This document shows positions 1 through 32,492 of a stretch of 32,492 bases of DNA, one piece after another (within the stretch, counting starts at the first letter, position 1; every line of letters starts with the position of its first letter). A program made the position numbers and the translations under genes. The DNA is from Clostridiales bacterium (GTDB lineage: Bacteria > Bacillota > Clostridia > Christensenellales > Borkfalkiaceae): the NCBI GenBank assembly GCA_015069285.1, contig SVIX01000010.1, positions 1-32,492 of the forward strand, written 5' to 3'. The notes beneath the pieces are model-generated. The model was not told the origin of the DNA. It saw only the letters and a program-made list of their open reading frames with translations, and ran no database searches.

Positions 1-40
1 TTCGCTAAGCTTCAGCTTAGCTTTACTGCCCTCTCGCGGT

Positions 41-82
41 GACAGCTTGTATATATTACCACATCCCTTATACCTTTGTCAA
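41..82 (-). promoter_or_regulatory. Strong leftward promoter, downstream copy of a tandem pair
   Basis: On the minus strand TTGACA (77-82) is followed after 18 bases by TAATAT (53-58). Upstream of the -35 lies a long run of A and T tracts (about 85-160), as in UP elements that bind the RNA polymerase alpha subunit. The initial transcript would contain CAAGCTGTC (41-50) and then a GCTAAGC / GCTTAGC hairpin (5-22). The same start-site sequence recurs in the second copy 144 bases away. No gene is visible inside the window, so the target, perhaps an rRNA or tRNA operon, lies to the left. Confidence 0.65.
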
Positions 83-184
83 CTGTTTTTTCAATGTTTT
101 TTTAATTTTTTTTATTTTTTTTAAAAATTTTCAAAACATTTTTCAAAAAGTTGAGGATTATGATAATTTTCGCACTTCCTCGCG

Positions 185-225
185 GACAGCTTGATTATCT
201 TACCACTTTATTTCCCTATTGTCAA
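185..225 (-). promoter_or_regulatory. Strong leftward promoter, upstream copy of a tandem pair
   Basis: TTGACA (220-225, minus strand) and TAAGAT (197-202) are separated by 17 bases. The flanks match the first copy: CAAGCTGTC at the expected start site (185-193), a CGCGAG motif after it, and an A/T-rich tract upstream (about 228-285) that fills the space to the ileS stop codon. Two near-repeated promoters with A/T-rich upstream elements are typical of rRNA operons in Bacillota; the RNA they drive is not in this window. Confidence 0.65.
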
Positions 226-286
226 CCATTTTATACCAATTTTTTTAAAAAATTTTAAAAATTTTCAAACTTTTTTAAAAAGCTCT

Positions 287-3200
287 TTATTTCGACATCT
301 TGACAAGGGTTAAAGTGATTTTTTCGCCGTTCACGTCCACCTCTTTGGTGTAGCCGTCTGCGCTACCTTCATTTAAAGATACCGCAAGTACGTCACCCGC
401 AAACGCGCCTTTTTGTAAAACTTCTTTTACTTTTCCTTCCGCTATATAATAAATAGCAATTCTATCGGTAATTGCAAAGTCCGCTTCCTTTCGCATCGTT
501 TGCACCTTAGACACGATTTCACGCTCAATACCTTCCACGATAAGCTCTTCGGTTAGCGTGGTATTCAACGCAACGGTAACGCCTTTATCGCTTGCCGAGA
601 TAAATCCCGCCTTACTTTCGGTAAAGATTTGTAAATCTTCTTCCGTGAGCGTCACCTCCGAATCGGTATCCATAACGTAGACCCCGCCGTCTTTTACGCT
701 CTCTACGACTTTTTTCGCGTCGCAATTACTTAAAAACGCCGTAATCGCGCCAAGTTTTTTACCGTATTTAGGGCCGAGCGTTTTCAATTGCGGTTTAAGC
801 TTATACGAAATAAACGCGCCTGCGTCTTCCGCCGTCTTATATTCTTTGATGTTCAACTCGTCAAGTGCAATCGCTTTTAAGCCCTCGTCAAGTTGCGTAG
901 TTCTCGCCGTAACCACGTACATTTCGGAAAGCGGTTGACGGTTTTTAACGTTACCCGTATTTCTCGCCGCGCGACCTAAGTTGACGATATCCAAAACGGT
1001 ATCCATACCCTTTTCCAATTTCTCGTCCACGTACGATAAATCGCAAACGGGGAAGGAACAAAGGTGCACCGATTTAGGCGCGTTAGCAAAAAACGCCGGT
1101 ACGAGATTTAAATAAATTTCTTCCGCTATAAACGGTGTATACGGCGCGGTGAGTTTTGCAAAGGTAACGAGCACGTACCAAAGCACGGTATACGCCGACG
1201 CTTTGTCCTCCGTCATTTCGCTTCCCCAATATCTATCGCGACCGCGACGAACGTACCAATTAGAAAGAATATCCGAAAAATCTTGCAAAGCGCGCGCGCT
1301 ATCGGTGATGTTGTATTCGTTTAAATTTCTATCCACCACTTCGATAAGCGTGTTCAACTTAGATAAAATCCATTTATCCATTAAGGAAAGTTTACACTTC
1401 TTCAAATCGTATTCCGCAGGATTATAATTATCTATGTCCGCATACAAACAGAAGAATGCGTAGGTATTCCAGAGCGTACCCATATACTTTCTTTGCGCCT
1501 CGCTGACCGCTTCGGGATAAAATCTCGACGGTAACCACGGCGCGGAAGAAGTATAAAAATACCAACGAACGGCGTCTGCGCCCTGCTTGTTCAATACCGA
1601 CCACGGGTCTACGACGTTCCCTTTATGCTTACTCATTTTCACGCCGTTTTTGTCGTTGACGTGACCGAGCACGATACAATTTTTAAAGGGCGCTTTATCA
1701 AAGAGCAAGGTGGAAATTACGAGTAAGGTATAAAACCAACCGCGCGTTTGGTCCACAGCCTCGGAAATAAAGTCCGCGGGGAAAGTTTGCTCAAACAATT
1801 CCTTATTTTCGAACGGGTAATGATATTGCGCAAACGGCATCGACCCCGAATCAAACCAACAATCGATAACCTCAGGGGTACGGCGCATGTTTCCGCCACA
1901 TTTTGCGCATTTGCAGGTCAAATCATCCAAGTACGGGCGGTGCAATTCAATATCCGCTTTCGCTCCGCATTTTTCAATAAGTTCCGCGCGAGAACCGATT
2001 ACTTCAATTTCTCCGCAATCAGGACATACCCAAACGGGCAAAGGCGTTCCCCAATATCTATCGCGCGACAACCCCCAATCGATAACGTTTTCAAGGAAGT
2101 TCCCCATTCTGCCCTCTTTAATCGTATCGGGCATCCAATTCACCGAACGGTTGGAGGCAATCAATCTATCTTTAATAGCCGTAACCTTGATGAACCAACT
2201 AGAACGGGCGTAATAAATAAGCGCGGTATCGCAACGCCAGCAGAACGGATAGCTATGCGTAATTTCCAACGGCTTTAACAACAGTCCTCTCGACTTCAAA
2301 TCTTTAATGACTGCAGGGTCCGCCGCCTGCGCGCCAAGCCCCGTAAACGCTCCGCAACCCTCAGGGAATTTCCCTTCTTCGTTGATAAGCTGTACTACGG
2401 GCAAGTTATAACGAGTTCCTACTTTATAGTCGTCTTCACCAAACGCAGGCGCGATATGCACGACGCCCGTACCGTCGGAAAGGGTGACGTAGGTGTCGCA
2501 GGTAACGTAATACGCCTTTTCACGGAAATTAAATTTTTCTTTCCCGAACGGATATAACGGTTCGTACTGCGTATATTCGTATTCCTTACCCGTTTTCTTG
2601 GAAAGAACCTGATAGCCCTCTTCACCGAGTACGCTCTTTAATAAGCCTTCGGCGAGGATATATCTTTCTCCGGTTTCCTCCATTTGCACTTCAACGTACT
2701 CGTAGTCGGGGTGCATACAAAGCGCAACGTTAGAGGGAAGCGTCCAAGGCGTCGTCGTCCAAGCAAGAATATATTTATCCTGTTCCCCTACGACTTTGAA
2801 TTTTACGAACGCCGTCGTTTGCTTAACGTCTTTATATCCTTGCGCGACTTCGTGCGAGGATAACGCCGTTCCGCACCGAGGACAATAAGGCACGATTTTA
2901 TGCCCTTTATACAACAATCCCTTTTTGTGGATTTCTTTAAGCGCCCACCATTCCGATTCGATATAATCGTCGTGATAGGTGACGTAAGGATTGTCCATAT
3001 CGCACCAATACCCTACGCTGTCCGACATCTCCTTCCATTCGCTCGTATATTTAAACACGGAATTTTTACATTCTTTAATGAACGGTTCAATACCGTAGCT
3101 TTCAATGCCCGTTTTGCTTTCCAAGCCGAGTTTTTTCTCAACTTCCAATTCGACGGGCAAGCCGTGGGTATCCCAACCCGCCTTTCTTAAAACGTGTTTA

Positions 3201-3433
3201 CCTTTCATAGTTTGGTAACGGGGAACGATATCCTTCATAACGCGGGTTAAAATATGCCCGATGTGCGGTTTCCCGTTCGCCGTAGGCGGACCGTCGTAAA
3301 AGGAAAACTCCGCTCCGCCCTCACGCGATTGCATACTTTCCTCAAAAATCTTGTTCGTGTTCCAATAGTCCACGATTTTCTTTTCTCTCTCCACGAAATT
3401 GAGAGAGGTGTCTACTTTTTTATATAAAGACAT
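287..3433 (-). CDS. ileS: Isoleucyl-tRNA synthetase, long (type 2-like) form
   Basis: Charges tRNA-Ile with isoleucine in the cytoplasm. The 1048-residue protein is a class I synthetase: the HIGH box is at residues 57-60, the KMSKH loop at 599-603, and the editing-domain signature TTTPWTLPSNVAL lies in the first third. CxxC pairs (YCPRCG, CWRCD, CPDCG) are visible. The length and the KMSKHKGN form of the loop fit the longer bacterial IleS2 group (related to eukaryotic enzymes and often mupirocin tolerant) better than the roughly 930-residue type 1; that subgroup call is inference. The start is fixed by an AAGGAG site nine bases upstream of ATG. It has its own promoter, T-box leader and terminator, and a palindromic element lies between the attenuator and the ribosome binding site. 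The tandem leftward promoters follow its stop codon. Confidence 0.97.
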   Translation of the reverse strand: MSLYKKVDTSLNFVEREKKIVDYWNTNKIFEESMQSREGGAEFSFYDGPPTANGKPHIGHILTRVMKDIVPRYQTMKGKHVLRKAGWDTHGLPVELEVEKKLGLESKTGIESYGIEPFIKECKNSVFKYTSEWKEMSDSVGYWCDMDNPYVTYHDDYIESEWWALKEIHKKGLLYKGHKIVPYCPRCGTALSSHEVAQGYKDVKQTTAFVKFKVVGEQDKYILAWTTTPWTLPSNVALCMHPDYEYVEVQMEETGERYILAEGLLKSVLGEEGYQVLSKKTGKEYEYTQYEPLYPFGKEKFNFREKAYYVTCDTYVTLSDGTGVVHIAPAFGEDDYKVGTRYNLPVVQLINEEGKFPEGCGAFTGLGAQAADPAVIKDLKSRGLLLKPLEITHSYPFCWRCDTALIYYARSSWFIKVTAIKDRLIASNRSVNWMPDTIKEGRMGNFLENVIDWGLSRDRYWGTPLPVWVCPDCGEIEVIGSRAELIEKCGAKADIELHRPYLDDLTCKCAKCGGNMRRTPEVIDCWFDSGSMPFAQYHYPFENKELFEQTFPADFISEAVDQTRGWFYTLLVISTLLFDKAPFKNCIVLGHVNDKNGVKMSKHKGNVVDPWSVLNKQGADAVRWYFYTSSAPWLPSRFYPEAVSEAQRKYMGTLWNTYAFFCLYADIDNYNPAEYDLKKCKLSLMDKWILSKLNTLIEVVDRNLNEYNITDSARALQDFSDILSNWYVRRGRDRYWGSEMTEDKASAYTVLWYVLVTFAKLTAPYTPFIAEEIYLNLVPAFFANAPKSVHLCSFPVCDLSYVDEKLEKGMDTVLDIVNLGRAARNTGNVKNRQPLSEMYVVTARTTQLDEGLKAIALDELNIKEYKTAEDAGAFISYKLKPQLKTLGPKYGKKLGAITAFLSNCDAKKVVESVKDGGVYVMDTDSEVTLTEEDLQIFTESKAGFISASDKGVTVALNTTLTEELIVEGIEREIVSKVQTMRKEADFAITDRIAIYYIAEGKVKEVLQKGAFAGDVLAVSLNEGSADGYTKEVDVNGEKITLTLVKMSK

Positions 3434-3490
3434 ATATATTTTCTCCTTGTGTTTAAGGTTATTTAACGAATATAAATTAAATAGGGCGAC

Positions 3491-3651
3491 GTCACGGAAC
3501 GCGGTTGATTAGTGCAACGCACGCTTTTACGAGGAAAACGCAAGAAAGACAAGCATTTTCCAAGGGCGCATACCCTCAGTGGTATGTAACCGAGGAAAAT
3601 GCGCAGTATTTCGTAGGGTTTTTCCGTAAAAAATCAACCGAGTGACGGGAC
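3491..3651. repeat. Palindromic structured element, copy 1, in the ileS leader
   Basis: A 161-base element bounded by 20-base inverted arms, GTCACGGAACGCGGTTGATT (3491-3510) and its partner at 3632-3651, matching at 16 of 20 positions. Inside are nested stems: TTTTACGAGGAAAAC (3525-3539) with GGTTTTTCCGTAAAA (near 3617-3631); GCATTTTCC with GGAAAATGC; and an apical CATACC / GGTATG stem with loop CTCAGT. Between the outer and inner stems the strand CAAGAAAGAC (3541-3550) is unpaired. The same layout and the same unpaired motif recur at the right edge of the window with different stem sequences. It is transcribed within the ileS 5' leader. Whether it acts as RNA or as DNA, for example a miniature mobile or REP-like element, cannot be decided here. 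Confidence 0.8.
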
Positions 3652-3658
3652 AAGCCCG

Positions 3659-3931
3659 AAAAAAACAAAGCCGTCGCGTTTTGGAAAAACACAACGGCTT
3701 TTTATACCACCAAAACAAACTATCATTTGTCGCAAAGAATAACGGGTGCGAATCCGTATTTCACTACTTTGTCCCTATATATATAATAATAATGTAGGGA
3801 ATTTCGCAAAATCAGCTGACGAGGTGATATCTATTTACGGCATCCTTCTTCCTTTCACCAAAACGGAATTTCTCTGTGCGGATAGCACGCAAAGGCGTTG
3901 TCCTCTTTTAACGCTTTTTGTATTCAAGTTT
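3659..3931 (-). promoter_or_regulatory. T-box riboswitch controlling ileS (tRNA-Ile sensing)
   Basis: The leader senses uncharged tRNA-Ile and allows read-through into ileS. Reading the minus strand from 3931: an AGAGGACAA motif near the 5' end, an AGAGA / GGTGAAAG apical region, and a specifier loop with ATC followed by A (ATC is 3826-3828), an isoleucine codon. Then come further stems, a short ACAAA/TTTGT stem III, and the antiterminator: TTTTGG (3710-3715) pairs with CCAAAA (3679-3684), enclosing a seven-base bulge TGGTATA (3703-3709) and an A-U helix. UGGU in the bulge is complementary to an ACCA tRNA end. The competing terminator pairs AAAGCCGT (3694-3701) with ACGGCTTT (3667-3674) plus inner GTGTTTT/AAAACGC, followed by a T run (3659-3665). 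The bulge lacks the usual ACC that follows UGG. Confidence 0.87.
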
Positions 3932-3937
3932 TCTATT

Positions 3938-3966
3938 ATTATAACGAATTTTTTTGGTTTTGTAAA
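3938..3966 (-). promoter_or_regulatory. ileS promoter
   Basis: TTTACA (3961-3966, minus strand), 17-base spacer, TATAAT (3938-3943). The start near 3931 lies just before the T-box leader. The promoter sits between the deacetylase stop codon and the leader, so ileS can be transcribed apart from aspS. Confidence 0.75.
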
Positions 3967-3982
3967 GTAAATTTTAGGATTT

Positions 3983-4675
3983 TTACAACAATACTTCTTT
4001 ATTCGTGCCGTAAAAAATATCCGCTTTACCCGAAAGTTTTTTACAAATACTTTCAAATTTCTCCCAGGTGATATATTCTGCATCCATTTCGTAGGAATGT
4101 CCCCAAATATACAAAAGCTGACGCTCGTCCGTTTTAAGCGATAAAAATTCGTCCACGACCTTTTCGAAATTTTCTTCTATATAATACACGGACGGATTGA
4201 AACGGAATAAATTTTCCTGCTTATCAAATTTGCCCGTGGACGTAATCGTTCTCGCATACTTAACGCCCGTATTATTACGGATAATTTCCGCCACGCGTTC
4301 GTCGTTGTTGACGCCACCGCAAGGATACGCCATACCGACGACCTCGTAACCGCAAAGCCTGGAAAGCTGTTTTCTATCCTCCTCCACTTGATAAATAATC
4401 GCTTCCTTATCAAGCGTCGTTAAATTAGGGTGTACGAGCGTATGCACAGCCACTTCGTGATCTTGGTAAATCTCTTTTACCTTGTGCGCAGGAACTTTAT
4501 CGTGCCGAACGGATTTACCATTACGTTCAAGCATCCCTGGCAAACCAAGATAAGACGAATTGATATTAAAAGTACCTTTTAAACCGTATTTATTGAAAAT
4601 TTCAATCAACCGAACGTCTTGCTTGACGCCGTCGTCAAAACTGAAAGTAATCGCTTTTTTCTTACCATTCCACAT
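3983..4675 (-). CDS. Polysaccharide deacetylase (NodB domain), no signal peptide
   Basis: A 230-residue protein of carbohydrate esterase family 4, metal-dependent enzymes that remove N- or O-acetyl groups from polysaccharides. Visible motifs: TFSFDDG (D14, D15; catalytic base and metal ligand), HTLVH (H78 and H82, metal ligands) and YPCGG near residue 118. There is no N-terminal hydrophobic segment, so it appears to stay in the cytoplasm, unlike many peptidoglycan deacetylases; its substrate is unknown. It starts 15 bases after the aspS stop with GGAG nine bases before ATG, so it is probably cotranscribed with aspS. The link to translation genes looks positional rather than functional. Confidence 0.9.
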   Translation of the reverse strand: MWNGKKKAITFSFDDGVKQDVRLIEIFNKYGLKGTFNINSSYLGLPGMLERNGKSVRHDKVPAHKVKEIYQDHEVAVHTLVHPNLTTLDKEAIIYQVEEDRKQLSRLCGYEVVGMAYPCGGVNNDERVAEIIRNNTGVKYARTITSTGKFDKQENLFRFNPSVYYIEENFEKVVDEFLSLKTDERQLLYIWGHSYEMDAEYITWEKFESICKKLSGKADIFYGTNKEVLL

Positions 4676-4690
4676 CCAGTTTTTCTCCTG

Positions 4691-6022
4691 TTAAGGGCTA
4701 ACACGGTTAATGTCACGAGGGAACATCGTCGCTTCGCGGACGTTTTTCGCACCGAGAAGATGCATCGTCAAGCGTTCAAGCCCGATACCCAAACCGCCGT
4801 GCGGAGGCGCGCCGTACTTATGGAGCATAAGATAGGTAGCAAATTCCTCGGGATTCATACCGAGTTTTTGCATTTTTGCGACCTGCTCGTTGTAATCGTG
4901 AACGCGTTGTCCGCCCGATGTAATTTCAAGCCCTCTAAACAACAAGTCGAACGAAAGGGTGTATTCGGGGTCTTCTGGGTCGTCCATCGTATAGAAAGGA
5001 CGCTTTTTAGAGGGATAATGCGTGATAAAGATAAAGTCGGAATTAAACTGCTTTTTCGCGTATTTACCCAAAAGCTGTTCTTCTTCGGGGTCAAAATCCT
5101 TCATATCCGTCGGTTGATACTTGAACTTCTTCATCAAAATTTCTTTCGCTTCCATAAATTTGAGCGTAGGAATTTCCGTAATTTCGGGAACGTCGATATG
5201 GAGAAGTTCCACTTCGTTTTTATATTCCGTTTTGAGAAGATTCATAATATACTTCAACGCGCCCGTTTCCATATTCATAATATCTTCAAAGCTATCGATA
5301 AAGCCCATTTCAAAGTCCATCGAAATATACTCGTTCAAATGTCGAGAGGTATCGTGGTGTTCCGCGCGGAATACGGGCGCAACCTCAAATACTCTTTCGT
5401 ACACGGCAACGAGCGCCTGTTTATAAAGCTGAGGCGATTGCGCAAGATATACCTGTTTGCCGAAATAATCGAGCTTGAAAACGTTCGTACCGCCCTCTGC
5501 TCCTGCAAAATTAATTTTAGGCGAATGAATTTCGGTAAAGCCTTGTTGGGAGAGAAATTCTCTAAATCCGCGTTGAATCCCTTCTTGCAACTTAAAGATT
5601 GCGCGTTCTTTGGGATTACGCAAGGTGACGGGACGGTAATCGAGGTTGGTCGATAAATCACAATTCACCTGTTTTTTGGTAATAACGACGGGCGGGATAT
5701 CCGCAGGATGGGATAAAAGTTCGATATTATGAATTTGCAACTCATAACGCTTAGACCCGTCTTTTTGCACGCCTGCAACGATTTTACCCGTCACTTTCGC
5801 CGCGCATTCTTCTTTCACGTCTTCGCTCATTCTGTACTCGGAAAAGCTTTCCGCGTATACGCATTGAATCGTTTCTCTTGCCGTACGTAAAATGACGAAC
5901 GCAAAATCGGACATCATACGGATATTATGAATCGTACCTTTCACGGTTACGATTTCATCTTCGTACTTTTCAAAATCCGCATAAGAAACGGTATTCGTCT
6001 TCATTTCACCTGTAATTGCCAT
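4691..6022 (-). CDS. aspS: Aspartyl-tRNA synthetase, archaeal-type (short form)
   Basis: Class II synthetase for tRNA-Asp, 443 residues. It has an N-terminal OB-fold anticodon domain (about 1-115), motif 2 FRAEHHDTSRHLNE (218-231), a QSPQLYKQ segment (195-202) and motif 3 GGLGIGLER (409-417), ending in MFPRD. The length and these motifs match archaeal/eukaryotic-type AspRS (about 430 residues) rather than the roughly 590-residue bacterial form with its GAD insertion. AsnRS is the main alternative, but the motif 2 wording is that of AspRS. Where discriminating archaeal-type enzymes have Trp in the GWV anticodon-loop contact, this protein reads GTI (29-31), so it may also charge tRNA-Asn; that is inference. 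A weak ribosome binding site (GAAGG) precedes the start. No T-box was seen upstream. Confidence 0.92.
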   Translation of the reverse strand: MAITGEMKTNTVSYADFEKYEDEIVTVKGTIHNIRMMSDFAFVILRTARETIQCVYAESFSEYRMSEDVKEECAAKVTGKIVAGVQKDGSKRYELQIHNIELLSHPADIPPVVITKKQVNCDLSTNLDYRPVTLRNPKERAIFKLQEGIQRGFREFLSQQGFTEIHSPKINFAGAEGGTNVFKLDYFGKQVYLAQSPQLYKQALVAVYERVFEVAPVFRAEHHDTSRHLNEYISMDFEMGFIDSFEDIMNMETGALKYIMNLLKTEYKNEVELLHIDVPEITEIPTLKFMEAKEILMKKFKYQPTDMKDFDPEEEQLLGKYAKKQFNSDFIFITHYPSKKRPFYTMDDPEDPEYTLSFDLLFRGLEITSGGQRVHDYNEQVAKMQKLGMNPEEFATYLMLHKYGAPPHGGLGIGLERLTMHLLGAKNVREATMFPRDINRVSP

Positions 6023-6072
6023 AAAAAATTTACCTTCTTTTGAAAATTATCGTTTACATTATTTTAATATGT

Positions 6073-6101
6073 TTGACAAAAAAAAGCAAGAGTTTTATAA
6101 T
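6073..6101 (+). promoter_or_regulatory. pdxK promoter
   Basis: TTGACA (6073-6078), 17-base spacer, TATAAT (6096-6101): a full consensus sigma-A promoter about 50 bases upstream of the pyridoxal kinase start, in the divergent region shared with aspS. Confidence 0.85.
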
Positions 6102-6151
6102 GGATTTATAAAAATTTTCTTATTCTTTACCAAACAAAGGAGTTTTTATTT

Positions 6152-6982
6152 ATGCGCGTACTTGCTATTAACGACGTATCCTGTTTGGGAAAATGTTCGC
6201 TTACCGTCGCACAACCGATTATTTCGGCTTGCGGAATCACCTGCAACGTACTCCCCACGGCGCTTTTGTCTACGCATACCGGCGGTTTTACGGGGTATAC
6301 CTTTCGCGATTTAACGGAAGATATTCCCTCCATTTTAGCGCATTGGAAAACGCTGAATATTCAATTCGATTACATTTACAGCGGATATTTAGGGAGCATT
6401 GAACAAATCGATTTGGTGCTTTTGATTATCCGCGAATTTCTCTCTGAAAACGGAACGGTCGTCGTCGACCCCGTGATGGGCGACAACGGGACTTTATATT
6501 CGGGGTTTACCAAGGCGTACGTGGAGAAAATGCGTTCTCTTTGCAGACGGGCAGATTTTATTTTGCCAAACGAAACGGAGGCTTGCTATTTATCGGAAGT
6601 TCCCTATCCGCTTACTCCTAAAACCGCGGAAGAAACGTTGCGAAAACTGCAAACGCTCTGCCCGCACCCTATCGTTACGGGCGTTATGGAAAAGAATACC
6701 GTTTCCGTATATTACACGGAGGATAATACAATTCGTTCGTATACGCACGAAAACGTGGAGGGCTTTTTTTGCGGAGCGGGCGACGTATTCGCGTCGGCGT
6801 TCGTCGGGTGTTTGGCAAGGGGAAAATCCCCCACGGAAAGCATACGGCTTTCTTCCGATTTCGTTACGAACGCCATTCGCCGTTCGGCAATAGAGGTAAC
6901 GGATAAACGGTACGGTTTAAACTTCGAAAAAGAACTGTATCCCTTTTTACAAAAATTAAACGAAGACACCGTCACGGTGTAA
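6152..6982 (+). CDS. pdxK: Pyridoxal/pyridoxamine kinase, PdxK/PdxY type
   Basis: Phosphorylates B6 vitamers (pyridoxal, pyridoxamine, pyridoxine) to the 5'-phosphates in the salvage route to PLP. The 276-residue protein is a ribokinase-fold kinase: N-terminal INDVSCLGKCS segment, STHTGGF (40-46), DPVMGD (106-111), LPNETEA near 138 and the anion-hole/catalytic motif GAGD (208-211, D211 as base). These match PdxK/PdxY rather than the ThiD family. AAAGGAG lies nine bases before ATG. It is monocistronic with its own consensus promoter, divergent from aspS. An ACACCG / CGGTGT hairpin overlaps its stop codon but lacks a T run. Confidence 0.93.
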   Translation: MRVLAINDVSCLGKCSLTVAQPIISACGITCNVLPTALLSTHTGGFTGYTFRDLTEDIPSILAHWKTLNIQFDYIYSGYLGSIEQIDLVLLIIREFLSENGTVVVDPVMGDNGTLYSGFTKAYVEKMRSLCRRADFILPNETEACYLSEVPYPLTPKTAEETLRKLQTLCPHPIVTGVMEKNTVSVYYTEDNTIRSYTHENVEGFFCGAGDVFASAFVGCLARGKSPTESIRLSSDFVTNAIRRSAIEVTDKRYGLNFEKELYPFLQKLNEDTVTV

Positions 6983-7010
6983 TTTAACAAAATTTACCCC
7001 TCTTATATCG

Positions 7011-7039
7011 TTGACAAACACGAAAAAACCGTGTATAAT
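7011..7039 (+). promoter_or_regulatory. Consensus promoter of the 6S-like RNA
   Basis: TTGACA (7011-7016), 17-base spacer, TATAAT (7034-7039): a perfect match to the sigma-A consensus. No ribosome binding site or convincing ORF follows, which suits a stable RNA. Confidence 0.85.
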
Positions 7040-7045
7040 AAAATT

Positions 7046-7272
7046 CAAATCTGCGGTGTTCGGAGTTTAGCGTTTAAGCGGAATCCACATTGTATATTCG
7101 GGAGCGGTTTATTCGTGGCGATAGACAAGGTCTGTATTTATACGGAAAGTTCGAGGCGTCAAGATACGGCACCCACCTGCTAAAAGCGGGTTCACCCTTC
7201 GCTAAGGTGCGGCACAGGCGGATTCCTTTTAACTATGAGTTCACCCACTTCACGATGAAGTGGGTGTTTCAT
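7046..7272 (+). ncRNA. Candidate 6S RNA (ssrS-like)
   Basis: A transcript of about 220 bases between a perfect promoter and an intrinsic terminator, with no plausible protein. Features recalling 6S RNA, which binds sigma-A RNA polymerase: a 5' GCGGTGTTCG segment (compare GAGATGTTCGC in E. coli 6S), and near the 3' end a CACCCACCTGC...GCGGGTTCA hairpin like the CACCUU...AGGGUUCA arm of 6S. A distal helix closes GGAATCC (7081-7087) with GGATTCC (7220-7226). The expected pairing of the extreme 5' segment with the 3' end was not found, so the family assignment is tentative; a structured RNA gene of some kind is much more certain. Confidence 0.55.
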
Positions 7273-7273
7273 T
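7242..7273 (+). terminator. Intrinsic terminator of the 6S-like RNA
   Basis: Perfect 10-base stem CACCCACTTC (7242-7251) / GAAGTGGGTG (7257-7266) with loop ACGAT, followed by TTTCATTCTCTTTT. The stop codon of the converging membrane-protein gene (TGA, 7250-7252) lies inside the hairpin. Confidence 0.85.
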
Positions 7274-8002
7274 CTCTTTTCGATTTATATATTTAATGGA
7301 AACGCGTTTGCCTTTATCGATAAGATATACCACGGCGTAAGCGAGCGCGCCAAGCGTTTCAAAAATGACGTCCGTCATCGTATCGATTAGCCCTATGTCT
7401 ATATATGCGTCTAAGGTAACGCCGTTCACGGTGACGGAAGTAATTCCCCCTATCGCGCCGATTTCGCCCAACTTATCCCCGATAAGATAGGAATATATCG
7501 AATGAACGAAGGTGTCTTGTTGCATATCCGTAAAAAACAAACTGTCCGCGGTGTATTCGATAATTTCCCATACGACCGCCACGAATACGGAAAACAGCAA
7601 CCCCGTCAACGCGCAAAGTAAAACGCTAACGTCTTCTTTTTTTAAAATGATTTTCGGCAAATACGCGCCGAGCACGGCGAACACTACGCCTCCAACGGTA
7701 TGTAAAAGTGTATCCCACCAAGGAATTAAATAATAAAATTTATACGCGTGCCCAAGCGTCGGGCATACGGCGTACGCCAAAACGAATAGATACATCGGCA
7801 ACCCGATTTTCATTTTAAATAAGCGTTCCGCTAAATCAGGCAAACAAAGACAGCCGACGGAAAGCGCGCATATTAACGCTTGCGAAAGCGTACCCGTTAC
7901 GGAAAAATAAATCAAAGAACCGACACAAAATAATTGGCATATCGCAAAAAAGATATACCGTATCATTTTTTCTTTCGTACCTTTCGTTTTCGTTTGCTCC
8001 AT
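7250..8002 (-). CDS. Multi-pass membrane protein, resembling YjdF/DUF2238
   Basis: A 250-residue integral membrane protein of unknown function with about six hydrophobic segments. A WWDTLLHTVGG motif, a VVWEIIEY motif and a GLIDTMTDVIFETLGAL motif place conserved charged residues at membrane edges, as in YjdF/DUF2238 proteins; I am moderately sure of the family and cannot give a role. A full consensus promoter lies directly upstream and a GGGGG-containing stretch precedes ATG. Its last codons and stop overlap the terminator hairpin of the converging 6S-like RNA, so that hairpin also lies at the end of its transcript. Confidence 0.75.
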   Translation of the reverse strand: MEQTKTKGTKEKMIRYIFFAICQLFCVGSLIYFSVTGTLSQALICALSVGCLCLPDLAERLFKMKIGLPMYLFVLAYAVCPTLGHAYKFYYLIPWWDTLLHTVGGVVFAVLGAYLPKIILKKEDVSVLLCALTGLLFSVFVAVVWEIIEYTADSLFFTDMQQDTFVHSIYSYLIGDKLGEIGAIGGITSVTVNGVTLDAYIDIGLIDTMTDVIFETLGALAYAVVYLIDKGKRVSIKYINRKENETPTSS

Positions 8003-8025
8003 AAATCTTTCTTCCCCCTTTTTTA

Positions 8026-8054
8026 ATTATAACAGTTTACAAAATATTTGTCAA
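8026..8054 (-). promoter_or_regulatory. Promoter of the YjdF-like membrane protein
   Basis: TTGACA (8049-8054, minus strand), 17-base spacer, TATAAT (8026-8031), about 25 bases before the start codon. Confidence 0.85.
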
Positions 8055-8085
8055 TGCAAAATACCCGCGAAAACGCACAAAACGC

Positions 8086-8114
8086 TTGACAGCGCGCATA
8101 AAAAGCCGTATAAT
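8086..8114 (+). promoter_or_regulatory. pnuC-type gene promoter
   Basis: TTGACA (8086-8091), 17-base spacer, TATAAT (8109-8114). Transcription should begin near 8121, about 120 bases before the start codon, leaving room for a structured leader. Confidence 0.85.
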
Positions 8115-8120
8115 ACTATT

Positions 8121-8230
8121 ATAATAAAAAAATATAGGTACTGCCACCGGGTAGTTACGAATGTGAGCGTTCGCACCACGTATCGTTAGGTCTTAGAAGA
8201 TACGGCGTTGGAATGCTTATTTTTTTCTTG
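8121..8230 (+). promoter_or_regulatory. Structured attenuator-like leader of the pnuC-type gene; possible riboswitch
   Basis: The leader can form hairpin 1, GTACTGCC (8138-8145) with GGTAGTTAC (8150-8158). It also forms a long terminator-like hairpin: AGCGTTC (8166-8172) with GAATGCT (8211-8217), enclosing CGTATC (8179-8184) with GATACG (8199-8204), followed at once by TATTTTTTTC. An alternative short pairing of GAAT with GTTC (8159-8172) would break the base of that terminator, so two exclusive states are possible. The ribosome binding site GGAG (8232-8235) lies outside the hairpin. I do not recognise it as a TPP, FMN, preQ1, ZTP or purine aptamer. Confidence 0.6.
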
Positions 8231-8243
8231 CGGAGCAAAAACA

Positions 8244-8927
8244 ATGAAGAAATTATTACGCTATTTTTCCCCTTTTGAATGGACGCTTTGGGTGGGGTCG
8301 GTACTCGCCATTACCTTGGCGTTCGTTTTGGGCGGTGATTTTTTAATATGGACGCTGATTGCCTCACTCATCGGCGTTACTGCCTTGATTTTTCTCGCCA
8401 AAGGAAACGTTATAGGGCAAGTGTTGGTGATTATTTTCAGCACCTTATACGCCGTCGCGTCCTTTAAACAACGCTACTTCGGGGAAATGATTACCTATTT
8501 AGGTATGTCTTTGCCCAGCGCTCTCGTCGCTTGCGTCAGTTGGTTAAAAAATCCGTCGAATAAAGGCGTGTCGGAAGTTCAAGTCGCGAAAATGACAGGC
8601 AAAAAATGGATTTTTTTGTCCGTATCCGCCGTCGCCGTTACCGTCCTTTTTTATTTCATTTTACGATTCTTCCACACGAACCGTTTACTCGTAAGCACCC
8701 TTTCGGTAACGACGAGCTTTTTCGCCTCCACTTTAATGATTTTCCGTAGCCCCGCCTACGCCGTAGCGTACGCTTTTAACGATATCGTTTTGATTATTTT
8801 ATGGACGCTCTCCTGTTTTACCTCGCTCGCCTATTTACCAATGGTCGTTTGTTTCTTTGCCTTTTTATGTAACGATAGTTACGCCTTTATCAACTGGCGA
8901 AAAATGCAACGCCTTCAAAACGAATAA
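8244..8927 (+). CDS. PnuC-family vitamin/nucleoside transporter
   Basis: A 227-residue membrane protein with about seven helices. The C-terminal signature (NDIVLIILW, then a MVVCFFAFLCND segment and YAFINW) and the WTLWVGSV opening match the PnuC family, which imports nicotinamide riboside by facilitated diffusion with trapping by phosphorylation; PnuT and PnuX relatives carry thiamine and riboflavin. The substrate is not decided by sequence alone, so no symbol is given; nadE and pncB in the same window fit but do not prove a nicotinamide-type substrate. The ATG at 8244 is preferred over the in-frame TTG at 8208 because GGAG lies eight bases before it and the TTG falls in the leader hairpin. 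It is followed by a strong terminator. Confidence 0.85.
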   Translation: MKKLLRYFSPFEWTLWVGSVLAITLAFVLGGDFLIWTLIASLIGVTALIFLAKGNVIGQVLVIIFSTLYAVASFKQRYFGEMITYLGMSLPSALVACVSWLKNPSNKGVSEVQVAKMTGKKWIFLSVSAVAVTVLFYFILRFFHTNRLLVSTLSVTTSFFASTLMIFRSPAYAVAYAFNDIVLIILWTLSCFTSLAYLPMVVCFFAFLCNDSYAFINWRKMQRLQNE

Positions 8928-8935
8928 CTTTTTTC

Positions 8936-8962
8936 GGACGAAATTTTTTTCGTCCCTTTTTT
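8936..8962 (+). terminator. Intrinsic terminator after the pnuC-type gene
   Basis: Perfect stem GGACGAAA / TTTCGTCC (8936-8955) followed by CTTTTTT, eight bases after the stop codon. Confidence 0.9.
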
Positions 8963-8986
8963 ATTTGAAATTATACGAACAAATGT

Positions 8987-9015
8987 TTGACTTTTTATTG
9001 CGTAAGGTATATAAT
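8987..9015 (+). promoter_or_regulatory. Promoter of the radical SAM gene; start at or next to the ATG
   Basis: TTGACT (8987-8992), 17-base spacer, TATAAT (9010-9015). The ATG at 9022 is six bases after the -10 box, where transcription itself should start, so the mRNA would be leaderless. Confidence 0.8.
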
Positions 9016-9021
9016 ACTAGT

Positions 9022-10332
9022 ATGATTACGCAAGAAAAGTTACAAATTTTAACGGAGAGCGCGAAATACGACGTATCCTGTTCGTCGTCGGGAAGTGGCA
9101 GAAAAAACCAAGGCGGAATAGGAAACGGGTATATTGCAGGGTGTTGTCACTCGTTCACGCCTGACGGACGGTGTGTTTCGCTATTAAAAATCCTTTTAAG
9201 CAACGATTGTATTTACGATTGCAAATACTGTCCCAACCGCGTGACGGCGGACGTTCCGCGCGCGACGGCGACGGTAGACGAAATTTGCGAACTTACGATA
9301 GATTTTTACAAACGGAATTATATCGAGGGGTTGTTTTTGTCCTCTGCCGTACATAAAAATCCCAACTATACGATGGAACGGCTTGTGGAAGTAATCAAAA
9401 AATTGCGGACGGAATACAACTTTCACGGCTATATTCACCTCAAAGGGATTCCGCGCGCCGACCCTTCGCTAAATAGGTTGGGGGCGTTATACGCGGATAG
9501 AATGAGTTATAATATCGAACTCCCCTCCGAGCAAAGCTTAAAACTGCTCGCTCCGCAAAAGGACAAGCGCAGTTTGTTATTGCCTATGAAAAATTTAACG
9601 CAAGAACGCTCTGCATTTTTAGAAGAAAAGAAAAAAGGACTAGTCAAAGGACGCTTTTTGCCTGCGGGGCAAACGACGCAAATGATTGTAGGCGCGTCCC
9701 CCGAGGCGGATGGGCAAATTTTAAGGCTAACGCAAGCGTTATATCGGAATATGCAGTTAAAACGGGTATACTACTCCTCCTATTTACCCGTAGTCGAAGA
9801 TTCGCTTTTACCGAGCAAAGCGGTTGGGCAGTTACGGGAACACCGATTATACCAAGCCGACTGGCTGTTGCGGTTTTACGGGTTCACCGTGGAAGAAATC
9901 GTAAACGAAAGCGAAAATTTATCTATGGAATTAGACCCCAAATGCGCGTGGGCGCTCAGGAATATGCATCTTTTTCCTATGGAGATAAACGACGCGCCGT
10001 TGGAAGGGTTGCTCCGCGTACCGGGCATCGGCGCGAGAAACGCGCATAAAATTATACAGGCAAGACGCTTTACCACGCTATCTTTCGAAGATTTGATAAA
10101 AATGAAAATCGCGTTAAAGCGCGCGAAACATTTTATCACCTGCAACGGGAAATTTTACGGCGCAAAAAACGAAACCGCCGTCAAAGGATTGCTTATATCG
10201 GCGGAAAACGGTGAAAGCGCGATACAAACGGATATCTTTTCCTTATTACAAAACGAAAAGACGGTAAGCGATAAAAAACTGCTCTTTTCAGACAGCGCCA
10301 CCGCGCTTACCGTACGGACGGGAGAATTGTAG
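9022..10332 (+). CDS. Radical SAM protein with helix-hairpin-helix motif, DNA modification/repair-linked (TIGR03916-like)
   Basis: A 436-residue radical SAM enzyme. The 4Fe-4S motif is CIYDCKYC (C63, C67, C70); a helix-hairpin-helix DNA-binding motif VPGIGARNAHKI is at 333-344. The opening LQILTESAKYDVSCSSSG is characteristic of the family annotated as putative DNA modification/repair radical SAM protein, which usually neighbours a DUF4130 / uracil-DNA-glycosylase-like gene, exactly as here. The reaction is not established; DNA lesion repair or base modification is inferred. The ATG at 9022 is chosen because the family N-terminus starts there and because the longer upstream frame runs through the previous terminator and promoter. 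There is no Shine-Dalgarno sequence and the ATG is six bases after the -10 box. Confidence 0.9.
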   Translation: MITQEKLQILTESAKYDVSCSSSGSGRKNQGGIGNGYIAGCCHSFTPDGRCVSLLKILLSNDCIYDCKYCPNRVTADVPRATATVDEICELTIDFYKRNYIEGLFLSSAVHKNPNYTMERLVEVIKKLRTEYNFHGYIHLKGIPRADPSLNRLGALYADRMSYNIELPSEQSLKLLAPQKDKRSLLLPMKNLTQERSAFLEEKKKGLVKGRFLPAGQTTQMIVGASPEADGQILRLTQALYRNMQLKRVYYSSYLPVVEDSLLPSKAVGQLREHRLYQADWLLRFYGFTVEEIVNESENLSMELDPKCAWALRNMHLFPMEINDAPLEGLLRVPGIGARNAHKIIQARRFTTLSFEDLIKMKIALKRAKHFITCNGKFYGAKNETAVKGLLISAENGESAIQTDIFSLLQNEKTVSDKKLLFSDSATALTVRTGEL

Positions 10333-10386
10333 AATTGTCACGAAAACACGCAAACGGTTACGAAAAATTGAAAAAACGAGGCTAAA

Positions 10387-11118
10387 ATGTTATATATTTT
10401 CGACGGAACGGTATACGGATTTTTAACGGCGTTTTTGGAAGCTTTTCACGACGAAAACGCCCTGCTTTGTTCGCGCGAAAAACAACTTGTTTTAGGGTAT
10501 ACGCCCGTATTCGTCACGACGGACGAGGCGCGCGCAAAAAAAGCGGAAAATCGCTTAAAAAGCTTCGACGGGGATTGCTTACGCGATTTGCAAACGCTAC
10601 TTCGTTGCGGACAAGCAGACAGCGAACAGGTTGCGTTCGCTTATTTTCGCGCCTTGGCGAACGCCAAGCGACCTATACGCAACGATTTATCTAAAAGCGA
10701 AGTATTTCAAGCCACCGAGTATATAAAAAAAGTCGGGCTGGAAATTCACCGTTTCCACGGTTTTATCCGTTTTATGGAAACGGCAAGCGGAGCTTTATAC
10801 GCCCCTTTTGCGCCTGACAACGATATTTGCGAATTGTTATTACCTCATTTTCGAGCGAGATTACCGCACTACCCCTTCGTGTTACACGATACCGTCCGTA
10901 AAAAAGCCGTCGTTTACGACGGGGAACACACCTTTAGCGCGCCCCTTGATAAAGCGGATATATTGCTTTCGGCAAACGAAACGGCTTGGCAGTCGCTTTG
11001 GCGAAAATATTACGACGCCGTAAATATTCCCGCCCGCGAACGGTTAAAACAAATGCGCGGATATATGCCCGTACGGTATTGGAAATTTATGCCTGAAAAA
11101 AATAAATACTCGCCGTAA
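10387..11118 (+). CDS. DUF4130 (TIGR03915-like) putative DNA repair partner
   Basis: A 243-residue protein beginning YIFDGTVYGFLTAFLEAF, the usual N-terminus of the DUF4130 family. Members stand alone, as here, or are fused to a uracil-DNA glycosylase domain, and are encoded beside the radical SAM protein just upstream. Visible conserved stretches are RFHGFIRFME (around 122-132), YAPFAPDNDI, a DTVRKKA segment, and the C-terminal LWRKYYDAVNIPARE...RYWKFMPE. Biochemical function is unknown; a shared role with the radical SAM enzyme in DNA metabolism is inferred from constant association. It follows 54 bases after its neighbour with GAGG before ATG, and a bidirectional terminator overlaps its stop codon. 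Confidence 0.88.
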   Translation: MLYIFDGTVYGFLTAFLEAFHDENALLCSREKQLVLGYTPVFVTTDEARAKKAENRLKSFDGDCLRDLQTLLRCGQADSEQVAFAYFRALANAKRPIRNDLSKSEVFQATEYIKKVGLEIHRFHGFIRFMETASGALYAPFAPDNDICELLLPHFRARLPHYPFVLHDTVRKKAVVYDGEHTFSAPLDKADILLSANETAWQSLWRKYYDAVNIPARERLKQMRGYMPVRYWKFMPEKNKYSP

Positions 11119-11132
11119 AGACGAGTATTTTT
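11104..11132. terminator. Bidirectional terminator between converging genes
   Basis: AAATACTCG (11104-11112) pairs with CGAGTATTT (11122-11130), followed by T runs in both directions. It serves the DUF4130 gene on the plus strand, whose TAA is in the loop, and the TM2 gene on the minus strand. Confidence 0.88.
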
Positions 11133-11149
11133 TGTCCGCCGTATTGTAA

Positions 11150-11488
11150 TTAAAGTAGCATTTCCATAATCGTTTGGAAATTTTTTTCTTTGGCTTTTTT
11201 AGATACGCTAAACCAATCGATAATCGTCAAAATTCCACAAACGCCACACGTTAAAAGTTTTAATACTCCCATACCCGTATCGCCGAGCATAAATCTATCT
11301 ACGCCCAAAGAACCAAGAAGTACGGACATAATTAAAATCGTCGTAGGATTTTTGAATTCCATCATAGAAATAAGCGAATATTTACTTTCGTCAGCCTGTA
11401 ACATTCTTTCTTTTATCAAAAGCACGTGATTAGGCAAAAAATATTCTCTATTTGCCGTTAAAAACATATCTACTTTTGTTGCGTCCAT
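11150..11488 (-). CDS. TM2-domain membrane protein
   Basis: A 112-residue protein with a cytoplasmic N-terminal half (about 1-48) and a C-terminal TM2 domain: two hydrophobic helices joined by a short turn, with the LGSLGVDRFMLGDTGMG signature at about 58-74 and a CGVCGILTIIDWF second helix. TM2 proteins are widespread and mostly of unknown function. GGAGG lies six bases before ATG. It follows the DUF2752 gene by 36 bases on the same strand; the two families are often adjacent in Clostridia and probably act at the membrane together, though that is inference. Confidence 0.88.
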   Translation of the reverse strand: MDATKVDMFLTANREYFLPNHVLLIKERMLQADESKYSLISMMEFKNPTTILIMSVLLGSLGVDRFMLGDTGMGVLKLLTCGVCGILTIIDWFSVSKKAKEKNFQTIMEMLL

Positions 11489-11524
11489 AAAACACCTCCG
11501 TTTTTTCTTTTTTATCTTTCGTTG

Positions 11525-11872
11525 TCATAAAATTTTGATAAAAGCTACGCGGACAATGTAAACTGTAAAAATCAAAATTCCTGCGACACAAAAAAAACTG
11601 TTTTTTAGGCGTTGCGATAACGGTAAAAACTCCTCAAACGCATATACTACGCCTAGTATCGGTATAAATAAAAATAAGGGATGAAAAGAAAACGCAAGAC
11701 GAACTTCTCCGTTTAAAAAACAGCGCCACGCCCTCGTCAATCCACAACACGGGCAAGAAATACGCAAAAACCGATAGAACGGACAACCAAACGCCAGCCC
11801 GTATGCCCCAACTAAAATCCCTAATCCTATTTTTAAGAGTACCCTTGCGTACCTTCCTTTGTTCGACTTCAT
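11525..11872 (-). CDS. DUF2752 small membrane protein
   Basis: A 115-residue membrane protein with the DUF2752 hallmark CPCCGLTRA (C40, C42, C43) followed by an NGEVRLAFSFHPLF segment; three hydrophobic helices are visible. Function is unknown. It is the first gene of a two-gene unit with the TM2 gene. Its promoter (TTGACA 11910-11915, TATAAT 11887-11892, minus strand) carries a perfect palindrome in the spacer, probably the operator of the divergent Xre regulator. The predicted transcript start is only about eight bases before ATG and there is no Shine-Dalgarno sequence. Confidence 0.82.
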   Translation of the reverse strand: MKSNKGRYARVLLKIGLGILVGAYGLAFGCPFYRFLRISCPCCGLTRAWRCFLNGEVRLAFSFHPLFLFIPILGVVYAFEEFLPLSQRLKNSFFCVAGILIFTVYIVRVAFIKIL

Positions 11873-11886
11873 AATTTTATATTATA

Positions 11887-11942
11887 ATTATATCAGGTCT
11901 TTTGACCTATGTCAAGACTTTTGACCTAAAATGGCATATAAT
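11887..11942. promoter_or_regulatory. Divergent promoter region with palindromic operators
   Basis: Leftward promoter: TTGACA (11910-11915), 17-base spacer, TATAAT (11887-11892). The spacer holds a perfect palindrome AGGTCTTTTGACCT (11895-11908). A second imperfect copy, AAGACTTTTGACCT (11914-11927), lies 19 bases on, about two helical turns. It overlaps the leftward -35 and the position of a weak rightward -35 (AAGACT) for TATAAT at 11937-11942. Bound regulator could control both directions. Confidence 0.75.
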
Positions 11943-11948
11943 TTTATT

Positions 11949-12149
11949 ATGCCTTATATTGACGTCATCAAACAAATTATGCAAGAAAACAATTTAAGCC
12001 AACAAAAGCTTGCGGATATTTTGGGGATAAATCAAACGACGGTAAGTCAATGGTTATTGGGGCGAAAAAAGCCCGGGTACGACAGTATTTTAATGTTGTA
12101 CGAAAAGTTTGCTATCGAACCCAATCTGCTTTTCGGCATAGAGCGTTAG
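11949..12149 (+). CDS. Small Xre-family helix-turn-helix regulator
   Basis: A 66-residue protein that is essentially one HTH_3 (Cro/CI-type) domain: KQIMQENNLSQQKLADILG, then INQTTVSQWLLGRKKP as the recognition helix and wing, then a short helix. It probably represses itself and the divergent DUF2752-TM2 unit through the palindromes between them. The ATG at 11949 is chosen over an in-frame ATG at 11931 because TATAAT (11937-11942) would then lie inside the gene. With the later start the ATG is exactly six bases after the -10 box, so the mRNA should be leaderless. No ribosome binding site precedes either ATG. Confidence 0.85.
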   Translation: MPYIDVIKQIMQENNLSQQKLADILGINQTTVSQWLLGRKKPGYDSILMLYEKFAIEPNLLFGIER

Positions 12150-12291
12150 TTTTTTGATAAAGCGGATTTCTACGCCCTATGTTCCGTATAAAAATATGCG
12201 CATACGCGCATTTACGCAATCCTTTATCGGGATTAACTGATAAAACTGCCTCTTTCTTTTTATAAAAAAGAAAAAAGCAAGCGACAAACTA
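12150..12291. other. Intergenic stretch with two short hairpins, no gene seen
   Basis: Between xre and the glnN promoter I see no coding sequence. It holds a perfect ATGCGC-ATAC-GCGCAT hairpin (near 12194-12211) and an A/T hairpin TTTCTTTTT-ATA-AAAAAGAAA (near 12254-12275). Neither has a typical T run, so how xre transcription ends is not clear. Confidence 0.5.
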
Positions 12292-12321
12292 TTGACAAAA
12301 GCAAACGCTTTAAGGTATAAT
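12292..12321 (+). promoter_or_regulatory. glnN promoter
   Basis: TTGACA (12292-12297), 18-base spacer, TATAAT (12316-12321). Transcription should begin at about 12328, just before the leader hairpin. Confidence 0.85.
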
Positions 12322-12329
12322 ATTATTAT

Positions 12330-12363
12330 GGCAAAGGCTTTTAATTGCCTTTGCCGTCTTTTT
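12330..12363 (+). terminator. Attenuator-like terminator in the glnN leader
   Basis: Perfect nine-base stem GGCAAAGGC (12330-12338) / GCCTTTGCC (12347-12355), loop TTTTAATT, then GTCTTTTT. It lies between the promoter and the gene, within the first bases of the transcript, so most transcripts should stop unless it is overcome. A 27-codon ORF beginning ATG at 12328, six bases after the -10 box, runs through the hairpin and overlaps the glnN start. Confidence 0.8.
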
Positions 12364-12394
12364 AATTCGTTTATTTTTACCGAGGAGAAAATTT

Positions 12395-14491
12395 ATGAAA
12401 CTCGTATCTGATTATTTCGGCTGTATGGTATTTAACGACGAGGTAATGAAAGAAAAGCTTTCCCCCGAAGACTACGCCACTTTAAAACGCACGATGGAAC
12501 ACGGCAGAAGCTTAAATTTATCCGTGGCTAACGCCGTTGCAAACGCAATGAAAGATTGGGCGGTGGCTTTGGGCGCGACGCACTATACGCATTGGTTTCA
12601 ACCGATGACGGGCATTACCGCCGAAAAACACGACAGCTTTATCTCCCCCAAAGACGGCGGAAAGGTGATTATGGAATTTTCGGGAAAAGAACTCGTCCGC
12701 GGAGAAACGGACGCATCCTCTTTCCCGTCGGGCGGATTACGCGCCACCTTTGAAGCGCGCGGATATACCGCTTGGGACGCTACCTCTTACGCTTTTATTA
12801 AAGACGGCGTACTTTGTATCCCTACGGCGTTTTGTTCGTACGGAGGCGAAGCGCTCGACAAAAAAACCCCCTTGCTCCGCTCTATGGAGGCTATCAACCG
12901 TCAAGCGCTCCGCGTATTAAAATTATTCGGGAACGAAGACGTGACTTCCGTCAAAACGACGGTCGGACCTGAACAGGAATATTTCCTCGTAGACAAAAAT
13001 CTGTTCGAACAAAGAAAGGATTTGATTTATACGGGACGCACGCTGTTCGGCGCAAAACCGCCCAAGGGTCAAGAAGTGGAAGGGCATTATTACGGCGTCA
13101 TCAAACCCCGCGTACAAGCTTTTATGAAAGAATTGGACGAAGAGCTTTGGAAACTTGGCGTACCGGCAAAAACCGAGCACAACGAAGCCGCGCCCGCGCA
13201 ACACGAACTTGCGCCCGTTTTTGAAACGACGAACATCGCCGCCGACCACAATCAGTTGACGATGGAAATTATGCAAAAACTCGCCAAAAAACACGATTTC
13301 GTGTGTTTACTCCACGAAAAACCGTTCGAGGGCGTAAACGGTAGCGGTAAACACAACAACTGGTCGATTTCCACCAACACGGGCGTCAACTTATTAGAAC
13401 CGGGCGCAACGCCTTACGAAAACGCGCAATTTTTATTGTTCCTTTGCGCCGTTATCAAAGCGGTAGACGATTATCAAGGATTGCTCCGCATTTCCGTCGC
13501 CTCTGCGGGTAACGACCACAGACTTGGCGCAAACGAAGCTCCCCCCGCCGTCGTATCTATGTTCCTCGGCGACGAACTGACGGAAATTTTAGAAGCGATT
13601 GAACGGGACGAGGGGTACGATACTAAAGAAAAAGAATTAATGCGTATCGGCGTACACACCTTGCCGAAATTCCCCAAGGATACGACGGACAGAAACCGTA
13701 CTTCCCCCTTTGCGTTTACGGGCAACAAATTTGAATTCCGTATGCTGGGCGCGTCGGCGTCCGTTTCGGGCGCAAATACCGTTATCAACACCGCGGTTGC
13801 CGAGGTATTGAAACAGTTCGCGGACGAATTAGAACAGGCAAGCGATTTCCAAACCGCTTTACACGATTTGATTAAACGCGTATTCACGGCGCATAAACGG
13901 ATTATTTTCAACGGCAACGGCTACGACGACAAATGGATAGCCGAAGCGGAAAAACGCGGGCTTTTGAATTTAAAAACCACCCCGGACGCATTAGCGACCT
14001 ATTTAGACGAAAAAAATATTGCTCTTTTCACCGCGCATAAAGTATACACGGAAAAAGAAATGCGTTCCCGTCACGAAATTTTCCTTGAAGATTATTGCAA
14101 AATTATCGAAATTGAAGCGCGCACGATGGCGGATATGGCGATGAAAGATATTCTCCCCGCCGTTTCCGAATATTCGCAAACGCTTTGCAATACCGTACAC
14201 GCAAAGAAAAAATTAAACAAAAAATTCGATTGCCGTTACGAAACGGATACGTTAGAACGCATATCCTCGTTACAAACGATTGTATATAAATGCGCGCAAA
14301 GTTTGGCGTATAAGCTCGACCACGCGGTATTGATGCACGACGCGGAAAGCCGTTCGCAATACTATAAAAACGAAACGCTACCCGTAATGCAAAGCTTACG
14401 AATGGCGTCGGACGAATTAGAAACGCTCGTCCCGTCCAAATATTGGTGTTTCCCCACCTACGGCGAATTGCTGTTTGGGGTAAGCGAATAA
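12395..14491 (+). CDS. glnN: Glutamine synthetase type III
   Basis: Makes glutamine from glutamate, ammonia and ATP; the main route of ammonia assimilation. The 698-residue length is that of GSIII, far above the roughly 450 of GSI. Signatures: THWFQPMTG (around 69-77), GPEQEYFLVD near residue 190 (glutamate/metal site), NEAAPAQHELAPVFE near 262, and HNNWSIST near 317. GAGGAG lies about seven bases before ATG. A leader terminator upstream suggests attenuation control, perhaps responding to nitrogen. nadE, a glutamine- or ammonia-using enzyme, follows after 13 bases and tmk after that, so the three are probably one transcript. Confidence 0.96.
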   Translation: MKLVSDYFGCMVFNDEVMKEKLSPEDYATLKRTMEHGRSLNLSVANAVANAMKDWAVALGATHYTHWFQPMTGITAEKHDSFISPKDGGKVIMEFSGKELVRGETDASSFPSGGLRATFEARGYTAWDATSYAFIKDGVLCIPTAFCSYGGEALDKKTPLLRSMEAINRQALRVLKLFGNEDVTSVKTTVGPEQEYFLVDKNLFEQRKDLIYTGRTLFGAKPPKGQEVEGHYYGVIKPRVQAFMKELDEELWKLGVPAKTEHNEAAPAQHELAPVFETTNIAADHNQLTMEIMQKLAKKHDFVCLLHEKPFEGVNGSGKHNNWSISTNTGVNLLEPGATPYENAQFLLFLCAVIKAVDDYQGLLRISVASAGNDHRLGANEAPPAVVSMFLGDELTEILEAIERDEGYDTKEKELMRIGVHTLPKFPKDTTDRNRTSPFAFTGNKFEFRMLGASASVSGANTVINTAVAEVLKQFADELEQASDFQTALHDLIKRVFTAHKRIIFNGNGYDDKWIAEAEKRGLLNLKTTPDALATYLDEKNIALFTAHKVYTEKEMRSRHEIFLEDYCKIIEIEARTMADMAMKDILPAVSEYSQTLCNTVHAKKKLNKKFDCRYETDTLERISSLQTIVYKCAQSLAYKLDHAVLMHDAESRSQYYKNETLPVMQSLRMASDELETLVPSKYWCFPTYGELLFGVSE

Positions 14492-14504
14492 GGAGTAAAT
14501 AAGT

Positions 14505-15248
14505 ATGTTTGACGCAAAAAAAGCCACGCAAGACGCGGTGGCTTGGATACGGAATTGGTTTGAAGAAAACGGAAAAAACTGCAACGCCATCGTCGGCATT
14601 TCAGGCGGTAAAGATTCCAGCGTAGTTGCTTCTTTATGCGTAGAGGCGCTCGGCAAAGAACGGGTCATCGGCGTTTTGATGCCCAACGGCACGCAACCGG
14701 ATATCGATTGCTCCAAGCAACTCGTCGAATATTTAGGTATCCCCTATTTCGTCTGCAATATTCAAAAAAGCGTAGACGGGGTATTGGAATCGCTCAAAGA
14801 AAGCGGTTTGGAAATTAGCCGTCAAACGCTGGTCAATTTACCCCCTCGTATCCGTATGTCTACTTTATACGCAGTATCGCAATCAAAAAACGGACGCGTT
14901 GCAAATACTTGCAACCTCTCCGAAGATTGGGTCGGATATTCCACAAGATACGGGGACTCGGCAGGCGATTTCGCGCCGATTGCGCAGTTTACCGTAAAAG
15001 AAGTAAAAGAAATTGGGAAATACTTAAATCTCCCGTTGAATTTAGTAGAAAAAGTACCCTCCGACGGCTTAAGCGGAAAGACGGACGAAGACAATTTAGG
15101 GTTTACCTACGCCGTATTGGACAAATATATCCGAGAAGGCGTATGCGAGGACGCGCAAACGAAAACGCGTATTGATTATTTGCATAAACTTAACGCGTTT
15201 AAATTAAAACCCATTCCCGCTTTCCCCTATCAACCAAACGAACAATAA
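14505..15248 (+). CDS. nadE: NAD synthetase, ammonia-dependent length
   Basis: Amidates deamido-NAD to NAD with ATP, the last step shared by de novo synthesis and nicotinate salvage. The 247-residue protein is an N-type ATP pyrophosphatase with the P-loop SGGKDSS (33-39) and the substrate-binding stretch TCNLSEDWVGY (around 134-144), SDGLSGKTDEDNLG. There is no N-terminal glutaminase domain, so it should use free ammonia. It starts 13 bases after glnN with AGGAG upstream. With pncB and a pnuC-type transporter in the window it completes a nicotinate-to-NAD salvage route except for nicotinate mononucleotide adenylyltransferase, which is not seen. Confidence 0.95.
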   Translation: MFDAKKATQDAVAWIRNWFEENGKNCNAIVGISGGKDSSVVASLCVEALGKERVIGVLMPNGTQPDIDCSKQLVEYLGIPYFVCNIQKSVDGVLESLKESGLEISRQTLVNLPPRIRMSTLYAVSQSKNGRVANTCNLSEDWVGYSTRYGDSAGDFAPIAQFTVKEVKEIGKYLNLPLNLVEKVPSDGLSGKTDEDNLGFTYAVLDKYIREGVCEDAQTKTRIDYLHKLNAFKLKPIPAFPYQPNEQ

Positions 15249-15261
15249 GGAAAAAAAGAAA

Positions 15262-15885
15262 ATGAACAAAGGTAAATTTATCGTATTCGAAGGCATTGAC
15301 GGGAGCGGTAAAAGCACACAAATTAAATTGCTTTCGCAGTATTTAAAAGAAAAGAACGTTCCTTTTTATATCACGCGCGAACCGACGGATAGTCCGTTCG
15401 GCGCGCTCGCGCATCAATGCATGACGGGCAGAATCGATACGGACGATAAAACGATTGCCAGCGTTTGCGTTGCGGACCGCATCGACCATATTTTCAACAA
15501 AACCAACGGATTGTTGGAAAAAATCAACAACGGCGTCACCGTTATCTCGGATAGATATTACTTCTCCAATTATGCCTATCAGGGCGTATATATGCCGTTA
15601 GAATGGCTAATCGAGGCGAATAAATTCAGCGCGGAAGCATTAAAACCCGACGTAAATATTTATATCGACGTAGAAGCGAAGGTAAGCGCGAAACGCTTAC
15701 AATCCCGCGGTGATAAAGAACGCTACGAAGAAGAAAATACGATGTTCCACATCCGTGAAAAATACTTCGAGGCGTTTGACAGGTTAAAAGACGCCGAAAA
15801 CGTGCGCGTCGTGCAAAGCCAAAAAGAACCTATGCAAACGCAAATGCTCATTCGCGAAGTCATCGACGAATTATTTAAATTTTAA
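15262..15885 (+). CDS. tmk: Thymidylate kinase
   Basis: Phosphorylates dTMP to dTDP for DNA synthesis. The 207-residue protein has the P-loop GIDGSGKST (11-19), a TREPTDSPFG dTMP-site segment (around 39-48), the DR(Y) motif SDRYYFSNYAYQG (around 96-108) and a lid-like SRGDKERYE segment (around 148-156). It starts 13 bases after nadE, preceded by an AAGGAAA site, as third gene of the glnN cluster. A related deoxynucleoside kinase is a less likely alternative, since the dTMP kinase motifs are all present. Confidence 0.9.
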   Translation: MNKGKFIVFEGIDGSGKSTQIKLLSQYLKEKNVPFYITREPTDSPFGALAHQCMTGRIDTDDKTIASVCVADRIDHIFNKTNGLLEKINNGVTVISDRYYFSNYAYQGVYMPLEWLIEANKFSAEALKPDVNIYIDVEAKVSAKRLQSRGDKERYEEENTMFHIREKYFEAFDRLKDAENVRVVQSQKEPMQTQMLIREVIDELFKF

Positions 15886-15907
15886 ATACAAAACCCTGAA
15901 CTCCATT

Positions 15908-15952
15908 TGATATGCGCCCCAAAAGTTAGACAAACTTTTGGGGCGCATATCA
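15908..15952. repeat. Perfect 20-base palindrome resembling fused IS3-family ends
   Basis: TGATATGCGCCCCAAAAGTT (15908-15927), five-base loop AGACA, and its exact reverse complement (15933-15952). The half-site begins TG and reads like the terminal inverted repeats of IS150/IS3-group elements (TG...CCCCAAAAGTTAGACA), so the unit looks like two IS ends with nothing between them. It lies between converging genes and lacks a T run, though the stem could still help terminate transcription. No target duplication is evident. Confidence 0.6.
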
Positions 15953-15978
15953 CTTTTCGTGGATGAGGCAATTTAATT

Positions 15979-17031
15979 TTAGTTCCCGTTTTCCGTTTTT
16001 CTTAAATCGGGATTTTTTCTTTTTTTAGTCCACGCAAAAAGTTTCAAAAGCAAGAAGACGATTTCGTATATCGCAAAAGACAGGAAAAACACGACGGCGC
16101 TTTTGAGCATCAAATTAGGAAAGGAAGTAAGCTTTGACAGCGCATACGCTACGCCCATATGTAAAATATAGATATAAAAGGGCGCGGATTTCCCTATCCA
16201 AGTATAGTAAAAGTGGCAATTCGTTTTTTGCAATCCCATAAAAAACTGCAAGAAGAACACGGCGGAAAGGACGCCCGTAATATACATTTCCAAAGCAGAA
16301 TTTTCACGCGCGACGAGGTGATGTTCGGGGATTTGTAACGCAAAAAATAATAACGCCAACGCCAAGTAAAGATATTTCGCCCAGCTCTTTTTATGCCAAT
16401 CCCAGCGCGCAATCCAATAACCCAACCCAAAGGTCGGCAAACCGAAAAACCACGCGTTGCGCATATAGCGGACGGGGATATCCGTCGTCGGCTGAAGGAT
16501 ATACATAAATCCGCTAAAGAAAAAATATATCGCAAAACAAACGGGAACGAGCGTTTTATACCAACCCGTTTTTTGCCGTTTGACAAGCAACAAATGCACG
16601 AGCGAAAGAACGAACATCGCAATCAAAAACCAAATTTGCGCTCCTACCGTATAATAAGGAACGGGCGCGTTCAAAATGAAAAACTTGAACAACGGCGACT
16701 CCCCTTCGTAAAAAATCGTGGTAAAAAACCAACCGACGCTCGTATTCGTGATAAAGCAAGAAATAAATTCGAAAACCGTATAAAAGGCGATGCCTATCAG
16801 CATATACGTTGCGGAACGGCGCACGAAAGCGACGGCTTTTTTATTTTGTATTGCCTCGTCCCGTTCGTAAAGAAAATATCCGCTTATCATAAAAAAGGTA
16901 GGCACGGCAAGACGATAAAGCGGAAAAAAGGCGTACGTCTTATCCGTGAGGTGAATACAAATAATCATAAACGCAAGAAAGAACCTAAACAAATCCAAAT
17001 AAACGTTTCTTCCTTTTCTTTGCTCTTGCAT
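15979..17031 (-). CDS. Membrane acyltransferase, acyltransferase-3 family
   Basis: A 350-residue multi-pass membrane protein with about ten hydrophobic helices, of the OafA/Acyl_transf_3 type that O-acetylates surface or extracellular glycans. The opening RNVYLDLFRFFLAFMIICIH carries the conserved N-terminal Arg and the candidate catalytic H27; VPTFFMISGYFL follows near 43-54. The C-terminus is a basic cytoplasmic tail. AAGGAG lies six bases before ATG and the SGNH hydrolase gene ends 28 bases upstream, so they are cotranscribed. An SGNH esterase beside an acyltransferase-3 protein is a common pairing for glycan acetylation. The acceptor is unknown. Confidence 0.9.
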   Translation of the reverse strand: MQEQRKGRNVYLDLFRFFLAFMIICIHLTDKTYAFFPLYRLAVPTFFMISGYFLYERDEAIQNKKAVAFVRRSATYMLIGIAFYTVFEFISCFITNTSVGWFFTTIFYEGESPLFKFFILNAPVPYYTVGAQIWFLIAMFVLSLVHLLLVKRQKTGWYKTLVPVCFAIYFFFSGFMYILQPTTDIPVRYMRNAWFFGLPTFGLGYWIARWDWHKKSWAKYLYLALALLFFALQIPEHHLVARENSALEMYITGVLSAVFFLQFFMGLQKTNCHFYYTWIGKSAPFYIYILHMGVAYALSKLTSFPNLMLKSAVVFFLSFAIYEIVFLLLKLFAWTKKRKNPDLRKTENGN

Positions 17032-17058
17032 AATAAACTCCTTACAACATAATTACAG

Positions 17059-17781
17059 TCAATTGCTTTTTAGATACTCAAGGATTTGCTCCGTCAGCTG
17101 GTCCATTCCCGTTAAGTCGGGGTGCGAATTTTTTCGGGATATATTTTCAGGCTGAACGTATTCGACGGACAAGTGTTCACAGGCAACGGCAAACGATGCT
17201 TTCATCTCTTGCCCAAGCAATTCCTCTATGATAACGAGTATCCTTGCGTTTGGAAGATTGCTCTTTAAATTTGTGAGCAAATACGTAAACGCAGGATATA
17301 CGCAATACAAGTCTTCCGAAGTAAAATCGTCGTAGATTAACTCCCCGAACGGTGCGTGCGCCCAATAATCGTTTAAGCCCCCGTAGACGATTACGGTATT
17401 CACCTCTTCCTTTTGAAAATCCGTTTGCTCGAACAACGCCGTCATTCGACCAACAAAGGAACTCTCCGAAACGTCAGCGCCGTCGTATCCCGTATGACAG
17501 ATAGTCGAGCCTGAATAACTGGAATTGAGGAGCAATCTTGAATGCGTTCTATCTATGAGTTGATGCCACCACGTTTCTTTCGCTTTGTTTACGTTCGTAT
17601 AAGTAGCAGTCTTCGAATACCAGCTGGGATACCCTTCGGGAATATATTCCGTAAAAGTAGAATAGCTATCCCCAAAAATAAGAACGTTCCCTAAATGAAT
17701 ATCCTCTTTTTTCGTACAACCGCCGAAAGCGCATATCGTCAAAAAGAATACCGTGATAATGGATAAAAATTTTTTTCGCAT
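17059..17781 (-). CDS. SGNH/GDSL hydrolase, putative lipoprotein
   Basis: A 240-residue exported esterase-like protein. The N-terminal basic, hydrophobic signal ends in FGGC, so C22 is a likely lipidation site, though F at -3 is unusual for a lipobox. Block I is FGDSYS (S39 nucleophile), block III YGGLND, and block V HPD (H220, D222). The ATG at 17781 is chosen over a longer frame to 17946 because AAGGA lies just upstream, a consensus promoter lies between them and the signal peptide begins here. It heads a two-gene unit with the acyltransferase and probably acts on acetyl groups of a cell-surface glycan; substrate unknown. Confidence 0.88.
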   Translation of the reverse strand: MRKKFLSIITVFFLTICAFGGCTKKEDIHLGNVLIFGDSYSTFTEYIPEGYPSWYSKTATYTNVNKAKETWWHQLIDRTHSRLLLNSSYSGSTICHTGYDGADVSESSFVGRMTALFEQTDFQKEEVNTVIVYGGLNDYWAHAPFGELIYDDFTSEDLYCVYPAFTYLLTNLKSNLPNARILVIIEELLGQEMKASFAVACEHLSVEYVQPENISRKNSHPDLTGMDQLTEQILEYLKSN

Positions 17782-17812
17782 CTTACAAATCCTTGTATTT
17801 TTTCTATGAACT

Positions 17813-17841
17813 ATTATAGCATATCCCTCGTAAAAATGCAA
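17813..17841 (-). promoter_or_regulatory. Promoter of the SGNH hydrolase - acyltransferase unit
   Basis: TTGCAT (17836-17841, minus strand), 17-base spacer, TATAAT (17813-17818), about 32 bases before the ATG at 17781. Confidence 0.8.
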
Positions 17842-17890
17842 CGCCTTTTTTTGCCCCTTGCGTGAACTTACGACAATTCGTGGGGTCACG

Positions 17891-17912
17891 AAAAAAGACG
17901 CCCGAAGGCGTC
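17891..17912 (-). terminator. Terminator of the small membrane protein gene
   Basis: Minus strand GACGCC-TTCG-GGCGTC (17897-17912) with a UUCG tetraloop, followed by TTTTTT (17891-17896). Confidence 0.92.
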
Positions 17913-17935
17913 GTTTCGTGTGAATTATATAATCT

Positions 17936-18217
17936 TTAAATCGCAAGCACTATAATGATTAAACCCATAATAAAAATCAAAATAGCTATAAATAAGATAA
18001 ACAAATAAATTTTTTTAATTAGCGGTGATTTTTTTAACGATAGATAAATCAAACTATACATTATTGCGCCCAATATAGCGTTACCGACAAAGAATAATCC
18101 CTGCACTAAAGAATAAAACGGTATCTTTTGCATTAAGATAAGAGGAAGGTCAATACTAACGCTCAACAATAACCCCACCGACAATGTAATAAAAAACAAT
18201 TTTTTGTTTTGTATCAT
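17936..18217 (-). CDS. Small hypothetical membrane protein
   Basis: A 93-residue protein I do not recognise. It has three hydrophobic segments (about 8-28, 36-58, 67-92) separated by short basic loops, with almost nothing soluble. The ATG at 18217 is preferred over an in-frame GTG at 18232 because GGAG lies between them. It is monocistronic: its own promoter upstream and a perfect terminator downstream. Its A+T content looks higher than that of the neighbouring genes, and it lies beside the repeat array, so it may be a recent or fast-evolving addition. Confidence 0.75.
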   Translation of the reverse strand: MIQNKKLFFITLSVGLLLSVSIDLPLILMQKIPFYSLVQGLFFVGNAILGAIMYSLIYLSLKKSPLIKKIYLFILFIAILIFIMGLIIIVLAI

Positions 18218-18255
18218 TGATATACTCTCCACAATGAATTTTCTTTCATAATTTT

Positions 18256-18284
18256 ATTATAGCAAAATATATAAAATAAGTCAA
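18256..18284 (-). promoter_or_regulatory. Promoter of the small membrane protein
   Basis: TTGACT (18279-18284, minus strand), 17-base spacer, TATAAT (18256-18261). Confidence 0.82.
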
Positions 18285-18320
18285 CAAATTCGATCGTAAT
18301 CTCGTTATCAAGAAATGATA

Positions 18321-18398
18321 GCCAAATCCTTGCGAATTTGGCGTAAAAAAAGATATTTTGGGGAGTTTACGTATGGATTTGAATCCGTGTGCTTTTTA
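18321..18398. repeat. Two hairpins leading into the GTGATAT array
   Basis: GCCAAAT / ATTTGGC (18321-18342) and GGATT / AATCC (18375-18386) are perfect inverted repeats without T runs of terminator type. They sit directly beside the array and may be part of the same element. Confidence 0.5.
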
Positions 18399-18575
18399 GT
18401 GATATGCCTCGCTATGCTCGGCGTGATATTACTCGTTTCACTCGTAGTGATATCGTTCCCTACGCTCACGGTGATATTATATTCGCCTTGTAACTTTCAA
18501 CGCGCGAAGCGCATATCACTTGCAAAGCAAATATCACGCATTTATGCATATCACTCGCCGAAAGGCGAATATAAC
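18399..18575. repeat. GTGATAT / ATATCAC hairpin array
   Basis: GTGATAT occurs at 18399, 18423, 18447 and 18471, an exact 24-base period, with 17-base units between whose outer three bases are complementary (GCC..GGC, TAC..GTA, CGT..ACG). After a turn containing GCGC-GAA-GCGC, the inverted box ATATCAC occurs at 18513, 18531 and 18548, with a degenerate ATATAAC at 18569. These are separated by perfect small hairpins TTGC-AAA-GCAA, GCAT-TT-ATGC and TCGCC-GAAA-GGCGA. Four forward boxes can thus pair with four reverse boxes in one large branched structure. I recall similar GTGATAT-type repeats from other gut Firmicutes, with no known role. Confidence 0.85.
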
Positions 18576-18576
18576 T

Positions 18577-18613
18577 GAAAAACGACAAAATTCTGTCGAA
18601 TTTTGTCGTTTTT
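18577..18613 (-). terminator. tmRNA terminator
   Basis: AAAAACGACAAAATTC (18577-18592) pairs perfectly with GAATTTTGTCGTTTTT (18598-18613), placed just after the tmRNA 3' end on the minus strand; the stem ends in a T run. Confidence 0.88.
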
Positions 18614-18614
18614 C

Positions 18615-18983
18615 TGGTGGAGGTGGTGAGAATTGAACTCACGTCTTACTCGGCTACCAAAAAACTTTCTACATACTTATTTTATCTATTATTTCTTACC
18701 CAAACAACGCGGATAAACACGCTTTGCTCGGCGCAGAAAGCTAAATAATCTTTATAAAACACTTTCCGATTTTATAAGGATTTTTCCGTCTTCATAACGC
18801 CACGACCCCAACCGACGGATAAATCGGGCGTGACGATTCGTTTAAAAACGAAGTTACGCTGCTAAAGCGTAGTTTGCATTTCTATCTGCATTTAAATTTA
18901 ATCGGACCGTTTTTAACGCAGTCTTTCCGCTCTGCGGTATGCTTATTCTTTCGCGCACCGGCAATCGAATCCGGTACACCCCC
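18615..18983 (-). ncRNA. ssrA: tmRNA (transfer-messenger RNA)
   Basis: Rescues stalled ribosomes and tags the nascent protein for degradation. The 3' end has the T-arm GAGTTCAATTCTC and CCACCA; CCA is encoded at 18615-18617. The 5' end GGGGGTG pairs with CACCTCC, leaving a third-position G-U pair, the alanyl-tRNA synthetase identity signal. The tag frame is at 18854-18889 (minus strand): GCA GAT AGA AAT GCA AAC TAC GCT TTA GCA GCG TAA, encoding ADRNANYALAA, to which the tmRNA-carried alanine is added. The mature length is about 369 bases. Its promoter and terminator are separate from trkH upstream. Confidence 0.98.
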
Positions 18984-19014
18984 AAAATAATAAGATTGTT
19001 ATTGTCGTAGTATT

Positions 19015-19043
19015 ATTATACACACCTTATTACAAAAAGTAAA
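19015..19043 (-). promoter_or_regulatory. ssrA promoter
   Basis: TTTACT (19038-19043, minus strand), 17-base spacer, TATAAT (19015-19020). The mature 5' end lies about 30 bases past the start site, so a short precursor leader must be trimmed, normally by RNase P. Confidence 0.8.
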
Positions 19044-19082
19044 CTAATTTCGCGTAAAAAATTACAAGCAAGTGAAAAGATA

Positions 19083-20531
19083 TTATTTTTTCCAAGTTTT
19101 GGGCATAAACAAAACGAGAATAGGAAAGACCTCCAATCTGCCAATCAACATATCGAAAATCAATACGACTTTCGACCACCAAGAAAACATTGCGAAATTG
19201 CCCGCAGGTCCTACGGCGTCCAAACCCGGACCGATATTGTTAATCGTTGCCGTTATCGCCGTAAAATTCGTCGTCGTACTTTGTCCGTCCAAAGAAACGA
19301 TAAGTAGCGACAATATGAATATTAAGAGATACGCGATAAAAAACCCGTTGATATTGCGGACCGTTTCATCGTCTACGGCGCGTTTATCTATCGTAATCTT
19401 TTTAATTTGTTTGGGATGCAACATACGGCGGGTTTCTCGGGTTGCACCCTTAAAGAGCACGATTATTCTCGATACTTTCAATCCACCGCCCGTACTGCCC
19501 GCGCAAGCGCCTACGAACATAATCATCACGAGAATCGTTTTAGAAAACGACGGCCACAAATCAAAGTTTTCGGTAGAAAAGCCCGTCGTTGAAATTAACG
19601 ACGCGACGGAAAACGCGGAATAACGAATCGCCTCGCCCGTCGTATACGCATAAGCGTTCGATAAACAAAGATTTACCGTTATCAGCGTAATCGCCGTTAC
19701 GACGATACCTAAAAAGACGCGTATTTCCAAATTAAACGCTTCCTTGAATTTACCGCAAATGATAAAATAGTAGGATGCAAAATTGACGGAAAACAAAATC
19801 ATAAACACGGTTATTACGATTTGCGAGTACGCCGAATAACCGGCGCAACCGTCCGCGCGTACCGAGAATCCGCCCGTTCCCGCCGTTGCAAACGATATAT
19901 TGATAGCGTCGAACACGGGCATATCAAATATAAGCAAAACAAACTGTAACAGCGTCAACGCCCCGTAAATAAGGTACAAAATTTTAGCCGTAGAACGCAT
20001 TTTAGGCACGAGTTTATTCACCGTTGGTCCGGGGCTTTCCGCGCGCATAATATTGATATTATTTCCCCCACCGCAAAGTGGCAAGAACACCATAATAAAC
20101 ACGAGCACGCCCATACCGCCTATCCAATGCGTAAAACTGCGCCACATTAAAATACACCGCGGTAATGCTTGTACCTGTTCCCCCGACAACACACACGCGC
20201 CCGTCGTCGTAAACCCTGATACGATTTCAAATAACGCGTCTACGTAAGTTGGATACGTTTGGGAAAGTCGCAAGGGTAACGCGCCGAATAAACTCAGCGT
20301 TATCCAACAAAGCGCGACGATAACAAACCCTTCTTTTGCATAAATGGAGGTATTTTTCGGTTTACCAATAAGCAAAACCGAACCAAGCGCTACGCAGGAG
20401 AATAACGCGATAAGAAAATCGTACACCTCTTTTTCTCGATAAATTACCGCCGTGAAAACGGGTACGAGAAAAAAAGTTGCCTCAAACAACAATATCCAAC
20501 CTACCGTTCTTTTGATGATTCCGTAATTCAT
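19083..20531 (-). CDS. trkH: Trk/Ktr potassium uptake channel subunit
   Basis: A 482-residue membrane protein that carries K+ across the membrane, with four MPM repeats. Selectivity-filter loops are visible: SGFTTTG (105-111), ATAGTGGFS (215-223), STTGFST (313-319) and NNIGPGL near 435. It starts 10 bases after the trkA stop, and trkA encodes the regulatory NAD-binding subunit. Last gene of the long minus-strand run; I see no clear intrinsic terminator between it and the ssrA promoter. Assignment to TrkH rather than KtrB rests on length and on the two-domain TrkA partner. Confidence 0.95.
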   Translation of the reverse strand: MNYGIIKRTVGWILLFEATFFLVPVFTAVIYREKEVYDFLIALFSCVALGSVLLIGKPKNTSIYAKEGFVIVALCWITLSLFGALPLRLSQTYPTYVDALFEIVSGFTTTGACVLSGEQVQALPRCILMWRSFTHWIGGMGVLVFIMVFLPLCGGGNNINIMRAESPGPTVNKLVPKMRSTAKILYLIYGALTLLQFVLLIFDMPVFDAINISFATAGTGGFSVRADGCAGYSAYSQIVITVFMILFSVNFASYYFIICGKFKEAFNLEIRVFLGIVVTAITLITVNLCLSNAYAYTTGEAIRYSAFSVASLISTTGFSTENFDLWPSFSKTILVMIMFVGACAGSTGGGLKVSRIIVLFKGATRETRRMLHPKQIKKITIDKRAVDDETVRNINGFFIAYLLIFILSLLIVSLDGQSTTTNFTAITATINNIGPGLDAVGPAGNFAMFSWWSKVVLIFDMLIGRLEVFPILVLFMPKTWKK

Positions 20532-20540
20532 AATCTAACC

Positions 20541-21893
20541 CTATTTCAATACCTCTGCAATATCGTGCAAAGGAAAGCTCGATATAACCACTACGCTATC
20601 GCCCGCCAAGATGACGTCTTGACCGCGAGGCAAAATCACCTCTTTACTGCGCGTAATAGACGCAATCAATACGCTCTTTTTGAATTTGAGCTGGTACAAC
20701 GGAACGCCGATTATAGGCGAGGTTTCGCGCACTAAAAATTCAGACGCTTCTACCTTGCCGGGGATTAAATTATGTAACGTTTCCACGTTGCTTCCGCTCG
20801 TATTTTTTCTTGCGCGCACGTACCGCAAAATCGTATCCGCCGTAATAGCACGCGGACAAACGAGGGTATCGAGGTCTAATTGATTGATTACGTTTGCGTA
20901 ATCCATTCTATTGATTTTCGTAACGAGTTTACCGCACCCTACGCCTTTGGCGAACACGGAAAGCAAAATATTTTCCTCGTCCAAATCGGCAAGCGCAACG
21001 AACGCGTCCGCGCGCGTAACGCCCTCTTCTAAAAGCAAATCGTGGTCGCTCGCGTCGCCGTGGATAACGTCTACGTCCTCCCATTCCTCGGCGATTTCCT
21101 CGCATACGGTTTTATTTTTTTCAACAATCTTTAAACCAATCCCCGAACGGGACAAAATTTCGCACAAATAATGCGCAATAACGCCACCGCCTACGACCAG
21201 CGCGTTTTTAACCGAATGACCTTTGCTGTGTAATTTTTTGAAAAATTCGTTTGCGTTTTTGGGCGTAGCGACGATAGATACGACGTCCTTTTCGGCGAAC
21301 ACGAAGTTACCGCTTGCAATATACGCCTCCTCGCCCCGCTCTATCGTACAAACCAACGCGTCTAAGCGGTATTTGGTCACGAGTTCTTTTACCGAAAGAC
21401 CGATAGCGGGACTGTCTTTTTGCAATTTAAATTTGACGAGTTCCACTTTACCTTTTGCAAACGGTTCAATCTTGATTGCGGAGGGAAAACGAAGCACGCG
21501 CGCAATTTCTTCCGCCGCCTCGTATTCAGGATTAATGACCATCGCCAAATTCAATTCTTCTTTCAAATAGGAAGCGTCGGCGCTATATTCGGGATTTTTT
21601 ACTCGCGCGACCGTTTGACAATTTCCTTCCTTTTGCGCGATAATGCAACAAAGCAAATTTAACTCGTCAGAATTCGTAACGGCAATCAGCAAATCCGCTT
21701 TATCAATTCCAGCCTCGCGTTGAACGGTATACGTCGCGCCGTTACCGACGATACCCATTACGTCGCAACGGTTGATTACCTTTTCCACCTTTTCGGCGGA
21801 CATATCGATAACGGTGACGTCGTTGCCGTCGTTATTCAATTTTTCCGCAAGCGTTCTGCCTACTCTGCCACAACCGACAATAATAACATTCAC
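20541..21893 (-). CDS. trkA: Trk potassium uptake regulatory subunit
   Basis: A 450-residue peripheral membrane protein that gates TrkH in response to NAD(H)/ATP. It is a tandem RCK protein: Rossmann motif GCGRVG (7-12) with an acidic end to strand 2 (VTVID), a TrkA_C domain, then a second Rossmann domain with GGGVIA (235-240), and a second TrkA_C at the C-terminus. The doubled architecture is typical of TrkA, not single-domain KtrA. Its ATG overlaps the plsY stop (ATGA-type four-base overlap), showing translational coupling. Confidence 0.95.
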   Translation of the reverse strand: MNVIIVGCGRVGRTLAEKLNNDGNDVTVIDMSAEKVEKVINRCDVMGIVGNGATYTVQREAGIDKADLLIAVTNSDELNLLCCIIAQKEGNCQTVARVKNPEYSADASYLKEELNLAMVINPEYEAAEEIARVLRFPSAIKIEPFAKGKVELVKFKLQKDSPAIGLSVKELVTKYRLDALVCTIERGEEAYIASGNFVFAEKDVVSIVATPKNANEFFKKLHSKGHSVKNALVVGGGVIAHYLCEILSRSGIGLKIVEKNKTVCEEIAEEWEDVDVIHGDASDHDLLLEEGVTRADAFVALADLDEENILLSVFAKGVGCGKLVTKINRMDYANVINQLDLDTLVCPRAITADTILRYVRARKNTSGSNVETLHNLIPGKVEASEFLVRETSPIIGVPLYQLKFKKSVLIASITRSKEVILPRGQDVILAGDSVVVISSFPLHDIAEVLK

Positions 21894-22633
21894 AAAGTTT
21901 TCTCCTTTTTACGCTTTCTTTTGAGGGCTAACTTTTTAAGGGAGGTACGATGCTCCTCACCGGAAAAAAGACGCGCAAGGTTTTTATGATGCGCGCACCA
22001 AGTTAAAAGATTGATAATAAAAATCAAAATATATACCCATATAAGACAGGCGCTTAACGGTTCGTTCGCATACCGAAAAAAGAAAATAACGAGCTGTATC
22101 GTGCTAAACGTCGAAACGCCTAAAAGCGAACCGAGCGAACCCCATTCGGTAAGGGAAATAAACAAAACCACGCATAACAGCCACGCAAAACTGATGAGGA
22201 GCAACCATAAATTTTCGCAAGATAAGCTTACCCAAAACAGTCCGAGCGTCGAAGCAATCCCCTTACCTCCTTTAAATTTCATCGTAACGGGAAAGATGTG
22301 CCCGATAACGACGAACAATCCGCAAAAATAACGGATAAAGTCGGAAACGGCAATCCCCGTTCCCGTAAAGATATAATTTCTATATACAAAATATCCGATA
22401 AGCGCAGGTATCCCGCCTTTCAACGCGTCGCAAAAGAAGGTAAGCAATCCTATTTTTAAGCCGAATTCACGGCTCATATTCATCGTTCCGGGATTACCGC
22501 TACCCATTTTCGTAATGTTATTCCCTTTTATTTTAGAAATTAAGACGGCAAAATTAAAGCACCCCACAAAATAACACACGATTGCCACGACAACGAACTG
22601 CCACCAATTTTCAGAAAAAGAAAATTCCCGCAT
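21890..22633 (-). CDS. plsY: Acyl-phosphate:glycerol-3-phosphate acyltransferase
   Basis: Transfers an acyl group from acyl-phosphate to glycerol-3-phosphate, the first committed step of phospholipid synthesis. The 247-residue membrane protein has the PlsY motifs SGNPGTMNMSREFG (around 43-56, GxxN-type), an FKGGKGIAST phosphate loop (around 122-131) and a late third motif region. The sequence has a basic cytoplasmic tail. It starts four bases after the der stop with GAGGA near the junction. DUF512, der and plsY in this order is a common clostridial arrangement. Confidence 0.94.
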   Translation of the reverse strand: MREFSFSENWWQFVVVAIVCYFVGCFNFAVLISKIKGNNITKMGSGNPGTMNMSREFGLKIGLLTFFCDALKGGIPALIGYFVYRNYIFTGTGIAVSDFIRYFCGLFVVIGHIFPVTMKFKGGKGIASTLGLFWVSLSCENLWLLLISFAWLLCVVLFISLTEWGSLGSLLGVSTFSTIQLVIFFFRYANEPLSACLIWVYILIFIINLLTWCAHHKNLARLFSGEEHRTSLKKLALKRKRKKEKTL

Positions 22634-22637
22634 CCTT

Positions 22638-23951
22638 TTAATCCTCGTCTTTTTTCTCTCGAACGGTAATACGAATAGGCGTACCTGAAAAATCGTACGC
22701 TCTTCTAATGGTATTTTCTAAATATCTTTCGTACGAAAAATGCAACAATCTTTCGTCGTTGACGAACAGCGCGAACGTCGGCGGACATACGCTCACCTGC
22801 GAAGAATAAAATACTCTCATTCTACGCCCTAAATAGGAGGGCGGTTCTTGCAAGCGGATAGCGTCGCCGATTAAATCGTTCAATTCACCCGTAGGCACTT
22901 TAAAAGACGCGTGCGCGTACACTTCTTCCGCCGAGGACAATAATTTGTCCACGCGTTGTCCCGTTTTTGCGGAAATATAAATGGATTTATAATAATCCAT
23001 AAACTTCAAATCCTCTTTGAGTTTTTCCTCAAAACGGTTTATCGTATGCGTATCTTTTTCTACGATATCCCACTTATTCATCACGATTACGGACGGTTTT
23101 CCCTGTTCGTGCACGTACCCGATAATTTTTACGTCCTGTTCGGTTAATCCTTCCGCGCTGTCCACGACGAGCAAACATACGTCGCTCCGTCTTACCGCGT
23201 CGAACGCGCGCATATTGCTGTAATACTCCACGTCGTCCTCTACACTACGCTTTTTACGGATACCCGCCGTATCGATAAGCGTATACGCTTTGTCGCCACG
23301 GAAAAAGAGCGTATCGATAGCGTCGCGCGTCGTACCCGCCATCGGCGTTACGATACTTCTTTCGCTACCCAAAAGCTTATTGACTAAACTCGATTTACCC
23401 GCGTTAGGCTTGCCCACGACCGCAATTTTTAAAGAGGGCACTTTTTCTTCCGTGTTCTCGGGGAAATATTTCAACGCCTCGTCTAAAACGTCGCCAATCC
23501 CTTGAGAGTGTTCAGCGGAAACGGCAAACGGTTCGCCAAGCCCCAAACAATAAAACTCGTATACCTTTTCAGGGGAATAATCGTCAATTTTATTCACTAC
23601 CAAAATAACGGGTTTTTTGCTACGCCGTAAAATATCCGCCACGTCGTAATCGGACGGATGCAATCCGTCCCTGCCGTCCGTAAAAAACAAGATAACGTCC
23701 GCCGTATCAATCGCCACGTCCGCTTGTTTGGCAATTTCTCGCCACATTACGTCTTCGGATTTTAATTCCAAACCACCCGTATCTACCATCGTGAAATTTT
23801 TCCCGCGCCACGTCGCGTCCGTATACAACCTATCGCGCGTAACGCCCGGTCTGTCTTCGGTAATGGAAATTTTTCTACCTGCTACCTTGTTAAAAAAGGT
23901 GCTTTTCCCTACGTTGGGTCTTCCCACCAACGCGATTAAAGGATTTGCCAT
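22638..23951 (-). CDS. der: Ribosome assembly GTPase Der (EngA)
   Basis: A 437-residue double-GTPase required for late 50S subunit assembly. Two G domains in tandem: G1 motifs GRPNVGKS (10-17) and GKPNAGKS (180-187), G3 DTGG (57-60) and DTAG in the second domain, G4 NKID (120-123) and NKWD, then a C-terminal KH-like domain. The ATG at 23951 is used because the G domain begins there and AGGAG precedes it; an in-frame ATG at 23990 would overlap the PHP gene. It sits between the PHP phosphatase and plsY. Confidence 0.96.
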   Translation of the reverse strand: MANPLIALVGRPNVGKSTFFNKVAGRKISITEDRPGVTRDRLYTDATWRGKNFTMVDTGGLELKSEDVMWREIAKQADVAIDTADVILFFTDGRDGLHPSDYDVADILRRSKKPVILVVNKIDDYSPEKVYEFYCLGLGEPFAVSAEHSQGIGDVLDEALKYFPENTEEKVPSLKIAVVGKPNAGKSSLVNKLLGSERSIVTPMAGTTRDAIDTLFFRGDKAYTLIDTAGIRKKRSVEDDVEYYSNMRAFDAVRRSDVCLLVVDSAEGLTEQDVKIIGYVHEQGKPSVIVMNKWDIVEKDTHTINRFEEKLKEDLKFMDYYKSIYISAKTGQRVDKLLSSAEEVYAHASFKVPTGELNDLIGDAIRLQEPPSYLGRRMRVFYSSQVSVCPPTFALFVNDERLLHFSYERYLENTIRRAYDFSGTPIRITVREKKDED

Positions 23952-23968
23952 ACTCCTCTCCTTTTTCT

Positions 23969-24769
23969 TTATAAGTCGATTTTTTGCCATTTGCCGTCGT
24001 ACAAAACGTACGAACCGTCAAACCCGACCTTTTTCAGTAATTTTTTCGTTTCTTCAAAATGCGCGCATATATGTTCCGCTTTATGCGCATCGGACGAAAG
24101 CGCAACCTTCCCTCCGTTTTCCGCAATCATCTTTAACAAGCGTTCGTTGGGACAGGGCGTAGAGCGGAATCCCCTCGTGATAAGTCCCGTATTCACCTCG
24201 AAAATGCTACCCGTTTTTAACGCCTCTTTGAGATAGCTTTCCGCCAATTCCCAATACCGTTCGTTGCCCAAGTAACGCTCTTTTTTCTTTTCGTCGAATT
24301 TAGTAATCAAATCAAAATGCCCGATAACGTCCGGTTTGCGCTTAATAAGATACTCTAAAAAGTAATCGTAATACGCTTTCGCAAACGCCAAATCGTCGTT
24401 ATTATAAAGCTCCAAACAGGTCGTAAAATATTCGTAATTGGAATCGAAGGGGTATTGTTTCCCCTGATAGAGTACGTTATGATACGAACTGATAATATAA
24501 TCGAACTCCTCGCGATTTACGGGGTCGCCCGCATCCTCTTCCACGCCTAAATACACCTGAATTTTATCCGCGTATTTTTCTTTCAGCCTTTTTATTTCCT
24601 TGATATAACCTTCCGTATCCTTCATACAGTACCGCTGGTCGAAATCCATAAACCCGTGGTCGGAAAAACCGAGCGCTTGCAATCCGTTTGCGATTGCGTA
24701 CTTTACTATTTCTTCGGGCGTATTTTGTCCGTCGCTAAACGTCGTATGCATATGATAATTTGCTAACAT
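23969..24769 (-). CDS. PHP-domain phosphatase, histidinol-phosphatase-like (HisJ family)
   Basis: A 266-residue metal-dependent phosphoesterase of the PHP superfamily. N-terminal HMH (H6, H8) binds metal, SDHGF lies near 37-41, and further ligands are in GVEEDAG (around 75-81), VIGHFDL (around 149) and the late SSDAHKA. The pattern LANYHMHTTFSDGQ...ALGFSDH is that of HisJ-type histidinol-phosphatases. No other histidine biosynthesis gene is in the window, so the true substrate could be another phosphate ester. It overlaps the DUF512 gene by seven bases. Confidence 0.85.
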   Translation of the reverse strand: MLANYHMHTTFSDGQNTPEEIVKYAIANGLQALGFSDHGFMDFDQRYCMKDTEGYIKEIKRLKEKYADKIQVYLGVEEDAGDPVNREEFDYIISSYHNVLYQGKQYPFDSNYEYFTTCLELYNNDDLAFAKAYYDYFLEYLIKRKPDVIGHFDLITKFDEKKKERYLGNERYWELAESYLKEALKTGSIFEVNTGLITRGFRSTPCPNERLLKMIAENGGKVALSSDAHKAEHICAHFEETKKLLKKVGFDGSYVLYDGKWQKIDL

Positions 24770-26091
24770 TTCTTACCTCTTGCGTCTTTTTTCGTGGACA
24801 ATATTTCAATCAATCCCGTTCCTCCGCGATAATTTACGCGGATGTTTTTCACGCCGATTGCCTTTTTTAACGCCGACAGCGTCATACCGCAAAGGAAAAC
24901 TTCTTCCCCTTCTTTTAACATATTCCCGTCGAGCACCAACTCGTCGAACGCCTCGCCCGTAGCTTTATACGAGGACACGGCGTTTAACACGTCCCTGCCC
25001 GTGAGTAAACCCGTACAGGTAACCGTTTCCCCGAAAAATTCGTTTTTGACGGATAATACGCTCGCTTGTAAATTGTTTATCTTTGCGTTACACGCGTCCA
25101 CGACCTTTTCTAACGGTTTTTGCGCGCTGACGCCACAAATAATCAAAGATTTTTTTTCTTTTTTCAATTTAGCGGATACGCTCTCAAGCGCGGAAAAGGC
25201 GTCGCATAAAAATTTCGTCGTCAGCCCCACGCCGTTTTCAATTTGCGCAAAGTCGCCGTAAAAATGTGCGTTTTTAAAATCCCGCCCCGCTTTAATAAAA
25301 TACTCGTCGGCAGGCAATAAAAAGGGAACGCCGAATTCTGCGTTTAATCTATCCGCCAACTCCAAAATTTCTTCGCTTTGCGTTTTATCCACGTCGGGAA
25401 TCTCCGTTAAACCTTGTCGATATTTGGTCAATCCCGTCGGAACGAACGCTAAATCCCTAACTTTAGGATAATAGGCAAACAAATCCCTTGCCGTACGCTC
25501 TAATTCCGCTCCGTCGTTTTCCTTAGGCACGATAACCGCCTGACAATGCAAGCAAACCCCGCCTTTGACGAGCGTATCGATTTGCGAAAGAATCTTCCCC
25601 GCGTGACGGTTGCGCAATAATTTTACGCGAAGGTCGGGATTGGTCGTATGCACGGAAACGTACAACGGCGAAAGCCCCAAGCGTACGATTCTATGCAACC
25701 CGTCGTCCGATAAATTGGTCAGCGTAACGAAATTACCGCAAGCAAAACTCATAGAATAATCGTCGTCTTTTACGTATAAACTTTCGCGCATACCTTTGGG
25801 CATTTGGTCCACGAAACAAAACACGCAACGGTTTTGACAGGTACGGATTTTTGAGTTTTTCGCAAACTCCAACCCCAAGTCTTCCCCCTCGTCCTTTTCC
25901 ACCGTCACTTTTTTTTCTTCGCCCGTACGGCTATCGCGAACGGTGAGCGTAAAATGCGACCGTTCGTTATAATACAAATAATCCAATTCGTCTTCACAGG
26001 GAAAATCGTCGAACGCCGTGAGCGTATCGCCCGTTTCCAAACCGAGCGTTTTTGCAAGACTATTCCCTTTTACCTTGGTAATTCGCAACAT
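24763..26091 (-). CDS. DUF512 radical SAM protein with N-terminal PDZ-like domain
   Basis: A 442-residue protein of the DUF512 family. It has an N-terminal PDZ-like segment (about 1-65; VKGNSLAKTLGLETGDTL), a radical SAM cluster motif CQNRCVFC (C85, C89, C92), and a C-terminal DUF512 domain ending RGGTGLIEI. The reaction is unknown; near-constant linkage to der in Clostridia hints at a role in ribosome or RNA metabolism, but that is inference. It starts 26 bases after rluD, preceded by AAAGGAAG at an unusually long distance, and overlaps the PHP gene downstream. Confidence 0.9.
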   Translation of the reverse strand: MLRITKVKGNSLAKTLGLETGDTLTAFDDFPCEDELDYLYYNERSHFTLTVRDSRTGEEKKVTVEKDEGEDLGLEFAKNSKIRTCQNRCVFCFVDQMPKGMRESLYVKDDDYSMSFACGNFVTLTNLSDDGLHRIVRLGLSPLYVSVHTTNPDLRVKLLRNRHAGKILSQIDTLVKGGVCLHCQAVIVPKENDGAELERTARDLFAYYPKVRDLAFVPTGLTKYRQGLTEIPDVDKTQSEEILELADRLNAEFGVPFLLPADEYFIKAGRDFKNAHFYGDFAQIENGVGLTTKFLCDAFSALESVSAKLKKEKKSLIICGVSAQKPLEKVVDACNAKINNLQASVLSVKNEFFGETVTCTGLLTGRDVLNAVSSYKATGEAFDELVLDGNMLKEGEEVFLCGMTLSALKKAIGVKNIRVNYRGGTGLIEILSTKKDARGKKC

Positions 26092-26117
26092 ACCGATTTT
26101 ATAACTTCCTTTACCGT

Positions 26118-27077
26118 TTAGGGGTGAAAAAGATAGGCAAACGCATTCTCATCTAAGTCGAAACGCTTGCAAAGTTTTCGCAAAATCTCCGCAAACACGG
26201 GGGGCAGATATGCGTTAAAAGTCATTCTTTCCTCCGTTTTAGGATGCGTCAACTCTAATTGCCACGCGTGCAGAAGTTGTCCGTCCGCGTTTAATTTTTG
26301 TTTTTTAAACCCGTACACGGGGTCACCGGCAACGGGATGTCCGATATGCTTTGCGTGTACGCGGATTTGATGCGTTCTGCCCGTTTGCAAAGTAAATTTA
26401 CAAAGGGTAAACTCCGTCCCAAAACGCGCAACCACTTCGTAATCGGTAACGGCGATTTTTCCTTTCCCGTCGGGCAAAACCGCCATTTTCAAACGCTCGG
26501 TGGGGTGTCGGCCTATGTCCGTAACAATTCTACCGCCGTCCGTTTTCACGTTTCCTTCCAACAAAGCAAAATAGGTACGCTTACACGTTTTTTCAGCAAT
26601 CTGTTTAGCCAAAGCAACGTGCGCCCTATCGTTTTTCGCCACCACCAACAATCCCGTCGTATCCTTGTCTATGCGATGCACGATACCGGGACGCAACACT
26701 CCGCCTATACCGCTAAGCGAATCAAGCGCAAAAAGCAACGCGTTGACGAGCGTACCGCTATCCACGCCGTTCCCCACGTGTACCGTCATTCCCTTGGGTT
26801 TATTGACAATCGCAAAATCCTCGTCTTGGTACACGATTTCAATCGGAATATTCTCCGCGCGCACGCTATAATCAACGGGGTCGGGCACGCAAAGTTCAAC
26901 TACGTCCCCGACTTTTACGTCCGCGCCCGCTTTCGTTTGCGTGCAACCGTTGACGAGAACGGCGGAGTCTTCTATTAGTTTTTTGATGCGGGAACGGGTA
27001 AACTCGTCCGTTTGTTCGCTTAAAAACACGTCCAAGCGTTTGCCTCCGCTTTCCGCAACGAATAAGCGTTTATCCAT
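26118..27077 (-). CDS. rluD: Ribosomal large-subunit pseudouridine synthase, RluD type
   Basis: Converts uridine to pseudouridine in 23S rRNA. The 319-residue protein has an N-terminal S4 RNA-binding domain (about 13-60; KRLDVFL, SRSRIKKLI-like stretch) and a catalytic domain with HRIDKDTTG (134-142, D137 nucleophile), followed by GRTHQIRVH. The ATG at 27077 is used; it lies inside the last codons of lspA (AATAATGG, stop at 27070), so translation is coupled, and no strong ribosome binding site is needed or seen. RluC/RluB-type specificity cannot be excluded. Confidence 0.9.
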   Translation of the reverse strand: MDKRLFVAESGGKRLDVFLSEQTDEFTRSRIKKLIEDSAVLVNGCTQTKAGADVKVGDVVELCVPDPVDYSVRAENIPIEIVYQDEDFAIVNKPKGMTVHVGNGVDSGTLVNALLFALDSLSGIGGVLRPGIVHRIDKDTTGLLVVAKNDRAHVALAKQIAEKTCKRTYFALLEGNVKTDGGRIVTDIGRHPTERLKMAVLPDGKGKIAVTDYEVVARFGTEFTLCKFTLQTGRTHQIRVHAKHIGHPVAGDPVYGFKKQKLNADGQLLHAWQLELTHPKTEERMTFNAYLPPVFAEILRKLCKRFDLDENAFAYLFHP

Positions 27078-27714
27078 TATTTTGTTTCGCCTGTTTTTTT
27101 GCTTCGGCTTTTTCTTCCGCCTCTTTTGCAAGCGCTTTATATTTTTTCGTTGCAGGGAAAACGGCGTCCGTATCCAAAAACAGTAGCGCCAACACGAGAA
27201 TCACCGCGCCTATGGAAATAAAGAAATCCGCAAAATTGCAAACGGCAAACCCGAAACGGCTTAAATCCACCATATCGCGAACTCCGTACGCGCCGTTCGC
27301 TTCCCAAACGCGATAATATACTCTATCAATCAAATTGCCCGCGCCACCGCTGACGATGAAGACGAGCGCGGTATTTAACCAACTACGACGCTTATCCGTT
27401 TTGCAATATAAAACGGCAAGCCCTGCCATCATGATGCCCGTCACGGCAATTACCGCTATTTTCAAGACGGGCGACGCGTCTGACCCCAAACCGTAAGAAA
27501 TACCGCGATTGTAGGTGATACGGAATTCTATCCAGTTGGGAATGAAAGAAATCTTGCTTGGACTCCCTGCGGAAGAAAAATATACGTCCGCCAAAAGTTT
27601 GGTCAGTTGGTCAACGAAAACGAGCAAAAGGAAAAGAAATATTCCCCACCATTTACTACCTTTCATTAAGCCCCCTTTTTTCGCAGACTCGTTTAAGAGT
27701 TCGTTGTTTTTCAT
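27070..27714 (-). CDS. lspA: Lipoprotein signal peptidase (signal peptidase II)
   Basis: Cleaves the signal peptide of prolipoproteins after lipid attachment by Lgt. The 214-residue protein has four membrane helices and the family motifs FVDQLTK (around 33-39), NRGISYG (around 69-75), GGAGNLIDRV (around 121-130), and FAVCNFADFFIS with the catalytic Asp. The usual length is about 160; extra residues are a hydrophilic N-terminus and an Ala/Lys-rich C-terminal tail. The ATG at 27714 shares a base with the pncB stop (TAATG) and has AAGGA upstream; an internal ATG at codon 17 is possible. Works with lgt, two genes upstream. Confidence 0.94.
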   Translation of the reverse strand: MKNNELLNESAKKGGLMKGSKWWGIFLFLLLVFVDQLTKLLADVYFSSAGSPSKISFIPNWIEFRITYNRGISYGLGSDASPVLKIAVIAVTGIMMAGLAVLYCKTDKRRSWLNTALVFIVSGGAGNLIDRVYYRVWEANGAYGVRDMVDLSRFGFAVCNFADFFISIGAVILVLALLFLDTDAVFPATKKYKALAKEAEEKAEAKKQAKQNNG

Positions 27715-29168
27715 TATCGTATATCCTTTTTCGTCTTTTTTCTAATATCGTCTATCAACCCGAATTTTAAGGTATGCAATTTTTTGGAAAGGTCTACTTT
27801 ATACACGTGCGGTAAATCTAAACGCAAATATTCTTCCCAGAACTTAGAAAGTCGCTGTTTTGAAAATTCACGAATTTCTACAAGCTTAGGGAATTGGTAC
27901 ACGAGTTTGCCCTTTTCCACGATGGTATGCTGTAATTCCTCGGCGTAGAAATTTTCTACTTCGTGTTGTTTCCAAGTTTCTACGGGGTGGAAAAGCGTCA
28001 AAGGCTGACTGTCGTCCACGCTTTCTTCACGCAAGGTAATTAAGTCGGCTATTGCCATTCCGTCCGTTTTGTCGTATAAACGGTACAACTTTTTAAACGC
28101 GGGATTGGTAATCTTCGCCGTGTTATCCGAAAGCTTGATTTTCGGGGTCATACTGCCGTCTTTATGTATGACCGCGGAAAGTTTATAGACCCCGCCAAGA
28201 GCAGGCAAGTCTTCGGAGGTTATCAAACGCGTACCCACGCCCCAAGAATCGATTCTCGCGCCCTGTTGTATAAGCGAGTTTATCGAACGCTCGTCCAAAT
28301 CCCCCGACACGCAAATAATCGCTTCGGGGAAACCTGCCTCGTCCAACATTTTGCGGGCTTTTTTGGAAAGATACGCCAAATCCCCGCTATCTAAACGGAT
28401 TCCCTTGGGTTTATAGCCCTTTTCTTTTAATTCTCTAAACACTTTAATCGCGTTAGGAACACCGCTACGGAGCGTATCGTAAGTATCGACGAGAAGTAAA
28501 CAATTTTCAGGATACGCATCTGCATACGCGCGGAACGCTTCGTATTCGGTAGGATAATCCATTACCCAGCTATGCGCCATCGTACCCGCAGCGGGCACAC
28601 CGAAGGCTTGCGCCGCAATTACGTTGGAAGTAGACGCGCAACCGCCGATAACCGCCGCCCTCGCGCCGTAAATACCTGCGTCCGGACCTTGCGCTCTTCG
28701 TAAACCAAATTCCATTACCACGCCTTTTCCTTGCGTCGCGCGACAAATCTTCGAAGACTTCGTTGCGATAAGGGTTTGGTGATTGATGATATTAAGTAAC
28801 GCCGTTTCCGCAAACTGCGCTTGAATAAGGGGTGCTTTCACCGTTAAAATAGGTTCGCCGGGGAACACGGGTTCGCCCTCGCGAACGGCGTATACGTCGC
28901 CCGTGAATTTCATCGTGCGTAAATACGCCAAAAATCCCTCGTCAAAAAGGTTCAACGAACGCAAATACGCAATATCCTCCTCGTCAAAATGCCAATTAAG
29001 CAGGTATTCTACCGCTTGTTGCAAACCTGCGGCGAGGGAATAGGTAATCAACGCGTTTTTTCTAAAAAACAAATCGAACACGACTTCTTCTTCGTGTTTG
29101 TTTTGACGGTAAAAACCGTACCCCATCGTCAGTTGGTATAAATCGGTAAGTAAAGTAAGATTTCTCAT
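27714..29168 (-). CDS. pncB: Nicotinate phosphoribosyltransferase
   Basis: Makes nicotinate mononucleotide from nicotinate and PRPP, first step of the Preiss-Handler salvage route. The 484-residue protein opens LLTDLYQLTMGYGFY, the usual NAPRTase N-terminus, with FDLFFRKN, EFGLRRAQG (around 153-161), SHSW-like AHSWVMDYP, IRLDSGDL and WGVGTRL characteristic of the phosphate-binding barrel. Its product is consumed toward nadE, encoded 13 kb away. Its start overlaps the lgt stop by four bases and its stop overlaps the lspA start, so it is embedded between two lipoprotein-processing genes without clear functional reason. Confidence 0.95.
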   Translation of the reverse strand: MRNLTLLTDLYQLTMGYGFYRQNKHEEEVVFDLFFRKNALITYSLAAGLQQAVEYLLNWHFDEEDIAYLRSLNLFDEGFLAYLRTMKFTGDVYAVREGEPVFPGEPILTVKAPLIQAQFAETALLNIINHQTLIATKSSKICRATQGKGVVMEFGLRRAQGPDAGIYGARAAVIGGCASTSNVIAAQAFGVPAAGTMAHSWVMDYPTEYEAFRAYADAYPENCLLLVDTYDTLRSGVPNAIKVFRELKEKGYKPKGIRLDSGDLAYLSKKARKMLDEAGFPEAIICVSGDLDERSINSLIQQGARIDSWGVGTRLITSEDLPALGGVYKLSAVIHKDGSMTPKIKLSDNTAKITNPAFKKLYRLYDKTDGMAIADLITLREESVDDSQPLTLFHPVETWKQHEVENFYAEELQHTIVEKGKLVYQFPKLVEIREFSKQRLSKFWEEYLRLDLPHVYKVDLSKKLHTLKFGLIDDIRKKTKKDIR

Positions 29169-30220
29169 TTTTCTATCTCCTCCGTTTTATTTTCTTCGTT
29201 TTTCGACGTGTTTTTGTTTTTCGCGTCGGTTTTTTTCTCGTAGCGTTCGGGATAAATTTTACACATCATATTGATGTCGGTATAATAGGCAATTTCCCGT
29301 TTATAATCCCCGATATAATCGGTGATGCCGTACGGGTCGCCGTTCAATGAACCGATAAAAGCGCCTTCCTTTTGTTTGTTGCGAACGAGCAGATATATCA
29401 AAAGACCTACCCCGCCAAGACATAACAGTATTGAAGTGACCATAGACCAAGGAATGGACTCGCCGAGAATAAAGCTCGAATCACGCAAAGGTTCCATAAT
29501 CGAACGGGTTAAACCGTAAACGGCGAAATAAAGCGCGGTGTTGATACCGTTGGGTTTTTTAGGATTTTTCCAAGCGTGGATAAACAAAGCTATCGCCGCC
29601 GATAAGGTAATAATGCTTTCGTACAAGAAGAACGCGTAGTGCCAAGTTCCGCCCGTGATATCCGTTTCAAAACCGAACAGTTTAGAAAAAGTAAGGGTAA
29701 CCGTTTGCATACAATTCCCCGACTCGTTGATATACACGCCTATCGGAAAGAAATGCAACGCCTCGTTGGTTATTTCCGTACCGTATACTTCCTGATTGGC
29801 AAAATTCCCCCAACGCCCTATCGCTTGCGCGAGGAGCAAACCTACGACGATGCAATCGCCAACACGGAAAAAGTTGACTTTTTTAATGATACAAACGAGC
29901 GCAACGCTGATAACGCCCCCTAAAATACCACCCATAATGGAAAGTCCGCCCTTGCGAATGGAGTCTATCGCGAACCATTCGGAAATGGGCATACCGTCCG
30001 TAATGCAATAGAACAAACGCGTAGTAATGATTGCTACGGGTAAACACACGCAAAAAAAGGTCAAAAATAAATCGGGCGACATATTTCTGCGTTTAAAGAG
30101 CGCGGAAATGACGAAAAACGCGGATATCATTCCGCAAACGATAATAATCGCGTACGCGTGAATTTTAAATCCGCCGATCATAATTCCGGGAGATTGAGCT
30201 AAAAGTGTCGTTACGTCCAT
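29165..30220 (-). CDS. lgt: Prolipoprotein diacylglyceryl transferase
   Basis: Attaches diacylglycerol to the lipobox cysteine of prolipoproteins, the step before LspA. The 351-residue membrane protein has seven hydrophobic segments, the Lgt signature GRWGNFANQEVYG (around 137-149) and a second conserved GLTRSIMEPLR region. The usual length is near 270; the excess is a hydrophilic C-terminal tail from about 290 onward, ending in a Lys/Asn/Glu-rich stretch. First gene of the ten-gene minus-strand run, with GAGAGGA before the ATG and its own promoter. Confidence 0.94.
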   Translation of the reverse strand: MDVTTLLAQSPGIMIGGFKIHAYAIIIVCGMISAFFVISALFKRRNMSPDLFLTFFCVCLPVAIITTRLFYCITDGMPISEWFAIDSIRKGGLSIMGGILGGVISVALVCIIKKVNFFRVGDCIVVGLLLAQAIGRWGNFANQEVYGTEITNEALHFFPIGVYINESGNCMQTVTLTFSKLFGFETDITGGTWHYAFFLYESIITLSAAIALFIHAWKNPKKPNGINTALYFAVYGLTRSIMEPLRDSSFILGESIPWSMVTSILLCLGGVGLLIYLLVRNKQKEGAFIGSLNGDPYGITDYIGDYKREIAYYTDINMMCKIYPERYEKKTDAKNKNTSKNEENKTEEIEK

Positions 30221-30255
30221 AACTTTTTTCCTCTCAAAAAAAGATTATCACTATT

Positions 30256-30284
30256 ATTATAGCATAATAATAAAAAATCGTCAA
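30256..30284 (-). promoter_or_regulatory. lgt operon promoter
   Basis: TTGACG (30279-30284, minus strand), 17-base spacer, TATAAT (30256-30261). The -35 hexamer lies within one arm of the folT terminator hairpin. Confidence 0.82.
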
Positions 30285-30302
30285 GAATGCGTTGACGATT
30301 TT
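30272..30302 (-). terminator. folT terminator
   Basis: AATCGTCAA / TTGACGATT stem (30276-30300) with loop CGCATTC and a T run on the minus strand, after the folT stop. The 3' arm supplies the -35 of the lgt promoter, so the two elements overlap. Confidence 0.85.
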
Positions 30303-30319
30303 TTATATTTTTCACATTT

Positions 30320-30976
30320 TTAACTGATTTTTAGTTTCAACGCTTTTATCCGCGCCACCGACGGCAATATGGCGATAAACAACGCGTAATTGAATACGCT
30401 ATTCCAAATTTGTCCTTTAAAAATTAAGCGATATACGATATACCCCCAAAAGGAAACGTCACCGCCAAACCGACTTGCGATATAATCGAGCACCGCCGTA
30501 GAAAAGCCCATCGCGCGGTTATAAAAATAAAAGCCCGTACTGTTAATCCCCACCGTACACACGAGAAAGGTCACGATACAAACGCCGAACAGCTTTAACC
30601 AAACCGCCCACTTTTTCTCGCAGGGGAACCCGTTAAAAATCATACCCGACAACAACGCAAACACGCCCGTGGATAGCCCCACCCACGGCATATACATATA
30701 CGCGGGATTGGCGAGAAAGCCTAAGAAATCCCCCAACACGCAAGCGGTAAAACCAAATACCGCGCCGATAATCACGCCCGTTAAAAGCGCAACGGTAATC
30801 GTCAACGAGAATTGATTGTCCAAGAACTTAAACTCAAAGAAATTCGTCGCGATACAAAGCGCCGTCATCACGGCAATATACGCGATTTTACGGCTTTGAT
30901 TTTTACCTGCAAGCGTTCGGGAAAACAACAACCGTTTCCAAAAGGGCGTTTTTTCCTCTTCTTTCGTATAATGCAT
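30320..30976 (-). CDS. folT: ECF transporter substrate-binding component, folate-type
   Basis: A 218-residue membrane protein with about six helices: KIAYIAVMTALCIATNF opening helix, GVIIGAVFGFTACVLGDFLGFL in the middle and a YMPWVG segment, the pattern of S components of energy-coupling-factor importers. Folate specificity is assigned because the gene lies behind a THF riboswitch, the standard control of folT in Clostridia; sequence alone would only support an ECF S component. AAGGAGG lies nine bases before ATG and is held in a leader hairpin. The shared ECF ATPase and T subunits are not in the window. Confidence 0.88.
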   Translation of the reverse strand: MHYTKEEEKTPFWKRLLFSRTLAGKNQSRKIAYIAVMTALCIATNFFEFKFLDNQFSLTITVALLTGVIIGAVFGFTACVLGDFLGFLANPAYMYMPWVGLSTGVFALLSGMIFNGFPCEKKWAVWLKLFGVCIVTFLVCTVGINSTGFYFYNRAMGFSTAVLDYIASRFGGDVSFWGYIVYRLIFKGQIWNSVFNYALFIAILPSVARIKALKLKIS

Positions 30977-30984
30977 AAAATAAA

Positions 30985-31005
30985 ACCTCCTTAACGTAAG
31001 AAGGT
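30985..31005 (-). promoter_or_regulatory. Ribosome-binding-site sequestering hairpin of folT
   Basis: Minus strand ACCTTCTTA-CGT-TAAGGAGGT: nine pairs (one G-U) that bury the AAGGAGG site. GCGGAC just upstream (31003-31008 region) is complementary to GTCCGC in the 3' strand of the aptamer (31064-31069 region), giving an alternative pairing when the aptamer is unfolded. The expected logic is folate present, site hidden, gene off. Confidence 0.75.
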
Positions 31006-31061
31006 CCGCGATTTTAAGGGGATAAATTTGCGTTCAACGCATACCTGTATACCCCGTTTTC

Positions 31062-31170
31062 GTAGCGGACGCGCCTTTGCACCGCAGAAAACGACGGATA
31101 AAATTACCGTTTTCTTTCGTCCACCGACAACGTCCCGTTCGGTGACACTTTACGCGCAAAAGGCTACTCA
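31062..31170 (-). promoter_or_regulatory. Tetrahydrofolate (THF) riboswitch
   Basis: Minus strand motifs in order: GAGTAG, TTTTGCGCG, AAGTGT, CACCGAACGGGACGTTGTCGGTG, GACGAA, then GCGGTGCAAAGG and TCCGCTAC. The helix GTAGC (31163-31167) / GCTAC (31062-31066) closes the aptamer and CCTTTTGC / GCAAAGG forms the next stem. These conserved blocks and their order are those of the THF aptamer that governs folT and folate genes in Bacillota. An extra A/T hairpin (GAAAACG ... CGTTTTC, near 31083-31118) extends one arm. Confidence 0.92.
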
Positions 31171-31185
31171 ACTTTTGTTAGACTC

Positions 31186-31214
31186 ATTATACCTCGTTCC
31201 CAAAGAAAACGCAA
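31186..31214 (-). promoter_or_regulatory. folT promoter
   Basis: TTGCGT (31209-31214, minus strand), 17-base spacer, TATAAT (31186-31191). Transcription should begin about ten bases before the aptamer. Confidence 0.78.
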
Positions 31215-31259
31215 GCGTTTGCACGCATAATTTTTACTTTTTTTACAGAAACTTAGCGT

Positions 31260-31946
31260 ATGGCACTTATCTTTTTCCGTACGATTTTTATTTTTATCGC
31301 AACGCTTATCGTCATGCGACTTATGGGGAAACGGCAAATCGGCGAAATGCAACCGTACGAATTGGTCATCACGCTGATTATTGCAGATTTAGCCTGTATT
31401 CCGATGGCGGATAATTCTATTCCGTTGCTTTACGGCGTCATCGCTATTTTGACGGTGTATCTGTTACACCAAATTATCTGTCTTATCGATTTAAACTCCT
31501 CTTTCGCGAAAGCGGTGGTGAGCGGGATTCCAAGCGTGGTACTCAACAAAAACGGCATTGACGACGCCGAACTGAAAAAGAATAATTTAGACGTTGCCGA
31601 TTTAATTGAAAGTTTACGCGTAGAAGGATATTTTGCGTTAGACGGCGTAGAATACGCGTTATACGAGGCAGAAGGAACGTTTTCTGCGTTGCCTAAAAAG
31701 GACTATCAAGAATTACAAAGCTCCTTGCCCCTCCTTTTGATTGACGAGGGAAAATTCGACGAAAAAAACGTTGCTTATACGCAAAAAGATAAATCTTACT
31801 ATTTGGATATACTCAAAGCCCAAGGTTGCAAAAACCTTAAAAAAGTCTTGGTGATGACGGTTGACGGCAAGGGCAAAGTATATTTGCAACAAAAAGGCGA
31901 AAAATACCGCGTGTTTGAACTCGGTTGGACGCAACAGCTTTGGTAA
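31260..31946 (+). CDS. DUF421 (YetF-type) membrane protein
   Basis: A 228-residue protein of the YetF/DUF421 family, function unknown. Three N-terminal membrane helices (about 4-20, 35-52, 55-77) carry the family motif RLMGKRQIGEMQPYELVITL (20-39). The cytoplasmic remainder has IPSVVLNKNGI, NNLDVADLIESLR (around 107-119) and VEYALYEAEG, followed by a variable C-terminus. No ribosome binding site is visible before the ATG, and I could not place a convincing promoter in the region shared with folT. The DUF4363 gene follows after 10 bases; the two families are regular partners in Clostridia. Confidence 0.88.
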   Translation: MALIFFRTIFIFIATLIVMRLMGKRQIGEMQPYELVITLIIADLACIPMADNSIPLLYGVIAILTVYLLHQIICLIDLNSSFAKAVVSGIPSVVLNKNGIDDAELKKNNLDVADLIESLRVEGYFALDGVEYALYEAEGTFSALPKKDYQELQSSLPLLLIDEGKFDEKNVAYTQKDKSYYLDILKAQGCKNLKKVLVMTVDGKGKVYLQQKGEKYRVFELGWTQQLW

Positions 31947-31956
31947 GGAGGAAATT

Positions 31957-32334
31957 ATGATACGGACGATAGCAAGCATCTTGGTTACGCTCGCCTTGAT
32001 TTTCGGTATTTCTTTTTACGAGGGAACTCGAGTGAAGACGACGTTTGAGGATTTTGGCGCAATACTGCAAGTTCTATACGAAAAAACGGACGCGGGCGAG
32101 GTAACGCACGAAGACGGCGTTGCAACGGAAAAATTTTGGGAAAGCCGAAAAAAAACGCTACACGTTTGGTTGCCCCACACCGCCATACAGGAAATAGACT
32201 ATCAACTCTACGAGGCAGTTGGCTGTCTGTACGTGGAAGATTACGAAAGCGCGCTCCCCAAGCTTGAAATTCTTTTGGGTATGTGCGAGAATATACCGCA
32301 ATCGTACAGATTAAGCTTAGAAAACGTATTTTAA
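31957..32334 (+). CDS. DUF4363 protein, partner of YetF-type protein
   Basis: A 125-residue protein with one N-terminal membrane anchor (about 3-22) and a helical, probably extracytoplasmic remainder; ends in the SYRLSLENVF stretch usual for DUF4363. Function is unknown, but the family nearly always follows a DUF421 gene, and a joint membrane complex is inferred. The ATG at 31957 is chosen because AAGGAGG lies just upstream, overlapping the DUF421 stop; a longer frame would overlap DUF421. A terminator follows immediately. Confidence 0.85.
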   Translation: MIRTIASILVTLALIFGISFYEGTRVKTTFEDFGAILQVLYEKTDAGEVTHEDGVATEKFWESRKKTLHVWLPHTAIQEIDYQLYEAVGCLYVEDYESALPKLEILLGMCENIPQSYRLSLENVF

Positions 32335-32337
32335 CCT

Positions 32338-32366
32338 AAAAAGACGGAACGCCGTCTTTTTTTATT
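32338..32366 (+). terminator. Terminator of the DUF421-DUF4363 unit
   Basis: AAAGACGG-AACG-CCGTCTTT perfect stem with a T run (TTTTTTT) directly after the DUF4363 stop codon. Confidence 0.92.
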
Positions 32367-32374
32367 TTGGCTAT

Positions 32375-32492
32375 GTCATAGAGAATGGTTGATTAACAAA
32401 AAATTTATTTTTCTGTGTTTTTACGAGAAAAATGCAAGAAAGACAAATATTTTGTGAGCGCGCGTACTTGACTTGTACGAAAGCGAGCAAAA
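32375..32492. repeat. Palindromic structured element, copy 2, cut by the window edge
   Basis: Begins GTCATAGAGAATGGTTGATT (32375-32394), matching the left arm of copy 1 (GTCA..GA....GGTTGATT). After a diverged A/T-rich stretch it has TTTTACGAGAAAAATGCAAG and AAGAAAGACAA, nearly identical to copy 1. The next stem is changed but still pairs: ATTTTG with CAAAA at the window edge, and an apical CGTAC / GTACG where copy 1 has CATACC / GGTATG. The right half lies beyond the window. Confidence 0.78.

Follow-up and report, generated by a model that had tools for sequence, protein, structure and literature searches.

The window and its two element copies

The window, by which we mean the whole stretch of DNA that was analysed (32,492 nucleotides), is the entire contig C33, and its last base is position 32492. 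Rfam recognizes three ordinary housekeeping RNAs in it: 6S RNA at 7045-7228 on the plus strand, tmRNA at 18615-18983 on the minus strand, and a THF riboswitch at 31061-31173, also on the minus strand. Two copies of an interspersed element are present as well, both on the plus strand, one complete (3484..3657) and one truncated (32369..32492), the latter comprising the left 124 of about 182 bp before it is cut by the contig end. Because the window is a whole contig that ends where assembly stopped, within a repeat, the break falls inside the element; other contigs of the same genome also start or end within an element (C5, C18, C20, C26, C55, C64, C65, C12, C32, C67, and C74).

The copy at the contig end had been recognized in the original prediction, and GGTTGATT, CAAGAAAGACAA and both inner stems were found as described there; the start given, 32375, was however six bases too far in, the element beginning at 32369 with GGCTATGTCAT. 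It opens with the left terminal inverted repeat GGCTATGTCATAGAGAATGGTTGATT (32369..32394, plus strand, one mismatch to the pattern), followed by an AT-rich variable stretch (32395..32417, plus strand) that forms a small hairpin in the folds of many complete copies, not of all. The 5' arm of the outer core stem, TTTTTACGAGAAAAAT, occupies 32418..32433 on the plus strand; its partner ATTTTTCCGTAAAAA lies past the contig end, and the pairing is backed by covariation among complete copies. The CAAGAAAGACAA internal-loop strand comes next (32435..32446, plus strand), its GAAA and AC pairing with UUUC and GU of the missing part, and then a variable stem and apical hairpin of type A (32447..32492, plus strand) from which the last bases are missing. 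The stems that can be seen within this last stretch are ATTTTG (32449-32454) with CAAAA (32488-32492) and CGTAC (32463-32467) with GTACG (32475-32479). Among 15 complete copies of the same stem type elsewhere in the genome, CAAAATA comes next in 13, AATCAACC is found in 13, and both are found in 11, while the remaining ones have substitutions or a deletion at these positions.

The complete copy is diverged and has other end sequences; it is flanked by ATTAAATA and GAAAAAAA, and comparison of these flanks revealed no 8-bp target duplication. Its core (3527..3629, plus strand) is matched by model R1 with 114.7 bits (E 2.6e-21) and by model R2 with 111.4 bits (E 1.3e-21), this copy being itself a member of both model alignments, and it holds CAAGAAAGACAA at 3541-3552. 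The two copies had been taken for one and the same element; they belong to different subfamilies, the ends of the first copy being different.

A family of MITEs with fixed ends and a variable number of cores

The expectation that the genome carries many copies is amply borne out. The core model R1 gives 39 matches at E<=0.01 in the 1.41-Mb assembly (77 contigs, 76% complete), and a genome-wide search with the core motif, proposed in the original prediction as a check, recovered the exact 12-mer CAAGAAAGACAA 35 times, against a single occurrence of a reversed control. One of the 35, on C77, has no surrounding element and is therefore taken as a chance occurrence. In a search of the window alone, allowing up to two mismatches, the three matches obtained were not above the chance expectation of 3.2; two of the three are exact.

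Complete copies measure 157-283 bp and have terminal inverted repeats of about 26 bp and an 8-bp target duplication, a typical copy carrying GGCTATGTCACAGAGAATGGTTGATT at one end and AATCAACCAAGTGACGTGACAGAGCC at the other. The fixed ends, GGCTNTGTCAC...GGTTGATT and AATCAACC...GTGACAGAGCC, surround a small AT-rich stretch and zero, one, or two cores of about 100 nt. Copies with a single core span 157-183 bp and those with two cores 282-283 bp, the latter combining types A and B in either order or type A twice; core-less copies of 88, 88, and 63 bp are also found, together with shorter remnants. The target duplication is exact in 11 of 19 complete distinct copies (TATTTAAA, AAAAAATA, and TTCTTTTT are examples) and has one mismatch in four more, while shuffling the right flanks among the copies for 10,000 rounds yielded a mean of 0.73 and a maximum of 5 of 19. 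Targets are AT-rich, and several copies, judged by eye, sit in the T-run behind a terminator-like hairpin.

With terminal inverted repeats, a target duplication of fixed length, and many copies too short for a transposase, the family is one of MITEs by its ends, duplication, and size; by sequence it belongs to no named family. It works like a BOX-type MITE, the number of cores varying (0, 1, or 2) between fixed ends. A known Rfam RNA was also considered as its identity. Rfam 15 placed no family over the element at the gathering threshold, its hits lying elsewhere both in the window (three) and in 14 related loci (one), and when five loci were searched at E<=5 the sole overlap with a core was sau-41 in locus L002, with 25.3 bits against a threshold of 80 (E 2.8). 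Transposition of the IS200/IS605 or REP (Y1/HUH) kind proceeds without target duplication, and membership in these groups was rejected on the 8-bp target duplications observed.

Some relatives show further variation in build. In genome G044, three loci (L473, L474, and L475) of 443-453 bp have the apical loop of their core interrupted by an insert of about 265-270 bp whose ends pair with each other, so that a second hairpin element seems to be nested there; L480 has a shorter version of this insert. In genome G028, one frame (L476 and L477) holds two different cores in tandem, the second with a low R2 score and, by eye, resembling the cores of more distant Clostridia.

The fold of the core

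The core fold is conserved. The stem changes between copies had been read as compensatory, and the core alignments bear this out through covariation. For 14 cores from five genomes, both sides had changed in 12 of 37 pairs, with 35 cells against 11.6 in shuffled alignments and 0 of 500 shuffles as high, and one of five covariation measures was reached by 39 of 500 shuffles. For 34 cores from 30 genomes of the genus, both sides had changed in 25 of 35 pairs (107 cells against 24.3 shuffled), and all five measures were reached by 0 of 500 shuffles. Since the core alignment was fitted to a model it leans to structure, and related rows inflate the covariation counts, but given the size of the effect these two factors are unlikely to be its full cause. 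Sliding the partners by one to three columns lowered the paired fraction from 93% to 30-50%.

The motif CAAGAAAGACAA had been described as wholly unpaired; half of it, instead, pairs with GUAUUUC past the contig end, and this pairing too covaries. Its GAAA and AC pair with UUUC and GU on the 3' side, GC being replaced by AU in four sequences and AU by CG in four, and the GAAA/UUUC helix appears as AAAA/UUUU in some rows and as GCAA/UUGC in others. A link to a transposase, suggested in the original prediction, is upheld by the terminal inverted repeats and 8-bp target duplications of the copies. The motif, being largely paired, does not have recognition as a single unpaired strand as its simplest interpretation. 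Bases of the internal loop are conserved as well. The motif strand has 65 G-U pairs against 22 A-C mismatches, which points to this strand, as RNA or as single-stranded DNA, as the folded one. The same counts lend indirect support to the earlier suggestion of activity as RNA, and we consider that the core probably acts as RNA.

Orientation relative to GC skew

In the genome itself, all 27 distinct elements (32 of 32 cores) have the motif on the C-rich strand; these lie in 21 regions, mostly of 20 kb, with some whole short contigs and the window (p 1.5e-8), and the count covers 32 of the 34 genuine motif copies, those on C20 and C55 being left out. Three core-less or degenerate copies within the same regions are also on the C-rich strand. 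With all 27 elements on this strand, their orientation appears to follow replication, GC skew serving as a proxy from which replication direction is inferred. Gene direction does not explain the orientation, because 6 of the 27 elements oppose the local coding majority while none opposes the skew; an orientation set by transcription is disfavoured for the same reason.

Relatives within the order conform to the same rule, 78 of 83 having the motif on the C-rich strand as judged from flanks of up to 1.5 kb per side, which are short and mix replication skew with gene skew. Among the other species of the genus the share is 47 of 48 (p 3e-13); it is 18 of 19 for the remaining genera of the family (p 8e-5, with L184 counted in the family) and 13 of 16 for the remaining families of the order (p 0.02). 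The 83 were taken from 95 relative rows, the 12 dropped being four tandem neighbours and eight weak matches; ten of these 12 are also on the C-rich strand (4/4 tandem neighbours and 6/8 weak matches). The usual view of bacterial MITEs is that they are remnants of insertion sequences, each confined to its species; the present family keeps to GC skew, and so apparently to the direction of replication, with hardly an exception within the order.

Orientation tied to the replication fork via the beta clamp has been reviewed for Tn7, IS200/IS605, and several IS families (PMC5371812). It is likely, in our assessment, that the feature at the contig end is the left part of a non-autonomous MITE moved in trans by a fork-sensitive DDE transposase, with a core that acts as RNA. 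The transposase would be encoded elsewhere and would insert the element at passing replication forks, and the core would act as RNA of the motif strand. The primary paper behind the reviewed fork-linked orientation bias is reportedly Gomez 2014.

The same strict agreement with GC skew would also be expected if the fold worked as single-stranded DNA, the hairpin being recognized or extruded at the fork during transposition, as in IS200/IS605 or REP, with no RNA role. The long imperfect hairpins of the element fit this account, as do inverted pairs of cores 104-108 bp apart in some Gammaproteobacteria, which resemble REP doublets. We nonetheless consider it unlikely, since 8-bp target duplications and inverted ends are unlike IS200/IS605 chemistry, and since by the logic of replication the exposed lagging-strand template would be G-rich and so the complement of the strand that tolerates G-U pairs.

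Orientation and fold could alternatively be by-products of purifying selection, copies that were reversed, or that had the stabler hairpin in the lagging-strand template or in mRNA, having been lost. That the G-U-tolerant strand is never the G-rich strand in the genome (27/27) agrees with this, and hairpins are more often antisense to genes: where both flanking ORFs (crude ORFs) had the same direction, the motif was antisense in 22 of 30 cases. Ordinary mRNAs would then contain the folded strand less often than its complement, which counts against the preferred reading of the core as RNA of the motif strand. On the other hand, 27 of 27 is very strict for a modest difference in stability, copies between two ORFs running in the motif direction still follow the skew (5/6 in the genus, 1/2 in the family), and stability alone leaves the conserved loop bases unexplained. 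Selective loss as the whole explanation therefore strikes us as improbable, and insertion by a fork-sensitive transposase is the reading that we prefer.

The orientation rule is not a universal property of the core. In five gammaproteobacterial genomes, which do not follow it, the C-rich strand carries only 6 of 23 copies of the shorter core described below (p 0.035 for a bias to the other strand). A rule confined to one lineage is as expected if the transposase, and not the core, sets the orientation.

Distribution among relatives

Matches to R1 occur in 42 of 57 genomes of the genus, the genome itself included, and reach 39 in the latter, 33 in G047, 28 in G008, and 22 in G044. At E<=0.001, the genomes matched by R2 number 64 of 251 in the family, spread over 10 of 18 genera, and 46 of 396 in the order, spread over 27 of 142 genera, with a best E below 1e-6 in 14 of the 396; the family and order draws share genomes, and matches close to the cutoff are uncertain. 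E-values from R1, R2, and R3 (the model of a shorter core, below) are rough, and weak matches are lost to the stricter filtering applied in the large searches. With full-length R2 at E<=1e-5, a class-wide draw of 391 genomes gave matches in the own genome only, and none outside the order. In other genera the end sequences differ yet still pair, as seen by eye in L171, L169, and L178, and tandem arrays with a spacing of 155-166 bp were found at L206, L176, and L186.

The occurrence of the same core in frames with different ends raises the question of whether it began as an independent small RNA gene or ribozyme and was amplified after capture by a MITE. Its conserved internal-loop bases would suit such an origin, as would the lack of an Rfam family at threshold, but no single-copy gene at a fixed position was recognized in the contexts inspected by eye, and we regard this origin as quite unlikely. 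We continue with the preferred reading, a MITE mobilized in trans whose core acts as RNA.

The candidate mobilizer

Duplications of 8 bp are typical of the ISL3 family. The right MITE end begins with GGCTCTGT, which is also the start of the ISL3 ends of the genus, the end GGCTCTGTGTCAAATG being present at five of six ISL3 loci of the genus, at one of these with a mismatch; the agreement, however, stops after about eight bases. An ISL3-like nature of the transposase is thus weakly suggested by the shared end sequence, and the enzyme that moves the MITE would perhaps be of ISL3 type. An ISL3 transposase was found in 3 of 57 genomes of the genus and is absent from the own assembly, which is 76% complete, and no autonomous partner was found among the ISL3 transposases of the 57 genomes. 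With about eight end bases shared and a transposase in 3/57 genomes, ISL3 was rejected as a proven mobilizer and is kept as a lead.

A shorter core in other phyla

The core fold is preserved across the order, and a shorter form of it recurs in the multicopy elements of other phyla. A search pattern built on the apex matched at least 118 stretches with palindromic elements; among the matches listed, record titles include Myxococcales, Bacteroidetes, Gammaproteobacteria, Verrucomicrobia, Lentisphaeria, Deltaproteobacteria, Elusimicrobia, Desantisbacteria, and others. In several phyla the shorter core is part of multicopy hairpins with other ends. When 30 loci were folded, the order of loops was, by eye, mostly the same, the lower part being missing in L270, L296, and L305. 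The cross-phylum consensus is approximately AAGGCGCGASGAGGGCGCAUAC-loop-GUNUGUAACCGASGAGCAACGC, with GC/AA and GA/GA internal loops, each present twice, and a lower internal loop CAAGG / CAACGCAG.

A model of this shorter core, R3, was built only from other phyla, using 12 of 16 extracted sequences, from six groups. In its alignment both sides had changed in 5 of 16 pairs; two of five covariation measures were reached by 37 and 168 of 500 shuffles and the other three by none. R3 detects the core of the first window copy at 3545..3610 (plus strand, 34.9 bits, E 1.4e-7), while in the truncated copy only the apex is matched (32456-32486, E 0.68). Of the 20 genomes behind the apex-pattern loci, 19 have R3 matches, often many (134, 33, 28, 22, and 15). 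Among 369 genomes drawn from the class of G631, a genome titled Gammaproteobacteria, 57 have matches, G631 included. Because the cross-phylum set was selected by the apex pattern, the apex is shared by construction, and independent support therefore comes only from the lower internal loop, from the R3 matches in unselected genomes, and from the finding of genus cores by R3. Inverted short-core pairs with the REP doublet-like spacing of 104-108 bp are found in G805, G984, G1012, G927, G763, and G794. The most short-core matches of the 20 genomes, 134 in 5.4 Mb, are in G644, the genome behind L270, which is titled Myxococcales.

It is possible, although we put this forward only tentatively, that interspersed palindromic elements from many bacterial phyla, unlike one another in their ends, lengths, and probably transposases, have one folded core in common. 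Such a core would be a module that colonizes different frames and is kept for a near-universal partner, such as RNase III, RNA polymerase, the ribosome, or the fork, with BOX, Correia, and perhaps ERIC as local members. The similarity across phyla may reflect either common descent or convergence. If it is truly homologous or convergent, it amounts to a testable claim that a common host factor reads the hairpin, and if true this could help to explain the presence of short interspersed palindromes such as BOX, Correia, and ERIC in so many bacteria. In the literature searched, which took in few subscription papers, neither a shared core nor a MITE with an orientation fixed by replication was found described.

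Relationship to known interspersed palindromes

ERIC, from Enterobacteria, resembles the present element in being an imperfect palindrome with a central hairpin (L481). The best overlapping match of R3 to one E. coli ERIC copy had E 0.5 and covered the apex only, a result that leaves ERIC unsupported as a member.

Correia (NEMIS/CREE, Neisseria) is likewise a MITE with inverted ends, its ends and target duplication being other than those of the present element. The Correia end word was absent from the element loci examined, and a text search of the literature for Correia core words yielded one unrelated paper. Transcripts holding a Correia element are described as being cleaved by RNase III (PMC10969869). 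By analogy, the core of the present element may be kept because a widespread host factor handles its hairpin, RNase III-type processing being a first guess, and such handling would make insertions tolerable or keep copies mobile.

BOX elements of Streptococcus, with the structure boxA-(boxB)n-boxC, are similar in being interspersed, mobile-looking, and folded when transcribed, and in having a variable number of cores between fixed ends. In S. suis, the same boxB has been reported between different end modules (PMC3049150). BOX differs from the present element, whose core is about 100 nt, in host and in end sequences, the two having been compared by build alone. The published BOXA1R primer contains GGCAAGGCGACG (PMC7291552), which is close to the word GGCAAGGCGCGACG of the cross-phylum core and provides no more than a lead. 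This rep-PCR primer has been used to fingerprint unrelated bacteria and phages (PMC7291552), and its closeness to the cross-phylum core might be the reason that it works so widely.
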